Shown here piece after piece: positions 1 to 64,000 of a DNA stretch of 64,000 nucleotides (position 1 is its first letter; each line of letters opens with the position of its first letter). The notes beneath the pieces were generated by a model. It was not told where the DNA came from, ran no database searches, and worked only from the letters and a program-made list of their open reading frames with translations. Position numbers and translations under genes: made by a program. This DNA comes from Arthrobacter antibioticus (GTDB lineage Bacteria; Actinomycetota; Actinomycetes; Actinomycetales; Micrococcaceae). The stretch spans positions 275,707-339,706 of the forward strand of contig NZ_JASISQ010000004.1 in assembly GCF_030063205.1 (NCBI RefSeq). Reading direction: 5' to 3'.

Positions 1-1485
1 ATCTGGACCAGAGACGATCTTCCCGGTGGCCCGATTAACCACAGTGATGATGGAAATAAATCCCTCATCACCAAGTACGCGCCTGTCTTTGAGATCGGCA
101 TCGGTGATCTCGCCAACGCTGTGACCGTCAACGTAAACAAAACCACATTCCACCTGGCCCACAATCTTGGCCACGCCGTCTTTTAGATCGATAACAGAGC
201 CGTCGTCGGTGAGCAGCACGTTTTCTGCCGGGACACCGGATGAGATAGCGATATTGGCGTTGGCGATGAGGTGCCTGGTTTCCCCATGCACTGGCATGAC
301 GTTCTTGGGCGTCAGGATGTTGTAGCAATACAACAGCTCCCCCGCAGCGGCATGACCTGACACATGAACCTTGGCAGTGCCCTTGTGGATGACGTCGGCG
401 CCAAGCTTGAGCAGACCGTTAATAATCCGGAACACAGCGTTTTCATTGCCTGGGATCAGTGACGAGGCCAAAATGACTGTATCGCCCTTGCCCACTATGA
501 TTTTATGATCTCCGTTGGCCATGCGTGACAGTGCGGCCATGGGCTCACCCTGGGAACCTGTTGACATCAAAACAACTTTATTATCTGGAAGCTTATCTAC
601 GTTTTTCAGGTCAACAAGAACATCTGCCGGCACGTGCAAATAGCCCAGCTTGGCGGCAATGGCCATGTTTCTGACCATTGAACGCCCCACGAAGGCAACT
701 TTGCGATCGTGCAATACTGCAGCGTTGAGCACTTGCTGCACGCGATGGACATGGGAAGAGAAGCTAGCGACAATGATGCGTTTGTCGGCTTTGCCGAACA
801 GTCCCTCGAGCGTGGGCCCAATCTCTGCCTCACTGGTGGTGAAACCGGGCACATCGGCGTTGGTTGAGTCAACGAGGAACAAATCAACCCCCTCCTCCCC
901 CAGCCGGGCGAAGTGGCGCAGGTCAGTAATGCGCCCATCAAGGGGCAGCTGGTCCATCTTGAAGTCGCCCGTGTGCAGCACAGTGCCACCGTCAGTACGA
1001 ATGAACACAGCTAGCGCGTCAGGGATCGAGTGATTTACGGCAATGAACTCACACGCGAATGGGCCCAGCTGTTCGACTTGCTCCTCTTTGACAGTCAACG
1101 TCCACGGCTTGATGCGATGCTCAATTAGCTTGGCTTCGATGAATGCCAGTGTCAGTTGCGAGCCGATCAGGGGGATGTCTTGACGCAGACGCAAAAGGTA
1201 CGGGACCGCGCCGATGTGGTCCTCGTGACCATGCGTAAGTACTACTCCAACAATGTCCTCTAAACGGTCCTTGATGTAGGAAAAGTCGGGTAGGATCACG
1301 TCCACACCGGGCTGGTCCTCTTCAGGGAACAGCACGCCGCAATCAACTATGAGCAGCTTGCCGCCCATTTCAAAGACTGTCATGTTGCGGCCAATCTCAC
1401 CAATGCCGCCCAACGGAACTATGCGCAAAGTTCCCTTGTCCAGTGTGGGTGGTGTTCGCAGCCCGAGCTCGGTCATTTGGCTCAT
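1..1485 (-). CDS. rnj: Ribonuclease J, 3' end outside window
   Basis: RNase J is the metallo-beta-lactamase/beta-CASP ribonuclease of mRNA decay and rRNA maturation in the cytoplasm. The frame runs from an ATG at 1485 to the window edge without a stop, giving 495 residues; relatives are about 550-560, so only the C-terminal end is missing. Visible are GGIGEIGRN (residues 26-34), the zinc motif HGHEDH (85-90), HTGDFKMD, and the beta-CASP segment PVHGETRHL. It begins 2 bp after the dapA stop, so the two are surely cotranscribed, an order common in Actinobacteria. Identification is firm; the start fits the family and the tight spacing. Confidence 0.96.
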   Translation of the reverse strand, partial: MSQMTELGLRTPPTLDKGTLRIVPLGGIGEIGRNMTVFEMGGKLLIVDCGVLFPEEDQPGVDVILPDFSYIKDRLEDIVGVVLTHGHEDHIGAVPYLLRLRQDIPLIGSQLTLAFIEAKLIEHRIKPWTLTVKEEQVEQLGPFACEFIAVNHSIPDALAVFIRTDGGTVLHTGDFKMDQLPLDGRITDLRHFARLGEEGVDLFLVDSTNADVPGFTTSEAEIGPTLEGLFGKADKRIIVASFSSHVHRVQQVLNAAVLHDRKVAFVGRSMVRNMAIAAKLGYLHVPADVLVDLKNVDKLPDNKVVLMSTGSQGEPMAALSRMANGDHKIIVGKGDTVILASSLIPGNENAVFRIINGLLKLGADVIHKGTAKVHVSGHAAAGELLYCYNILTPKNVMPVHGETRHLIANANIAISSGVPAENVLLTDDGSVIDLKDGVAKIVGQVECGFVYVDGHSVGEITDADLKDRRVLGDEGFISIITVVNRATGKIVSGPD

Positions 1486-1487
1486 GC

Positions 1488-2393
1488 CTAGACTTCCATT
1501 CCAGCTTCGGCAAGGTCAGCCTTGATCAAGGCGATCTCCGCTTCGTCCGGCTCCACCAGGGGCAGCCGGACAATGGAGTTGGGCAGGAGTCCTTGCCACT
1601 TGAGAATTTGTTTGACGGCGACAGCCCCTTGCACGTGGCCCATGGTTGCCCTAATAACTGCATCAAGTTCAAAGTGAATACGGCGGGCCGTGGCAAAGTC
1701 TCCAGCCGTGGCGGCGTCAATCAGGGCACGGAACTTGCGGGGAGCAACATGGGCGCTGACACTGACAAGTCCGACGGCGCCAGCAGCCATCAGCGGCAGC
1801 GTCAGTCCGTCGTCGCCCGAGTAAACATCGAGATCGGTGTTCGCCAGGACCCGGCTTGTCGCGGTGAAATCTGCCTTGGCGTCCTTCAGCGCAGTGATGC
1901 GAGGGTGCGCGGCCAGCCGGATGATCGTCTCGGTGGTGATAGGCACCCCGGAACGTCCAGGGATGTCATAAATCATGACTGGAAGCTCGGTGGAATCAGC
2001 GATGGCTTCAAAGTGAGCCTGAATGCCGGCTTGGCTGGGCTTGTTGTAATACGGGGTCACAAGCAGCAACCCATCGATGTCCAGCTTGGCAGCACGGCGT
2101 GAGAGTTCGATCGAGTGGCGGGTGTCATTAGTTCCGGTGCCGGCGATGACCCGGGCACGGCCACCCACTGCATCGATGACAGCCTGAAACATACCCAGGT
2201 TTTCTTCATCAGTGAGGGTGGAGGTTTCACCGGTAGTGCCCGTGACCACTATGCCATCACAGCCGTCGTCAACAAGTTTGCTCGCCAACTCTCCGGCCAC
2301 TTGGTAGTCCACTGCTCCAGCGGCAGTAAAAGGGGTAACCATGGCGGGCAACAAGGTACCGAAGGGACGTAGGGAGCGCTCAGAGACAGACAT
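1488..2393 (-). CDS. dapA: 4-hydroxy-tetrahydrodipicolinate synthase
   Basis: DapA condenses pyruvate with aspartate semialdehyde, the first committed step to diaminopimelate and lysine. The 301-residue protein shows TGTTGE at 51-56, the Tyr of IYDIPGRSG at 142 and the Schiff-base Lys in ITALK at 170, the expected layout for a TIM-barrel lyase of this class. The frame could start at 2441, but the extra 16 residues look unlike the family, so ATG 2393 is preferred; its Shine-Dalgarno is weak. It lies downstream of a hairpin that separates it from the hydrolase gene, and reads straight into rnj. Confidence 0.95.
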   Translation of the reverse strand: MSVSERSLRPFGTLLPAMVTPFTAAGAVDYQVAGELASKLVDDGCDGIVVTGTTGETSTLTDEENLGMFQAVIDAVGGRARVIAGTGTNDTRHSIELSRRAAKLDIDGLLLVTPYYNKPSQAGIQAHFEAIADSTELPVMIYDIPGRSGVPITTETIIRLAAHPRITALKDAKADFTATSRVLANTDLDVYSGDDGLTLPLMAAGAVGLVSVSAHVAPRKFRALIDAATAGDFATARRIHFELDAVIRATMGHVQGAVAVKQILKWQGLLPNSIVRLPLVEPDEAEIALIKADLAEAGMEV

Positions 2394-2435
2394 ACCTAAA
2401 ACGTTACCTGTAAGTTCACGATTTAGCGCAACGCA

Positions 2436-2457
2436 GCCCACAACTCTGGTTGTGGGC
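2436..2457 (-). terminator. Hairpin between hydrolase gene and dapA
   Basis: A perfect 9-bp stem (2436-2444 with 2449-2457) closes a TCTG tetraloop. It sits between the leftward hydrolase gene and dapA. There is no U-tract, so it may be a weak or attenuating terminator rather than a full stop. Confidence 0.5.
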
Positions 2458-2492
2458 GGGTGATTTTGTCTCCTTTGTTCAGTTTGGCACCC

Positions 2493-3281
2493 TCAGAGTG
2501 AATCCAGGAACGGCAACCACTGTTCAAGTACGGGACCGGCAGGACCCAGCGTTGTGCCGTGGTTGCGCCCGGGAAGCTCCACGAACCGGGCATTGGCCAT
2601 AAGCTCGCAGGCACTCTTTGAGTCTTTTAAACGGCCTGTGTCAGCACTGCCAGCCATCAAGAGCGTGGGTGTGGCAATGCCGGCCAACCGACTCTCCGGG
2701 ATGGGCAAATCCCTCTCCGTCTGGGCAAAGTAGGCGCGCATCGCCGCTGCGTCGTTAGCAAGGAAAGCAGCCCGGGTCGCGGCGTCTAAGGCGCGTCCCA
2801 GATGTTCCTCCCAACCCTGCACAAAGGCGGGCATACCGCCTGAGCTGAGGGCGTCGTCGTACCCGGGGAAGAAAAGATCGCCAATGTTCCCCGGCTGGAT
2901 GCGGTACGTGCCGCCAAGAGTAGTTAGCGAAAGCAGCCTTTCCGGGGCCTGGACTGCCAGCGAGAGCCCCATGCGTCCCCCCACTGAATACCCGCCAAAA
3001 TGGGCTTGCGGGGCCTGGACAGCGTCAAGGACGGCCAGCACATCGGCCACCAAAGTGTCCATGGTGTAGTCACCCGCAGAGTCCGGCTTGCCGCTACGGC
3101 CGTGCCCTCGCAGGTCCATGGCGATGACCCGGAATTGTTTTTGAAACTCCTTGGTGTAGCCAAATCCACGCCAAATGGCCCTGCTCAGGGCGCTGCCATG
3201 GACCAGCAGGAGCGGCTCGCCCTGCCCAACCTCGTCATAGGAAAGTTCGACGCCGTCGTGCGGGTTCTGTGTGACTGCCAT
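2493..3281 (-). CDS. Alpha/beta-fold hydrolase
   Basis: A 262-residue alpha/beta hydrolase of the esterase/haloperoxidase-like type. Seen are the oxyanion motif HGSAL (29-33), DLRGHGRS (56-63), the nucleophile elbow G-Y-S-V-G with Ser99, and plausible triad partners Asp214 (GSADTGR) and His241 (GRNHG). There is no signal peptide, so it is probably cytoplasmic. The substrate cannot be told from sequence. A Shine-Dalgarno AGGAGAGGGG stretch precedes ATG 3281, and a six-unit tandem repeat lies just upstream of that. It sits between dapB and dapA, but nothing ties it to lysine synthesis. Confidence 0.88.
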   Translation of the reverse strand: MAVTQNPHDGVELSYDEVGQGEPLLLVHGSALSRAIWRGFGYTKEFQKQFRVIAMDLRGHGRSGKPDSAGDYTMDTLVADVLAVLDAVQAPQAHFGGYSVGGRMGLSLAVQAPERLLSLTTLGGTYRIQPGNIGDLFFPGYDDALSSGGMPAFVQGWEEHLGRALDAATRAAFLANDAAAMRAYFAQTERDLPIPESRLAGIATPTLLMAGSADTGRLKDSKSACELMANARFVELPGRNHGTTLGPAGPVLEQWLPFLDSL

Positions 3282-3303
3282 CTCTGCCTGCCCCTCTCCT
3301 GTG

Positions 3304-3393
3304 CTGGTGGTGACTGTGCTGGTCTTGACTTTACTGGTGGTGACTGTGCTGGTGGCGACTGTGCTGATCTTGACTGTGCTGGTGGCGACTAGA
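3304..3393. repeat. Six imperfect 15-bp tandem units
   Basis: Units start at 3304, 3319, 3334, 3349, 3364 and 3379 and follow the pattern CTGGTGGtGACTGTG with a few substitutions. The array fills most of the 164-bp gap upstream of the hydrolase start and downstream of the TPR gene. Neither flanking gene reads through it. On the plus strand it would encode a pentapeptide-type pattern (CAGGD, CAGLD, CADLD), but that frame has no gene context. Confidence 0.85.
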
Positions 3394-3445
3394 GATCGCT
3401 TCGGCAGCTGTGCGTCTCCACAGTTCGGGGTTTGCTGTATGGGGT

Positions 3446-3922
3446 TTAGCGCTTTGGGCGAAACAGTGCAATCGCGTCACGCATGGCTTTGCGGGCGCGT
3501 TTGCGGTCCCCCGCCGCGTCGTAAGCGCAGGAAAGCCTGAACCAGGAACGCCAGTCTTCGGGCTCAGCTTCCGCCTCGAGTTTGTATTTTTCAAACTCTT
3601 CATCTGCCGCACCGCGCACTATCCGGCCGCCCGGAGTTCGTGGCAAATTGTCCTCGGGCAGGCCACCTTCAGCCTCAAGAATTTTCGCCATCTGTTCGGT
3701 TTTTGCCCCAAACCTGACTTCGCTGATCAGCGCCCACCCCGCAACTAGCGGGATGACAAAGTAGGACACTCCCAACAGTTTGGCGATCCAGTCCGAGTCA
3801 CCAATGAGCAGGACGGCTCGTTGCATCATGACGACCATGTAAAAAACCAGCAAAAGGCAGATGAGCGCTACCCAGATTTTGGTCTTAGTAATTTTCATCT
3901 TCGACACAGCAGTATTTGCCAT
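3446..3922 (-). CDS. Small membrane protein with TPR-like C-terminus
   Basis: A 158-residue protein conserved in type but unnamed. After a basic N-terminus there are two hydrophobic segments (about 15-37 and 48-68), then a charged, proline-containing stretch, then a helical pair (PEDWRSWFRLSCAYDAAGD) resembling one tetratricopeptide repeat. The start is put at ATG 3922, five bases from the dapB stop, with GGAAGG-TTAGGATC upstream; the longer frame to 3955 would overlap dapB. It is probably cotranscribed with dapB. Function unknown; the TPR-like end suggests protein contact at the membrane face. Confidence 0.75.
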   Translation of the reverse strand: MANTAVSKMKITKTKIWVALICLLLVFYMVVMMQRAVLLIGDSDWIAKLLGVSYFVIPLVAGWALISEVRFGAKTEQMAKILEAEGGLPEDNLPRTPGGRIVRGAADEEFEKYKLEAEAEPEDWRSWFRLSCAYDAAGDRKRARKAMRDAIALFRPKR

Positions 3923-3926
3923 GATC

Positions 3927-4685
3927 CTAACCTTCCAGATCCATGTAGCCGTCAAGACCCACGGTTAGGCCGGGCCGGCTGCTCACCGTTCGAACTCCGA
4001 GCAGAACGCCCGGCATAAACGATTCGTGGTTGAAGGAGTCATGGCGAATGGTTAGTGCCTCGCCCTGGCTGCCAAAGAGAACTTCCTGATGGGCCACCAA
4101 ACCTGCGAGTCTGATGCTGTGCACGGGGATACCCTCAACACTGGCACCGCGGGCACCGTCCATTTCCGTTTGAGTGGCATCTGGGGCTTCGGGAATTCCT
4201 GCCGCTTTACGGGCTGCTGCAACAAGCCCAGCCGTGCGCAACGCCGTACCAGAGGGGGCATCAACTTTGCGGGGGTGGTGGAGTTCAATAATTTCAACGG
4301 AGTCAAAGTACCGTGCAGCTTGGGCGGCGAAGCGCGTTGCCAAAACCGATCCAAAAGCAAAGTTCGGGGCAATCAGCACGCCAGTCTGCGGGTGCCCAGA
4401 GAGCATTTTTTCAAGGGTTTTTAGCCGCGCAGCATCCCAACCGGTGGCGCCAACCACCGCATGGATGCCGTGTTGGAGAGCAAAGTGAACGTTCGCCTCG
4501 GTTGAGTCGGGAACGCTGAGGTCAACAACAACGTCGGCACCATTGTCAACGAGCAGCTCCAATGAGTCATGTCGCCCCAGCGACGCCACCAGCTCCATGT
4601 CCGGTGCCGCCTTGATTGCCGCAACGGCGGCAGTTCCCATTCGTCCCTTGGCACCGAGCACGGCAACCTTCAGCATTTCACTCAT
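3927..4685 (-). CDS. dapB: 4-hydroxy-tetrahydrodipicolinate reductase
   Basis: DapB reduces the DapA product with NAD(P)H in the diaminopimelate/lysine pathway. The 252-residue protein has the nucleotide motif GAKGRMG (11-17), the GATGWD loop, and the substrate/catalytic segment ELHHPRKVDAPSGTA with His136, His137 and Lys140. ATG 4685 overlaps the moaE TGA by four bases (ATGA), which fixes the start and implies translational coupling to moaE; the longer frame to 4721 is not needed. Being coupled to a molybdopterin gene is unexpected metabolically. Confidence 0.95.
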   Translation of the reverse strand: MSEMLKVAVLGAKGRMGTAAVAAIKAAPDMELVASLGRHDSLELLVDNGADVVVDLSVPDSTEANVHFALQHGIHAVVGATGWDAARLKTLEKMLSGHPQTGVLIAPNFAFGSVLATRFAAQAARYFDSVEIIELHHPRKVDAPSGTALRTAGLVAAARKAAGIPEAPDATQTEMDGARGASVEGIPVHSIRLAGLVAHQEVLFGSQGEALTIRHDSFNHESFMPGVLLGVRTVSSRPGLTVGLDGYMDLEG

Positions 4686-5149
4686 GGGTTTAAGCCTACT
4701 GGCTTTCCGGAGCCCACCCATTCAACGCTGCCATCAGTGAAGAATTGCTCCTTCCAAATGGGTACTTCTGCCTTGATCCGTTCCACCAGCTCCGAACACA
4801 ACTCAAACGCCTCTGCCCGGTGGGAGGATGCTACGGCACAGACAAGGGCCGGTTCACCAATTTCCAGCGGCCCCACCCGGTGCGCAACCCAGATTCGCAC
4901 AGGGTGCCCATCCGGGTCCTGTGAACTATCGCGCAGCGAGTCCACAACACCGTTGAGTACACCCGTGGCTAGTGGGTGCGCACTGTAGGCCAAACGCGCA
5001 ACTTGTTTTCCGCCGTCGTGGTTGCGCACTACCCCACTGAATGTGACGACGGCACCGGCAGTTTCGGATTCCACTGCCGCGATCGCGGCGTCAACAGAGA
5101 TGGGCTCTGCACTCAAACGTGCATAAATGACTTCGATGTTAGTGGCCAT
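4682..5149 (-). CDS. moaE: Molybdopterin synthase large subunit MoaE
   Basis: MoaE is the catalytic subunit of molybdopterin synthase and takes sulfur from thiocarboxylated MoaD to turn cyclic pyranopterin monophosphate into molybdopterin. The 155-residue protein carries the family segments RVGPLEIGE (91-99), the SSHR stretch, and the Lys126/Lys133 pair in ERIKAEVPIWKEQFF. It overlaps the mogA stop by 11 bp at its start and dapB by 4 bp at its end. Its small-subunit partner is encoded divergently at 9375-9662. Confidence 0.95.
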   Translation of the reverse strand: MATNIEVIYARLSAEPISVDAAIAAVESETAGAVVTFSGVVRNHDGGKQVARLAYSAHPLATGVLNGVVDSLRDSSQDPDGHPVRIWVAHRVGPLEIGEPALVCAVASSHRAEAFELCSELVERIKAEVPIWKEQFFTDGSVEWVGSGKPVGLNP

Positions 5150-5639
5150 GGTGACCCGCCACTTGATCGCAAAGATGCTTGATGACGGGATCCAAAACCG
5201 CCAGACCGTCCATGACTCCAGAGGGAGAACCGGGCAAATTCACTATCAGGGTGTTTCCGGCTAGACCCGCATGCCCGCGGCTCAGCGCAGCCATAGGTGT
5301 TTTTGCCAAACCGGCTGCCCGCATCGCTTCCATCAGCCCCGGGATTTCCCTGTCAATCAATGGCAGCGTCATCTCCGGAGTTTGGTCATCGGGACTTAAT
5401 CCGGTCCCGCCACTGGTGATGACGACGGCGGGTTGTTTCAGCAGAACTGCGCGCAGGGCCGAACCCACGGGCGCTCCATCAGGAACAACCAAGGATTCCA
5501 TGGCGTCGAATCCGTGTTCGCGAAGCCAGTTGATGATGATGGGTCCTGTTGTATCCTCGTACACGCCCAGAGCTGCCCGCGTGGAGGCAATGATGACCCC
5601 GGCGCTACCCAATGAGGTTCCGGGTTCACAGGCACTCAT
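5139..5639 (-). CDS. mogA: MogA/MoaB-family molybdopterin adenylyltransferase
   Basis: This 166-residue MoCF-fold protein would adenylate molybdopterin ahead of molybdate insertion by MoeA. The diagnostic TSGGTG (75-80) followed by SPDDQTPE and the LPGSPSG loop (135-141) are intact. The ATG at 5639 overlaps the moaC stop as ATGA. Sequence alone does not separate MogA from MoaB naming; with MoeA next door the adenylyltransferase role is the likely one. Confidence 0.9.
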
Positions 5640-6202
5640 GCTGTGCCGTCCGTGGTGCGCGAGGTTTGCGAATCCAGGACTACGTCAGTTTCTGCTGGGT
5701 GGGTGGACGATTCACTGACCCAGTCCCCGCTCTTGCCCCCACTTTTTGCCAGCACCTTGATCCCTGAGATCACTGCGTGTTTATCGACTGCCTTGATCAT
5801 GTCGTACACGCTCAGTGCAGCCACCGAGACAGCTGTCAGTGCTTCCATCTCAACGCCTGTCACACCGCGGGTTTTTACAGTGGCTAACACTGTGACAGCG
5901 CTTTGGCCAAGATCAAAGTCAACTGTGACCTTTGAGATTGGCAGGGGGTGGCATAACGGTATGAGCTCGGAGGTTTTTTTAGCCCCCATGATGCCGGCAA
6001 CACGGGCTACGGCCAGGGCGTCGCCCTTGGGCAGCCCTCCCTCACCCAGTAACCGCATCACTTCGGCGCTGGTGGACACCGTTCCCGTCGCGGTGGCTTC
6101 TCGGGTGGTAGTTGCCTTCGCAGAAACGTCCACCATGGCGGCAGTTCCGTCGCGGCGCAGATGGGTTAATGCGGGAGTCTCGGGGATAGTCACAACAGCC
6201 AT
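5636..6202 (-). CDS. moaC: Cyclic pyranopterin monophosphate synthase MoaC
   Basis: MoaC converts the MoaA product into cyclic pyranopterin monophosphate. The 188-residue protein has MVDVS, the active-site stretch [33 protein letters not shown] and the Lys of MIKAVDK, all standard. A roughly 30-residue C-terminal extension rich in Ser/Thr/Asp goes beyond the usual ~160 residues. The start ATG 6202 lies inside the end of moeA (13-bp overlap), and the stop is shared with the mogA start. Confidence 0.95.
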
Positions 6203-7533
6203 ACTTCCACCTTTGCACCAGCCTGCAATTCCGTGACACCCGCTGGGATGCTGATCAGCGCGTTCGCCTGCGCCAGGGCTCCCAATAGGTGAGAAGATTC
6301 CCCACCTATTTCTCGCACTGAGGGCGCCGATTCAAATTCTGGACCGGAGTAAATACCACGGCGGACCTGCTGTTTACCCACAGGCGAGATGATTGGGTGT
6401 TCCAGGGTAGCTACCACTCGTTGACGCGGCGCTGGAGCGCCAAGCAACATACCAAGAGCGGGGCGCAGGAACATTTCAAAGGATACAAAGGCGCTCACGG
6501 GGTTACCTGGAAAACCGATGAACGGAATGCCTCTGTAGGTTCCCAGCGCTTGTGGTCCTCCGGGCTGCAATGCGACGGAGACAAAGTCTACGGCAGCCTC
6601 GGAGCTAGGCTCACCCAGCGCCTGCCGGATAACTTCAAAGGCACCTGCGCTGATGCCACCGACCGAGATGATCAAATCACAGCAGGGGCCGGAAGCACCG
6701 TTGAGCAGCTGGTCTTCACCGACATAGCTATCCAACAGTCTCAACAGCGCCTCCGGGTCATCCCTCACCACGTGCGAACGGACCACTTCTACGCCGGCTT
6801 GAGTCAGGCTGGCTCTGAGCAATGACTCGTTAGCGTCAAAGATCATCCCCGGTGGCAGGCCCGCGCCTGCCATGGAATCTCCGGGGGCCAGGACCTCATC
6901 ACCTGTTGTTAGTAGCAGCACACGAGGTTTAGCCCGCACTGCCAGCTCAGTGCATCCAAGAGCAGCCGCAAGACCCACGTGGGCTGCGTTGATAAGCGTT
7001 CCTCCAGCAATCACCACAGAGCCCCGTTGCACGTCGCTTCCTTGAGCACGAACAAATTTTCCAACTGTGGTTGCAGGCAGCTCAACATTCTCCCCGGGCG
7101 CACCAAAGTGTGCGGGCAGGGCAAGCTCAATGGGAACTACGGCGTTGGCGCCAAGGGGCATCATGGCACCGGTCATGATGGGAGCTGCCTGGCCAGCTGC
7201 CAGTCGCTGCGGGACGGCTCCTGCAGCAATGGTTTCAGCTACACCGTAAACGGTTGATTTATCCAAATCAATGTTTTCAGGTTGTTCTGCTTCTAGATAA
7301 ATTGCATACCCGTCCATCTGTGAGTTTGCAAAAGGAGGCAGGTCCAGCGGCGCCACCAGATCGTTGGCCAGCACCCGGCCCAAGGCACTCTGCAGTGGGA
7401 GGGGCGTACCGCCGTCGCCCATTTTCAAGGTAACGCCGGCACCGACACCAGCTTCAGCAACAATGCCCCCAGCCCAGCTTCGCCGCAATAGCTGTTCAAC
7501 TGCCTCAAGATGTTCAAGAACTGCTCTGCGCAT
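6190..7533 (-). CDS. moeA: Molybdopterin molybdenumtransferase MoeA
   Basis: MoeA inserts molybdenum into adenylated molybdopterin. Seen are SQMDGYA (71-77 from the chosen start), the TTGDEVL segment, a GGISAG stretch in the position of the family's [14 protein letters not shown], and a C-terminal beta domain. ATG 7533 is chosen over the open 7590 because GGAAGGA sits just before it. It leads the leftward operon moeA-moaC-mogA-moaE-dapB, all joined by overlaps. The divergent region 7534-7674 should hold its promoter. Confidence 0.93.
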
Positions 7534-7652
7534 GGCTTCCTTCCAATGGGCACCGGGCGGCGCGCACTTCACTAAGCGTAGGCGAACCATCCCTCAGCAG
7601 GCGGCACCGCTGCTTCTTTTGTTACGGTACAAATTAGCGGATCAACGAAAGG

Positions 7653-7662
7653 AACGATCGTT
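7653..7662. promoter_or_regulatory. Palindrome in moeA divergent region
   Basis: AACGATCGTT is a perfect 10-bp palindrome inside a slightly wider GGAA-N9-TTCC frame (7651-7667). It lies 12 bases upstream of the membrane gene and within the moeA promoter region, a fitting place for an operator. No regulator is implied by the sequence. Confidence 0.3.
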
Positions 7663-7674
7663 ATTCCACCGTCC

Positions 7675-8178
7675 ATGAGCTGGCTGTTTGACAGAGCAAT
7701 TCTGGTGGGCATCCCACTGATGGCAGTAGTGGTTGCCGCACTCATAACCCCCGCATATTTAGCCCTCCGCGGCGACTGGCGGTCCTGGTGCGTGGCTCCA
7801 CCGATCACCACTCGTAAATGGCGCAGGCCTACCACCTACTTCCCGTTCTCGCTGTTGCTCGCAGGCATCACAATCGTCACTGTGATGCCTTCCCTGGTGT
7901 TCGAGGCGTTGGGCTGGGAAGGGGCACGGCAGTTCGTTTGGAGTGTCCTGTTTTGGTTCCCTATGGCGGTGCTGATGCTCTCGATCGTGTGGTGGCCGCC
8001 ATTTCTGGGACCCCGATGGTACAGGTGGTGGCGGGCAGCCGGTGGGAGTCGTGATATTTTGCCCTGGACTGCCAGTGAACTATCGGGCGCGACAGCTCTG
8101 CCGGAGGGACGCCGCAAGAAACGTTTGCTGCGCAATATAGAGGTTTCAAAGGCATTCGTCCAAAACGTTTTAGGATAG
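7675..8178 (+). CDS. Hypothetical three-helix membrane protein
   Basis: A 167-residue protein not recognised beyond its topology: hydrophobic segments at about 8-30, 57-75 and 88-108, then a basic, Trp-rich cytosolic-looking tail (PRWYRWWRAAGG, RRKKRLLR). No clear Shine-Dalgarno precedes ATG 7675, so the start is uncertain. It sits between moeA and moaA, both molybdenum-cofactor genes, and points the same way as moaA, but shows no molybdate-transport motif. Coding use looks normal for the window. Confidence 0.6.
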   Translation: MSWLFDRAILVGIPLMAVVVAALITPAYLALRGDWRSWCVAPPITTRKWRRPTTYFPFSLLLAGITIVTVMPSLVFEALGWEGARQFVWSVLFWFPMAVLMLSIVWWPPFLGPRWYRWWRAAGGSRDILPWTASELSGATALPEGRRKKRLLRNIEVSKAFVQNVLG

Positions 8179-8193
8179 TTGCGCTGTCTGCCT

Positions 8194-8226
8194 CCAGCGG
8201 ATTCCACCAGCGGATTCCTCCAGCGG
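8194..8226. repeat. 13-bp direct repeat upstream of moaA
   Basis: CCAGCGGATTCC occurs at 8194-8205 and 8207-8218, with a third partial CCAGCGG at 8220-8226. The array precedes a GATAAT box (8241-8246) that could be the moaA -10 element; no good -35 is visible. Confidence 0.55.
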
Positions 8227-8262
8227 CACGCCGGGAACCTGATAATGGCGTAGCGTTGAGGC

Positions 8263-9378
8263 ATGGAGACCAAACGTGTAGGGCTGGGCATGCCGGAGAT
8301 GCCACCTGGATCACCGGAGTCCAGTGCGCCACGCCCCGGCGGGACGGGAACATCTCTGGTGGACCAGTTCGGTCGAGTTGCAAGCGATATGCGCTTGTCA
8401 CTGACCGACAAGTGCAATTTACGGTGCCATTACTGCATGCCTGAGGGCGGTTTGGAATGGTTGAAGAAGGATAAGTTGCTGACCGCGCCCGAGATAGTGC
8501 GGCTGGTGGGCTTGGGCGTTAACAACTTAGGTGTGCGCGAATTACGGCTCACGGGCGGGGAGCCGCTTGTGCGTGGCGACTTGGTTGAAATCATTGCTGG
8601 GATTCGCATCAATCACCCGGAACTACCCATCTCACTGACAACCAATGGTGTGGGCTTGGCGAAGAAAGCACAGGCCCTGGCCGACGCTGGGCTGACGCGC
8701 CTGAACGTTTCCATGGACACTTTGCACCACGACGCATTTCTCCAGCTGACACGTAGGCCTTTCCTAGACCAAGTGCTTGCCGGGATTGAAGCCGCGGATG
8801 CCGCTGGTCTAACACCCATTAAGATCAACGCGGTTTTATTGCGTGACATTAATGATGCTCATGCCGCCGAGTTGCTCCAGTGGAGCTTGGACCGGGGATA
8901 TGAGCTGCGCTTCATTGAACAAATGCCGTTGGATGCCGACCACGGCTGGACCCGTGAGGGTATGATCACTGCCGCCGAGATGCGTGCACTATTGAGCAGT
9001 GACTTTGAGCTGACCCCGGATCCTCGGGCACGCGACGGCGCTCCCGCTGAACGCTTTGAGGTTCGTCATACCGGCTCCTCACAGCTATTGGGCACAGTGG
9101 GCATCATCGCCTCGGTGACCGAACCGTTCTGCACGGACTGCCGGCGAACCCGCATCACGGCCGAAGGAAAAGTCATGAGTTGTTTGTTCTCCCGGACCGA
9201 GGTAGACCTCCTTGACCTGCTGCGTGCAGGAACAACAACGGCCGACGACGACGCCGTGATCTCCCGCTGGCAGGACGCCATGTGGGCCAAACCTCGGGCG
9301 CACGGAATGGGCCATCCCGGTTTGGGTGATGCCGACTTCGTGCAGCCTGACCGCAGCATGAGCGCCATTGGAGGATGA
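8263..9378 (+). CDS. moaA: GTP 3',8-cyclase MoaA
   Basis: MoaA is the radical-SAM enzyme that opens molybdenum-cofactor synthesis by rearranging GTP. The 371-residue protein has the cluster motif C-x3-C-x2-C at Cys51, Cys55 and Cys58, the TGGEP segment, and the second cluster cysteines in CTDCRRTRIT and SCLFS near the C-terminus; it ends in Gly-Gly as the family does. An N-terminal Pro/Gly-rich 35 residues precede the core. ATG 8263 has GAGG too close to it, so a start at 8290 is possible. The moaD start overlaps its stop (ATGA). Confidence 0.95.
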   Translation: METKRVGLGMPEMPPGSPESSAPRPGGTGTSLVDQFGRVASDMRLSLTDKCNLRCHYCMPEGGLEWLKKDKLLTAPEIVRLVGLGVNNLGVRELRLTGGEPLVRGDLVEIIAGIRINHPELPISLTTNGVGLAKKAQALADAGLTRLNVSMDTLHHDAFLQLTRRPFLDQVLAGIEAADAAGLTPIKINAVLLRDINDAHAAELLQWSLDRGYELRFIEQMPLDADHGWTREGMITAAEMRALLSSDFELTPDPRARDGAPAERFEVRHTGSSQLLGTVGIIASVTEPFCTDCRRTRITAEGKVMSCLFSRTEVDLLDLLRAGTTTADDDAVISRWQDAMWAKPRAHGMGHPGLGDADFVQPDRSMSAIGG

Positions 9379-9662
9379 GTATGCGAGTACGCTTTTTTGC
9401 CGCCGCTGCAGCCGCGACGGGTGTTGAAGAACAACGCGTGGACCTGCAAGCCTTGGCCGCGAGGCCACCGTTTACCTTAGCTGACTTATCGCAGCTGCTC
9501 GTGAACACTTTTCCGGTGTCAGCCTCAAGTCACGCTCCCCCGTTGGCGGAGGTTCTGACCCGCTGTAGCTTCCTGCTCAACGAGGTCTCTACCAGGGACC
9601 TGACAAGGGTGCTCTCACCTGGAGACGTGGTTGACGTGCTGCCACCCTTCGCCGGAGGCTAG
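9375..9662 (+). CDS. moaD: Molybdopterin synthase small subunit MoaD
   Basis: MoaD is the ubiquitin-like sulfur carrier of molybdopterin synthase. The 95-residue protein begins MRVRFFAAAAAATG in the usual beta-strand fashion and ends PPFAGG; the terminal Gly-Gly is the residue pair that is adenylated and thiocarboxylated. It overlaps moaA by four bases and is followed by a long hairpin. An alternative start six bases later would change little. Its partner MoaE is encoded in the leftward operon. Confidence 0.92.
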   Translation: MSMRVRFFAAAAAATGVEEQRVDLQALAARPPFTLADLSQLLVNTFPVSASSHAPPLAEVLTRCSFLLNEVSTRDLTRVLSPGDVVDVLPPFAGG

Positions 9663-9684
9663 CGCCCGCCTCTACTCCTGCGCA

Positions 9685-9741
9685 CGGTAAGTCAGAAATG
9701 CTGCGCCACCGGCATGGTGGCGCAGCATTTCTGACTTACCG
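9685..9741. terminator. Perfect 26-bp inverted repeat, bidirectional terminator
   Basis: Arms at 9685-9710 and 9716-9741 are fully complementary around the 5-nt loop GGCAT. The element lies between converging moaD and the M16 protease gene, and its right arm contains the protease TAA stop (9736-9738) and last codon. No U-tract flanks either side, as is usual for actinobacterial hairpin terminators. Confidence 0.85.
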
Positions 9742-11103
9742 CGCGCACACCCCGAACGTCTCAGTTTCTTCAAACGGGCCAACCACAGTGATAGTGCGTG
9801 GGGAGGCGGCTAGTTCTTGAGCCAGCTCCTGAATCTGGACAGCCGTGACCTTGCGGATCCGATCTAGAGACTCATCAATGTCAAGGAACTTCCCGGTGAC
9901 CAGCTCAGCCCGGCCAAGTCGTGACATGCGAGAGCCGCTGTCCTCAAGACCCAGCACGATTCCGCCGGCAAGTTGCCCCAGCGCCTTCGCCAGCTCTGAC
10001 TCGCTGACTCCGTGTTCGGCCAATTTCTCCAATTCGGTTTCAAGCAAACCTATAACTTGACCAACTTTGCTTGGCGCACAACCTGCATACATGCCGAAGT
10101 ACCCGGTATCCGCATAGGCAGAAGCAAAGGAATAGGTGGAATAAACCAGTCCGCGCTTTTCGCGGATCTCCTGGAATAAACGTGAGGACATGCCACCACC
10201 AAGGATGGAGTTCAGCACGCTCATGACATAGCGTCTGGGATCCGTGGCACGCAGTGACGGGCAGCCAAGAATGATGTTGGCCTGTTCAACCTGGCGTTTA
10301 ATCACGTGCAAACCGGTCATTCCGCTAACATCGGCAGGCTCGCTGGAGCGTCTGTCAGCGGGAGCAACCCCGTCATCCAGTGACCAACCAGCCGTGCGCA
10401 GAGCCTGCAACACCTGCTCACACACCGCCTCATGGTCAAGTCCGCCGGCAGCGGTGATAACAAGCGTTTCCGGCCTGTAATGCTTTTGGTAGTGCGCCCA
10501 TACTGACTCCCGGCCAACAGCCATAATGGCTTCGGGCGTGCCGCCAATGGGACGTCCCAACGCGTGTTCACCAAGCACGGCTGCAACAAAATTTTCGTGC
10601 GCAACGTCTGTGGGGTCATCGCTATCCATAGCGATTTCCTCCAAAATGACGTCGCGTTCCTGCTCCAGCTCGGCCGGATCAATCACGGCTGAGGTGACCA
10701 TATCCGCAATCACGTCAATGGCCATGGGCAGGTCAGTGTCAAGCACACGTGCGTAGTAGCATGTGCTTTCTTTGGCCGTAGCTGCGTTGGATTCCCCTCC
10801 CACCTCGTCAAAGGCGGAAGCAATTTCCAACGCCGTGCGGCGTTTAGTTCCCTTGAACAACAAGTGTTCAAGGAAATGGGTTGAGCCGTGTTGGCCCTCG
10901 GATTCATCCCGAGAGCCAACACCAACCCAAAACCCGATTGTCGCACTGCGCTGTCCGGGCATGGACTCCGTAAGGACCCGCACTCCCCCGGGCAAAACCG
11001 AGCGGCGCACTACTGCACCACCGGCCTCGCCGGAGATGACTGTGGAACTCTCACTCGTGAGTGTCTCGGCAGCGCTTACTAGCGGCAAAAGGGTAATCGC
11101 CAT
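9736..11103 (-). CDS. M16-family zinc metallopeptidase
   Basis: A 455-residue pitrilysin/processing-peptidase-like protease. The inverted zinc motif H-x2-E-H is intact (His76, Glu79, His80 in HFLEHLLFKGT) with the distal acidic segment LEQERDVILEEIAMD near 146-160. The C-terminal half carries the RLFQEIREKRGLVYS motif of the second domain. It starts 3 bp after the pnp stop, the usual pnp-pepR order in Actinobacteria. No signal peptide; cytoplasmic. Its physiological substrate is unknown. Confidence 0.93.
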   Translation of the reverse strand: MAITLLPLVSAAETLTSESSTVISGEAGGAVVRRSVLPGGVRVLTESMPGQRSATIGFWVGVGSRDESEGQHGSTHFLEHLLFKGTKRRTALEIASAFDEVGGESNAATAKESTCYYARVLDTDLPMAIDVIADMVTSAVIDPAELEQERDVILEEIAMDSDDPTDVAHENFVAAVLGEHALGRPIGGTPEAIMAVGRESVWAHYQKHYRPETLVITAAGGLDHEAVCEQVLQALRTAGWSLDDGVAPADRRSSEPADVSGMTGLHVIKRQVEQANIILGCPSLRATDPRRYVMSVLNSILGGGMSSRLFQEIREKRGLVYSTYSFASAYADTGYFGMYAGCAPSKVGQVIGLLETELEKLAEHGVSESELAKALGQLAGGIVLGLEDSGSRMSRLGRAELVTGKFLDIDESLDRIRKVTAVQIQELAQELAASPRTITVVGPFEETETFGVCAR

Positions 11104-11106
11104 GAA

Positions 11107-13347
11107 TTACTGCGCAGCGCTTTCGGCTACTGCTTCATCGGCTGCGTTCTCATCTTCGGCAACTACCGGTGAGAGTGAGAGCTTGCCACGGTCATCGATC
11201 TTGGTGATTTCAACCTGGATCTTCTGGCCCACGGAAACTACGTCATCAACGTTATCCACGCGCTTGCCATTGGCCAGCTTACGTAGTTCGGAGATGTGCA
11301 GCAGACCATCTTTGCCCGGTGTGAGCGAAATGAACGCACCAAACGTAGTGGTCTTAACAACTGTGCCCAGGTAACGCTCGCCGATCTCAGGAACCTGAGG
11401 ATTGGCGATGGCGTTAATCGCTGAACGAGCGGCGTCAGCTGACGGTCCGTTCGTTGCACCGATGTAAACCGTGCCGTCGTCTTCAATGGAGATGTCTGCG
11501 CCGGTGTCTTCCTGGATCTGGTTGATCATCTTGCCCTTCGGCCCAATGACCTCGCCGATCTTATCAACGGGGATCTTAACCGCGATGACGCGGGGCGCGA
11601 ACTCGGAGAGCTCATCCGGTACGTCAATGGCACTGGTGAGGACGCTGAGGATGTGCAAACGAGCTTCGCGAGCCTGCTTTAGTGCGGCGGCCAAGACTGA
11701 GGCCGGGATACCGTCGAGCTTGGTGTCCAGCTGGATAGCCGTAACAAACTCGGAAGTACCTGCAACCTTGAAGTCCATGTCGCCGAATGCGTCTTCGGCA
11801 CCAAGAATATCGGTCAGTGCCGCGTAGCGGGTCTGACCGTCAACCTGGTCGGAAACCAAGCCCATGGCAATACCTGCAACAGCAGCCTTCAACGGCACGC
11901 CCGCGTTCAACAGTGAGAGCGTTGATGCACACACCGAGCCCATGGACGTGGAACCGTTGGAGCTCAGTGCTTCTGAGACCTGGCGGATGGCGTACGGGAA
12001 TTCTTCACGCGAGGGCAGAACAGGCATGATGGCCCGCTCGGCCAAGGCGCCGTGTCCGATCTCGCGGCGCTTGGGCGAGCCCACGCGGCCGGTTTCACCG
12101 GTTGAGTACGGCGGGAAGTTGTAGTTGTGCATGTAGCGCTTGCGCGTTACCGGGGACAGCGAGTCAATCTGCTGTTCCATCTTCAACATGTTCAGTGTGG
12201 TGACACCCAGGATCTGGGTCTCGCCGCGTTCGAAGATTGCTGAACCGTGAACACGGGGCAGAACCTCAACTTCAGCGGTGAGCTGGCGGATGTCCGTCAG
12301 CCCGCGGCCGTCGATGCGAACCTGCTCGGTGAGGATACGCTGGCGAATGACGTGCTTGGTCACGGCACGGAAAGCAGCTGAAAGCTCCTTCTCACGGCCG
12401 GCAAACTCGGTAGCCAATGCGGCAACGGTTTCATCCTTCAAAGCGTCAGAGGCGTTTTCGCGCTCCTGCTTGTCAGCGATGGTGAACACGGTGGCCAGCT
12501 TGCTTGCGGATGCCTTTTCAACGGCGTTGTAAACATCATCCTGGAAGTCCAGGAACACCGGGAACTCAACGGTGGGCTTGGCTGCGCGTGCGGCCAGATC
12601 TGCCTGAGCTTCACAAAGCGCCTTGATGAACGGCTTGGCAGCTTCAAGACCCTGGGAAACGATCTCTTCGGTGGGGGCCTGGTGGCCCTGTTCCTTGATG
12701 AGGTTCCAGGAGTTCTCGGTTGCTTCAGCTTCCACCATCATGATGGCGACGTCATCGCCGGCAACCTTACCGGCCACAACCATGTTGAACACGGCGTTTT
12801 CCAGCTCGGAGTGCTTCGGGAAAGCTACCCACTGTGGCCCCTGTCCATCGTCAACCAAGGCAACGCGTACGCCACCGATCGGGCCGGCAAACGGCAATCC
12901 GGAAAGCTGAGTTGACATGGAAGAAGCGTTGATAGCTACCACGTCGTACAAAACGTCGGGGTTGATTGCCAGCACTGTGACAACGACCTGAACTTCATTG
13001 CGCAGGCCCTTGACGAATGCCGGACGCAACGGGCGGTCCATCAAGCGGCAGGCCAGAATGGCCTCGGTTGAGGGACGGCCTTCGCGGCGGAAGAAGCTGC
13101 CCGGGATGCGGCCGGCGGCGTACATACGCTCTTCCACATCAACTGTCAGCGGGAAGAAGTCAAAGCCCTCACGCGGGTGCTTGCCAGCCGTTGTGGCTGA
13201 AAGCAGGACGGTGTCTTCGTCAATGTAGACCATGGCTGCGCCGGCGGCTTGCTGAGCAAGACGTCCGGTCTCAAAGCGGATAACTCGCTTGCCGTAGCGG
13301 CCATTGTCAATGACAGCCTCTGAATACTGAATCTCGGGACCCTCCAT
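11107..13347 (-). CDS. pnp: Polyribonucleotide nucleotidyltransferase
   Basis: PNPase degrades RNA 3'-5' with phosphate and forms the core of mRNA turnover. The 746-residue protein has two RNase PH domains ([14 protein letters not shown] and [14 protein letters not shown] are visible), a KH domain with the GPKG loop ([13 protein letters not shown]) and an S1 domain ([19 protein letters not shown]). Start ATG 13347 is set by a strong GGAGGTGA seven bases upstream, not the longer frame to 13398. The C-terminal tail is acidic/Ala-rich. It follows rpsO across a hairpin. Confidence 0.97.
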
Positions 13348-13641
13348 AAGAGAGTCACCTCCATTTCTTGGTAGATGTTCATAATGAACCCCCGCCAAGG
13401 AGCGGCACCGCGCATTCTTCCCAGGCGTGCCACCGGATCATGCTGTGGCTTTCTGTACAACACCCGGTCTTCGATCGAGGCCCACGGGCGTGAAGCGTGA
13501 ATCGCTTCTTCCCGGAGGCCACTACCGAGGACCACGAGTGCGTGAATGCGTCGGTTGCGCCCTTGTAATGCAGGGGTACGTGCTGGCTGCACTAGGCGGC
13601 CTGCACAATTTTTTTGTGCTTTATCTGTTTCTTACACTGGG
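13348..13641 (-). other. pnp leader, no gene seen
   Basis: This stretch between the rpsO hairpin and pnp holds no convincing gene. It includes a 6-bp inverted repeat around a run of A/T (13603-13619 region), and on the pnp strand it contains a short ATG frame immediately before the pnp Shine-Dalgarno that does not resemble a known peptide. In other bacteria the pnp leader is the site of autoregulation, so a structured leader is plausible here, but I see no specific promoter. Confidence 0.4.
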
Positions 13642-13642
13642 A

Positions 13643-13698
13643 AAGGCGGCCTTCCAACACCTAAGGACATTACATCCCGGCAGTAGGAAGGCCGCCTT
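13643..13698 (-). terminator. rpsO-pnp intergenic hairpin
   Basis: Arms 13643-13655 and 13686-13698 form a perfect 13-bp GC-rich stem with a 30-nt loop, starting 10 bases after the rpsO stop and followed by TTTCCC on the transcript. It may end most rpsO transcripts or serve as a processing site ahead of pnp. Confidence 0.65.
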
Positions 13699-13707
13699 AG
13701 TCACAGA

Positions 13708-13977
13708 CTAGCGGCGCAGACCGAGGCGCTCGATGAGCGTACGGTAGCGGGCGATGTCGGTGTCCTTGAGGTACCCAAGCAGGCGACGACGGCGACCAAC
13801 CAGGAGCATGAGCCCACGGCGGGTGTGGTGATCGTGCTTGTGCATCTTCAGGTGCTCGGTCAGGTCTGAGATGCGTCGTGTGAGCATCGCTACCTGAACC
13901 TCGGGCGAACCGGTGTCGCCTTCGCTGGTTGCGAAAGCCTGCATGATTTCTTGCTTTACAGCGGCGTCTAATGCCAC
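13708..13977 (-). CDS. rpsO: 30S ribosomal protein S15
   Basis: An 89-residue S15, the usual length, which binds the central domain of 16S rRNA early in 30S assembly. [28 protein letters not shown] and [10 protein letters not shown] are the family signature. The start is GTG 13977 with AAGGAG six bases upstream. The upstream region contains a small stem (14019-14038) that could take part in S15 feedback control. Downstream is the hairpin shared with pnp. Confidence 0.98.
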
Positions 13978-14018
13978 AAGTAACTCCTTGAATGTGCCGT
14001 GAACATGATGAACTTCAA

Positions 14019-14038
14019 CTCAGCAATTTCTTGCTGAG
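14019..14038 (-). promoter_or_regulatory. Hairpin in rpsO leader
   Basis: CTCAGCAA/TTGCTGAG form an 8-bp stem with a 4-nt loop about 40 bases upstream of the rpsO start. S15 represses its own mRNA through leader structures in several phyla, so this is a candidate regulatory stem; no match to a defined S15 leader class was checked. Confidence 0.4.
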
Positions 14039-14165
14039 AATGAAGCGAAGCCAGCCACCACGGACTGCAGCCGGATTCCACTTTTGAGTTTAGTCCAAAA
14101 TGAGCGTCGATGTCGAAGTGGGTGAGGAAGCACTCACCGCGCGAGGAAACCATACCCCAGGCTTC

Positions 14166-15107
14166 TCAACTCAGAATGTCCCGGCTTTCGGTGACGTCGT
14201 GGTGCATTTGTTCGATGAGCGCTTCGGCCCCTGTGTAAGCCACCATCCCACGAAGTCGTTGAACAAATTCCACGACTACATGCTGACCATATAAGTTGAA
14301 TGCCTCCACCGGCTCCTGCGGCCGGTTGATCACATACGCCTCAACCTGCCTGCTCACCCCAACAAAAGTAGGGTTCGATCCCACCGAGATGGCTGCTGGC
14401 CAACGGTGCCCGTGCGTGTCAGTAAGCCAACCGGCGTAAACCCCGTCGGCCGGGATGATCCCGCATGCATCCGGGGACAGGTTCGCCGTGGGAAAGCCTA
14501 GTTCGCGTCCGCGTGCAGCCCCGTGCACCACTTCTCCACTCATAGTGTGCGAACGGCCCAGCACTTGGGCGGCCATGTGGACGTCACCCTTATGCAGCGC
14601 CTCGCGCACCCAGGTTGAGGACCAGCGCCTATCGTGGCCTTCATCATTGACAACCACGACGTCGAACCCCAGATCCGTGCCCAGCTCCACCATTGTGCTC
14701 AGATCACCCGAGTTGGACTTGCCAAACCTGACATCGTTACCAATGACAACAGCACGAGCTCCCAAGGTGTTAACAAAGACACTGCGAACGAATTCCTCCG
14801 GAGTTTGCTGAGCAAATTCAAGCGTGTATGGAAGTACAAGCACACCATCAAGGCCAAGGTTGCTCATGGCTGAGAGTTTATCTACCAGTCCCATAATTTG
14901 CTCCGGGGCGGACTCCGGCCGGTGAACAAGTGCCGGATGCGGATCAAAGGTCAGTGCCACTGATAAGGCACCGCGGGCCTTCGCCTCAGCACGCACCTGC
15001 GCCAAGACTTCCTGATGCCCCCGGTGCAGCCCATCAAAGTTGCCCAAGGTGACCACGCTGGGGCCAAAGTCTTGGGGAACTTCATCCAATGAGTTCCAAA
15101 TCTGCAC
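14166..15107 (-). CDS. ribF: Bifunctional riboflavin kinase/FAD synthetase
   Basis: RibF phosphorylates riboflavin to FMN and adenylates it to FAD. The 313-residue protein has the N-terminal nucleotidyl-transferase motif TLGNFDGLHRGHQ, FDPHP, and RFGKSNSGD, then the kinase domain with GRELGFPTANL and the GVYAG and NPTF segments. It starts at GTG 15107 behind GAGGAA. It lies downstream of the truB block with an 84-bp gap and upstream of rpsO. A short GGTGAG/CTCACC stem at 14121-14138 may end its transcript. Confidence 0.96.
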   Translation of the reverse strand: MQIWNSLDEVPQDFGPSVVTLGNFDGLHRGHQEVLAQVRAEAKARGALSVALTFDPHPALVHRPESAPEQIMGLVDKLSAMSNLGLDGVLVLPYTLEFAQQTPEEFVRSVFVNTLGARAVVIGNDVRFGKSNSGDLSTMVELGTDLGFDVVVVNDEGHDRRWSSTWVREALHKGDVHMAAQVLGRSHTMSGEVVHGAARGRELGFPTANLSPDACGIIPADGVYAGWLTDTHGHRWPAAISVGSNPTFVGVSRQVEAYVINRPQEPVEAFNLYGQHVVVEFVQRLRGMVAYTGAEALIEQMHHDVTESRDILS

Positions 15108-15191
15108 TACTTTTCCTCATCCAATTCGTTGCTCGCGCCGCTGTTGTGCGCCTGGTCGTTTCAGTGTCTGCCCACGATTACCTGTCCAAGA

Positions 15192-16439
15192 TTACCTGCT
15201 GACAGGCCCCGGTCCGGTCCAGGGTTCCATGGGCGTGCGTTCATCCCCGGCAGCCAGCGAAAGGATCCAGCGATCAGAGGCAGTGCCCCGATCGTTGTAG
15301 TCTCCTCGGATCATGCCTTCAAATTTGAAACCAAGCTTCCACGCCAATTTCCGGCTGCCCCAGTTAGGCACCAGAGCATTCCAATGCACATAGCTGAGGT
15401 TTAGCTGGTTGAAAGCAAAATCAAGGAGCAGCCGAATGGCCGCCTCTGCGGCTCCTGTGCCGCGGGCATGGGCACCAAAGTTAATGCCAATGGCTGCTGT
15501 CCCAGGGTTTTTACACTGCAGATCTACTGTGCCAAGAAGCGTATCGGTAACGGGATGGGCCACGGCAAAAGTCAGTATGTCCCGATTGGACCAGCCCTGC
15601 TGCGTCAGCGTCTTGATGAAGTACTCTGCATGCTCCATTGAGTAATCGAGGGGCACAGTGGTCCACCGCACGGCCTCTGCATTGCGACAATTCTCAACCA
15701 GCTGAGGGGCATCGGCCATGGTCAATTCACGCAGCACCACGGTGGCGTTACGCAGCGTTGGGATAACAGGGGTGTTCACCAACAGGGCGGGGGAAGGCGC
15801 CAGAGTCCCGCCAGCGGTCTGGCCAGCAACAGTGGCTTGGCTAGCATCAGCGGCCTGGCCAGCATCAGCGAACTGCGCAGCGGTCTGACTGAAAATACTG
15901 GCATCACTGACTTGATCGTTGGCTTTACCGTAGCCAGGTATTTGTGCAGCGAGTGAAAAACCACAGCGTTGTGCCAGGGCAATGCTGGGCTGGTTGCCGT
16001 CAGTGCACAACCAGTGCAGAATGCCCAAGCCCAAATTGCCAAAGGCGTACCCGCACAGCAGTCCTATGGCGCGTTGGGCACTGCCAGTCCCCCGTCCTGC
16101 GGGCAGCATCTTGATTCCCACGCTTGCCGAACCCCCGTCAGTGGTTGCATAGACTTCCTGCAAGCTCAACGTGCCAACTACTTGCTCGCCTTTCGGCATG
16201 CGCTCAAGGATCGCGAAGCGTAGATTCGTTCCTGCAGCCCATCCGGCGGCAATGGATCCTGTTATGAATTCGCTGGCCTGGTCCGCGTCCATATCCGCAA
16301 CGGAACCGGAGAACTTCACGTTCAACGGGTCTTGATGAATCTCGGCAAAGACCTGCGCATCCTCGGTTCTTAACCGGCGCAAAGTGGTGCGGCCATCGCT
16401 CAAGACGGGGTACGCAGGAGGCCGCGTCAGTGTACTCAC
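15192..16439 (-). CDS. Double-domain GNAT acetyltransferase
   Basis: A 415-residue protein made of two GNAT domains of the RimJ/RimL (alanine-acetylating) subtype. Domain 1 (about 10-180) has LRRLRTEDA, a degenerate acetyl-CoA loop RGTGSAQRAIGLL and NQPSIALAQRCGF; domain 2 (about 235-400) has HARGTGAAEAAIRLLLDFAF and NWGSRKLAWKLGFKFEG. An Ala/Gln-rich linker with an 18-bp DNA repeat joins them. The start is GTG 16439, overlapping the upstream membrane gene stop by four bases; the longer open frame is the other frame's shadow. Substrate unknown; a protein N-terminus or small amine is likely. Confidence 0.85.
   Translation of the reverse strand: MSTLTRPPAYPVLSDGRTTLRRLRTEDAQVFAEIHQDPLNVKFSGSVADMDADQASEFITGSIAAGWAAGTNLRFAILERMPKGEQVVGTLSLQEVYATTDGGSASVGIKMLPAGRGTGSAQRAIGLLCGYAFGNLGLGILHWLCTDGNQPSIALAQRCGFSLAAQIPGYGKANDQVSDASIFSQTAAQFADAGQAADASQATVAGQTAGGTLAPSPALLVNTPVIPTLRNATVVLRELTMADAPQLVENCRNAEAVRWTTVPLDYSMEHAEYFIKTLTQQGWSNRDILTFAVAHPVTDTLLGTVDLQCKNPGTAAIGINFGAHARGTGAAEAAIRLLLDFAFNQLNLSYVHWNALVPNWGSRKLAWKLGFKFEGMIRGDYNDRGTASDRWILSLAAGDERTPMEPWTGPGPVSR
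15820..15873. repeat. Three 18-bp units in GNAT linker
   Basis: Imperfect 18-bp units begin at 15820, 15838 and 15856 (pattern TGGCCAGCATCAGCGG). They are in frame and encode the Ala/Gln-rich linker between the two GNAT domains. Confidence 0.6.
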
Positions 16440-16861
16440 TTCACTTCCCTGTGACGGTAGAGCCAGATCAGCCCAATAATGGGCAGTAGCAGCGGTATGT
16501 ACCCGTACCCTTTTCCAAACATGCTCCACACGGTTGAGTGCGGGAAAGCGGCCGGATCGAACACGCTCAGCGCACCAATAACAAGTACGCCCAGCAGCTC
16601 CACGCAGATGGCGATCGTGGCCGTCAGGGCCCATTTCGCACCCGGTTTCGCCAGGGCTACTGTCGCCACTATGTAGACCACAGCCGCGAAGGCGGATAAG
16701 AGGTACGCTACGGGGGCGTCGGCAAAGTGGGTGGCGATCTGGTAGCCAGCACGGGCGGTTGCCGAGATGGCAAACACTGCGTAAACCGTGATCAGCAGAC
16801 GGCCTGCCCCGGTAGTTCGTCCGCTCGGAACCTCTTGCGTGGCGGTGTCTGAAGTCTTCAT
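16436..16861 (-). CDS. Small integral membrane protein
   Basis: A 141-residue protein with four hydrophobic segments after a polar N-terminus (about 20-45, 50-75, 80-100, 115-135), ending in the basic LYRHREVK. No family recognised. ATG 16861 overlaps the previous membrane gene stop by four bases, fixing the start against the longer 17071 frame. It belongs to a chain truB-membrane gene-membrane gene-GNAT with every junction a 4-bp overlap, so the four are translationally coupled. Confidence 0.8.
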   Translation of the reverse strand: MKTSDTATQEVPSGRTTGAGRLLITVYAVFAISATARAGYQIATHFADAPVAYLLSAFAAVVYIVATVALAKPGAKWALTATIAICVELLGVLVIGALSVFDPAAFPHSTVWSMFGKGYGYIPLLLPIIGLIWLYRHREVK

Positions 16862-17271
16862 AATCCAATTCCTAGTTGCAGTGCGTGCGATGCCTGAACG
16901 GCTGCGGCGGGACCATACCAAATCTGCGCCATCCGAGCCGCCATGACTACCACGGTGACACCCACCGCTCCCATCACATAATTTGACCAAAAGGTTCGTT
17001 CCATCATGGCCCAGTAGAAACCAGCTACGGGAAGCATGGCGGCCGTGAACATATAGCCCCAAAATTCCCATGCCTCACCAGCCATTGTTTCACCGTTGGC
17101 CAGCCTGACAATTGAACCAATGGTGTAAGCCACAATGAAAAGTTCGACGGCGATCAGGCCCAGCAAGGTGATGTCGTTGGGTTTCTTCTTCAGCACGGCT
17201 GCAACGAAGCACACCATAGTTGAGGCTAATCCGAGAATGCCACCAATAATGAGCCAGGCATCAACAATCAT
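16858..17271 (-). CDS. Small integral membrane protein next to truB
   Basis: A 137-residue protein with about four hydrophobic segments (near 5-28, 36-58, 70-90, 97-118) and an Ala-rich tail. Not recognised. Its start overlaps the truB stop (ATGA), and its stop overlaps the next membrane gene. The two membrane proteins have similar length and topology and may form one complex, which is inference from pairing alone. Confidence 0.8.
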   Translation of the reverse strand: MIVDAWLIIGGILGLASTMVCFVAAVLKKKPNDITLLGLIAVELFIVAYTIGSIVRLANGETMAGEAWEFWGYMFTAAMLPVAGFYWAMMERTFWSNYVMGAVGVTVVVMAARMAQIWYGPAAAVQASHALQLGIGL

Positions 17272-18281
17272 GTGGCGCTCGTTTCCGGCTTGGCAGTTGT
17301 TGGTGTGGGATCAGGCGGGAAGACAAGAACCGGCTTGGCTGATTTTCCTGCATCGGCCAACAATGCCACGAGCGTGCCATCGGGGGCGAATGCCGCTGCT
17401 GGCTCGGAAACTGTGTGCAGGCCTTCAGCGCTGGCAGGGATACGGCGGCCGAAGGAGAGCTCATTGGCTTCAGCTGCGCTGAGTTCACGCACGGGCATCA
17501 AGGCGCGAGCCGCATCGGCGATATCCACAATTTGAAGGTTATCCGCCAATTCTTCAAGGGTGCGGGCGCCGTCAAGGTTGTAGGGTCCCACTGCGCTGCG
17601 GCGCAGGACTGTGAGGTGGCCGCCAACACCGAGACCGGCACCCAGATCGCGGGCTAACGCGCGGATATAAGTTCCTGAGGAACAACGCACTGTGACGTCA
17701 ATGTCAATGTAAGCAATTGCGCAGTCTATCTGGGGATCCAGCTCGGCTATAGAGGCCTGGCCAGCGGCCTCACTAGTTTCATTCACCAAGGGGCCACGTT
17801 CCAGTGTTCCGCGACGAATGGCGTGTACCTCAAAAGCGTGGATAGTTACGGGTCGCGCGGCAAGTACCACGTCCTCCCCGGACCGGACCCGCGCATAGGC
17901 ACGCTCACCGTTGACTTTGATGGCGCTGACACTGCTGGGGACCTGAGAAATGGGACCCCGCAACGCCGCAATGCCAGCCTCAACGGCATCATCCGTAACA
18001 CCGGCGGTGTCCGTGGAGCTCGTAAGCGCCCCCTCGGCATCGTCGGTGAGCGTAGTGGCTCCAAGTCGAATAGTCCCCTCATAGGTCTTGGAAGTCCCCA
18101 CGATGTACGTCAACAGGCGCGTGGCCTTGTTGATGCCCACCACAAGAACTCCTGTCGCCATGGGGTCAAGAGTGCCGGCATGCCCAACTTTTCGGGTCCC
18201 TGCCAGCCTTCGCATCCGGGCAACCACATCGTGGCTAGTCCATCCTTGCGGTTTGTCTACAATTACCAGTCCAGAAAGCAC
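17268..18281 (-). CDS. truB: tRNA pseudouridine(55) synthase
   Basis: TruB makes pseudouridine 55 in the tRNA T-loop. The 337-residue protein has LVIVDKPQGWTSHDVV, the catalytic Asp39 in GHAGTLDPMATGVL, and CSSGTYIRALARDLG. There is a Ser/Thr/Pro-rich C-terminal tail beyond the usual domain. The start is GTG 18281; the GAGGAT upstream is about 13 bases away, which is long, but the protein begins exactly where the family does. It belongs to the infB-rbfA-truB-ribF lineage of genes, here separated from rbfA by the lipoprotein/WXG module. Confidence 0.95.
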   Translation of the reverse strand: MLSGLVIVDKPQGWTSHDVVARMRRLAGTRKVGHAGTLDPMATGVLVVGINKATRLLTYIVGTSKTYEGTIRLGATTLTDDAEGALTSSTDTAGVTDDAVEAGIAALRGPISQVPSSVSAIKVNGERAYARVRSGEDVVLAARPVTIHAFEVHAIRRGTLERGPLVNETSEAAGQASIAELDPQIDCAIAYIDIDVTVRCSSGTYIRALARDLGAGLGVGGHLTVLRRSAVGPYNLDGARTLEELADNLQIVDIADAARALMPVRELSAAEANELSFGRRIPASAEGLHTVSEPAAAFAPDGTLVALLADAGKSAKPVLVFPPDPTPTTAKPETSAT

Positions 18282-18401
18282 GCTTTGAAGTATATCCTCA
18301 GCCAGCGGCTCTGATGGTGAGTTGTCCCCATCGCGGCCTGCGCGCCGGAGAGTTACGCTAAGGAAAGGATTAACTACTCGCTACATTTACTACGGAGAAC
18401 C

Positions 18402-19178
18402 ATGAACAACCAACCACGTATTAGTTATCATCGCTCCATCGCTGCGCTGAGCGCCGGCGCCGTGCTGGCATTGGCCCTCACCGGCTGCTTCCCAGGCGGC
18501 GGTTCGGCCAAGCCTGCCGAGAACACTGCAGCGTCGCAGGAACAGTCACCGGCGGCGGACCGTGGCAGCGATGATGCAAGCCCCACCGCCAGAAAAAGCG
18601 CAAGCAAGGAGTCGGCTAAGGCACCCTCTGACGATGCTCCGGCAGGCAAAAATGAACTAACAGCTCCGGGCGCCACCTTGAAGTTTGGTGAGGTTGCCTA
18701 CACCCACGGAAACAGTGGCAAGAAGGATTCAGAAGATTATCGGGAAGCTACCTACGAGACCAAGGTCACCAAAATCGTGGCAGGTAGTGAAGCAGATCTG
18801 GCTGATTTCAAGGACGCAGCCAAGTTTGCCGGACAGACCCCCTATTACGTTCACGCGGACGTGGTGCTGACATCACTGTCAAAGCCGGCTGCAGGCCTGA
18901 GCGATCCCCGTATCACCGCCCAGCTGAAGGACGGTTCCGACGCCCAGAAACTCATAGTGTTCGGAAAGATGGCCGACTGTGAGACGACGAGCTTTGAAAC
19001 GCAGGGCGATGGCGACACTTTCAGTTATGTAGTGGGCTCGCACAAGTCAATGTGCGGCGTTTTCTTAGCTCCCACGGGTGATGAGATCACCACGGCAAGC
19101 TACGATGATTCAAACTTCAGCTACGAGAACTACAAAGACAACAAATACCGTGACAATCCCATCGTGTGGAGCAAATAG
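18402..19178 (+). CDS. Secreted lipoprotein, unknown function
   Basis: A 258-residue lipoprotein with a signal peptide ending in lipobox LTGC (lipidated Cys29). A Ser/Ala/Lys-rich, low-complexity region (30-95) leads to a folded domain that looks beta-rich (GATLKFGEVAYTHG onward) and contains two cysteines (ADCET, SMCGV) that could form a disulfide outside the cell. That layout recalls DUF4352-like telokin-type domains, but I do not claim membership. It has its own promoter space and is followed by a hairpin and then the WXG100 gene in the same direction. Confidence 0.82.
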   Translation: MNNQPRISYHRSIAALSAGAVLALALTGCFPGGGSAKPAENTAASQEQSPAADRGSDDASPTARKSASKESAKAPSDDAPAGKNELTAPGATLKFGEVAYTHGNSGKKDSEDYREATYETKVTKIVAGSEADLADFKDAAKFAGQTPYYVHADVVLTSLSKPAAGLSDPRITAQLKDGSDAQKLIVFGKMADCETTSFETQGDGDTFSYVVGSHKSMCGVFLAPTGDEITTASYDDSNFSYENYKDNKYRDNPIVWSK

Positions 19179-19241
19179 TTCACCTCCCCAGCCGGAGCAT
19201 AGCTGTTCGTCCTAACTAGTTGTCGAACCAGTTGTCGGCAA

Positions 19242-19280
19242 AGAGGGGGTGTCAAAGGGATTCTGGCCTTGACACCCTCT
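19242..19280 (+). terminator. Hairpin between lipoprotein and WXG100 gene
   Basis: AGAGGGGGTGTCAA (19242-19255) pairs with TTGACACCCTCT (19269-19280) with a two-base bulge. It lies 64 bases after the lipoprotein stop and 33 before the next start. It could end the first transcript or attenuate read-through. The right arm also contains TTGACA, but no matching -10 follows. Confidence 0.5.
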
Positions 19281-19313
19281 GTACGGTTAGTTCCAACTCA
19301 CACAGGAGGAATA

Positions 19314-20801
19314 GTGCCCGGAACTTTTCAGGGAGCAGACGTTGCACAACTGCGCGACTTTGCCAAAGAACTTGTTGGTGCTTCGAAGCGGCTGAACAGC
19401 ATTGGGCTTTCCCTAAACGGCGCCTTGGGTGCCATCGGTTGGCACGGAGCAGACAGCGACCGCTTCCGCAAAGACTGGAGCGGCTCCCACTTGCGCAGTA
19501 TCAGGAGCGTTGCGGCCGAGCTTGACTTGGTGGCCAAAATTCTGCGCTTGAACGCCGATGAACAGGACAAGGCAAGTGCGGCCACCGGCATGGACTGGGC
19601 CAATGTACCTACGGAGGTAAACGCTGACCAGGAATCCAAGAACTTTTTGAACGACAAACTTTCCGGCATGACCCCGGATGAGGTAGATGCGTATCTCCAA
19701 TCCGAAGAATTTAGGACATGGGTTCGCGAGAGCCAGGTTAACGCAGATGCGGCTAAGTCCATTCTTGACACACTCGCTGACTCCGGTGGCCTTGATAAAC
19801 TAGGTCCCAATAAGCTGTCTAACGGGTATGGCGCATTCCTACAGCAGTACTGGGCGGAGTCCGCCATGCGGGACGCCGGAATTGACCCCAACCATTGGGA
19901 CCCGGCTCAGGGTGTCAGCCACAATCGCGAGGATATCTACAAGGTCTACGCCTTCTATGCCGAGCTTTATAAGAATGATCCGCGCATGGAATGGATTGGC
20001 ATGGCTAATCAAGTGGGGCCTACATTCATTGCAGGATTTGAGGACTTGGCCGTACTTCATACAATGGCGACAGCTGGCCAAGACGCCACCGATTATTTGA
20101 GTCGTATGGATCCAGTGAGATACACCGCACTTAAATCGCTGATGAGCTTGGGCGAATCCGATCTAGCTTTCTACGAGACCACTTTCCTGTCTATGCAGAA
20201 ACAGATTTTTACTGACATAGGGTCGCAGCACTTTGCCTTTCAAAATGGTTCAATAGCAGAAATTGAGCGTATGCGCGCGGCGGGTTTGGTCACCCCGAAC
20301 ATGGAACAGGCATGGCTGAATATTGATTCAGTACCTGCGTATTCGAATCCGCAGGACTATCACAACCTATCGGCCACTGACCAGCAGCTCCTCCACCAAG
20401 CGTCCTACAATATCGCCGACCGGGAGCAGAACTTCGTCATTGCAGACGACTACGACACCATCCGAGACCGGCCCTCTGGAACTGTATTTACCGAAGCTAT
20501 GACAGTACTGGGCAAACCCAGCATCGAGGGTGCAGAATCCTATTACCAGAAGTTCCCTGTGGTTGATCCGTACCTTGATTTTGGCAGGATCCCCCCGCTG
20601 GGAGCCGATGTTCACCATGGCAACATTTCCGTGCGTGAGGACCGCTGGAACTTGATCGACCAGGACACTCTGGGAGCCTACGAGGACTGGTTACATTCGC
20701 AAGCGGACCCCTATGGTGAAATGATGAAGCCTATGCCCGAACGTGTTGAAGAATACCGCATGGTGGATAAGACCCTACGAAATCTTGTGGGTGCACCATG
20801 A
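19314..20801 (+). CDS. WXG100-domain protein with long unknown C-terminus
   Basis: A 495-residue protein whose first ~90 residues form a WXG100/ESX-type helical hairpin: Trp43-His-Gly45 is the turn, flanked by two amphipathic helices. Such domains mark substrates of type VII secretion. The remaining 400 residues are mostly helical to about 300, then a segment from about 360 rich in aromatic and acidic residues; no catalytic motif is recognised. GTG 19314 is chosen because AGGAGG lies just before it; the TTG at 19269 is unsupported. The next lipoprotein overlaps its stop (ATGA). No secretion machinery is in the window. Confidence 0.82.
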   Translation: MPGTFQGADVAQLRDFAKELVGASKRLNSIGLSLNGALGAIGWHGADSDRFRKDWSGSHLRSIRSVAAELDLVAKILRLNADEQDKASAATGMDWANVPTEVNADQESKNFLNDKLSGMTPDEVDAYLQSEEFRTWVRESQVNADAAKSILDTLADSGGLDKLGPNKLSNGYGAFLQQYWAESAMRDAGIDPNHWDPAQGVSHNREDIYKVYAFYAELYKNDPRMEWIGMANQVGPTFIAGFEDLAVLHTMATAGQDATDYLSRMDPVRYTALKSLMSLGESDLAFYETTFLSMQKQIFTDIGSQHFAFQNGSIAEIERMRAAGLVTPNMEQAWLNIDSVPAYSNPQDYHNLSATDQQLLHQASYNIADREQNFVIADDYDTIRDRPSGTVFTEAMTVLGKPSIEGAESYYQKFPVVDPYLDFGRIPPLGADVHHGNISVREDRWNLIDQDTLGAYEDWLHSQADPYGEMMKPMPERVEEYRMVDKTLRNLVGAP

Positions 20802-21460
20802 AACGAACGTTGATTGCAGTTTCGCTTTCAGTTCTTCTGCTAGCGGGCTGCTCCATGATCCCCTCCCCCAATTCCAGCAAGGAGCCCACCACAGTGGTTA
20901 ACGGCAATACGCAGTTCACGCCCGAGGGCATCAAGGACATGAAGAAGACCCAAAAGGCCAGCCTTGACGTCAGTGAACGCCCGGTGTCCATGTCTGCGCT
21001 CGGCTTCCCTGCTGGTTCCGATGGAACACTCATAGCTACCGACCCGGACAAGAAAATTCAGCTCAGCATCAAAACCCCCAATGGCATCGTGGAAATGACC
21101 ACTGACACTATCCGTGTCCGACCAGGTGTACCCCCGGAAATCCTCGATCATGTTGACATCTTCTATAACTTCCCTAACGCCAGCGATGCAAACCCTGAAA
21201 TTGCTCGTGCCGCCCAAGAGCTTGGTTTCCGTTTTCTTGACGACTTCGCACCTATTGGCACGGATTTCAAGGACGGGTCCGGAAAGGAAACGTGGGTGCC
21301 CGGATTAGGCAACAGTACAGGGACTGTGTTTTCAGTCGAGGCAATCGCCAACCATACAACAGGCAGCCTGACCTGGATCTACTCAATTCAGTTGGACGAT
21401 AGGTATTACACGCCGGATGCTGCGGCAAGCATTGCCGCCACCGGTGACTTTCCGCGCTAA
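20798..21460 (+). CDS. Lipoprotein coupled to WXG100 gene
   Basis: A 220-residue lipoprotein with a short signal peptide and lipobox LAGC (Cys18), followed by a Ser/Pro linker and a mixed alpha/beta-looking domain (from about 60). No family recognised. Its ATG overlaps the stop of the WXG100 gene by four bases, so the two proteins are made together. A membrane-anchored partner, chaperone or immunity protein on the outer face are all possible; nothing in the sequence decides. A strong hairpin follows. Confidence 0.82.
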   Translation: MKRTLIAVSLSVLLLAGCSMIPSPNSSKEPTTVVNGNTQFTPEGIKDMKKTQKASLDVSERPVSMSALGFPAGSDGTLIATDPDKKIQLSIKTPNGIVEMTTDTIRVRPGVPPEILDHVDIFYNFPNASDANPEIARAAQELGFRFLDDFAPIGTDFKDGSGKETWVPGLGNSTGTVFSVEAIANHTTGSLTWIYSIQLDDRYYTPDAAASIAATGDFPR

Positions 21461-21519
21461 GCCGCCAGTGCATCAGTGAATCATCTTCAGATTCTGATTT
21501 CTCGTCTGCAGAACGCAAA

Positions 21520-21557
21520 GCGGGAGGTCACCTTTTCTTCAAAAGGTGACCTCCCGC
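21520..21557. terminator. Convergent terminator, lipoprotein gene/rbfA
   Basis: A perfect 17-bp stem (21520-21536 with 21541-21557) closes a CTTC tetraloop, with four A/T pairs at the loop side. It lies between the converging lipoprotein and rbfA genes, 13 bases from the rbfA stop, and can serve both directions. Confidence 0.88.
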
Positions 21558-21570
21558 CGTCGTATCTGGC

Positions 21571-22008
21571 TTACGCCTCTTCGGCGTCTTCCTCGGCCGA
21601 CTTGTACGGGTCAGCCTCGCCGGCAAACTCGGCGTTGGCGGAAAGCTGCGCCAACGCGGCGTCGCGCTCCTTGGCCACACGCAGGAGAGCCTCCAAGTTC
21701 GAAGCATTCTCCGGGATCACATCGGCAATGAACTCAAGTGTCGGCGTCAACCGAACAGTGATGTTCTTACCAACTTCGGCGCGGAGCACGCCCTTGGCCC
21801 GCTCCAAACCGATCTTAGCGTCGGCACTTGCTGTCTCGTCACCCAAGACCGTGTAGTAGATGGTGGCGTGCTGAAGGTCGTTCGTGACACGGGCATCGGT
21901 GACTGTGATGCCTTCAACGCGCGGATCCTTCACCCTTGAGCGAAGGCCTTCGGCCACCACAACCTTGATGCGCTGTGCCAGTTTGGACGCGCGGGCTGAA
22001 TCAGCCAT
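21571..22008 (-). CDS. rbfA: Ribosome-binding factor A
   Basis: RbfA binds the 30S subunit during late maturation of 16S rRNA. The 145-residue protein begins ADSARASKLAQRIKVVVAEGL and contains DPRVEGITVTDARVTNDL and the PTLEFIADV strand, the normal KH-like fold; the tail is acidic. ATG 22008 is preceded by AAGGAG. A terminator with a U-tract separates it from infB, so it probably has its own promoter or depends on read-through. Confidence 0.96.
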   Translation of the reverse strand: MADSARASKLAQRIKVVVAEGLRSRVKDPRVEGITVTDARVTNDLQHATIYYTVLGDETASADAKIGLERAKGVLRAEVGKNITVRLTPTLEFIADVIPENASNLEALLRVAKERDAALAQLSANAEFAGEADPYKSAEEDAEEA

Positions 22009-22060
22009 GATGAACTCCTTAATGATGTGAGGACTGCTTATGGTTCTAAAACCATCTTAG

Positions 22061-22103
22061 GGAAAACAAAACCGGCTGGGCGTCCGTGTGGACGCCCAGC
22101 CGG
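22061..22103 (-). terminator. infB intrinsic terminator
   Basis: A perfect 14-bp stem (22072-22085 with 22090-22103, loop GTGT) is followed on the infB strand by TTTTGTTTT (22061-22071). This is the clearest classical intrinsic terminator in the window. Confidence 0.85.
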
Positions 22104-22113
22104 CTATGCAACG

Positions 22114-25100
22114 TTAGACGCGCGGCTTTTCGCGCATCTCGAACGTCTGGATGATGTCCTCGGCCTGGAGATCGTTGAAGGATCCCAAACCAATTCCACA
22201 CTCGAAGTCCGTACGGACTTCGGTTGCGTCATCCTTGAAGCGCTTCAGTGAGTCAACCGTGAGGTTGTCACCAATGATCTTGCCGGCACGCAGTACACGA
22301 GCCTTCGTGTTACGGCGGATGGTGCCGGAACGAACGATGGAACCAGCAATGTTGCCATGCTTGGAGGAACGGAATACTTCGCGGATCTCCGCAGTACCCA
22401 ATTCAGCTTCTTCGTATTCCGGCTTGAGCATGCCCTTGAGAGCTAGTTCAATGTCATCGATGGCACCATAGATGACGGAGTAGAAGCGCATGTCAACGCC
22501 CTCACGGTCCGCAAGTTCTGCAACACGCTCAGCAGGCTTGACGTTGAAGCCGATGATGATCGCGTTATCTACTGTTGCCAAGTTGACGTCGTTCTGCGTG
22601 ATGGCACCCACACCGCGGTGGATGACGCGCAGCGCCACGCCTTCGCCAACATCGATCTTGAGCAACGAATCTTCCAAGGCCTCAACGGCACCGGAAACGT
22701 CACCCTTGAGGATGAGGTTAAGGGTGTCAACCTTGCCGTCAGCAACGGCCTGGTCGAAGTCTTCCAGGCTGATGCGCTTGCGGCGCTTAGCCAGCGCAGC
22801 GTTGCGGTCAGCGGCTTCACGCTTTTCAGCGATCTGTCGAGCCGTACGCTCGTCCCCTGTCACAAAGAACGTGTCACCTGCACGAGGAACGTTTGAAAGT
22901 CCCAATACCTGAACTGGACGCGAAGGACCAGCTTCAGAGATAACGTCACCGTTCTCATCAAACATGGCACGCACACGGCCGTGAGCAGTACCGGCAACAA
23001 TGATGTCACCTACGTGCAAGGTACCTGACTGCACAAGCACAGTTGCCACGGAACCGCGGCCCTTGTCCAAGTTCGCTTCAATAGCGATGCCTCGGGCGTC
23101 CTTGTTCGGGTTGGCACGCATGTCCAGAGCAGCATCAGCTGTCAACAGCACAGCTTCAAGCAGTTCCTCGATGTTCACGCCGTTACGGGCTGAGACATCA
23201 ACGAACATGGTGTCTCCACCGTACTCTTCAGGAACCAAACCATATTCGGTCAGCTGGCCACGGATCTTCTCCGGGTTCGCTGCATCTTTATCGATCTTGT
23301 TCACTGCAACAACGATCGGCACGTTAGCGGCCTGGGCGTGGTTGAGCGCTTCAATGGTCTGCGGCATGACACCATCATCAGCGGCAACAACCAAAACGGC
23401 GATGTCGGTGACCTTGGCACCACGGGCACGCATGGCGGTGAACGCCTCGTGACCGGGAGTGTCAATGAAGGTGATCTTGCGATCGGTACCTTCATGCTCG
23501 TGGACAATCTGGTATGCACCAATGTGCTGGGTAATACCACCGTGCTCGTCAGCTACAACATCTGACTTGCGGATCGCATCCAACAGGCGAGTCTTACCAT
23601 GATCAACGTGACCCATGACAGTAACAACTGGGGGACGCATTTCAAGGTCTTCGTCGCCTTCAGCTTCAAGCTCGGCTTCAAAGTCGATGTCGAAGCTGCT
23701 CAGCAGTTCGCGCTCTTCATCCTCTGGGGACACAACCTGGACCTTGTAGCCCAGCTCAGTACCCAACAATGCGAAGGTGTCTTCATCCAGTGACTGTGTT
23801 GCAGTAGCCATTTCACCGAGGTGGAACAGTACAGTCACCAGTGCTGCGGGGTTTGCCTCGATCTTGTCGGCGAAATCGGAAATGGAAGCGCCGCGGCGCA
23901 ACCGGATAATCGACTTGCCGTCACCGCGAGGAACGCTCACGCCACCCAGTGAAGGAGCGCTCATCTGCTCCAGCTCTTGGCGCTTGGCACGCTTGGACTT
24001 GCGCTGCTTGCCACGGCCTGCGCCGCCCTTACCGAAAGCACCCTGGGTTCCACCGCGACCGCGGCCACCCTTGCCAAAGCCACCGCCGGCGGGAGCTCCA
24101 CCTGGTGCGCCACCCGGAGTTGCACCGGGGGCTCCTGGACGCCCGCGACCCGGAGCACCGGGACGGTCATTGCCGCGACCGGGCGCAGCAGGGCGCTCGG
24201 TACGGTTAGGCATCATGCCGGGCGTGGGACGCGCAGCACCTCCGGGCCGGGGAGCGCCAGGACGGGGACCACCAGCACCAGGACCACCGGCACCGGGTGC
24301 GCCGGCCGGGCGAGGTGCGCCCGGACGGGCAGCGCCTGAGCTGGGACGCGGTCCGCCTGGACGGGGTCCACCTGTTCCAGCTTCAGCACTGCGGGGTGCT
24401 CCCGCACGGGGCATACCCTGCGAAGGAGCGAAAGGATTATTTCCGGGGCGAGGCGCCCCTCCACCGGCTGGGCGCGGAGCCCGGCTGTCACTGCGGTTTT
24501 CGCTGCGGCCTTCGCCACGGCTGTCACTGCGGTTCTCGGTGCGGTTTTCGCTACGACTGTCGGGGCGGTTCTCGCCACGGTCCGGACGACTGCCTGAACG
24601 AGGCATGCCCTGCGACGTAGCAAAAGGGTTGTTCCCGGGGCGTGGCGCACCGGGGGTCCCAGCCTTGGCAGCGGGTGTTGCCGCAGCAGGGGCAGGAGCA
24701 GCTGGCGTTGCCGGAGCCGGTGAAGGCGCCGCTGGCGCTGGTGCGGACGGTGTTGCCGGGGCTGGTACGGAGGTTGTTTCGGCAGCTGCCGTGGTGCTCT
24801 TCGCACCAGGTTTAGCTCCTGCAGGCTTGGCTCCTGCAGGCTTGGGGCCGGGAACAGCAGCGCCGGGGACAGCCGGCGAGGCTGCCTTTGGGGTTGCGGC
24901 AGCTGGGGTTGCAGCAGCCTTGGGCGTGCTCGCCTTGGGTGCTGATACCGCGTCTGCGGCAGGCGTAGCTGCGGCGGGTGCGGGATCGGCAGCCTTTGCT
25001 GCTTGAGGGAACGCGTCGCGAAGCTTCTTCACGACGGGCGCCTCAATGGTTGAGGATGCTGAACGAACGAATTCGCCCAACTCTTGCAGTTTGCTAACTG

Positions 25101-25158
25101 CTTCTTTTGAGGTGATACCGAGCTCTTTTGCAAGCTCGTGGACGCGGGCCTTGGCCAC
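22114..25158 (-). CDS. infB: Translation initiation factor IF-2
   Basis: IF-2 brings fMet-tRNA to the 30S subunit and hydrolyses GTP on subunit joining. The 1014-residue protein has an N-terminal IF2-N module ([12 protein letters not shown]), a very long Pro/Ala/Gly/Arg-rich disordered region (about 60-400), then the G domain with [17 protein letters not shown] and NKID, and the C-terminal tRNA-binding domains. Within the disordered region GNNPFAxSQGMPR occurs twice and ENR/SDSR motifs repeat. GTG 25158 follows AGGAG. It sits in the standard rimP-nusA-ylxR-infB order. Confidence 0.97.
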
Positions 25159-25333
25159 ATTTCTCCTGTCTCGGCCCGCACCGGACAGGTACGAACCGCT
25201 TAATTCTTACTGCGCCATTCCATGTCGGAATGGGCGGCGTGAGAGCACATGAAATTGCTCATTTTTGGGCACTCATCGCTGGGTACTCATCGGGTTTCCA
25301 TCGGTTTTCTGACCCGCTTTCACAAAGGGACAA

Positions 25334-25684
25334 TTAGGTTCGTATTACTTGACTTGCCAAAAGTGGCAAATCGTTTTGTGCAAACGCTGCAACGTCGCTG
25401 ACATTGGCAACTCCCGGAAGGGCTCTGCCAAAGGCGCGTCGTTTGATCGCCAGCTTCCAGCATTCCTCGCAGGGGTGCAGCCATGCTCCCCTGCCAGGCA
25501 TACGTCGTCGTGGGTCAACCAACGCTTCTGTTTCACCAGAATCATTCATTGACCGGACAATGCGTACAAGCTGATGCCGTACCCCAGCTTTCCTGCATCC
25601 AATACATGTCCGCACATTTTTGTAAGCAACAACAGTCTCATCGCGCGCTTTTACCGCTTGCGCTTCAACTGCTTTCTTTGCCAA
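25334..25684 (-). CDS. YlxR-family RNA-binding protein
   Basis: A 116-residue DUF448/YlxR protein, a small nucleic-acid-binding fold found between nusA and infB. RTCIGCRK (about 26-33), the DPRRRMPGRGAWLHPC segment and RRAFGRAL are the family marks; four Cys are present. The frame is open upstream into the nusA 3' region; TTG 25684 is taken with GAAGG about ten bases before it, but GTG 25615 is an alternative. It would be cotranscribed with nusA and infB. Confidence 0.85.
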   Translation of the reverse strand: MAKKAVEAQAVKARDETVVAYKNVRTCIGCRKAGVRHQLVRIVRSMNDSGETEALVDPRRRMPGRGAWLHPCEECWKLAIKRRAFGRALPGVANVSDVAAFAQNDLPLLASQVIRT

Positions 25685-25771
25685 TTCTACTGTGCCTTCA
25701 CGTATATTTTCGATGTCAGGGCAGTTTCGGGCCCGGCTTCTCCTATTCTACCGCGTTGCTACACCTGTGAC

Positions 25772-26743
25772 CTAAACAGCCGCGGTATCGGAAACGATGT
25801 CAATGCGCCATCCAGTGAGCTTGGCAGCCAACCGGGCATTCTGACCTTCCTTGCCAATGGCCAAGGAGAGCTGATAATCAGGAACTACAACGCGGGCGGA
25901 GCGAATAGCCTCGTCCACGATGGTGACCGATATCACCTTGGAAGGCGAGAGTGAGTTGGCGATAAAGATGGCCGGATCTTCATTGAAATCAACAATGTCA
26001 ATTTTCTCGTCGTGAAGTTCGGTCATTACCGCGCGAACGCGTGAACCCATTTCACCAATGCAGGAGCCCTTGGCGTTGACGCCGGCCTTGTTGGCCTGAA
26101 CGGCAATTTTGGTGCGGTGGCCGGCTTCGCGTGCCAAGGCCACGATCTCAACCGTGCCGTCAGCAATTTCAGGAACTTCCATTTCAAAGAGCTTGCGCAC
26201 AAGTCCTGGATGAGAGCGCGAAAGGGTAATCGAGGGGCCCTTCAAGCCGCGGTGAACGTCTACAACAAAGGTGCGAATCCGGCTACCATGACGGTACTCC
26301 TCGCCAGGGACCTGCTCATTGGGAGGTAGAACACCCTCTACGGCACCTAAGTTAACCTGGATCATATTGGGGTTGTTGCCCTGCTGGATCTGGCCTGAGA
26401 CAAGCTCGCCCTCTTTGCCGCGGAACTCGCCCAGGACGTTGTCGTCCTCAACATCGCGAAGACGCTGCAAAATTACCTGACGTGCTGTGCTTGCCGCAAT
26501 ACGACCAAACCCTTTGGGCGTGTCATCGAACTCGCCAATGGGGAGGTCGTCATCGTCGAGCTCTGCGGCCCAAATAGTGACACGTCCGCTCTTGCGATCA
26601 AGTTCTGCACGCGCCACCTCATGGCAGCCCGGGGACTTGTGGTACGCCATGAGTAGTGCCTGCTCAATGGTGGGGATCAACAAGTCCAGGGGAATTTCCC
26701 GCTGACGCTCCAACTCCCTCAGTGCGCTCATATCTATATCCAT
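25772..26743 (-). CDS. nusA: Transcription termination/antitermination protein NusA
   Basis: NusA binds RNA polymerase and modulates pausing, termination and antitermination. The 323-residue length is normal for Actinobacteria, which lack the C-terminal acidic repeats. Visible are the N-terminal polymerase-binding helices ([15 protein letters not shown]), the S1 domain ([13 protein letters not shown]), KH1 with [15 protein letters not shown] and KH2 with [20 protein letters not shown]. It starts 2 bp after rimP and continues to ylxR. Confidence 0.96.
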
Positions 26744-26745
26744 GG

Positions 26746-27375
26746 TCAGCTTCCCTCTCCATCAACCGCGTTGCCGCTGGTCGGCTCAAATTCCAAATCA
26801 AGCTCAGCCTCATCCAGGCGAGCAAATTCAAGTTCTACAACTCCACGGCGGATAGCCGTGAACAAAATTTTTTCCGGCTCGCCTTGTTTAGGCTTCATTC
26901 CTTTTTTCACGGGCAGTTCAGGTTTGAACAGCACCCCGCTGTCATCCACGGACAGAATTCTGCCCATGAAGTTTTCTCGATCGCTTGCATTAACCTTGGC
27001 CATACGCCCTACGGCCCTGCGCCAGTGCCGGGGTTCAGTCATGGGCCGGGTTGCCCCGGGCGAGGAAATCTCCAGGTCGTACGCTCTGCCGTCATCATGG
27101 GGGTCTGTATCCATCACTTCGGAAAGCTGACGCGAAATGGCAGAAATAGCATCGAGGCCTACCCCACCGGACTCGTCCTCGGGTAAGTCAACAACAACTG
27201 AGACAGTACGGTGGCTTCCTGCGAAGTGAACCTTCACTTCTTCTAAGAACAGGCTGGCGGCTGCCACCGTGGGGGCAAGGAGTATATGAAGCCTTTGTGC
27301 CTCAGCGCCGGAATCCAAAGCTGAGGGAACGTTCCCTGAGCGTGCGGCCATTTTCGGCCTGTCTGGCTTGGTCAT
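26746..27375 (-). CDS. rimP: Ribosome maturation factor RimP
   Basis: RimP is needed for 30S maturation. The protein (209 residues from the chosen start) has the [14 protein letters not shown] signature and the [15 protein letters not shown] beta domain. ATG 27375 is preferred because GGAGG lies ten bases before it; the GTG at 27384 would leave only one base of spacing. The tail is acidic. It heads the rimP-nusA-ylxR-infB transcript, with a divergent promoter region of about 180 bp shared with the DUF4439 gene. Confidence 0.93.
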
Positions 27376-27554
27376 TCGACGCACGCCTCCCTATTGATGA
27401 TGTTGTAGTTATACAGACTACCGAGTTTCCAGCCCCGCTGCTGAACCGATCGAGTGTGAGTATGAACGCATGTTGGTTTGGATTTGGATCAGGCAGTGCG
27501 CAGAAACGGCTCACGTGCACGGCATTATGGGTAGACATGAGATGATCAACAGTT

Positions 27555-29459
27555 GTGACCAATCCAGATTCCCACGTGGGACCAGAAGCGCCTATGATTT
27601 CCGCGCCGCCGCCGACGGCTGGCACGCAAGCGGGCAGCAGCAAGCGCAAGACCCCTCGCCGAGCGAGCGCTCCAGCGGGTGCTCCAGCATCAAGCGCCGC
27701 AGAGCACGCGCTTCTGATAGTGAATGCAGATGGCCAGGTCACCTCAACCACTCCCCCTGTTGAGGTTGGAGATAATGACACCTCAACCGCACCGGAAGTA
27801 AACGTTGAGGTTGGAGATAATGACACCTCAACCGCACCGGAATTTGCCTCCGAGGCCCTGTCTGCCACGACAGAAATTGCCAAACCGGCTCTGCCGACTG
27901 ATCCGAACGAAGCAGGCAACTGGCCCGCACCAGATTCTGATACTCATACTGCGGCTGATACTGATACTGATACTGATACTGATACTGATACTGATACCAC
28001 GGATGTTATCGCTGACGCCGAACACACGCCCGAGCACACAACCGCCGCGGAGCCTGATGCAGACGCCACCAAGGATGCCCATCCTGAGGCGATTGATGCG
28101 CCTGAAGCGATTAACGCGCCCGAGGAGGTTGAAGCAACAGAGGAGGTTGAGGCAACAGAAGCCACAGTCAGTGCGGCAACAGCTGACACACTCCCTTTGT
28201 CCCGGCGTGAAAGACGGCTGGCCGAGCAAAAGCTCGAATCCGGGCTCACACCCAGTAAACGCTCCGCTTACTTAGAAGAGTCGCCAGACTCAGTTGCTGG
28301 CAAGGAGCCAACTCTGGGGATCGGCTCCGAACCAGAAGAAGGTCTGGCCAAAAAGATCAAGCCAGTCAAGAAACGCAATAGCTTCGTTGCTTTCCTGCGC
28401 GGGCTGTTCTTCCTCCTGGTCATTTCTGCGTTGGTGCTTGGTATTGGAACTGTGCTTTCAAGTAGCGAGGATGCCGCTGTTGGCCCATCACAAACTGAAG
28501 AAAACCGGCAAATGGCATGGGATAAAACCTCTGCGCTGCTAGCCCAGACGACAGCCCTAAGTCAGACAACCCCTGACTCGAAGGTCCAGGAAACGCTCAA
28601 CCAGGCTGCCAAGGAGCTCAAAACTCAAGCTGCAGCGCTGGGCGACGGCCGGCCCTCGGATAATGCTGTTCCCGCATCTCCAGTGACCACCGCGGCCACG
28701 TTGTCTATCGCCGAGCTCGCACTCTCATTCAGCACTAATGGGGATCAATTGTTGAGCAATTCGTTGACCGCCGATCAAGCCATGGGAAGGGTCTTTGCCG
28801 CAGTGGGAACAAGCCAACTTCTTCAAGGTCAAAGACTCAGCGCTATCGATGGGAGCCTCCCTCCTGCGTCGGCCTTCCTACCAGCACGGATCGATTTCCC
28901 TGGCCCGCAGGGTCCAGAATGCAAAACAACTTTAGAGCCGCGCGCGGGAGTAACCCTTGATTCGGCACTTGGCGCTGCCGCACTCGGCGAGCAAAAGGCC
29001 ATCTATGCGTATCAAGTGGCCACCACACGCTTTGCTGAACCACAGTTCAGTCAATCCATGGATCTGTTGTCACGGCATCAGGCAAAGCTGGAGGTGCTTA
29101 ATGCAGAACTTCACGTGAGGTGTTTGCCTGTAGTAACCCCTGCTGCGGGATTTAATCTTGCCCCGACATTCACAACGACACCCAAGAAGGCGCTGGCTCA
29201 GCTGGAAACAGAGCTGAGCGGTGCTTACGCGGACCTTACCGCCCTGAGCACCGCCCTCAGTGCGGATTCAGTGGCCGCTGCAGATCCATCGTCAACAACC
29301 ACCGCCACGAAGCCACCGTCGAATACGACGACTCTGCGTGAGATTGCTGTGACGTGGCTGCTGGACTCTGCGCAGACACACGTGTTCTGGGGTGGATCTA
29401 CCGGAGCCCTGGCTGGAATCCAGCAGGAACAAACGACGCCAACTTCAGCTGTCCCATAG
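27555..29459 (+). CDS. DUF4439-type membrane-anchored protein
   Basis: A 634-residue protein in three parts: a long acidic, Thr/Asp/Ala/Glu-rich N-terminus (1-275) carrying two DNA tandem repeats; one transmembrane helix (about 278-300, FLRGLFFLLVISALVLGIG); and an outer domain whose end (ALGEQKAIYAYQVATTRFAE and REIAVTWLLDSAQTHVFWGG) matches the ferritin-like DUF4439 family found beside rimP in Actinobacteria. The role is unknown. The start GTG 27555 has a poor Shine-Dalgarno; ATG 27594 is possible. It is transcribed away from rimP. Confidence 0.78.
   Translation: MTNPDSHVGPEAPMISAPPPTAGTQAGSSKRKTPRRASAPAGAPASSAAEHALLIVNADGQVTSTTPPVEVGDNDTSTAPEVNVEVGDNDTSTAPEFASEALSATTEIAKPALPTDPNEAGNWPAPDSDTHTAADTDTDTDTDTDTDTTDVIADAEHTPEHTTAAEPDADATKDAHPEAIDAPEAINAPEEVEATEEVEATEATVSAATADTLPLSRRERRLAEQKLESGLTPSKRSAYLEESPDSVAGKEPTLGIGSEPEEGLAKKIKPVKKRNSFVAFLRGLFFLLVISALVLGIGTVLSSSEDAAVGPSQTEENRQMAWDKTSALLAQTTALSQTTPDSKVQETLNQAAKELKTQAAALGDGRPSDNAVPASPVTTAATLSIAELALSFSTNGDQLLSNSLTADQAMGRVFAAVGTSQLLQGQRLSAIDGSLPPASAFLPARIDFPGPQGPECKTTLEPRAGVTLDSALGAAALGEQKAIYAYQVATTRFAEPQFSQSMDLLSRHQAKLEVLNAELHVRCLPVVTPAAGFNLAPTFTTTPKKALAQLETELSGAYADLTALSTALSADSVAAADPSSTTTATKPPSNTTTLREIAVTWLLDSAQTHVFWGGSTGALAGIQQEQTTPTSAVP
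27759..27842 (+). repeat. 39-bp perfect direct repeat, 45-bp period
   Basis: Copies at 27759-27797 and 27804-27842 are identical and encode VEVGDNDTSTAPE twice in the acidic N-terminus of the DUF4439 protein. A recent in-frame duplication is the simplest reading. Confidence 0.9.
27955..27996 (+). repeat. Seven CTGATA hexamers
   Basis: Seven perfect tandem CTGATA units encode a Thr-Asp dipeptide run in the cytosolic N-terminus of the DUF4439 protein. Copy-number change by slippage would stay in frame because the unit is six bases. Confidence 0.93.
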
Positions 29460-29562
29460 CATCTTTAATCGCCCAACCGAATTCAGCGCTGACCTTCAGT
29501 TCATGACTTCCGCAAAAAAGACACTGCGAGCACTTATGGCCGCCAGCGGTAAGGTCTAAGGT

Positions 29563-30555
29563 GTGTCCTTTAGAGTCGAAATCCCGGAACCTCTGCGGTT
29601 ACGTCATCGCCAAACTGCTGAGAGCCGGAACTGGTTGGCTCAATTGCCGGACTTCATCAGCCAAGCTCTTCAGCAGTGGCAGTTAACAGTAGATCTGCCT
29701 GCTAGCGGATCACCGTCATACGGGTACACCGGGGTTGTGATTCCGGTGCTGGCTGAGGACGGATCTGCTGCGGCATTGAAGCTAGCGTTCCCTCACGACG
29801 AAGCCCATCTGGAGCCTGTCGCTCTTTCCCTCTGGGACGGCCATGGGGCTGTCCGATTGTTAGCCCACGATAAAACACTCTCAGCGCTACTCTTGGAACG
29901 GCTCGATGACAGCCGTTCGCTGGCAAGGCTCCCCGTCGACGATGCTGTCCCTGTGTGGGGCGCCCTCGTTAAAAGCTTGAGCGTGGGGCCCGATAACCGG
30001 AGTCAGTGGCAGCAAATCCCCCAGTTAGCAGCCACTGCCGAAAGGTACTGCGACGAATTACCCCAGCGCTGGTCAGAAACGGCCGAACCGTTCCCACGCT
30101 GGCTACTCGAGGCAGCTTTGGAAGTCTGCCAAACGTGGGGCGCCGTTGGCAGGCGCAGCAGTTCTGATGTGTTGGTCCACACCGATCTGCACTACGAGAA
30201 CGTCTTAGGCAGGCCGGGTACGCAGGAATATTGGGCAATAGACCCGCAAGTCACTCTGGGGCACGCCGAATTCGCTCTAGCGCCTTGTTTATGGAACCGA
30301 CTCCAAGATCTACCTGAGCGCAACGCAGAGGCAGGTCTCCGCCGTCGGGCTTCCCAACTTTCACAAGCTGCCGGATTCGATGAACTCCTCGCCATGCAGT
30401 GGACAGTGGTGCGTGAAGTGGAAAATGCGTTGCACTATTTTGAGGAGACGGCCAACAGCGCAGATGCCCAAAGGTCATTATGGGTGGCAAGCACCATGGC
30501 CGGGAAAACACTCCCCTGGTTGCCAAGAGCACACGCGCTCAAGCCAATTTCCTAA
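29563..30555 (+). CDS. Aminoglycoside-phosphotransferase-like kinase
   Basis: A 330-residue protein of the APH(6)/hydroxyurea-phosphotransferase type. The catalytic loop reads HTDLHYENVL (about 206-215) with Asp as base, and the metal-binding segment is WAIDPQ; the N-lobe Lys is in AAALKLAFPHDE. Members modify streptomycin-type drugs or unknown small molecules; a resistance phenotype cannot be inferred. The start is GTG 29563. Its stop overlaps the convergent TSUP gene stop by four bases, leaving no room for a terminator. Confidence 0.8.
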   Translation: MSFRVEIPEPLRLRHRQTAESRNWLAQLPDFISQALQQWQLTVDLPASGSPSYGYTGVVIPVLAEDGSAAALKLAFPHDEAHLEPVALSLWDGHGAVRLLAHDKTLSALLLERLDDSRSLARLPVDDAVPVWGALVKSLSVGPDNRSQWQQIPQLAATAERYCDELPQRWSETAEPFPRWLLEAALEVCQTWGAVGRRSSSDVLVHTDLHYENVLGRPGTQEYWAIDPQVTLGHAEFALAPCLWNRLQDLPERNAEAGLRRRASQLSQAAGFDELLAMQWTVVREVENALHYFEETANSADAQRSLWVASTMAGKTLPWLPRAHALKPIS

Positions 30556-31352
30556 CTCTGGCGGATGTTCTCATTCCAAACATCGAACCCCAATTTCATG
30601 ATCAACGCCGTGACAACCACCAGGAACACGATCCTGATAAATTTGCTGCCCTGCTTAACTGCGGTGCGGGCGCCAACATATCCTCCGGCCATATTGGCTC
30701 CGCCCAAAATGAGTCCAACGCCCCATAGCAAAGATCCATGGGGCAGGAAGAACATTAAAGCCCCTGCGTTTGTTGCGAGGTTGACGATCTTTGCCTTGGC
30801 ACTGGCTTCAAGGAACGCATACCCCATGAGGCTGACCATGGCGATAATAAGAAACGAACCAGTCCCAGGGCCAATGAGACCATCATAAAAACCGATCAAC
30901 GCACCAATGCAGCCAGCCACAATGTGATGCTTTTGCCCTGAATAGCGCAGGGCAGTGAGCTCGCCAAGCCCCGGTTTGAAGGCTGTAAAAAGCAACACTG
31001 CCACCAATGCCACCACAATGATCGGTTTAAAAACTGAGCCAGGCAGGCTGGCGGCCACCACCGCCCCACCCAGGCTGCCAACAAGCGCCACACCAGCCAT
31101 CGGCAAAGCTGTACGCAGATCCGGTTTCACACGTCGATAGTAGGTGACCGAACTGGTGGCAGTTCCGAAAATCGAGCCCATTTTATTGGTCGCCAAGGCC
31201 TGTATGGGTGTAATTCCGGGGATCATTAGCATCACCGGAAGTTGCAATAGACCACCACCACCCACCACCGCATCAATCCAGCCGGCTGCGAAGCCGGCCA
31301 CGATTATCAACAAAATGGTGGCCATGGTGATGTTCTCAAAGCCTGAGATCAT
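30552..31352 (-). CDS. TSUP-family (TauE/SafE) transporter
   Basis: A 266-residue polytopic membrane protein with about eight helices. The duplicated family motifs are visible: AGWIDAVVGGGGLLQLPVM at about 23-41 and GFYDGLIGPGTGSF in the second half. Members move sulfite, sulfoacetate or other organosulfur anions across the membrane; the substrate here is not deducible. ATG 31352 has GAGGAG six bases upstream. It lies 29 bp downstream of proS on the same strand and may share its transcript. Confidence 0.9.
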   Translation of the reverse strand: MISGFENITMATILLIIVAGFAAGWIDAVVGGGGLLQLPVMLMIPGITPIQALATNKMGSIFGTATSSVTYYRRVKPDLRTALPMAGVALVGSLGGAVVAASLPGSVFKPIIVVALVAVLLFTAFKPGLGELTALRYSGQKHHIVAGCIGALIGFYDGLIGPGTGSFLIIAMVSLMGYAFLEASAKAKIVNLATNAGALMFFLPHGSLLWGVGLILGGANMAGGYVGARTAVKQGSKFIRIVFLVVVTALIMKLGFDVWNENIRQS

Positions 31353-31381
31353 TCGTGCTCCTCGTTATGCCAGTTGCGTGC

Positions 31382-33184
31382 CTACTGGTTGTCGAGAATG
31401 TACTGCACGGCTTCGCCAACGAGGACGTTCTCAGCCACGCCGGTGCCACGATTCTTGATCTCCACAAGGCCTTCAACCAGGCCACGGCCAACGGCAACTA
31501 TGGTGGGGACACCAATAAGTTCAGCATCGCCAAACTTCACGCCCGGTGAAACCTTGGCCCGGTCATCATAAATGACCTCTAGTCCGGCGGCTTCCAGTTC
31601 AATGGTGAGCTGTTCCGCTGCATCAAAGATCTCAGACCCACGGCCTACGGCCACCACATGAACATGTGCCGGCGCCACATTGGCAGGCCAGATTAATCCC
31701 TTGTCATCATGGTTGGATTCGGCCAGTGCTGCCACTGCGCGGGTGATCCCGATACCGTATGAACCCATGGTGACGACAGCAAGCTTGCCGTTATGATCCA
31801 AAACCTTAAGGTCTAGTGCCTGAGCGTACTTACGTCCCAAGGCGAAAATATGTCCCATTTCAATGCCACGGGCGGCTTCAAGGGGCCCTGAGCCATCAGG
31901 AGCGGGATCGCCTGCGCGTACTTGGGCAGCTTCAATGGTGCCATCCCAGCTGAAATCGCGGCCGGCCACTAAGCCGAACACGTGTTTGCCTTCTTCGTTG
32001 GCGCCGGTGATCCAGCTGGTGCCGGAGACAACGCGAGGATCTACCAAGTAAAGAATCTTGGTGGTGCCCTCGGTGCCCAAGACTGCTGAGTCCAGAGAAA
32101 GCCCCGGGCCAATATAGCCCTTGATAAGTCCGGGGTGCTTCTTCAGGTCAGCCTCACCGGCCGGTTCAACGCCAACTTCACCACCGGTTGACAGATGGAC
32201 GCCAATGGTGGCTTCGATCCGTTTGAGGTCAACGTCGCGGTCACCGGGCAGGCCCACCACAACGATTTGACGCTCACCGGTAGGCAAGGAGACGGCAAGA
32301 ACAACGTTCTTTAACGTATCTCTAGCACTCCATGCACCTTCGGCACGCGGGGCGAGCTCGTTCGCAGCTGCCACCAATAATTCAATGGTGGGAGTTTCCG
32401 GGGTGTCTCTGACGTTGGCGGCTGGTGCCGTGGTGAAATCGATCGTCTCCGGCACCACAGTGGTGACTGCTTCAACATTGGCAGCGTATCCTCCGGCGGA
32501 ACGCACAAAGGTGTCCTCGCCAATGGCCATCGGGTGCAGGAACTCTTCGCTCTTGGACCCGCCCATGGCACCAGCTGTGGCCGCGACAGGAATGACTTCA
32601 AGGCCGAGGCGCTCAAAGATACGCAGGTACGCACCGCGGTGAGCCATGTAGCTGACTTCCAGTCCGGCGTCGTCAATATCAAAGGAGTAGGAATCCTTCA
32701 TGATGAATTCCCGACCACGCAATAGCCCTGCACGGGGTCGCGCCTCATCGCGGTACTTGTTTTGAATCTGGTAGATCGACAGCGGCAGGTCCTTGTATGA
32801 GGAATACAAGTCCTTCACTAGCAGTGTGAACATTTCCTCATGGGTGGGAGCCAGCAGGTAGTCGGCACCTTTTCGATCCTGCAGGCGGAAGATGCCATCG
32901 CCGTACTCCAACCACCGGTTGGTGATTTCGTAGGGTTCCTTGGGTAGCAGTGCAGGGAAGTGCACCTCCTGGGCACCGATCGCATCCATCTCCTCACGCA
33001 CAATGCCTTCTACCTTGCGCAGTACGCGCAGGCCCAGCGGCAACCACGTGTAAATACCCGGGGCAGCACGGCGGATGTAGCCGGCTCGCAGCAGTAGTTT
33101 GTGGCTGTCGACTTCGGCGTCAACAGGGTTCTCACGCAAGGTGCGTAAAAAGAGGGTGGAAAGGCGAAGTGCCACGCGGGTCAT
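31382..33184 (-). CDS. proS: Prolyl-tRNA synthetase
   Basis: Charges tRNA-Pro. The protein has class II motif 1 ([16 protein letters not shown]), motif 2 ([16 protein letters not shown]) and motif 3 ([13 protein letters not shown]), with a YbaK-type editing insertion between motifs 2 and 3 as in bacterial ProS. The start is uncertain: ATG 33184 fits homologues, GTG 33175 also fits, and an upstream ATG at 33229 is preceded by TAGATT five bases away, which could be the -10 of a leaderless mRNA. It belongs to the dxr-ispG-proS lineage of neighbours. Confidence 0.95.
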
Positions 33185-33372
33185 CCATTTCTTGAAGTTG
33201 GGCGTGCCGCCATGAAGAGAGACGGACATGTACTAATCTACCGGGTCGGAGGCGCTCTGTGGCACACCCAACCGCTGAGAGTGCGATGCTGCTTGGGTGA
33301 CACTGGACAGTGCCGTGTCCCGGGTCTAGTTTGAAGTGATATCTGCATAAACTAACAGCTTCGGAGGGCCGG

Positions 33373-34233
33373 ATGTCCCATAGAGCAGCCATGCCCGCCC
33401 GAGGAGCTGCGTTTGTCCCCGTTCCAGCTGATCCTTCAGGGGCACATGGCCCGGTGAGTATCAGCATTGAGGGCTTGCGCGTTCACCGGGGAAAATCCAC
33501 AGTGTTGGCCAACATTACCGCCAGTATTCCCGAGGGGCACATCACAGGGCTATTGGGTCCCTCCGGCAGTGGCAAAACTACTTTGATGCGCACCATTGTG
33601 GGTTTGCAGAAAATCAGCGCAGGCACAGTGACAGTTCTTGGCCGCCTGGCAGGGGACCCCCAAAACAGGCACGACGTCGGATACCTCACCCAGTCCGCCA
33701 GCGTCTACAGGGACCTGAGTGTCATTGACAATGTTCGATATTTTGCTGCTTTGCAGGGCGCCTCTCGGGAGCAGACTCACGCCGCCTTAGCCGCCGTGGG
33801 GATGTCTGCACTTGGCAGGCGTAGGGCTGGTCAACTCTCCGGCGGGCAGTTAAGCAGAGTGTCCTTGGCGTGTGCCCTGGTAGGGAGGCCGCGGTTACTT
33901 GTTTTAGATGAACCGACGGTGGGTCTAGATCCGATACTTCGGGCGGATTTGTGGGCGCGGTTTGCCGCTATGGCTGCCGCCGGCACCACCTTGATCATTT
34001 CAAGCCACGTCATGGAGGAGGCTGGACACTGTGATTCCTTGCTGCTGCTGCGTGAGGGGCTATTACTTGCACAGCTGACACCGGCCCAATTACGGGTAAA
34101 GGGGCGAAGCGAAGAACTGGAGCTGGCCTTTTTGCACATCATTGAAGATTCGGTGGGCTCACACCCAGAGATGCGCGGCGCCCACCCCGACGGCGCCCAC
34201 CACAACGGCGCCCACCACAGTGCACAAGCATGA
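33373..34233 (+). CDS. ABC exporter ATP-binding protein
   Basis: A 286-residue DrrA/CcmA-type ATPase: Walker A GPSGSGKT at about 62-69, signature LSGGQ, Walker B LLVLDEP, and the switch His in ISSHVMEEA. It would power the permease encoded directly after it (4-bp overlap). ATG 33373 follows GGAGGG. The C-terminus ends in a His-rich tail made by three 15-bp DNA repeats. Members export drugs, lipids or polysaccharide; the cargo is not visible. Confidence 0.92.
   Translation: MSHRAAMPARGAAFVPVPADPSGAHGPVSISIEGLRVHRGKSTVLANITASIPEGHITGLLGPSGSGKTTLMRTIVGLQKISAGTVTVLGRLAGDPQNRHDVGYLTQSASVYRDLSVIDNVRYFAALQGASREQTHAALAAVGMSALGRRRAGQLSGGQLSRVSLACALVGRPRLLVLDEPTVGLDPILRADLWARFAAMAAAGTTLIISSHVMEEAGHCDSLLLLREGLLLAQLTPAQLRVKGRSEELELAFLHIIEDSVGSHPEMRGAHPDGAHHNGAHHSAQA
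34177..34221 (+). repeat. Three 15-bp units encoding a His-rich tail
   Basis: Units at 34177, 34192 and 34207 follow GGCGCCCACCACAAC and encode GAHPD, GAHHN and GAHHS at the end of the ABC ATPase. The tail has five His residues and could bind metal, though it may simply be a slippage product. Confidence 0.85.
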
Positions 34234-34985
34234 ATATCTCGATGATGTGGGCCACCTGCACCCGCGTGCTTCGCCAGCTCAGGGGTGATCCGCGCAGTCT
34301 GGGCATGATTCTGCTAGTGCCGGCAGTGCTGTTGGCACTGGTTTACTGGCTGTACCAAAACGAAAAACTTGCCCCCGGCATGCCCCGGACATTCGACCGG
34401 GTGGGGCTGATGATGTTGGGTGTCTTCCCGTTTGTGGTGATGTTCCTAGTCACTTCAATCACCATGTTGCGGGAGCGAACATCAGGGACGTTGGAACGCC
34501 TCCTGACAACACCCATCCACAAGGGCGACCTGCTTTTTGGCTATGCCCTTGCGTTCTCGATCATGGCGACTCTGCAGGCATTCGTAGCCACAGCCACCGC
34601 CTACTGGCTCTTTGGGATGAAGATTGCAGGCAATGCTGGCTGGGTGGTACTGATTTCGGTGTTGACGGCAGTTCTCGGGGTGGCGCTGGGCCTCCTGTGT
34701 TCGGCGTTCGCCACGACCGAATTCCAAGCCGTCCAGTTTATGCCTGTGGTGGTCATCCCGCAGATCCTCCTGTGCGGGCTCTTTGTTGCCCGGGATCAGA
34801 TGAACAGTGTTTTGGAGATAATCTCAAACATCATGCCGCTCAGTTACGCCGTTGACGGGCTGGCGGAAGTTGCCTTGCACGGCGATCCAAGCTCAACTTT
34901 GGCTTTTGATTTGTGGCTGCTTGGCGCATTTGTTCTGCTATTCCTGCTGTTGGCAGCTCTGACACTGCGGCGCAGAACCGCCTGA
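34230..34985 (+). CDS. ABC-2 type exporter permease
   Basis: A 251-residue membrane protein with six predicted helices and the ABC-2 family motif RERTSGTLERLLTTP after the second. It overlaps the ATPase gene by four bases, so the pair forms one half-size exporter (dimer of each). A solo WXG100 gene follows 150 bp later in the same direction, but no functional link is established. Confidence 0.9.
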   Translation: MNISMMWATCTRVLRQLRGDPRSLGMILLVPAVLLALVYWLYQNEKLAPGMPRTFDRVGLMMLGVFPFVVMFLVTSITMLRERTSGTLERLLTTPIHKGDLLFGYALAFSIMATLQAFVATATAYWLFGMKIAGNAGWVVLISVLTAVLGVALGLLCSAFATTEFQAVQFMPVVVIPQILLCGLFVARDQMNSVLEIISNIMPLSYAVDGLAEVALHGDPSSTLAFDLWLLGAFVLLFLLLAALTLRRRTA

Positions 34986-35067
34986 CTGCGTGGCTTCTGG
35001 GTCATTGGGAAACTGGCGTTGATGGGTACCTCTGCCCATCGCGCATAAAGCACATCTGAGTCTAATG

Positions 35068-35096
35068 TTGAGGTTCATCAACTTTTGAAATCTAAC
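35068..35096 (+). promoter_or_regulatory. Candidate promoter for WXG100 gene
   Basis: TTGAGG (35068-35073) and TCTAAC (35091-35096) are spaced by 17 bases, each matching the sigma-70-type consensus at four of six positions. They end 41 bases before the WXG100 start. A short GTTGA/TCAAC inverted repeat overlaps the -35. Confidence 0.4.
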
Positions 35097-35137
35097 AACT
35101 GGTGATGTTCCATGAGAAGGAAAATGCGGGAGAAGCA

Positions 35138-35410
35138 ATGAGCACTGGCCTTTATGGCAGCGACCCAGAGGAGCTGCGTCAATTCGCTCGGGAGCTTGAA
35201 CAGGCAACGAATATTCTGCTGGCAGTAAAAAGCGAGTTGAGCACACGCATCAGCTCCAAGTTGCGGTGGGAAGGGCCCGACGCCTTCTTTTTCAGGCATG
35301 CATGGCAATCTTCTTATGCTCCGGTGATTGGACAAGCGGCGCAGATGCTCGAGGACACGGCGCATACCCTCTTGCTGCAGGCATCAGAGCAGGAATCTGC
35401 CAGTAGCTAG
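35138..35410 (+). CDS. WXG100-family protein (ESAT-6-like)
   Basis: A 90-residue stand-alone WXG100 protein: two helices joined by the Trp44-Glu-Gly46 turn. It is clearly related to the first 90 residues of the protein at 19314-20801, sharing G-x-D-x3-LR-x-FA-x-EL, the WxG-x-D turn, FR-x2-W and a final A-x-EQ-x2-AS with only one residue of offset. Such proteins are secreted as dimers by type VII systems. ATG 35138 follows GGGAGAAG. No EccC/EssC-type ATPase gene is in the window. Confidence 0.82.
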   Translation: MSTGLYGSDPEELRQFARELEQATNILLAVKSELSTRISSKLRWEGPDAFFFRHAWQSSYAPVIGQAAQMLEDTAHTLLLQASEQESASS

Positions 35411-35425
35411 GCTCGGTTTGCGACT

Positions 35426-35448
35426 GCGCTGGAACAAGTGCCCAGCGC
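35426..35448. terminator. Convergent hairpin, WXG100/PadR genes
   Basis: GCGCTGG (35426-35432) pairs with CCAGCGC (35442-35448) around a 9-nt loop between the converging genes. No U-tract. Confidence 0.55.
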
Positions 35449-35450
35449 TG

Positions 35451-35983
35451 TCAGCTTCTGTCCAGGGTACTGAGCGTCTGTTCACACCACGCTAGCCACG
35501 ACCGCTCATACGCAATCCCAGCTCGCAGAACAGCCAGCTGCAATTCATCCGCCACGGAAAGGACACCGTCCGCGTCAAAGTCACGCCGTTCAATGCTCTC
35601 GAATCCTTCTAGGCTCTGCCCGTGTAACTTTTCATGCCGCCGCAGCTCACCTGTGATATCCACATTTCCCAACACTGCTGCCGCCCGCAAACGCACTAAA
35701 AGCTCGTCCCTGATGGGGCGGGGTTCACCCGGGCCGGCGCACCACGTTTGCAGAGCACTACGACCAGGCTCCAGCACCTCAAAATGCCTTTGTTGCCCCC
35801 GCACGGTAGCTAACCCGCGGGCCTCAAGCAGCCCACTGTGCTCCATTTTGCCCAACTCTTTATAAATTTGTTGGTGCGTAGCCTGCCAAAAATGTCCCAG
35901 CGATTTATCGAACCTCCGCGCCAATTCAGCCCCGGTGCACGGCCTTTCAAGCAGTGAAGTCAAAATGGCATGAGTGAGCGACA

Positions 35984-35984
<1 letters not shown>
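35451..35984 (-). CDS. PadR-family transcriptional regulator
   Basis: A 177-residue PadR protein: N-terminal winged helix (SLTHAILTSLLERPCTGAELARRF, then THQQIYKELGKMEHSGLLEA) and a C-terminal helical dimerisation part. The start shares one base with the stop of the flavoenzyme gene (TAATG), so the regulator is made from the same mRNA. PadR proteins often sense phenolics or hydrophobic toxins and repress a nearby operon; the likely target is the flavoenzyme-padR operon itself. Confidence 0.88.
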
Positions 35985-38011
<2,027 letters not shown>

Positions 38012-38027
38012 TCATGCACTCCTTTGC

Positions 38028-38039
38028 GCAACAAGTTGC
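38028..38039 (-). promoter_or_regulatory. Candidate operator upstream of flavoenzyme
   Basis: GCAACAAGTTGC is a perfect 12-bp palindrome 17-28 bases before the start codon at 38011. The position, overlapping where the Shine-Dalgarno and promoter must lie, suits a repressor such as the downstream PadR protein. Confidence 0.4.
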
Positions 38040-38081
38040 ATAATCGTAGCGCACAATGAGGTGCGGGACACACCCTCGGGG

Positions 38082-38975
38082 CTAAAACAACACGGTGGCG
38101 AACGTTCCCACCTGCGCAAACCCCACCTGTTCATACACGGCCCGGGCACGAGTGTTGTAGTCGTTGACGTAAAGACTGGTGATAGGGGCATGCACTTGGG
38201 CCAACAACACCGCAGCTGCCATGTAGCTGGCGCTACGTCCCTGTCCGCGATACCGGGGGTTCATCCAGACGCCCTGCACCTGGGTGGCGAATTTCGTTAC
38301 AGCGCCTAGATCCGCCTTGAAAATGATTTCCCCGCCGGTTTCATCATGAAGAAAGGAATAGCCGTGACTGATCAGCCACGCCACCCTACGGCGGTAGCTG
38401 CCATCTCCACCCAGGAAAGGCGAATAGCCCACTTCCTCCTCAAACATGGCTGCAGCAGCGATGAGCAGCTGATTAAACTGCCTACTGTTGCCCACCACCA
38501 GTGCGTGGTTCGGTGCAATCAGCGGAGGACCTGACAATGTCAGTAGGGGCTGGTTAGCCCGAATTTCTTGGGCCCGGATGCCCGCCTCATGCAGTACCTC
38601 CATTAGCGCAAGCGTGGGCTCAGCCGGGCCAAAAATGGAGGCATGTGGTTGCCAGTGCTCAACAATCCACCGCGCAAAAACAACAGCGTGTTCCGCCGTT
38701 GCCTGAACTGGGACCACGTTTGAGCCCACCCAACAAGCGGCAGCCAAGCTCACGCCGTCGTCCATAAAATAACCCAGCATGACGGCTCCGGCATGGGGTG
38801 GAACGGCGCTGTTGTTTTGATTGATAAGCGAGTCAACAAACACGTTGGCAACGCGGTCGCGCGCAACCAGCACCCGGAGCGCATCCGTGTCCGCATGGAC
38901 CAGGACGCGCACCGGTTCGTGGCGTTTTAGCTTAGGAGACGCTAACCACGGGGCCACCCGCGAGAGTCGTGTCAT
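38082..38975 (-). CDS. GNAT acetyltransferase downstream of ispG
   Basis: A protein of about 297 residues with an N-terminal DUF4081-like domain ([18 protein letters not shown] region) and a C-terminal GNAT domain ([41 protein letters not shown] with the usual acetyl-CoA loop). This gene follows ispG in many Actinobacteria. Its start lies inside ispG; ATG 38975 has GGAG ten bases before it, but 38981 or GTG 38957 are possible. Substrate unknown. Confidence 0.82.
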
Positions 38976-40098
38976 CCGCATCGGACTCCATCTCTTCGGC
39001 AAGCCTCATGGCTTCTTCAATGAGTGTCTCAACAATTTGGTCTTCAGGGACAGTCTTGATGACTTCTCCCTTCACAAATATCTGTCCCTTGCCGTTACCA
39101 GAGGCAACACCAAGGTCAGCTTCGCGAGCCTCGCCAGGTCCATTGACCACACAACCCATCACGGCAACGCGCAAAGGTACTTCCATGCCTTCAAGGCCGG
39201 CAGTAACTTCTTCTGCCAATTTGTAAACATCAACCTGGGCGCGTCCACAGGAGGGGCAAGAGACTATTTCCAGTTTGCGAGGACGAAGATTCAGCGATTG
39301 CAGAATCTGGTTGCCAACCTTGATTTCCTCCACTGGCGGGGCGGAAAGTGACACGCGAATGGTGTCGCCAATGCCCTTGGCGAGCAGCGCGCCAAACGCC
39401 GTAGCTGATTTGATGGTGCCCTGGAACGCAGGCCCGGCCTCAGTAACACCAAGGTGCAGGGGCCAGTCACCCTGCTCGGCAAGCAACTCATAGGCGGCAA
39501 CCATGATGACAGGATCGTTGTGTTTCACGGAGATTTTGAAATCATGAAAGCCATGCTCTTCGAACAAGGACGCTTCCCACACGGCCGACTCAACCAGTGC
39601 CTCAGGGGTTGCCTTGCCGTACTTCTTCATAATTCCCGGTTCCAGCGAACCGGCATTCACACCAATGCGGATGGACGTGCCATGATCCTTGGCAGCCTTA
39701 GCAATTTCTTTAATCTGGTCATCAAATTTGCGAATATTGCCAGGGTTCACGCGGACAGCGGCACAGCCAGCTTCGATCGCTGCAAAGACATACTTCGGCT
39801 GGAAGTGGATGTCAGCAATAACAGGGATCTGAGACTTCCGGGCAATAATAGGCAACGCATCGGCATCATCCTGCGACGGACAGGCTACACGCACAATGTC
39901 GCAACCGGACGCTGTTAGTTCAGCGATCTGCTGAAGGGTGGCGTTTATATCAGTGGTTTTTGTGGTTGTCATCGACTGCACGCTGATGGGCGAATCCGAC
40001 CCCACACCAACCGAGCCGACCTTGATTTGCCGGGTTTTGCGGCGCGGCGCAAGTACTGGCGGTGGCAGCGGCGGCATGCCGAGACTGACGGAGGTCAA
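38932..40098 (-). CDS. ispG: 4-hydroxy-3-methylbut-2-enyl-diphosphate synthase
   Basis: IspG (GcpE) is the 4Fe-4S enzyme of the non-mevalonate isoprenoid pathway. The 388-residue protein shows [27 protein letters not shown], and cluster cysteines in SCPSCGR and [10 protein letters not shown]. The start is taken as TTG 40098: AAGGAG lies six bases upstream and the resulting [10 protein letters not shown] begins as in relatives, whereas ATG 40119 lacks a Shine-Dalgarno. Dxr, the second enzyme of the same pathway, is encoded at 43240-44454. Confidence 0.95.
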
Positions 40099-40230
40099 AA
40101 TATGCTCCTTGGAGTTCATTTATCTAACACTGCGGCAGCTGTACCGGTTTGTGGTACCACTAAAGAGTCCCGCAATATCTATCTTTGATTGTAAGCTCGA
40201 TCCCACCTGCGTGAGGACCAATGAGGGCTA

Positions 40231-40521
40231 TCACACGTATTGACTGAGTTGACCGATCACAGGATTCCAGCCGGAAATCTTCAAACCGGTCACGCCGCCA
40301 CCAATCGTCATTGGATCCTGAGAAACAATCTGTTGCACAGCAGCTTCATTTTCTGCGCGGAAAATCAGCAGCGCCCCGGCCCCGTCAGCGTAAGGACCGG
40401 AAGCCAACACCACTTCAGCCTCTGCCTGGGCGGCAAGCCATTCCCTGTGCTTGGGGCGGTACTCCACACGGGCTGCTTCAGCTTCCGGACCATAAATATA
40501 CTCAACAGCGAAAATAAACAT
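40231..40521 (-). CDS. YciI-family protein
   Basis: A 96-residue dimeric alpha/beta-barrel protein of the YciI family. RPKHREWLAAQ with its conserved His and the ASGPYADGAGALLIF strand are diagnostic. Some family members act as dehalogenases or lactone isomerases; most have no known role. The start lies 5 bp after the upstream membrane gene stop, so they are cotranscribed, with the SatD-like regulator gene at the head. Confidence 0.85.
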   Translation of the reverse strand: MFIFAVEYIYGPEAEAARVEYRPKHREWLAAQAEAEVVLASGPYADGAGALLIFRAENEAAVQQIVSQDPMTIGGGVTGLKISGWNPVIGQLSQYV

Positions 40522-40525
40522 AGTT

Positions 40526-41044
40526 TCAGCCTATATGCAGCAGGGTTTTCACGAGGACCGCAACACTGGCCGCCCACAACATCGAGGCTAGCGTGCCAAT
40601 AATAAAGCGCTCACTGGCTCCTGGCGTATTTTTCAATTCCGGATACCTGCCCAAACCCTTGATAGCCACCACATAGGCAATCGCCACCGGCTGACCGGAG
40701 AGGATGGCCACGGCGACAGCCGCACGTTCAAGAAACCCAATAAGCAGGCCTCCGCGCAAAACCTCACCTGTAGCTGGGGGCCCGGACCCGCTGCCTTCTT
40801 CGGGAGTAGTTCCAGTTCTGCCCGGAGTTTCCTCGACCGTGCTCATCTGCACTTCAGATGTCATTTCCGTGCCAGCAGCAGGAGGTAATTCACTGATTGG
40901 CGTTGGCGCCGGGCTCTCAATGGACTCTGCGGCATCGATTGCCAGCACTGGCTTGGACTTCGCCAACACTAAAATGCCGGCTGTGACTGGCCACCCACCA
41001 GCCACAGCCACGATCAAGGCCACAGCAATCCAGATCGCTTCCAT
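40526..41044 (-). CDS. Membrane protein paired with SatD-like gene
   Basis: A 172-residue protein with an N-terminal membrane helix (4-28), a Pro/Ser/Thr/Glu-rich loop (40-90) and two further hydrophobic segments (about 98-125, 150-170) around the conserved-looking AIKGLGRYPELKN and SERFIIGTLASMLWA. Similar proteins accompany SatD-type regulators in Gram-positive bacteria. The long acidic loop is probably outside or flexible. Function unknown. Confidence 0.75.
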   Translation of the reverse strand: MEAIWIAVALIVAVAGGWPVTAGILVLAKSKPVLAIDAAESIESPAPTPISELPPAAGTEMTSEVQMSTVEETPGRTGTTPEEGSGSGPPATGEVLRGGLLIGFLERAAVAVAILSGQPVAIAYVVAIKGLGRYPELKNTPGASERFIIGTLASMLWAASVAVLVKTLLHIG

Positions 41045-41163
41045 GGTGCCTCCTTAAGCCAGCCCACTGCGGAGCAGCTGCTGGCATCGTCGCGAGAAAT
41101 AGTTCAGGACTTTCACACTAGCGCCCTGCACTGACATTCCAGAGGGGCCGGGGCCTGAAAAGT

Positions 41164-41772
41164 TCAGCCGTGTGAGACAGGTTCTACGTGGTTTAGGAGC
41201 AGCCTGGCTGCCTTACGTCCGTTGAGCTCTTCGTGGTGACCTGATCGGAGAATCGCCTTACTGACGGCTTGAGGGCTGATCCCCAAGTGAGCTGCAACCT
41301 GTTTTTGCGTCGAGTTGGGAGAGGCCTTAAGCGCATCCAAAACCCGCCATTCAGCTTGGGACCGCCGCCGGATCAGATCACCAAACAAGACCAGGACAGC
41401 TTCTGCTGCATCCGCCCATTCCGAGCCGGCTACAGTTCTGACACTGAGTGGGACACGTTCGCCCGTTTTTTTGGCAGCATCAACAGCTTCGCGGGCGGCA
41501 ACAAAGGCATTGCCCGCTCCTTCGCGCGAGCTGGGAGGCAAGGGTAGACCCACATCTCCGACCCCTATCCCGATGTACCAATCATGAACACGTAAAACCC
41601 TCGCCACCACTTCAACCACCGCGTCAGGGTCCGCAATAACTCCTTGCACTTCATCACCAACAGAGCGCTCGAAGCCGCGAAGAGCGTCAATGTCGGCAAG
41701 CGCGGCCAAAAGCCGCGGAACTTTATCGCCATGAACGCGGCTACCACGCTGATCGATCGTCAAAACAAACAT
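41164..41772 (-). CDS. SatD-like regulatory protein with C-terminal HTH
   Basis: A 202-residue protein. The N-terminal two thirds (TIDQRGSR..., SVGDEVQGVI, WYIGIGVGDVGLPLPPSSREGAGNAF) fit the SatD family, linked to acid tolerance in streptococci; the C-terminal part holds a helix-turn-helix (QKQVAAHLGISPQAVSKAI). It is likely a DNA-binding regulator with a nucleotide- or ligand-binding head. A 22-bp inverted repeat just before its start suggests autoregulation. Next downstream is the partner membrane gene. Confidence 0.68.
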   Translation of the reverse strand: MFVLTIDQRGSRVHGDKVPRLLAALADIDALRGFERSVGDEVQGVIADPDAVVEVVARVLRVHDWYIGIGVGDVGLPLPPSSREGAGNAFVAAREAVDAAKKTGERVPLSVRTVAGSEWADAAEAVLVLFGDLIRRRSQAEWRVLDALKASPNSTQKQVAAHLGISPQAVSKAILRSGHHEELNGRKAARLLLNHVEPVSHG

Positions 41773-41785
41773 GACTAAACCATAA

Positions 41786-41807
41786 TTGATTGTTTCCTAG
41801 TAATCAA
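41786..41807 (-). promoter_or_regulatory. Inverted repeat operator at SatD-like gene
   Basis: TTGATT (41786-41791) and AATCAA (41802-41807) are spaced by 10 bases and end 14 bases before the start codon. The layout is that of a dimeric HTH-protein operator overlapping the promoter. Confidence 0.5.
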
Positions 41808-41885
41808 CCGTTTATGTTTGTCTGGGGGAGAATTTGCGGACTGTGCGCCTGTAAAAAAACCAACAAGACCACGAAGCAACTCTCC

Positions 41886-43214
41886 CTATCCGAAGAGATT
41901 GACAGGCTTCACAATGTCAGCATAAATCAACAGCGCACCCATGCCTATCAGGACTATGGCTGCCACATAGGTGACCGGCAATAGCTTGGCGATGTCGAAG
42001 GGACCTGGGTCCCGTCGCTTGAATACCTTGGCAACAATGCGCCGCGCACCTTCATATAGCGCACCTAGGACGTGACCGCCGTCGAGCGGGAGCAACGGAA
42101 TGAGGTTGAAGACAAACAATGCCAGGTTCACTCCGGCCAGCAAACCGATGAGTGTTGCGGCCCGGGCACTGAGCGGCACCTCCTCCATGGCTGCAACTTC
42201 ACCGGCTACACGCCCAACACCAACAACAGAGATGGGACCGTTGGGATCTCGCGGTTCGGAACTAAATGCTGCTTTGGCCACACCAACAAGTTTCTGTGGC
42301 AGTTGGAAGACCACACCGCCAATTTGAGTGACGTTGTGGGCCACCGCCGGCAGCACGGCCGAGGCCGGCTGCGGCACCATGGCTGAGGTGGGGCCAACTC
42401 CAAGGAAACCCGCTTGCACGGTAACCGCTTTGCCAGCGTCATCCACTTGCGCCAATCCATTGGCGTCAATGACGGGACGCGCAGTCAAAACCGGGGTAAT
42501 GGTGGTGGAGATGCTCTTCCCGCCACGTTCGTACACGAGGGCTACGTTCTTGCCTGCAGAGGCTCGAACTCGCTCTGTAAAAGCAGTCCAATCCGTGACG
42601 GCCTGACCATCAAAGGACGTGATGGAATCCCCTGGAAGCAGTCCGGCCGCGGCGGCTGGAGTTTTGGTGCAGTTATTTAGGTCGGTGGGCACAGGTTGGC
42701 CATAGGCCACCTGACACGCATTGACTTCAGAAAGCGTTGTGGTGGCTTGCGCAGAGCCAAACCCCATCAACAGCACTGCCATGAGCACAACGCCGATCAG
42801 TAGATTCATGAAGGGCCCGCCCAGCATGATGATGATCTTTTTCCAGACGGGCAGTTTATAGAACACCCTGTTGGAATCCTCCGGGCCAACTTCTTCGTGG
42901 GCAGCACTGCGCGCTTCGCTGGCCAAGGTTTGAAACATGCCGGTGCTGGAGGGGCGCACACTGCCATCGGAACGGTTCGGTGGGTACATCCCCACCATCG
43001 CCACATAGCCACCGGCGGGAATGGCCTTGATACCGTATTCAGTTTCACCCTTTTTGCGGGAGAACATTGTGGGTCCAAAACCAATCATGTACCGCGTTAC
43101 GCGAACGTTGAACAGTTTGGCGGGCAGCAGGTGGCCCACTTCATGCAAGGCGATGGACACGGCAATACCAATGGCTACGAAGGCCACTCCACCGATGAAA
43201 AGCAGTACAGTCAC
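41886..43214 (-). CDS. rseP: Site-2 protease (M50, RseP/Rip1-like)
   Basis: An intramembrane zinc protease that cuts anti-sigma factors or other membrane proteins. The 442-residue protein has HEVGH at 24-28 in the first helix, FGPTMFSRKKGETEYG, a central PDZ domain (GLLPGDSITSFDGQAV), and the third metal ligand in LLPLDGGH near the C-terminus. The start is GTG 43214. It follows dxr by 25 bp, the usual pairing in Actinobacteria; mycobacterial Rip1 is the functional model. The target here is unknown. Confidence 0.93.
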   Translation of the reverse strand: MTVLLFIGGVAFVAIGIAVSIALHEVGHLLPAKLFNVRVTRYMIGFGPTMFSRKKGETEYGIKAIPAGGYVAMVGMYPPNRSDGSVRPSSTGMFQTLASEARSAAHEEVGPEDSNRVFYKLPVWKKIIIMLGGPFMNLLIGVVLMAVLLMGFGSAQATTTLSEVNACQVAYGQPVPTDLNNCTKTPAAAAGLLPGDSITSFDGQAVTDWTAFTERVRASAGKNVALVYERGGKSISTTITPVLTARPVIDANGLAQVDDAGKAVTVQAGFLGVGPTSAMVPQPASAVLPAVAHNVTQIGGVVFQLPQKLVGVAKAAFSSEPRDPNGPISVVGVGRVAGEVAAMEEVPLSARAATLIGLLAGVNLALFVFNLIPLLPLDGGHVLGALYEGARRIVAKVFKRRDPGPFDIAKLLPVTYVAAIVLIGMGALLIYADIVKPVNLFG

Positions 43215-43239
43215 AATTTACTTTCTTTGCTCAATTGTT

Positions 43240-44454
43240 CTAAACCTTGGCATCCAATAACTCGTTGGCTCGCGCCCGTGCCCAGACTTCAGCTTCCAAT
43301 ACGGTTTCGAGCGTCAGCTGCGAACCGGGTGTGTGTTCGCTGAGAACCTGCGCAATCGTGTCCACAATATCCAGAAAGCTTATCCGCCCGGCGTGAAAAG
43401 CATGGACTGCTTCTTCGTTGGCAGCGTTATATACGGCAGGGCAGGTACTCCCCCGACGCGCAGCGTCCTTGGCAAGTTCGACGGCGGGAAACGCCACGTT
43501 ATCCAGTGGCTCAAATGTCCAGGTGGCAGCCTTTGTCCAGTCACAGGGCGGAACTGCCCCGGGTACTCGATCCGGCCATCCCAATCCCATGGCGATGGGC
43601 AGCCGCATATCCGGCGGGGAAGCCTGGGCCAGCGTGGAACCGTCCGTGAACTGCACCATTGAATGGACCACCGATTGCGGATGGACTACAGCTTGAATTC
43701 GATCTAGCGGCACATCGAAAAGCAGATGGGCTTCAATGACTTCCAGCCCCTTGTTGACCAATGTCGCTGAATTTGTGGTGACCATGGGGCCCATATCCCA
43801 TGTGGGGTGGTTGAGTGCCTGTTCCGGTGTGACATGCGCCAACTCTTCCCGGCTGCGGCCGCGGAAAGGTCCGCCGGACGCTGTCACTATCAGCTTGTCT
43901 ACTTCATCCGCAGAGCCTGAACGCAGGGCTTGGGCCAGGGCTGAATGTTCTGAGTCCACAGGGACCAATTGACCCGGCGAAGCGGCGTCTTTAACCAAAG
44001 CTCCGCCAACAATCAATGACTCTTTGTTGGCCAGCGCCAAAATGGCGGTTGTCCCCAACGCCGCCAACGTGGGCGCCAACCCAATGGATCCGGTGATGCC
44101 ATTAAGCACCACATCAGCGGCAGAGGCTGTCCCCGCTCCCCACGCGGCAATACGTGTCGAAGCATCCGCTCCGGCCAAGATCTCTGGTGCAAAGCCTTTC
44201 AGGCCAGCCGCAGCGGCATGTGAGTCAATCAGCGAACGCAAGCGACCGGCGTCGTCCGACGCCGTACCCACCGCCAAAACCCGCAGTTCAACAGCCTGCC
44301 GGGCCAGCAAATCAAGGTTGTTTCCGCCAGCGCTTAGCGCTGTGACGGTAAAGCGCGGGCTCCCATCGGCCAGCTTGGCATGTTCCACAACATCCATCGC
44401 CTGTGTGCCGACAGAACCAGTTGAGCCGAGGATGATTATTTTACGATTCGCCAT
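43240..44454 (-). CDS. dxr: 1-deoxy-D-xylulose 5-phosphate reductoisomerase
   Basis: Dxr makes 2-C-methyl-D-erythritol 4-phosphate with NADPH, the first committed isoprenoid step. The 404-residue protein has GSTGSVG (10-16), LANKESLI, the metal-ligand segments [10 protein letters not shown] and [12 protein letters not shown], and the NHPTWDMG loop. ATG 44454 fits the family; the longer frame adds unrelated residues. It leads the dxr-rseP transcript. The Shine-Dalgarno is weak. Confidence 0.95.
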
Positions 44455-44588
44455 AACACCAGTATTCCGCACTAGTGGCCAGGCCAGGTACTCACCATGG
44501 CTCAAGCCGCGGAAAAAGCTCTCCGTTTCAACGCAACATCCCGTGGGGACTCCGGCATGCTCAATCCCGTTCCTGAACAGAACCTTAG

Positions 44589-44637
44589 GTGAGCGAGCGT
44601 CAGGGAAAACACAACGTGGAGTGAGCGAGCGTCAGGG
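44589..44637. repeat. 17-bp direct repeat
   Basis: GTGAGCGAGCGTCAGGG occurs at 44589-44605 and 44621-44637, 32 bp apart, in the gap between the dxr start and the CitE-like stop. It may mark a dispersed intergenic repeat; only these two copies were noticed in the window. Confidence 0.75.
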
Positions 44638-44638
44638 G

Positions 44639-45448
44639 TTAGGTGGCGGAGCGGCGCAGGGTTTGCTTGGCGTGGAGCAAAATTGGGCCATCCACCATCT
44701 GCCCCTTGTAGGCGAATACGCCGGTCCCTGCGGCATCGGCCGCCGCCAATAATTCGCCAGCCGCGCTCACCTCCGCAGCAGTGGGACGGTAAGCGTCGCG
44801 GATCACGGCAACCTGGGAGGGATGAATGCTGGCCTTGGCACCGAAGCCGCTGGCCACAGCGTCTTCCGCCTCTTCAGCCAGCCCAGCAAGGTCCGCGAAA
44901 TCGGCGTAGATGGAATCAATAGCAACTTTGCCCGCAGCCCCAGCGGCCAGCAGTACCTGCGAGCGCGCGTGGGTTGCCACGGCACGGTATCCACCCGCCT
45001 GTGGGCCGCGGACAAAGCGGCTGGAGGTACCGCCAAGGGAGGCCACCAGATCTTCAGCACCCCACATGAGCGCAACAACGTTGGGAAGTTCGGCCAGTTT
45101 GGCAGCCGCCAGGACCCCTGCCGCACTTTCACACAGCGCCACCACACTAAAATCGCTCAGCGCTGCGATGGCATCGACGTGAGAAGCTTTGGCCACCATG
45201 ATGGTGGTGAATTTACTCGCACGCACGGCGGCTAGATCCAATGCGGACTCAGCCGTGTCCAGGGCGTTGATCCGGATCATTGTTTTTGCCGGATCCAGGG
45301 TGGAATTGAGCATATTTTCGCGGGCCTGGGCTTTGGCCGCTGGCGCCACGGCATCCTCTAGATCCACAATCACAGCATCCGAGCGCTCGGCGGCCTTGGC
45401 GAACCGCTCAGGCCTGTCAGCAGGTGCGAACAAGAGTGCCGGTCCCAT
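44639..45448 (-). CDS. HpcH/HpaI/CitE-family acyl-CoA lyase
   Basis: A CitE-type TIM-barrel lyase (269 residues from ATG 45448). VDLEDAVAP, CESAAG, WGAEDL and GAKASIHPSQV mark the metal and CoA-substrate site. In M. tuberculosis the homologous gene in the same cluster encodes an HMG-CoA/citramalyl-CoA lyase of leucine breakdown, the likely role here since no HMGL-type lyase is present. ATG 45448 has no Shine-Dalgarno; an in-frame ATT at 45472 has AAGGAG six bases before it and may be the true start. Last gene of the leucine operon. Confidence 0.85.
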   Translation of the reverse strand: MGPALLFAPADRPERFAKAAERSDAVIVDLEDAVAPAAKAQARENMLNSTLDPAKTMIRINALDTAESALDLAAVRASKFTTIMVAKASHVDAIAALSDFSVVALCESAAGVLAAAKLAELPNVVALMWGAEDLVASLGGTSSRFVRGPQAGGYRAVATHARSQVLLAAGAAGKVAIDSIYADFADLAGLAEEAEDAVASGFGAKASIHPSQVAVIRDAYRPTAAEVSAAGELLAAADAAGTGVFAYKGQMVDGPILLHAKQTLRRSAT

Positions 45449-45469
45449 GGTGAATTCGCTGTAGCGAGA

Positions 45470-45483
45470 AATAGCGTGCTCCT
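45470..45483 (-). promoter_or_regulatory. Shine-Dalgarno placed for an ATT codon
   Basis: On the minus strand AAGGAG (45483-45478) is followed by CACGCT and ATT (45472-45470), the ATT being in frame with the CitE-like gene. No ATG, GTG or TTG lies in frame between it and ATG 45448, 35 bases from the ribosome site. Confidence 0.5.
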
Positions 45484-45496
45484 TATAGTTGGCGTT

Positions 45497-46021
45497 CTAG
45501 TTGGTTGGCTTAAGCCAGAAAAGTGCAGTCCTGCTGGCTTTTCCAACCACGACGCCGGACTGGTTGCGTCCGGTGTGTTCCATAGTCACAATCCCCTGAC
45601 CGGGTCGGGAGGCGGAAAGCCGCTTGTCCGTGACTACCGTTTCGGTGTACAGGGTATCGCCATGGAACAGCGGATGCGGGAAGGAAATATCGCTCATTCC
45701 CAGTTGCGCCACAATGGTCCCCTGCGTCAGCTGGGCCACGGATTGGCCCACCATGGTGGCCAGAGTGAACATGGAGTTCATGAGGCGCTGGCCAAACGGC
45801 TGCCCCTCACTGAATGCGGCATCAAGATGCAGCGCCTGAGTGTTCATGGTCATGGTGGTGAACAAAACGTTGTCCGTCTCGGTCAGTGTTCGCCCAGGAC
45901 GGTGCTGATACAGCACACCAACCTGGAGTTCTTCAAAGAACAACCCTCTTTGCCTCACCACGGCAGGCGTGGTCAGGGGATCAACGTCAGTGGGCTCTGG
46001 CGTGGCCCGCAGCTCACTCAT
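45497..46021 (-). CDS. MaoC-family dehydratase
   Basis: A 174-residue hot-dog-fold enoyl-CoA hydratase-type protein. The usual D-x-N-P-L-H hydratase motif reads N-T-Q-A-L-H here (about 60-66), a variant worth noting because the catalytic Asp is replaced. From its place it should hydrate an unsaturated CoA ester such as 3-methylglutaconyl-CoA, replacing the crotonase used in other leucine operons. Its start overlaps the CoA-transferase stop by four bases. Confidence 0.82.
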
Positions 46022-47499
46022 ACGTTGTCCAGATCATGCATCTCCACGTTCAGCGGCGCTCCGGTTGCACCAACTATCTGCTCCACGCTGACTCCGGGGG
46101 CCAATTCCTTCAGCACCAGTCCGTCGGGGGTGACCTCAATAACGGCTAGGTCAGTGATGATCAGATCAACACAGCCTTTTCCAGTCAGTGGCAAAGTACA
46201 CGCGGGGACAATCTTTGGTGCCCCGTACTTGTCCACATGTTCCATCATGACAATGAGTTTCTTGGCACCGAATACCAGGTCCATGGCCCCACCCATACCC
46301 TTGACCATTTTGCCAGGAATCATCCAGTTCGCCAGATCACCGTTAGCGGCAACCTGCATGGCCCCCAAGACGGCAACATCAATGTGCCCGCCACGCACCA
46401 TGCCAAACGAGGTAGCCGAATCAAAGAACGCGGCCCCTTTATTGGCGGTGACGGTTTCCTTACCGGCATTGATCAGATCTGAATCCACATCAGCTTCCAG
46501 CGGGTAGGGTCCAATGCCAAGGAGCCCGTTTTCTGAATGCAACACCACCTCCACACCCTCAGGGATGTAGTTGGGGATCAACGTGGGCATACCAATACCG
46601 AGGTTGACGTATTGGCCGTTGTGCAACTCGCGTGCCACCCGTGCGGCCAGCTCATTGCGGGTCAGCGGCACGGCTTTGCTTACTGCCGTGTTACCTACCG
46701 CCGGGGCTGGTTCGGAGGTCTGAGCAACCGCATCTGCCGGAACAGATACCGTGCGCTTTTCAATACGCTTCTCACTCCCCGGGGTACCAGCTGGAACATG
46801 AACCACCCGCTGAACAAAAATCCCGGGAACATGGACGTGCTCGGGATCCAGCTCTCCGGGTTCCACAAGCTCTTCCACCTCTGCAATAGTGATGCGTCCG
46901 GCCATGGCGCACAGTGGATTGAAGTTCATGGCGGTGGCGTGGAAGATCAGGTTCCCGTGCTTATCCCCCTTCCAGGCATGGACCAGGGCGAAGTCGGGAG
47001 TCAGAGACTCCTCCAACACAAACTCTGCCTCACCAAAGGTACGCACGTCCTTGGGTGGGGAGGCTACGCCAACCCCGCCAGCGCCGTCGTACATCCGAGG
47101 CAGGCCACCCTCACTGACCTGTGTGCCCACCCCTGCGGCGGTGTAGAAAGCCGGTATACCAGCACCACCTGCACGCAGCTTCTCGGCCAGCGTGCCCTGC
47201 GGTGTGAGCTCAACTTCAAGCTCACCGGCAAGGAACTGACGGGCAAATTCCTTGTTCTCCCCCACGTAGGAGGAAATGGTGCGCCGGATCCGTCCATCTC
47301 GAAGCAGGATGCCAAGGCCCCAATCATCAACTCCGCAGTTGTTAGAGATAGTTTCCAGCTGGGAAACCTCAGCGTCATGGACAGCTTGAATCAATGCCAC
47401 GGGTATCCCGCACAGGCCGAAGCCGCCTACGGCCAGGGATGCACCGTCAGTAATGTCATGGATTGCCGCAGCCGGGGAGGCAACTACTTTGTTGATCAT
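46018..47499 (-). CDS. Fused 3-oxoacid CoA-transferase, SCOT type
   Basis: A 493-residue protein containing both CoA-transferase subunits in one chain: the A part (1-245, with [14 protein letters not shown] and [12 protein letters not shown]) and the B part (about 275-493, with [14 protein letters not shown] and the catalytic Glu in [10 protein letters not shown]), joined by a linker of about 30 residues. It would transfer CoA from succinyl-CoA to acetoacetate, closing leucine breakdown. Most bacteria have separate A and B genes, including the mycobacterial cluster, so the fusion is notable. Confidence 0.92.
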
Positions 47500-47513
47500 G
47501 GCGGTACCTTTCA

Positions 47514-47581
47514 GTCGGTTTAGAGGCCCAGTCGGTTTAGAGGCCCAGTCGGTTTAGAGGCCCAGTCGGTTTAGAGGCCCA
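47514..47581 (-). repeat. Four perfect 17-bp tandem units with a stop codon
   Basis: Units 47514-47530, 47531-47547, 47548-47564 and 47565-47581 (GTCGGTTTAGAGGCCCA) are identical. The last unit contains the end of the acyl-CoA dehydrogenase gene, including its TAA; the other three make up almost the whole spacer to the CoA-transferase gene. The array evidently grew by duplicating the gene end. Confidence 0.95.
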
Positions 47582-48734
47582 GATCGCGGGCGATGAGCAT
47601 CAGCTGGACCTCGGTGGTGCCCTCGCCGATCTCCAAAATCTTTGAATCCCGGTAATGCCTAGCTACGGAGAACTCATTGATGAAGCCGTAGCCGCCAAAG
47701 ACCTGCGTGGCGTCCCGTGCGTTGTCCATGGCCGCCTCGCTTGCGACCATCTTAGCGATGGCCGCTTCAGTCTTGAAAGGCTTGCCTGCCAGCATGCGCG
47801 CGGCGGCATCGTAATAGGCCAGTCGGGCTAGGTGCGCACGGGTCTGCATGCGCGCGATTTTGAAGGAAATGCCCTGATAGTGGCCAATATTGTGACCAAA
47901 TGCGCTGCGTTCCTTCGCGTAGCGGACCGACTCATCCACGCAACCTTGCGCCGCACCTGTGGCAAGGGCCGCAATGGCAATCCGGCCCTCATCCAGGATG
48001 GACAGGAAGTTGGCATAGCCACGGCCACGTTCGCCCAACAGGTTTTCTTCGGGAACATGAACATTGGCGAAACTCAGCGGGTGGGTGTCCGAGGCGTTCC
48101 AGCCAACTTTGTTGTAGGCCTTCTCAACCGTGAATCCGGGCGTTCCGTTGGGCACAATGATGGTGGAGATTTCCTTTTTCACCGACCCATCCTTGCGTTC
48201 GGAGGTCCCGGTTACGGCAGTGGCGGTGACAAACTTGGTGATGTCCGTGCCTGAGTTCGTGATGAACTGCTTGCTGCCATCGATCACCCATTCCCCGTTC
48301 TCAAGGCGCGCCTTGGTGGCGGTCCCACCGGCGTCGGATCCGGCGTCGGGCTCGGTCAGACCAAAGCCTGCCAACGCTGCTCCGGAGGTCAGGGAGGGCA
48401 GCCACTGCTCCTTTTGGGCTTGTGTGCCGAAGCGGTGCACAGGCATGGCCCCCAGGGACACTCCCGCCTCCAAGGTGATGGCCACCGACTGATCCACCCG
48501 GCCCAGCTGTTCCAGCGCTAGGGAGAGGGCAAAGTAGTCCCCGTCCATGCCGCCAAACTCCTCCGGGAAAGGCAGCCCAAACAGGCCAAGTTCGCCCATC
48601 TGAGAGACGATCTCGTAGGGAAAACTGTGCTCCTGGTCGTGCTTTGCCGCGACCGGTGCCACCACGTTGTCGGCAAAGTCCCGCACCATGTCGCTGAGGG
48701 CCTGGTACTCGTCATTGAGCTCAAAATTTGGCAT
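47571..48734 (-). CDS. Acyl-CoA dehydrogenase (isovaleryl-CoA type)
   Basis: A 387-residue flavoprotein that oxidises a short acyl-CoA; from context isovaleryl-CoA to 3-methylcrotonyl-CoA. FGLTEPDAGSDAGG, the substrate-side IVPNGTPGFTVEKAYNKVGW and C-terminal QVFGGYGFINEFSVARHYRD are family marks. ATG 48734 follows AGGGG and lies one base from the carboxylase stop; the longer frame is unneeded. Its final codons lie within the 17-bp tandem repeat. Electrons would pass to ETF. Confidence 0.92.
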   Translation of the reverse strand: MPNFELNDEYQALSDMVRDFADNVVAPVAAKHDQEHSFPYEIVSQMGELGLFGLPFPEEFGGMDGDYFALSLALEQLGRVDQSVAITLEAGVSLGAMPVHRFGTQAQKEQWLPSLTSGAALAGFGLTEPDAGSDAGGTATKARLENGEWVIDGSKQFITNSGTDITKFVTATAVTGTSERKDGSVKKEISTIIVPNGTPGFTVEKAYNKVGWNASDTHPLSFANVHVPEENLLGERGRGYANFLSILDEGRIAIAALATGAAQGCVDESVRYAKERSAFGHNIGHYQGISFKIARMQTRAHLARLAYYDAAARMLAGKPFKTEAAIAKMVASEAAMDNARDATQVFGGYGFINEFSVARHYRDSKILEIGEGTTEVQLMLIARDLGL

Positions 48735-48735
48735 A

Positions 48736-50958
48736 TTATTCCCCTTCAGGGTTTGGAGTTGCTGGTGGGTTTTCAATTGTTTGATCGGGGACCACATGGG
48801 CCAGGACTTGCTCTGCTTTAACCAGCGCCCCAACAGCGACGCTGATGTGCACTGTGCCGGCGATCGCAGCTACCAGCTGGTGTTCCATCTTCATGGCCTC
48901 CACCGCGAGTAGTACCGTCCCTGGCACAACCTGATCTCCCGTGGCCGCATTGAGCATGGTGACGGTGCCCGGCATGGGGCTGCGTACCTGCGGATCGGCG
49001 CTGGCATGTTCACGCTCAAGGCCCGCAAGCATTCGCGCGGTTGCCTCCTCACGGTCCAGACGTTGCAGCTGCGCACTCCAGCCGGCATTGCCCAGAAAAA
49101 CTCTCTTGCCAGCCACCGCGATCTGGTATTCGCGTTCCTGATCCGACCACCGCATAGTCACGGCGTGTCCTGTTCGCCCCTGGGCGTTAGCCTGCATAAT
49201 CAGTTGTGCGGGTTCGGAATCGGATATTTCCGGCCCCATGACCTGCACGACGCCGGGACCTTTCCCGCCGTCGCCATCTTTGCTTCCGCTGACTCTGCTT
49301 CCGCCGTCTCTGCTTCCGCTGACTCTCACCACTGCCGTGCGTTCGCCAGCGGCCCACGACATCCGCCATGGCGCGGAATCACCTAACCGCCAGCCATCTG
49401 TTCCGTGCCAGGAAGTTTCTCCCATGGCTTTGCCCCGCCCCAGCGCACCTGACTGCTCAACTGCCCGCACAACCAAGGCTGCCGCTGCGTAATCTCCGGC
49501 GTCAACAGTTCTAAAGGACAGCTCCGGGAGTTTGCGTTCAATCAAGGTGGTGTCGAGGCGCCCGGCTTGAACATCGGGATCATTGATGAGCAGGCGCAGA
49601 TATTCAATATTGGTGGGTACTCCCAGCACCATGTAATCGCGCAGGGCCTCATCCAGCCGTCCCAGAGCTTGCACTCTGTCCCTTCCCCACGCGATGACCT
49701 TTGCAAGCATGGGATCGTAGTTTGCGGAAATTTCCAGGTCCTGCATGAGTGAGCTGTCAACGCGCAGTCCAGAGCGATGGGCCACGGATTCATCCAACGC
49801 CACCACTGTCCCGGCCGCTGGCAGGAATCCTTGCGCCGGATTTTCGGCATAGACGCGGGCCTCAACTGCATGGCCTTCCAAGCTGACATCCTGCTGAGTG
49901 AAGCTGAGCTTCTCCCCTGCGGCTATCCGAACCTGCCAACGCACCAGATCAAGGGCCTCCCCCTTGGCACGGGCCACCATTTCAGTCACGGGGTGTTCAA
50001 CCTGGAGGCGGGTGTTCATCTCCATGAAGAAGAACTCATCTGGTTTGTCGTTGGATACCAGGAATTCCACGGTTCCTGCACCCGTATAGTTCACACTGGC
50101 GGCCGCAGCACACGCCGCTGCCCCAATGCGCTGACGAACCTCTTCGCCGCAGTCCATCCCCTCAAGCAACGGTGACGGGGCTTCTTCAATGACTTTCTGG
50201 TGGCGGCGCTGGAGTGAGCACTCCCTTTCGCCTAGATGAATGACATTGCCAAAGTTGTCACCCAAAATTTGTACTTCAATGTGCCTCGGGTTGGCGACCA
50301 GCCGTTCAAGAAAAAGCGTGTCATCACCAAATGCGGCAGCAGCCACACGGCGGGCCGTGGCCAGAGTTGCTGGCAGGTCCTCAGCACAGAAAACGCTGTG
50401 CATGCCTTTGCCGCCACCTCCGGCGGAGGGCTTGATCAGGAGCGGATATCCGATGTCCACAGCGGCCGCTATCAGATCGGCGTCAGATAATCCCGGCTGG
50501 GAAATCCCGGGCACCACAGGCACCCCTGCAGCTACCACGTGATTCTTGGAACGGATCTTATCTCCCATAACATTCAGGGCCTGAATGTTGGGACCAATGA
50601 AGGTGATCCCAGCGTCTTGCAGAGCCTGCGCGAAGGCAAGATTTTCGGACAGGAACCCATAGCCCGGGTGGACTGCCTGGGCCCCTGATTCACGGCACGC
50701 CGCCACTACCGCCGCTATATTCAGGTAGCTTTCAGCGGCGGCGGCGGGCCCTATACAAACAGCCTGGTCGGCTTCACGCACGTGCCGGGCTCCGGCGTCG
50801 GCCACTGAATATACAGCCACCGATCGGATGCCCAGATCCTTTAGAGTGCGGATGACGCGGCAGGCAATCTCCCCACGGTTGGCCACCAGGACCGTATCAA
50901 AAAGCGGTGGAACAGGAGGCTTTGGTTCGTGCGGACTGGACTGGGTAAGTGTTGTCAT
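48736..50958 (-). CDS. accA1: Biotin carboxylase/carrier subunit, methylcrotonyl-CoA carboxylase alpha
   Basis: A 740-residue alpha subunit: biotin carboxylase domain (VANRGEIACRVIRT, PSAGGGGKGM, MNTRLQVEHPVTE) in the first 460 residues and a C-terminal biotinyl domain with Lys690 in EAMKMEHQ. With the beta subunit next door it would carboxylate 3-methylcrotonyl-CoA; a propionyl- or acetyl-CoA specificity is possible but less likely in this cluster. A Ser/Gly/Asp-rich linker with a 15-bp DNA repeat lies near residue 550. It starts 6 bp after the beta gene. Confidence 0.92.
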   Translation of the reverse strand: MTTLTQSSPHEPKPPVPPLFDTVLVANRGEIACRVIRTLKDLGIRSVAVYSVADAGARHVREADQAVCIGPAAAAESYLNIAAVVAACRESGAQAVHPGYGFLSENLAFAQALQDAGITFIGPNIQALNVMGDKIRSKNHVVAAGVPVVPGISQPGLSDADLIAAAVDIGYPLLIKPSAGGGGKGMHSVFCAEDLPATLATARRVAAAAFGDDTLFLERLVANPRHIEVQILGDNFGNVIHLGERECSLQRRHQKVIEEAPSPLLEGMDCGEEVRQRIGAAACAAAASVNYTGAGTVEFLVSNDKPDEFFFMEMNTRLQVEHPVTEMVARAKGEALDLVRWQVRIAAGEKLSFTQQDVSLEGHAVEARVYAENPAQGFLPAAGTVVALDESVAHRSGLRVDSSLMQDLEISANYDPMLAKVIAWGRDRVQALGRLDEALRDYMVLGVPTNIEYLRLLINDPDVQAGRLDTTLIERKLPELSFRTVDAGDYAAAALVVRAVEQSGALGRGKAMGETSWHGTDGWRLGDSAPWRMSWAAGERTAVVRVSGSRDGGSRVSGSKDGDGGKGPGVVQVMGPEISDSEPAQLIMQANAQGRTGHAVTMRWSDQEREYQIAVAGKRVFLGNAGWSAQLQRLDREEATARMLAGLEREHASADPQVRSPMPGTVTMLNAATGDQVVPGTVLLAVEAMKMEHQLVAAIAGTVHISVAVGALVKAEQVLAHVVPDQTIENPPATPNPEGE
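49282..49326. repeat. Three 15-bp units in carboxylase linker
   Basis: Units at 49282, 49297 and 49312 (pattern GCTTCCGCTGACTCT) encode the VSGSR/DGGSR/VSGSK linker of the biotin carboxylase subunit, in frame. Confidence 0.8.
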
Positions 50959-50964
50959 GGTGGC

Positions 50965-52572
50965 TCACATCCTAAAGAGACCGAAAGCGGTCTCGGGCAG
51001 CGCGGTCCGGGCACACACGTCCAGGGCAAGCCCCAAAACTGTGCGGGTGTCCGCGGGGTCAATAATGCCGTCGTCCCAGAGACGCGCGGTGGAATAGTAC
51101 GGGCTACCCTGGTCTTCATACTGGGCCAGAATGGGAGCCTTGAACTCAGCTTCCTGGGCCGGGGTCCACTGTTCCCCATTCCTTTCGTAGGCATCCCGTT
51201 TCACCGTGGCCAAAACCGAGGACGCCTGGTTACCTCCCATGACAGATATGCGGGCGGCCGGCCACATCCATAAGAATCGCGGGCTGTAGGCCCTACCGCA
51301 CATGGAATAGTTCCCGGCGCCAAAAGAGCCACCCACAATAACAGTCAGTTTTGGTACACGCGCGGTGGCGACGGCGGTGACCATCTTGGCTCCGTGCTTG
51401 GCAATACCACCGTGCTCATAGTCTTTGCCGACCATGAACCCGTTAAGGTTCTGCAGGAAAATCAAGGGGATGCCGCGCTGGTCGCACAGCTCAATAAAGT
51501 GGGCGCCCTTCATGGCCGATTCGCTAAAGAGCACTCCGTTGTTGGCTACGATGCCCACCGGGTGTCCATGCAGGGTGGCAAAACCCGTGACAAGAGTGGT
51601 GCCGTAGTTCTTTTTGAATTCGTGGAACTTGCTGCCGTCCACCAGCCGGGCTATCACCTCACGAATATCGTAAGGGGTGTTCAAGTCGGTGGGTACGGCC
51701 CCGTAGAGTTCCGCGGGATCCACCAGGGGTTCGCGGCTTTCCTCTACAGCCCATGCCGGGGCCGGGTTCGGTGGCAGGGTGGCAACAATATCCCGGATAA
51801 TAGCAAGAGCATGTTCATCATTTTCCGCCAGATGGTCCACCACACCGGAGATACTGGCATGGACGTCTCCACCTCCGAGTTCCTCTGCCGTCACAATTTC
51901 ACCGATGGCGGCTTTTACCAAGGGCGGGCCGCCCAAGAAGATGGTGCCCTGGTTGCGGACAATGACAGTTTCATCACTCATGGCCGGCATATAGGCGCCG
52001 CCAGCGGTGCAGGAGCCCATCACAGCGGCGATCTGCGGAATCTTCTTCGCAGACATCTGGGCCTGATTGAAAAAGATCCGGCCAAAGTGCTCTTTATCGG
52101 GGAACACTTCATCTTGTTTGGGCAGGAAGGCACCACCGGAATCCACAAGGTAAATGCACGGCAGTTGGTTCTCAAGGGCAATTTCTTGGGCGCGAAGGTG
52201 CTTCTTCACGCTCATGGGATAGTAGGTGCCGCCCTTGACCGTGGCGTCGTTGCACACAATCATCACGTGGCGACCCCGCACCATCCCGATGCCGGCGATC
52301 ACACCGGCTCCGGGGGACGCGCCGTCGTACATTTCATGGGCTGCCAACGGAGCAACTTCAAGGAACGGGCTGCCTGCATCCAGAAGATGGTCAACTCTGT
52401 CCCGAGGCAGCAGCTTACCGCGTGAAATGTGACGCTCGCGGGATTTTTCCGACCCACCCAGCGATGTTCTCCGCAGGTTCTGCCGCAGTTCCTCCACCAA
52501 AGTGCGCTGCTGTGCACCGTTGCGCTCGAACGCTTCCCCGGCGGGTTCCACCTGGCTCTGCAAAGTCTCCAT
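50965..52572 (-). CDS. accD1: Carboxyltransferase subunit, methylcrotonyl-CoA carboxylase beta
   Basis: A 535-residue carboxyltransferase with the two crotonase-fold halves: [17 protein letters not shown] in the first, [25 protein letters not shown] in the second, which together form the CoA and biotin sites. The sequence fits the methylcrotonyl-CoA carboxylase beta group. It is the first gene of the leftward leucine operon; a divergent TetR gene and candidate operator lie just upstream. Confidence 0.93.
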
Positions 52573-52605
52573 CGACCCCTCATTTGCTCAATCAAAGCTA
52601 CACTA

Positions 52606-52638
52606 AGTTAATAACCACTAACTGAGTTTCAGGTTAGT
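52606..52638. promoter_or_regulatory. Overlapping inverted repeats in accD1/tetR gap
   Basis: AGTTA-N8-TAACT (52606-52623) and ACTAAC-N10-GTTAGT (52617-52638) overlap in the gap between the divergent genes. Either could be the operator of the TetR regulator controlling itself and the leucine operon. Confidence 0.45.
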
Positions 52639-52685
52639 CTGTGATTTCTTGGTTGTCCAGCACAGTTCCTACGTCAGGGGTAGAT

Positions 52686-53282
52686 ATGAATCAACAACCC
52701 GTAACGCCCCGCACCCAGGCAAAAGCCAATCGCCGTTCCGCCCTGCTGACCTCCGCAGCGACGCTGTTCGCCCAGCGCGGCTTCAATGGCGTCTCCATTG
52801 AAGATCTGGGGGCCGCTGTCGGGGTAAGTGGCCCTGCCGTGTATAGACATTTCAACGGCAAACAAGCACTTTTGGGGGCTCTGCTGGTGGATGTCAGTGA
52901 GGAGCTGCTGGCCGGGGGGCGCTCCGTGCTTGAATCAACGCCCAACCCCGATGCCTCCCTGCACGCCCTGATCGCCTTCCACGTCGATTTTGCCCTCACA
53001 AAGCCTGACGTCATCCGGGTCCAGGACAGGGACTTTGAGAGCTTGGGCAAGGCTGAGCGAGCTTCCGTCCGATCATTACAGCGCGCCTATGTGGAGCTGT
53101 GGGTTGAGGTACTGGGCCGGCTTTTCCCGCAGCGCGGAGCCGCTACTTGCCGGCTGCAGGCACACGCCGTTTTTGGCCTGATCAACTCAACTCCTCACAG
53201 CGTCCACATCCACGGAGCCCAGAACCCCCCGGCTAGACCGGTGCTTGAGGCGATGGCGTGGGCCTCACTGACCGGCGTCTAG
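52686..53282 (+). CDS. TetR-family regulator of the leucine operon
   Basis: A 198-residue TetR protein: helix-turn-helix at about 25-60 (RRSALLTSAATLFAQRGF, then LGAAVGVSGPAVYRHF) and a ligand-binding helical C-terminus. ATG 52686 follows AGGGGTAGAT; the frame to 52641 is not needed. It is divergent from accD1, as in the mycobacterial cluster, so it most likely represses that operon and responds to an acyl-CoA or acid intermediate; that is inference. Confidence 0.9.
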   Translation: MNQQPVTPRTQAKANRRSALLTSAATLFAQRGFNGVSIEDLGAAVGVSGPAVYRHFNGKQALLGALLVDVSEELLAGGRSVLESTPNPDASLHALIAFHVDFALTKPDVIRVQDRDFESLGKAERASVRSLQRAYVELWVEVLGRLFPQRGAATCRLQAHAVFGLINSTPHSVHIHGAQNPPARPVLEAMAWASLTGV

Positions 53283-53337
53283 ACGTTGTACTGAGCTGAC
53301 CGCCTCCATTGCCTACTAATATTCACGCAAACACGCC

Positions 53338-53369
53338 GCTGAGCTGCGCGGCTGACCGCGCAGCTCAGC
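53338..53369. terminator. Convergent terminator, tetR/bkdC
   Basis: A perfect 14-bp stem (53338-53351 with 53356-53369, loop CTGA) lies between the converging tetR and bkdC genes and can extend by several pairs with a bulge. Confidence 0.8.
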
Positions 53370-53379
53370 TTGGGCGTTG

Positions 53380-54762
53380 TTAGGCAATCACCAAGGCCAT
53401 GGCCGGGTCAGCCAGCACGGAGCCCACATCCGAAAGGAAACGTGAACCTTGTGCGCCGTCCACAAGCCTGTGATCGAATGACAAACTCAATGTCATTACC
53501 TGGCGCAGTGCCACCTCACCCTGGTATTCCCAGGGCATGGTGCGCACCGCACCCAGCGCCAGGATGCCTGCCTCGCCGGGGTTCAGGATCGGAGTGCCGG
53601 CGTCAATACCAAACACACCAATGTTTGTGATGGAAAAGGTGCCGCCAGCTAAGTCAGCAGGAGGTGTTTTGCCTGCCCGCGCCGTATCCGCCAGATTGCC
53701 CAGGGCTGTTGCCAGTCCGCGCAGCCCCAGCTCTTGGGCGTCCTTGATATTAGGCACCACCAGACCTCGCGGAGTGGCCGCGGCAATGCCGAGGTTCAGG
53801 TAATTGAAGTTCACAATTTCCTGATTTTCTTCATCCCAGTGAGAGTTCAGGGCGGGATGCCGTGCCACGGCCAAACTGACGGCTTTGGCAGCGAGTGTCA
53901 GCGGTGTCACCTTGACCCCGGCAAAGTCTTTCCTGGCCCGCAGCTTGGCAAGGAAGTCCATTCCGGCAGTGACATCAATGGTCAAGAACTCGCTCACATG
54001 CGGTGCCGTGAAAGCACTTTCCACCATGGCCGATGCCATGAACTTACGCACACCCTTGATGGGTACACGTTCCTCCCGTTCCAGATTCCCAGATTTCCTG
54101 GGCACACTCTGACTTATTTCCGGGGTTGAGGCGCCAGCTTCCTGGCTTCCGGCGAAAGTCACCACGTCATCGCGGGTGATAAGTCCTCGCTCGCCCGAAC
54201 CTGTTACTGCTTCCAAATCAACACCCAGATCCCGCGCCAATTTGCGTACTGGCGGAGTTGACCGCGGCCGATCCGCCTGCATTTGCAACGTCTCAGCAGG
54301 TTCGCCAACAACAGGTGCCGGCGGAGCGGGCGCGGCAGGGGGTGCTACCGGGGTTGGAGGTGCAACAGCAGCTGGCGCACTTTCTGCGGCCCTGTTGCGT
54401 GCCCGGCGCACAGGAGTTGAAGATGTTTCCGGGTCTGCCCCATATCCGACGAGGGTTGGCACACGTTTTGGCGCGCTCTCCTCAGCAGCAGTGTCAGCAG
54501 AGGCCGTGTCGCTGCCCTCGACATTCGGGATGTCAAAGGCGATAATGACTTCGCCCACTTCAACCACCGTGCCTGGCTCGTGCGCAATGGCTGTGACCAC
54601 GCCGGCATAAGGTGACGGTAGCTCTACTACTGCTTTGGCTGTCTCGACATCTGCTATGACCTGATTAAGCGTCACAGAATCGCCCACGGCGACATGCCAC
54701 GTGACAATCTCGGACTCCGTGAGCCCCTCACCCAAGTCGGGGAGCTTGAATTCAGCGATCAT
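53380..54762 (-). CDS. bkdC: Branched-chain 2-oxoacid dehydrogenase E2
   Basis: The 460-residue acyltransferase core: one N-terminal lipoyl domain with Lys43 in DVETAKAVVEL, a Pro/Ala-rich linker, a subunit-binding domain (TPPVRKLARDLGVDLEAVTGSG), and a C-terminal catalytic domain ending SLSFDHRLVDGAQGSRFL with the active-site His and Asp. It transfers the branched acyl group to CoA. It lies 2 bp after bkdB. No E3 (dihydrolipoamide dehydrogenase) gene is in the window, so it must be supplied elsewhere. Confidence 0.93.
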   Translation of the reverse strand: MIAEFKLPDLGEGLTESEIVTWHVAVGDSVTLNQVIADVETAKAVVELPSPYAGVVTAIAHEPGTVVEVGEVIIAFDIPNVEGSDTASADTAAEESAPKRVPTLVGYGADPETSSTPVRRARNRAAESAPAAVAPPTPVAPPAAPAPPAPVVGEPAETLQMQADRPRSTPPVRKLARDLGVDLEAVTGSGERGLITRDDVVTFAGSQEAGASTPEISQSVPRKSGNLEREERVPIKGVRKFMASAMVESAFTAPHVSEFLTIDVTAGMDFLAKLRARKDFAGVKVTPLTLAAKAVSLAVARHPALNSHWDEENQEIVNFNYLNLGIAAATPRGLVVPNIKDAQELGLRGLATALGNLADTARAGKTPPADLAGGTFSITNIGVFGIDAGTPILNPGEAGILALGAVRTMPWEYQGEVALRQVMTLSLSFDHRLVDGAQGSRFLSDVGSVLADPAMALVIA

Positions 54763-54764
54763 TC

Positions 54765-55775
54765 TCAGTATTCCAATCCAGTGTGAGAGTTGGGCCGGCC
54801 CAGTGCGCGGTCGACGCCGTCCAGAATCCTGTCAAGATCCGGCAGGTGGTGCTTCTCGAGCTTTGAAGGCGGGTAGGGGATGTCGAAACCAGTGACACGC
54901 ACGGGTGCGCTCTCAAGGTAATTAAAGCAGCGTTCGGTGATGCTGGCGGCCAGTTCTGCACCGATCCCTAGGGTTCGCGCGGCCTCGTGGGTGATCACAA
55001 GACGGCCAGTTCGCTGCACCGATTCCTGAACTGTTGCATAGTCCACCGGTGAGAGTGAACGCAGGTCGATGACTTCGATGGAGATGCCTTCGCCAGCCGC
55101 CGCACGGGCAGCGTCAACAGCCGTCTTTACCAACGGGCCATAGCTAACGAGTGTGACATCCGTGCCAGCCTCCACTATGCGTGCCGAACCCATAGCCGGC
55201 GCCGCCGTAAGGTCTCCCTCTAAGTCAACCTCGCCCTTGACGTGATACCGACGCTTGGGCTCAAAGTACAGGACAGGGTCATCGCTTGCGATTGCCTGGC
55301 GGAGCATGGTGTAAGCATCTTGAGGATTTGAAGGGCTGATCACGCGCAGACCGGAGGTATGCACAAAATAAGCTTCGGGTGATTCGGAGTGGTGCTCAGG
55401 AGAGCCGATTCCACCACCGAATGGAACCCGAATCGTCATAGGCATTCGGACCATGCCCTGGGTTCTGGCATGCAGTTTGGCGACCTGGGAGACAATCTGA
55501 TCAAAGCCCGGGTAGATGAAACCATCAAACTGAATCTCACACACCGGTCGGAACCCACGGTAGGCCAGGCCCACTGCGGTTCCAATGATGGCTGATTCAG
55601 CCAAGGGTGTGTCGATGACCCTGTGCGAGCCAAAGTCCTTCATCAACCCGTCAGTTACGCGGAAAACACCACCCAAAGTTCCAATGTCTTCACCCAGCAA
55701 TACTACTTTGGGGTCATCTTCAAGCGCACGCCGCAGCCCGGCGTTGATAGCCTGTGTCAAGGTCAAATTACTCAT
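54765..55775 (-). CDS. bkdB: Branched-chain 2-oxoacid dehydrogenase E1 beta
   Basis: A 336-residue transketolase-like beta subunit (ALEDDPKVVLLGEDIGTLGGVFRVT, PFGGGIGSPEHHSE, VYFEPKR-like segment) that with the alpha subunit decarboxylates 2-oxoisocaproate, 2-oxoisovalerate and 2-oxo-3-methylvalerate using thiamine diphosphate. Its start overlaps bkdA by four bases. Pyruvate dehydrogenase is the main alternative; the leucine neighbourhood and BKD-like alpha chain favour the branched-chain role. Confidence 0.92.
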   Translation of the reverse strand: MSNLTLTQAINAGLRRALEDDPKVVLLGEDIGTLGGVFRVTDGLMKDFGSHRVIDTPLAESAIIGTAVGLAYRGFRPVCEIQFDGFIYPGFDQIVSQVAKLHARTQGMVRMPMTIRVPFGGGIGSPEHHSESPEAYFVHTSGLRVISPSNPQDAYTMLRQAIASDDPVLYFEPKRRYHVKGEVDLEGDLTAAPAMGSARIVEAGTDVTLVSYGPLVKTAVDAARAAAGEGISIEVIDLRSLSPVDYATVQESVQRTGRLVITHEAARTLGIGAELAASITERCFNYLESAPVRVTGFDIPYPPSKLEKHHLPDLDRILDGVDRALGRPNSHTGLEY

Positions 55776-56929
55776 GAGACACTCCTTTGTGCGTTGGCAT
55801 TTACGCCCTGTGTAGCGGAGGCTGTCGCTGGCTCGAAGGATGCTAAATACGCCCTGTACTGCTCGCGTTGGAGCTCGAGTTCAGAGTGCTCATGCACATA
55901 AACATTCTCAAACAGGCTCATGGCCTCGGGATCCGGCAGATTAATGCAGGCAAGCCGGAGTGCGGCAGCCTGTTCGTCAGCTTTTGCGCTGATCGCAGCT
56001 TCGGCTTCGTCGTCGAGCTTGCCGGCGTTGATCAGGAACGTGCGCATACGCGCCAGCGGGTCCTTGGCACCCCATTCCTCCAGCTCCGTGACGCCCCGGT
56101 AACGGGTAGGATCATCGGCGGTGGTGTGCGGGCCCATCCGGTAGGTGACGGCCTCGATGAAGCTGGGACCGCCTCCGGTGCGGGCACGGTGAGCGGCCCA
56201 TCGAGTAGCTGCCAACACTGCCAGCACGTCGTTGCCGTCTACCTGAAGGCTGGGGATGCCATACCCTGGAGCGCGCCCGGCCAGCGGGACATGTGACTGC
56301 AGTCCAACCGGTTCGGAGATTGCCCAGTGGTTGTTCTGGCAGAAGAAAATTACGGGTGCTTGAAAACTGGCCGCAAAAACCATGGCCTCGTGCACATCAC
56401 CTTGGCTTGTGGCGCCGTCGCCCAAATAAGCGATGGCCAACGATTCCTTGCCTTCAAGGGCTAGCCCCATAGCGTAACCTGTGGCGTGCAAAGTCTGTGC
56501 GCCGATGATGATCTGAGGTGTGGCCATGTTGTACTCATGCGGATCCCACCCAGTGTTGCTTGTGCCTCGCCAAACGCCAACAGCCTTTGACATCTCAGCC
56601 CCACGGCAATAAACAACGCCGTTCTCGCGGTATGTGGGGAAAATGAAGTCTTCTTTTTCAAGCGCCCGCGCCGATCCCACCTGGGAGGCTTCCTGGCCAA
56701 CCAAGGGTGGCCACAGGGCGAGCTGGCCCTGGCGCTGCAACGCGGTGGATTCAAAATCGATTCGACGAATGACAACCATGTCTTCGTAGAGATTCCGAAG
56801 GCTTTGATCATCTAAGTCGCTGACGAATCCGTCAAGCAGCTCATCGGCAACACGGTCTCCGTCGGCTGTGATGAGTTGGTGCATTTTCATTGCGGCTGGG
56901 CCTTTGGGCTCGTGGCGCGAATGGGTCAT
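55772..56929 (-). CDS. bkdA: Branched-chain 2-oxoacid dehydrogenase E1 alpha
   Basis: A 385-residue alpha subunit with the thiamine-diphosphate motif GDGATSQGDVHEAM through the QNNHWAIS segment and the phosphorylation-loop region YRMGPHTTADDPTRYR. ATG 56929 follows GGGAGG. The upstream region has a -10-like TACAAT and a CRP/GlxR-like site centred about 41 bases before the expected transcript start, so the operon may be activated by cAMP-CRP/GlxR; a divergent Lrp-type gene may also act on it. Confidence 0.93.
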   Translation of the reverse strand: MTHSRHEPKGPAAMKMHQLITADGDRVADELLDGFVSDLDDQSLRNLYEDMVVIRRIDFESTALQRQGQLALWPPLVGQEASQVGSARALEKEDFIFPTYRENGVVYCRGAEMSKAVGVWRGTSNTGWDPHEYNMATPQIIIGAQTLHATGYAMGLALEGKESLAIAYLGDGATSQGDVHEAMVFAASFQAPVIFFCQNNHWAISEPVGLQSHVPLAGRAPGYGIPSLQVDGNDVLAVLAATRWAAHRARTGGGPSFIEAVTYRMGPHTTADDPTRYRGVTELEEWGAKDPLARMRTFLINAGKLDDEAEAAISAKADEQAAALRLACINLPDPEAMSLFENVYVHEHSELELQREQYRAYLASFEPATASATQGVNANAQRSVS

Positions 56930-56947
56930 ATTGCTCGCCTCCCTTGC

Positions 56948-56989
56948 ATTGTAATGGGGGTGGTTCTTATCACTGTGACGATACTCACG
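56948..56989 (-). promoter_or_regulatory. Candidate CRP/GlxR-activated bkd promoter
   Basis: On the bkd strand TACAAT (56953-56948) could be the -10. TGTGA-N6-TCACG at 56974-56989 matches the CRP/GlxR consensus TGTGA-N6-TCACA at nine of ten positions, and its centre lies about 40-41 bases upstream of the predicted start, the class II activator position. No TTGACA-like -35 is present, as expected for an activated promoter. Confidence 0.55.
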
Positions 56990-57059
56990 CCATGCATCCG
57001 GCGCAATGACCCAGGATAATGTTGAGCAAAATGCACTACTTCACTGCTCTGAACCGTGC

Positions 57060-57072
57060 TAGTCTGCGCAGT
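57060..57072 (+). promoter_or_regulatory. Extended -10 for leaderless Lrp mRNA
   Basis: TGC-TAGTCT lies seven bases before ATG 57073. With an extended -10 the transcript would start at or next to the ATG, giving a leaderless mRNA. Confidence 0.4.
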
Positions 57073-57543
57073 ATGTCAACTTTGGATGGAACAGATGCAC
57101 GGATTCTCCTAGCCCTGATCAAAGACCCTCGCCAGACAGTGGTAGCCATGGCCGAGTCATTGGGAATATCTCGCAATACAGTCCAAGCCCGGATGGTTGC
57201 ACTTGAGAAGCGTGATGCGTTCCTGCCATTTGACCACCGGATCAGCCCCGGCCCGCTGGGCTACCCTCTGACAGCCTTTATTTCGGTGCATGTCCAGCAG
57301 CGAAAAATCTCTGCCTTGGCAACAGCACTGGCACAGATCCCTGAAGTCGTTGAGGCCCATGGACTCAGTGGTAGGGCAGATCTGTTGGTCAAAGTGGTCT
57401 CCACCGGAGCCGAGGACTTGTTCCGCATTAACGGCAAGATCCTCTCCTGCGACGGCGTGGAGCGTACAGAAACATCGCTGGCCATGAACGAGCTGGTTCC
57501 CTTCCGCATGTCACCTCTACTAAAACGGATGCTGAAACGCTAA
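57073..57543 (+). CDS. Lrp/AsnC-family regulator, BkdR-like
   Basis: A 156-residue feast/famine regulator: N-terminal helix-turn-helix (LDGTDARILLALIKD, then LGISRNTVQARMVALEKR) and a C-terminal RAM ligand-binding domain (IPEVVEAHGLSGRADLLVKV). It lies divergent from bkdA, a placement known for BkdR activators that respond to branched-chain amino acids; the same role is inferred. ATG 57073 is preferred over 57019 because the family begins with this Leu-Asp segment. Confidence 0.88.
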   Translation: MSTLDGTDARILLALIKDPRQTVVAMAESLGISRNTVQARMVALEKRDAFLPFDHRISPGPLGYPLTAFISVHVQQRKISALATALAQIPEVVEAHGLSGRADLLVKVVSTGAEDLFRINGKILSCDGVERTETSLAMNELVPFRMSPLLKRMLKR

Positions 57544-57646
57544 TTCACGAACCTTCGCGTCAGCGCAGCTGCGGTGCGGAGGTGTCATTATCTCCAATCT
57601 CACGGAGGTGAAGGCGGGGCGGAGAGGTGGGGCGGGGCACGCGAAA

Positions 57647-57684
57647 GGCTCCGTCCGCCGTCGTAATAAACGGTGAACGGAGCC
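57647..57684 (-). terminator. actP terminator
   Basis: GGCTCCGT (57647-57654) pairs with ACGGAGCC (57677-57684), with a further CCGT/ACGG pairing inside. On the actP strand it is followed by TTTCGCG. It lies between converging lrp and actP. Confidence 0.65.
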
Positions 57685-57710
57685 ATCGCGAGAGAGCAGT
57701 AGCGCGGGTT

Positions 57711-59363
57711 TTAGTGGTCCACTGCCTTCTCGGCACCGATACCTGTCAGCGAGCGCACTTCCATCTCAGCCTGAATCCTGGGATCCTCGGTGTTCTTATC
57801 CAAAACTGTGCCCAACCAGCCCAGGAAGAATGCCAGGGGGATGGAGACAATGCCCGGGTTCGCCAGCGGGAACCAGGAGAAGTCAGCGCCTGGAATCATG
57901 GCCTTCTCGCTACCGGAAACAACCGGTGAGAACGCGATGAGGATGATGGCCGCAGCCAAGCCGCCGTACATGCTCCACAGCGCACCCTGAGTAGTGAACT
58001 TCTTCCAGAACAATGAGTAGATAATTGTGGGCAGGTTCGCAGAAGCTGCGATGGCGAAAGCAAGTGCCACCAAAAACGCGATGTTCTGACCGTTGGCCAG
58101 GATACCGCCACCGATGGCGACCACACCGATCACCACTACAGTGCGACGGGCTACCTTGACTTCCATCTCCGGCTTGGGCTCGCCCTTGACGATGACGTTG
58201 GAGTAGATATCGTGCGCAAAGGATGCCGCCGCCGTGATGGTTAGACCGGCTACAACCGCCAGGATGGTGGCGAAGGCAACGGCGGAGATGAAGCCAAGCA
58301 GGATCGGTCCACCCACTACGAAGGCAAGCAGCGGAGCAGCGGCATTGACGCCGCCGGGAGCAGCCAGGATGGCTTCCTTGCCAATCAAGGCACCCGCGCC
58401 GTAGCCAAGGACCAGGGTGAAGATGTAGAAACCACCAATCAACCAGATGGCCCAAACAACAGATTTGCGGGCTTCCTTAGCTGTGGGCACGGTGTAGAAG
58501 CGCATCAGAACGTGTGGCAGGGCCGCCGTTCCAAGGACAAGTGCCAATGCCAGAGAAACAAAGTCAAGCGGGGCCTTGCCATACGCGGCGCCCGGGTTCA
58601 GCAGTGCCTCACCGGCACCGCCTTCAGCGATGGAGGTTTGTACTGCTGCCTCCATGAGTGTTGAGAGGTTGAAGCCGTGCATGGCCAGCACAATGATGGT
58701 CATGATCGCCGCACCAATAATGAGCAGGAACGCTTTGATGATCTGCACCCAGGTGGTGCCCTTCATGCCACCGATCAGTACGTAGACAATCATCAGCACA
58801 CCCACAACGGCGATGACGATGTTCTGGCCCACCTTGTTGGAGTTGTCCAAGCCCAAGAGCAGCGAAACCAATCCACCAGCACCTGCCATTTGGGCCAGCA
58901 GGTAGAAGAAGCAGACAACCAGCGTGGTGGTTGCTGCGGCAATGCGCACGGGGCGCTGCTTGAGCCGGAAAGAGAGCACGTCAGCCATGGTGAACTTGCC
59001 GGTGTTGCGCAGCAGCTCTGCAACGAGCAGGAGCGCCACCAACCAGGCCACCAGGAATCCGATGGAGTAGAGAAAACCGTCGTAGCCGTTCACGGCAATG
59101 GCGCCTGTAATACCCAGGAACGAAGCCGCTGACAGGTAGTCTCCGGCAATAGCCGTGCCATTCTGGCCACCGGAGAAGGAGCGCCCAGCCGCGTAGTAAT
59201 CGGCTGCAGTTTTGTTATTTCGGCTGGCCCGGAACACCACAATCATGGTGATCGCAACGAATCCCACGAAGATCAGGATGTTAATCCATGAATTCTCCTT
59301 GGTTTGCTCGGCGAGCGATTTTGCCAGTGGGGCCATAGTGGGAAAAATCAGAGATAAACTCAC
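57711..59363 (-). CDS. actP: Cation/acetate symporter, ActP/MctC type
   Basis: A 550-residue SSS-family sodium or proton symporter with about 13 helices. AGDYLSAASFLGITGAIAV, FRLKQRPVRIAAATTTLVVCFFYLLAQMAG and GTAALPHVLMRFYTVP are typical of acetate/short monocarboxylate carriers. The start is GTG 59363, three bases after the DUF485 gene, its usual partner. Substrates are likely acetate, propionate or pyruvate. Control probably involves the CRP/GlxR-like sites upstream of the DUF485 gene. Confidence 0.93.
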   Translation of the reverse strand: MSLSLIFPTMAPLAKSLAEQTKENSWINILIFVGFVAITMIVVFRASRNNKTAADYYAAGRSFSGGQNGTAIAGDYLSAASFLGITGAIAVNGYDGFLYSIGFLVAWLVALLLVAELLRNTGKFTMADVLSFRLKQRPVRIAAATTTLVVCFFYLLAQMAGAGGLVSLLLGLDNSNKVGQNIVIAVVGVLMIVYVLIGGMKGTTWVQIIKAFLLIIGAAIMTIIVLAMHGFNLSTLMEAAVQTSIAEGGAGEALLNPGAAYGKAPLDFVSLALALVLGTAALPHVLMRFYTVPTAKEARKSVVWAIWLIGGFYIFTLVLGYGAGALIGKEAILAAPGGVNAAAPLLAFVVGGPILLGFISAVAFATILAVVAGLTITAAASFAHDIYSNVIVKGEPKPEMEVKVARRTVVVIGVVAIGGGILANGQNIAFLVALAFAIAASANLPTIIYSLFWKKFTTQGALWSMYGGLAAAIILIAFSPVVSGSEKAMIPGADFSWFPLANPGIVSIPLAFFLGWLGTVLDKNTEDPRIQAEMEVRSLTGIGAEKAVDH

Positions 59364-59366
59364 GGG

Positions 59367-59735
59367 CTAAACCTCTTCCTTGGTAGTCGCTGCTGCCTCG
59401 ATCTGAGCCTCAAGACGGGTGCGAATCACTGCCGCCTGAGGATCGAGCTTCCGGTTTGCATAGGTGACATACCAGGTGGTGATGCCGAAAGTGGTGACGA
59501 ATTGGAGACTGCCCAGGACTAGTCCAACGTTGATGTTCTCCCACACCTTGATGGACATGAAGTCGTGCGCGTACGCGGCTAGTAGAACGTAGGCGAAGTA
59601 CCAAACCAAAAAGCCAATGGCTACGGGGAAAACAAAGTTCCGGTGTGTCTTACGGAGCTTCTGGAATTCCTGTGAGCTTTGTTCGCCAACAAAGTCCACC
59701 GGACCTTCGGTGCTTGCGTGGGCTGAATTACCCAT
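59367..59735 (-). CDS. DUF485 membrane protein, ActP partner
   Basis: A 122-residue DUF485 (YjcH-like) protein with two helices (about 36-58 and 68-92; FPVAIGFLVWYFAYVLL, LGSLQFVTTFGITTWYV). It is encoded ahead of acetate permeases throughout bacteria and may help their assembly. ATG 59735 is taken over 59738 because GGAGG then has four rather than one base of spacing. First gene of its operon. Confidence 0.88.
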   Translation of the reverse strand: MGNSAHASTEGPVDFVGEQSSQEFQKLRKTHRNFVFPVAIGFLVWYFAYVLLAAYAHDFMSIKVWENINVGLVLGSLQFVTTFGITTWYVTYANRKLDPQAAVIRTRLEAQIEAAATTKEEV

Positions 59736-59752
59736 CATTCCTCCTCAAGTAG

Positions 59753-59788
59753 TGTGATCCCTTTCACTATGGAGTGCGGTAGCTCACA
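59753..59788 (-). promoter_or_regulatory. Two CRP/GlxR-like sites upstream of actP operon
   Basis: TGTGA-N6-TCACT at 59753-59768 (nine of ten consensus bases) and AGTGC-N6-TCACA at 59773-59788 (eight of ten) lie with centres exactly 20 bp apart, on the same face of the helix. Their closeness to the start codon (18 bases) would suit repression or a short leader. GlxR controls acetate uptake genes in corynebacteria, which fits. Confidence 0.55.
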
Positions 59789-59880
59789 ATATCGAGGGGT
59801 TGGGGTGGTGCCGCGGTGAACGGCATTGACACTGCGCCGAACGGCAACTTCTTCACCATGGTGCCCAGTGAATCTCCCGC

Positions 59881-59893
59881 TAGTCTTTAGATC
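59881..59893 (+). promoter_or_regulatory. -10 element for leaderless kinase mRNA
   Basis: TAGTCT followed by seven bases and ATG 59894, the same TAGTCT-N7-ATG layout seen at the lrp gene. No -35 is obvious. Confidence 0.35.
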
Positions 59894-61129
59894 ATGTCCT
59901 TTCCCGCACTGAGCGATTCCACACTTTTGCTCATCACAGCAATCGCAGCCGTCATTGCCGCCATCGCGATTGTTGCCGCCGTGGGTTTCCGGCTTTCGCG
60001 CTCCTACCGTGAGCTGGGTACCGATGCCGAGCGCGCAACGTTTGCCACTCTGCATTCGGCGGCAGCAGCTGGAGAGCAGTTGCGCAATGGTTTGGAGCCG
60101 GCAGGGGCGCTGAAGGCCAGCAAACAGTTGCGTGCATTGCTGAACTGCGCAGCGTTCGCCATGACCGATGATTCGCGTCTCCTAGCCTGGGATGGGGCAG
60201 GCGCCGCCGCTAAGCAGCCCGATTCCGCCGTCGTCATGGATTTGGCGGCCAAGGCCCTGAGTAACGGACGCACCCAGGTGGCCACCCTGGACGCGCCGCT
60301 GCGGGAGGCGCTGGGGTTGCCACTGCAGGGCGGTGAGTTGAAAGCTGCCGTCATTTGTCCGTTAAAAGTTGATTCGCGAGCTGTTGGCGTGGTGATCATT
60401 TTATCCAAGACTCCTTCTGCAGGACTGGTCCGGGCTACCAATGAGGTTGCTGCGTGGGTTTCGGCTCAGCTGGAATTGGCCGAGCTCAGTTCCTCCCGGA
60501 CTCTCTTGGCAGAGGCTGAGGTGCGTGCACTGCGCGCACAAATCAGTCCGCATTTTATTTACAACTCACTCAACGCCATCGCCTCCTTCATCAACACGGA
60601 TCCGCAACGGGCAAGGGATTTGGTGGTGGAGTTCGCCGACTTCACCAGATACTCCTTCCGCAGGCACGGCGACTTCACCACACTGGCCGAAGAACTGCGC
60701 TGCATTGATAGGTACCTGCTACTTGAAAACGCCCGTTTTGGTGAACGCCTGCAGGTCAGCCTGCAGATTGCCCCCGAAGTCCTCAGCACAGTGATACCGT
60801 TCCTGAGCCTGCAGCCGCTGGTGGAGAACGCCGTCCGGCATGGTCTGGAGGCGAAAGTGGGCAAGGGGCTGGTGCAGATTTGTGCCAGGGACCTTGGCGC
60901 GTACACGGAAGTGACAATCGAGGACGACGGCGTGGGGATGGACCCCGAGCAGCTGCGGCTAGTTTTGGCTGGTCAGCACGACGGCACGCATGTGGGCCTG
61001 CGCAATGTTGACGCGCGCCTTCGTCAGGTTTACGGCGACGAGCACGGGCTCACCATTGACACCGGCATGGGGCACGGCATGCTGATCACCATGACAGTGC
61101 CCAAGAATCAACCCGGACATGACGCCTAG
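59894..61129 (+). CDS. LytS-type sensor histidine kinase
   Basis: A 411-residue kinase with one N-terminal membrane helix (10-33), a GAF-like sensing region (about 50-190) and the LytS/YehU-type phosphoacceptor segment QISPHFIYNSLNAI with His220, then the ATPase domain (LVENAVRHG, DDGVGM, GLRNVDARLRQ). It lacks the multi-helix 5TM-LYT domain of LytS. The cognate regulator follows. Between two SSS symporter units, it probably senses or controls uptake of a carboxylate such as pyruvate or acetate, as BtsSR and LytST do elsewhere; that is inference. Confidence 0.9.
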   Translation: MSFPALSDSTLLLITAIAAVIAAIAIVAAVGFRLSRSYRELGTDAERATFATLHSAAAAGEQLRNGLEPAGALKASKQLRALLNCAAFAMTDDSRLLAWDGAGAAAKQPDSAVVMDLAAKALSNGRTQVATLDAPLREALGLPLQGGELKAAVICPLKVDSRAVGVVIILSKTPSAGLVRATNEVAAWVSAQLELAELSSSRTLLAEAEVRALRAQISPHFIYNSLNAIASFINTDPQRARDLVVEFADFTRYSFRRHGDFTTLAEELRCIDRYLLLENARFGERLQVSLQIAPEVLSTVIPFLSLQPLVENAVRHGLEAKVGKGLVQICARDLGAYTEVTIEDDGVGMDPEQLRLVLAGQHDGTHVGLRNVDARLRQVYGDEHGLTIDTGMGHGMLITMTVPKNQPGHDA

Positions 61130-61142
61130 CGCCTCCCCACCT

Positions 61143-61169
61143 CCCCAAACTCACTTCGTTCGTTTGGGG
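61143..61169 (+). promoter_or_regulatory. Hairpin between kinase and regulator genes
   Basis: CCCCAAAC (61143-61150) pairs with GTTTGGGG (61162-61169) around an 11-nt loop, in the 65-bp gap. It could reduce or stabilise downstream expression; no U-tract follows. Confidence 0.45.
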
Positions 61170-61194
61170 CCCCTCGGCGGTTAGGCTTAGCCCC

Positions 61195-61920
61195 ATGATT
61201 AATGTCCTTGTGGCCGACGACGAGCTTCCCGCCGTTGAAGAGCTCGCCTTCCTCCTGGGCCGGGACCCGCGGATCGGCGCCATCCACCGGGCCATGAACG
61301 GCGCGGAGGCTCTCAAGCTGCTTGCTGTCCACACGATTGACGCAGTATTTCTTGACATCCACATGCCCGGGCTATCGGGGCTGGAGCTAGCGGCTGTCAT
61401 TGGCAGTTCCAGTAATCCGCCAGTGGTGGTCTTTGTGACAGCTGATGACGACAGGGCACTTGAGGCCTTTGAACTCGCCGCCGTCGATTACCTGTTGAAG
61501 CCGCTGCGCCCGGAACGACTCACCCGCACCGTTGACAGAGTGGTAGAACTTGTAGCCCACCCGGCAGCAGCGGACGAGGTGGAGATGATCACAGTTGATC
61601 AAGGCGGCGTCAGTAGACTCATCCGGCTCGATGACGTGAAGTTCGTCCAGGCTCAAGGCGACTACGCCAGGCTGCACACAGCCGAGGCCAGCTACTTGAT
61701 TCGCATCCCATTGGCTGATTTGGAACAACGTTGGGCAGAGTTGGACTTCATCCGCATTCATAGGTCTTACCTTGTGTGCCTGCAATTTGTGACAGCATGG
61801 AAACTTGGTGCAGCGAAGCCAACAGTTTCGGTAGGCAACGCTGTCCTCCCTGTCAGCCGCAGACACGTCCCCATGTTGCGTCAGCATTTACAAGCAACAA
61901 GGGTGCGCCCCAACTCATGA
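61195..61920 (+). CDS. LytTR-family response regulator
   Basis: A 241-residue regulator: receiver domain with the acidic pair VADDE and phosphoacceptor Asp54 in AVFLDIHMPG, Lys in DYLLKPL, then a LytTR DNA-binding domain (about 130-235; VQAQGDYARLHT, FIRIHRSYLVCL). It partners the kinase upstream. The downstream symporter gene pair, 17 bp away in the same direction, is likely in the same transcript and a probable target. Confidence 0.92.
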   Translation: MINVLVADDELPAVEELAFLLGRDPRIGAIHRAMNGAEALKLLAVHTIDAVFLDIHMPGLSGLELAAVIGSSSNPPVVVFVTADDDRALEAFELAAVDYLLKPLRPERLTRTVDRVVELVAHPAAADEVEMITVDQGGVSRLIRLDDVKFVQAQGDYARLHTAEASYLIRIPLADLEQRWAELDFIRIHRSYLVCLQFVTAWKLGAAKPTVSVGNAVLPVSRRHVPMLRQHLQATRVRPNS

Positions 61921-61936
61921 GTAAGGGACACTGCCA

Positions 61937-62329
61937 ATGACCATGGGACCACGCCGTCCGCCAGCCCCGGGACGCGTCAGGGTGGCCTCACCCCGTACTG
62001 CGGCCCGTCGCTTCTTGGATGGCACAAGCGTGTCGCAGGAGGTAGCCGAACAAACGGCTGTGGGCGAAGTGATGGTGCGTTCACTGATCCGCTCACAGTT
62101 GCGGCTCGCCCTGGTTGTGGCGGCCGGGTTCACTTGCGCCCTACTGCTTTTCTGGGTGTTTGTCCGATGGGTCCCATTTTTTGCCGATTGGGTCATCTTG
62201 GGCATTCCGGCCCCGTGGATACTGCTCGGTGTTGGCGTGTACCCCATCATTGGTGCCTGCGCCTGGCTTTATGTGCGGGCAGCAACCAAAAATGAGGACC
62301 AATACCGTGACCTGGTGGACGGAGCATGA
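61937..62329 (+). CDS. Small membrane protein coupled to SSS symporter
   Basis: A 130-residue protein with an Arg/Pro-rich 45-residue N-terminus and two helices (about 55-78 and 90-115), the same topology as the DUF485 partner of actP but with little sequence likeness. AAGGGA lies eight bases before ATG 61937. Its stop overlaps the symporter start by four bases, so the two are coupled as in actP operons. Probably an accessory subunit of the symporter. Confidence 0.8.
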   Translation: MTMGPRRPPAPGRVRVASPRTAARRFLDGTSVSQEVAEQTAVGEVMVRSLIRSQLRLALVVAAGFTCALLLFWVFVRWVPFFADWVILGIPAPWILLGVGVYPIIGACAWLYVRAATKNEDQYRDLVDGA

Positions 62330-63843
62330 ACCCAGCAATTGGTTACACTGCTCTGATTCTTGTCTCCGTCGCTACCACCGTCATTGGGTTTTATGGGCTG
62401 CGCGTCTCCCGAACCACAAGTGACTTCTATGTTGCCTCACGCACTGTGCAGCCATGGTGGAACGCCTCGGCAATCGGCGGTGAATATCTTTCCGCAGCGA
62501 GCTTCCTTGGCATCGCCGGACTCATCGTCATCTCTGGACTAGACGCTCTCTGGTTCCCCATCGGCTACACGGGCGGGTACTTGATGCTGCTGTTCTTCGT
62601 AGCCGCTCCCCTACGTCGCTCCGGTGCCTACACGATCCCTGACTTTGCCGAAGCCAGGCTCGAATCAACCACTGCCCGTTATGTCACAAGCGTACTCGTG
62701 GTTGTTGTGGGCTGGTTTTATATTGTGCCGCAATTACACGGTGCAGCCTTGACCATCCGAACCACCACGGGGCTGCCGTCATGGGTGGGCGCAGGATCAG
62801 TTGTTGTGGTTGTGTGCCTGACGGTTGTTACCGGTGGCATGCGCTCAATTACATTCGTTCAAGCGTTCCAATACTGGCTTAAGCTCACGGCTTTGGCCGT
62901 GCCCGCCATCTTTATTCTGCTTCTGGTGACAGGGGCCACCGGCTCGGCGCCGGCGCTACCGCCTACCACCGAACTGTTTCCCATCACCGACCCGCTCGCT
63001 GGCGACGGCACTTACCGCACCCTCTCGCTTCTGGTTGCACTGCTGTTCGGCACTCTGGGGATGCCCCATGTGTTAGTACGTTTTTATACAAATCCCGATG
63101 GTGCTGCGGCCCGCCGAACCACGCTGATAGTCCTGGGTTTGCTGGCCATTTTTTATCTATTCCCCACCATTTACGGAGTTCTGGGCAGGGCGTTTCTACC
63201 TGAGCTGGCCGCCCACGGTTATCCGGATGCCACGGTGCTGCTGCTGCCTGGAAAACTATTTGGGGGCCTGGCTGGGGATCTACTCTCAGCCCTTGTCGTG
63301 GCGGGAGCCTTTGCGGCATTTTTGGCCACAACCTCAGGACTCGTGGTTTCCTTGGCGGGAGTCATCAGCCAAGACGTACTAGGTGGTGGTGTGCGGGGGT
63401 TCCGGATAGCGGCCATAGTTGCCGCCGTCGTACCCTTTGGCGTTGCCATGGTTACCGACTCGTTGGCATTGGCCGGCAGCGTGGGGCTGGTTTTTGCCTT
63501 CACCGCTTCGACCATTTGCCCCCTACTTTTGCTGGGAATATGGTGGCGCGGGCTCACGGACGTTGGCGCTGTGGCAGGGATGCTGACAGGGGCAGTGTTA
63601 TGCGGAACGGCGATCATTGTGGGCTCTCAGCTGGCCCCGGACTCGCCATGGCGAGATGTGCTGACGCAGCCGGCCGCCTGGAGCGTCCCAGCCGCTTTTC
63701 TGGTGACCATCCTGGTTTCCAAAGCGACGCCCAAGCGCCGCAGTGCAACACTTTCACGGTTCATGTCCAAACTACATGTCCCGGAACGTCCTCTTGCGCT
63801 AGAGGATCCACGTACGCCACCAAGTCAGCCCAAAGCCGGTTAA
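62326..63843 (+). CDS. SSS-family solute symporter
   Basis: A 505-residue symporter with about 13 helices, related to but distinct from the ActP protein at 57711-59363. GGEYLSAASFLGIAGLIVI, VLVRFYTNPDGAAARR and ATTSGLVVSLAGVISQDVL correspond to the ActP motifs. A monocarboxylate substrate (pyruvate, acetate or lactate) is likely given the family and the adjacent LytS/LytTR pair. It converges with the DivIVA-type gene with one base between stops. Confidence 0.9.
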   Translation: MNPAIGYTALILVSVATTVIGFYGLRVSRTTSDFYVASRTVQPWWNASAIGGEYLSAASFLGIAGLIVISGLDALWFPIGYTGGYLMLLFFVAAPLRRSGAYTIPDFAEARLESTTARYVTSVLVVVVGWFYIVPQLHGAALTIRTTTGLPSWVGAGSVVVVVCLTVVTGGMRSITFVQAFQYWLKLTALAVPAIFILLLVTGATGSAPALPPTTELFPITDPLAGDGTYRTLSLLVALLFGTLGMPHVLVRFYTNPDGAAARRTTLIVLGLLAIFYLFPTIYGVLGRAFLPELAAHGYPDATVLLLPGKLFGGLAGDLLSALVVAGAFAAFLATTSGLVVSLAGVISQDVLGGGVRGFRIAAIVAAVVPFGVAMVTDSLALAGSVGLVFAFTASTICPLLLLGIWWRGLTDVGAVAGMLTGAVLCGTAIIVGSQLAPDSPWRDVLTQPAAWSVPAAFLVTILVSKATPKRRSATLSRFMSKLHVPERPLALEDPRTPPSQPKAG

Positions 63844-63844
63844 C

Positions 63845-64000
63845 TTATTTCGACGTCAGCGGATCGATCGCAGCCATCAGCTCAACCACGCGGTCCAAGA
63901 ACGCGTCTACTTGGCTTTCTTCGTAGCCTGCCCTGCCCTTTTCTGGGGCAAATACGGCCCGGCGGACCACATCCACGCTCAGCTCACCGTTGTCTTCTAT
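63845..64000 (-). CDS. DivIVA-domain protein, 5' part outside window
   Basis: Only the last 51 residues are present. VRRAVFAPEKGRAGYEESQVDAFLDRVVELM matches the GY-x3-VDAFL segment found in DivIVA-domain proteins of Actinobacteria; the end is IDPLTSK. The frame is open to the window edge and ends in TAA at 63845-63847. Such proteins act in cell-pole or septum organisation, but a fragment cannot show which type this is. Confidence 0.7.
   Translation of the reverse strand: MEDNGELSVDVVRRAVFAPEKGRAGYEESQVDAFLDRVVELMAAIDPLTSK

Follow-up and report, generated by a model that had tools for sequence, protein, structure and literature searches.

An Esx-headed, DUF2515-like protein of Arthrobacter antibioticus and its overlapping lipoprotein gene: a predicted type VII effector-immunity pair

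The 64,000-nucleotide stretch of the Arthrobacter antibioticus genome analysed here (the window) carries two overlapping genes that probably encode an effector of a type VII secretion system (T7SS) and the lipoprotein conferring immunity to it, with secretion, toxicity, catalysis and binding all being predicted from the sequences. The candidate effector is a fusion of an Esx/WXG100-type head and an all-helical body, and its partner is called lipoprotein 2 below. The unit consists of these two genes, not of three. The most telling point is an asymmetry: lipoprotein 2 outlasts the body, and no T7-type body lacking it was seen.

The fusion gene (19314..20801, 495 codons) starts with GTG and encodes a head (19314..19592, residues 1-93), formed by a helical hairpin with a WHG turn, followed by the all-helical, DUF2515-like body (19623..20798, about residues 104-495). 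Its end shares the tetranucleotide ATGA with the start of the gene for lipoprotein 2 (20798..21460), a predicted immunity lipoprotein of 220 aa with the lipobox LAGC and Cys18. Upstream lies the gene for another lipoprotein, lipoprotein 1 (18402..19178, 258 aa). All these features are on the + strand, and the flanking genes truB (17268-18281) and rbfA (21571-22008) are on the - strand, so that the three genes are antisense to the truB-rbfA cluster. An inverted repeat found by eye (21520..21557, 17-bp stem) separates the lipoprotein 2 gene from rbfA, which converges on it, and may serve both as a terminator; it was not flagged by a terminator scan that demands a T run. Open reading frames, sequence and coordinates agree with the original prediction as to the presence of the three genes, the translational coupling of lipoprotein 2 to the WXG100 gene through the ATGA overlap and the splitting of the rbfA-truB order. 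Neighbouring genes were called with a crude gene caller, and the important counts were repeated using profiles.

The same prediction had joined the three genes into one module, and this part did not hold. Of 23 congeneric genomes, 12 have a lipoprotein 1 gene, which adjoins truB every time; an intact body is present at that site in 2 of these 12 (G000 and G019) and absent in the other 10. The truB site of G018 contains decayed body pieces only. Lipoprotein 1 occurs without any body match in G002, G003 and G005, the body and lipoprotein 2 occur without a lipoprotein 1 match in G012, and the 19-kb stretches examined at the pair's two other sites yielded no lipoprotein 1 match. The truB-rbfA gap, measurable in 14 of 21 stretches, is about 350 bp in G007, 3.3 kb with all three genes in G019 and 6 kb in G018; in G016, G020 and G005 it measures about 1 kb and contains a single recognised gene, that of lipoprotein 1. 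The three genes are thus not kept together in the genus (23 genomes). Their adjacency and common orientation in the window and in the conspecific G019 would suit an insertable three-gene unit, which these counts make hardly credible. Lipoprotein 1 occupies the truB-rbfA gap in its own right and is not part of the pair.

In the AF2 model of the fusion protein (mean pLDDT 88.3, pTM 0.76), the head adopts the EsxA fold according to structure comparison with Foldseek/VIA. The predicted WXG100 head of this 495-residue protein is thereby borne out: the N-terminal Esx-like helical hairpin with its WXG turn is that expected of a T7SS effector, in the broad sense, with a WXG100/Esx-like head. Mycobacterial ESX (T7SSa) substrates carry a YxxxD/E motif after the hairpin. 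Residues 60-100 of the fusion protein contain no Tyr and therefore no literal YxxxD/E motif, and the Pfam and NCBIfam scans gave no row for the LXG domain of the T7SSb LXG toxins.

A genome search for EccC/EssC, suggested when the module was first described, recovered an ATPase that could serve such a head. It is a 1478-aa FHA/FtsK protein encoded away from the fusion gene, scoring 534 bits against TIGR03928 (curated cut-off 778) and 361 bits against TIGR03924 (likewise below the curated cut-off), and its profile matches identify it as EssC-like and of T7SS type. Its neighbours are a 92-aa WXG100-like protein (18.4 bits, cut-off 27.3), a protein kinase and an FHA protein. Within the genus, an ATPase scoring more than 530 bits is present in 19 of the 19 genomes with head matches. 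Among the 4 genomes without head matches, G004, G006 and G022 have no ATPase and G007 has a 467-bit form; the chance of all three ATPase-less genomes falling among the four headless ones is 4/1771, calculated by hand and ignoring relatedness. Elsewhere, an EccC-type ATPase is encoded next but one to the body gene (G077) or about 8 kb from it (G062), with TIGR03924 scores of 870 and 878 bits, respectively, both above the cut-off. In Kutzneria (L123) the body gene lies about 0.6 kb downstream of that of a 1308-aa ATPase with three FtsK matches, named EccC-type from its architecture only. Across the class, a near-full-length EccC-type match was detected in 17 of 17 body genomes and also in 16 of 20 control genomes without a body hit, which were simply the first listed; at this level the presence of the ATPase is therefore consistent with the proposal but not discriminating.

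The body had been described as devoid of recognised domains. A scan of genome contigs yielded 62 body loci, from which, with the window protein included, an alignment of 56 members was built; all 56 match DUF2515 (PF10720), a family of unknown function, at E<=0.1 (best value 2.5e-9). The window fusion protein itself scores 13.5 bits, below the gathering cut-off of 24.3. Two relatives exceed this cut-off, one from M. chelonae (L121) with 30.7 bits over model positions 12-275 of 294 and one from Streptomyces (L125) with 27.9 bits, its best stretch spanning only some 20 residues. These profile matches relate the body to DUF2515, whose Bacillus subtilis member we take to be YppC. The literature searched contains no paper naming DUF2515.

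Pfam, NCBIfam and PDB sequence searches matched no toxin family or catalytic fold to the body; its sequence profile found no credible relative in the PDB, and with the whole fusion model Foldseek and VIA matched the head only. Two candidates were rejected. Ntox33 (PF15533) reached 18.6 bits against a cut-off of 28.4, and 1 of the 56 members matched it at E<=0.1. Residues 326-393 matched an ORF of the same genome (E 0.15) situated inside an ABC-transporter-like gene, which was taken as chance. No phage match to the fusion protein was found. Three plasmid records match it, and that of Arthrobacter sp. ERGS1:01 covers 99% of the protein.

Residues Y172, W195, Y212, Y215, W227, D244, D301, H306, E371, Q372, T393, R444 and W445 are identical in 71 of 71 aligned rows of the body, and we infer that the polar ones form an active or ligand site. 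This bears on the proposal of a sensor or adhesin dependent on secretion, in which the lipoprotein would keep the body exposed at the cell surface. Such a protein would account for the export head and the lipoprotein partner only; the invariant polar residues point instead to catalysis or ligand binding, domain scans gave no match to adhesin, repeat or wall-anchor domains, and the orphan lipoproteins described below would be left without an obvious role. We therefore consider it very unlikely.

According to profile searches, the association of the body with lipoprotein 2 recurs across Actinobacteria. Of 59 loci with an unbroken body, 56 have a relative of lipoprotein 2 downstream, the exceptions being L107, whose contig ends just past the body, L125, whose body has a Sec-like signal, and L127, whose body lies inside a long membrane-protein frame. 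The 59 loci omit L110, L113 and L114, in which the body frame is broken and a lipoprotein 2 match is kept in each case. As 46 of the 47 rows of the lipoprotein 2 profile were drawn from the same body loci, the independent figure is that of a profile-free lipobox scan: a lipoprotein-like ORF follows 55 of 58 bodies as against 76 of 604 other genes of the same loci. A 4-nt overlap follows 46 of 58 bodies and 5 of 604 other genes. In the genus, body loci are present in 10 of 23 genomes (in one frame in G000, G019, G001, G008, G012, G013, G016, G017 and G018, split in G020), every one with an adjoining lipoprotein 2 relative. In 149 family genomes, 9 of the 9 bodies found have an adjoining lipoprotein 2, and four of these nine paired genomes also belong to the genus set. 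The AF2 model of lipoprotein 2 (pLDDT 89.6, pTM 0.81) bears a weak structural likeness to Mog1/PsbP-like lipoproteins (e.g. LpqN) and to the immunity protein Tsi3; no relative was found in the PDB by sequence, and the members of its alignment share no Pfam family.

Tight coupling would equally fit a working complex, as would the Gordonia locus L111, where the body and a lipoprotein 2-like domain are encoded in one frame. The body would then be a T7-exported housekeeping or nutritional envelope enzyme, and lipoprotein 2, instead of inhibiting it, would serve as an anchor or receptor, help it to fold or activate it. As an anchor or activator, lipoprotein 2 should vanish with its enzyme, whereas it remains full-length where the body is gone. 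Profile searches of the genus recovered 16 full-length or near full-length copies and one remnant, two extra hits of about 22 bits having been dropped from the count. Ten of the 16 adjoin a body (one of them split). The other six, all full-length, are bodyless (two in G001, one each in G003, G013, G017 and G018), and their flanks were searched without finding a body, save a C-terminal scrap in G018. Family orphans comprise a lipoprotein 2 without any body found in G430 and one placed after a C-terminal body scrap in G545. For the latter match one TAA was reported inside, yet a 215-aa ORF covers it.

The genus copies fall into three allotypes at three sites, with identities of 46-95% within and at most 27% between allotypes (15 sequences compared, G019 being omitted as near-identical to G000), and every orphan clusters with paired copies located at the same site in other strains. 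The window body is 37-39% identical to the bodies of the other two allotypes; judged by these identities, divergence between allotypes is greater for lipoprotein 2 than for the body. Twelve pairwise dN/dS values calculated for lipoprotein 2 range from 0.13 to 0.39, these ratios being rough since several dS values exceed 1.4, and some of this constraint may be older than the loss of the body. As some orphans may go back to a single shared loss, we count about six independent cases in which the body was lost and lipoprotein 2 kept, and 0 in the reverse direction (one-sided sign test by hand, 1/64). No T7-type body without lipoprotein 2 was seen among the loci surveyed. Tandem copies of lipoprotein 2 were detected at L084, L098, L103, L104, L111 and L212, and two matches within one frame at L123 and L124. 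Together with the orphans, these tandem copies and the constant company of the T7-type body argue against an envelope enzyme with its surface partner, a reading that we regard as rather unlikely, and for an effector guarded by its immunity lipoprotein.

The main counter-evidence to the effector reading comes from relatives of the body that lack a lipoprotein, Sec-exported forms among them. The class survey returned body matches in at least 17 of 393 genomes, its counts being lower bounds as no more than 4 candidates were scored in each genome; 17 of 18 matches were read, the second match of G114 being left out. The bodies at L159 and L162 of this survey are those of L067 and L119, so that the two surveys overlap. 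Ten of the 17 body loci are without a Sec-like signal, and a lipoprotein-like ORF then follows in 10 of 10. The remaining 7 have no lipoprotein downstream; 5 of them have a clear Sec-like signal, and the N-termini of 2 are unresolved. ORFs picked out downstream of L171 and L174 (467 and 479 aa) were not accepted as lipoprotein 2. In Streptomyces (L125), likewise, the body has a Sec-like signal and no lipoprotein 2 follows. In Pseudonocardia (L127), a complete body forms part of a very long reading frame that includes an MFS transporter, and it has no lipoprotein; this body belongs outside the 71-row alignment and has no equivalent of H306. Most of the invariant residues are kept in the relatives with Sec signals, so that the body need not be toxic, and this class-wide conservation, lipoprotein-less forms included, is what an envelope enzyme would show. 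A conserved body also differs from a fast-switching toxin tip. The lipoprotein-less relatives may have another target or no toxicity at all.

The idea that the head would stay constant while the C-terminus varies met with a mixed result: within the genus, the same kind of head is found on several different bodies, but across the class it is the body that is conserved and the export head that is variable. Among the class-survey loci, Pfam detects WXG100 in the head of L161 (28.7 bits) and T7SS_signal in that of L164 (86.4 bits), both above cut-off, a weak T7-type head in L163 and none in L166 and L167. The Kutzneria head (L123) matches PF22905 (E 6e-47), and the small gene upstream of the body is weakly EspC-like in L214 (20.3 bits, cut-off 23.5) and L121 (E 0.0098). 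We tentatively suggest, with somewhat more doubt than confidence, that DUF2515-like proteins are unrecognised all-helical exported envelope enzymes used as T7SS antibacterial weapons in Actinobacteria. The body would be carried by several T7-type heads (the Esx hairpin, PF21725 T7SS_signal, PF22905, and heads with an upstream EspC-like partner gene) as well as by Sec signals, and the T7 versions would have their own lipoprotein immunity family, giving rise to allotypes and orphan resistance genes.

Among the options first put forward (toxin with immunity lipoprotein, envelope adhesin, secretion-dependent sensor), pairing, orphans and tandem copies favour the first, for the fusion protein and lipoprotein 2 and leaving out lipoprotein 1. 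The Esx-like head would direct the fusion protein to the EssC-like T7SS that the genome encodes at another locus. Once outside the cytoplasm, the body would most likely work as an enzyme at the envelope of nearby kin cells, through the invariant polar set D244, D301, H306, E371, Q372 and R444. Lipoprotein 2, made from the same message and anchored on the outside of the producer's own membrane, would bind and neutralise the body. An adjoining candidate immunity gene, its orphan and tandem copies and the lack of an unguarded T7-type body are all features of toxin-immunity pairs. The T7SS toxin-immunity literature that we found concerns mainly Firmicutes. If our reading is true, a soil-actinobacterial pair with orphans at fixed sites would make antibacterial T7SS activity directly testable in the phylum, and DUF2515 would gain its first functional lead.

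The closest known arrangement is TslA/TilA of Staphylococcus aureus, described in the available text of PMC10730906 as a T7SSb phospholipase toxin and its immunity lipoprotein. As far as that text goes, the two systems would share an effector acting outside the cytoplasm, a lipoprotein encoded alongside and lipoprotein homologues varying in copy number between strains. They differ in that TslA is a lipase of reversed domain order, whereas an Esx-like head here precedes an all-helical DUF2515-like body, and in that tilA appears there as the first gene of its cluster, whereas our lipoprotein gene overlaps the 3' end of the effector gene. No member of the lipoprotein 2 alignment matches DUF576, the family of the TslA/TilA lipoprotein, and no Pfam row for the lipase domain of TslA was obtained for the fusion protein or the body members. 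In Streptococcus intermedius, TelC is a T7SS toxin cleaving lipid II (PMC12419801, PMC9484751, in the portions available), its effector domain being reported as active only outside the cell (PMC12419801), and TipC has a probable lipoprotein signal and tandem gene copies (PMC9484751). Putative lipoprotein immunity, tandem copies and predicted action outside the cell would be common to both systems. TelC is a Firmicute toxin of another family. Sequence searches of the PDB with the body profile brought up no TelC chain, and the whole-model structure comparison, on which a relation to the Lipocone fold would rest, was dominated by the head. A guard gene kept after loss of its effector, duplicated, diverged and coupled 3' to it is the pattern of Firmicute T7SS immunity genes, as exemplified by TilA, orphan esaG and tandem tipC in the accessible parts of PMC10730906 and PMC9484751. 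It is this pattern that suggests immunity for lipoprotein 2, and a guard that is a lipoprotein points to a target outside the cytoplasm.

The genome from which the window derives encodes further WXG-headed proteins besides the 495-aa fusion. A second head-body-lipoprotein set was found on contig C15 (locus L061, 8357-11115), with the gene order 299-aa protein, 482-aa WXG-headed protein and 135-aa lipoprotein; the 482-aa protein gave weak alpha/beta-hydrolase matches. Two other WXG-headed proteins, of 289 aa (L059, 7417-9002 including the partner gene) and 349 aa (L060, 7080-9187, likewise), are each followed by a partner of 211-216 aa. No family scored over its cut-off for these partners, which are possibly dedicated chaperones or immunity proteins. 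Within the window, a lone 102-aa WXG100-like protein (35102-35410, forward strand) is related to the head of the fusion, with 34% identity over 84 residues; a Pfam scan returned no match of its own for this protein. The same genome encodes another FtsK-type ATPase, 1431 aa long and the second of its kind there (L050, 7821-12116, contig C11). Nearly every congeneric genome contains a comparably strong match (about 196-230 bits), and genomes lacking WXG heads are no exception.

The content of the truB-rbfA gap differs by strain among congeneric genomes (loci L140-L158, L064 and L065), making it a variable site. Depending on the strain, the gap is near-empty or holds either lipoprotein 1 or a secreted-looking protein of 370-418 aa; in a fourth state it carries an apparent acyl-CoA-dehydrogenase gene, as judged by eye.

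Unusual arrangements of the body were observed in other Actinobacteria. In Gordonia araii, the body and a lipoprotein 2-like domain appear to share one open reading frame (L111, 2424-6217), corresponding either to a true fusion or to a sequencing error, and two more lipoprotein 2-like copies follow it. In Pseudonocardia spinosispora, the body lies within a very long frame (L127, 2-7858), open over at least 2619 codons and also comprising an MFS transporter. This body has no equivalent of H306, a residue elsewhere invariant, and no lipoprotein 2 match was found near it. Finally, two Sec-type bodies, both of family f11 (L171 and L172), have a secreted-looking protein of roughly 470 aa downstream in place of a lipoprotein (L171, 2556-3959; L172, 2588-4027).
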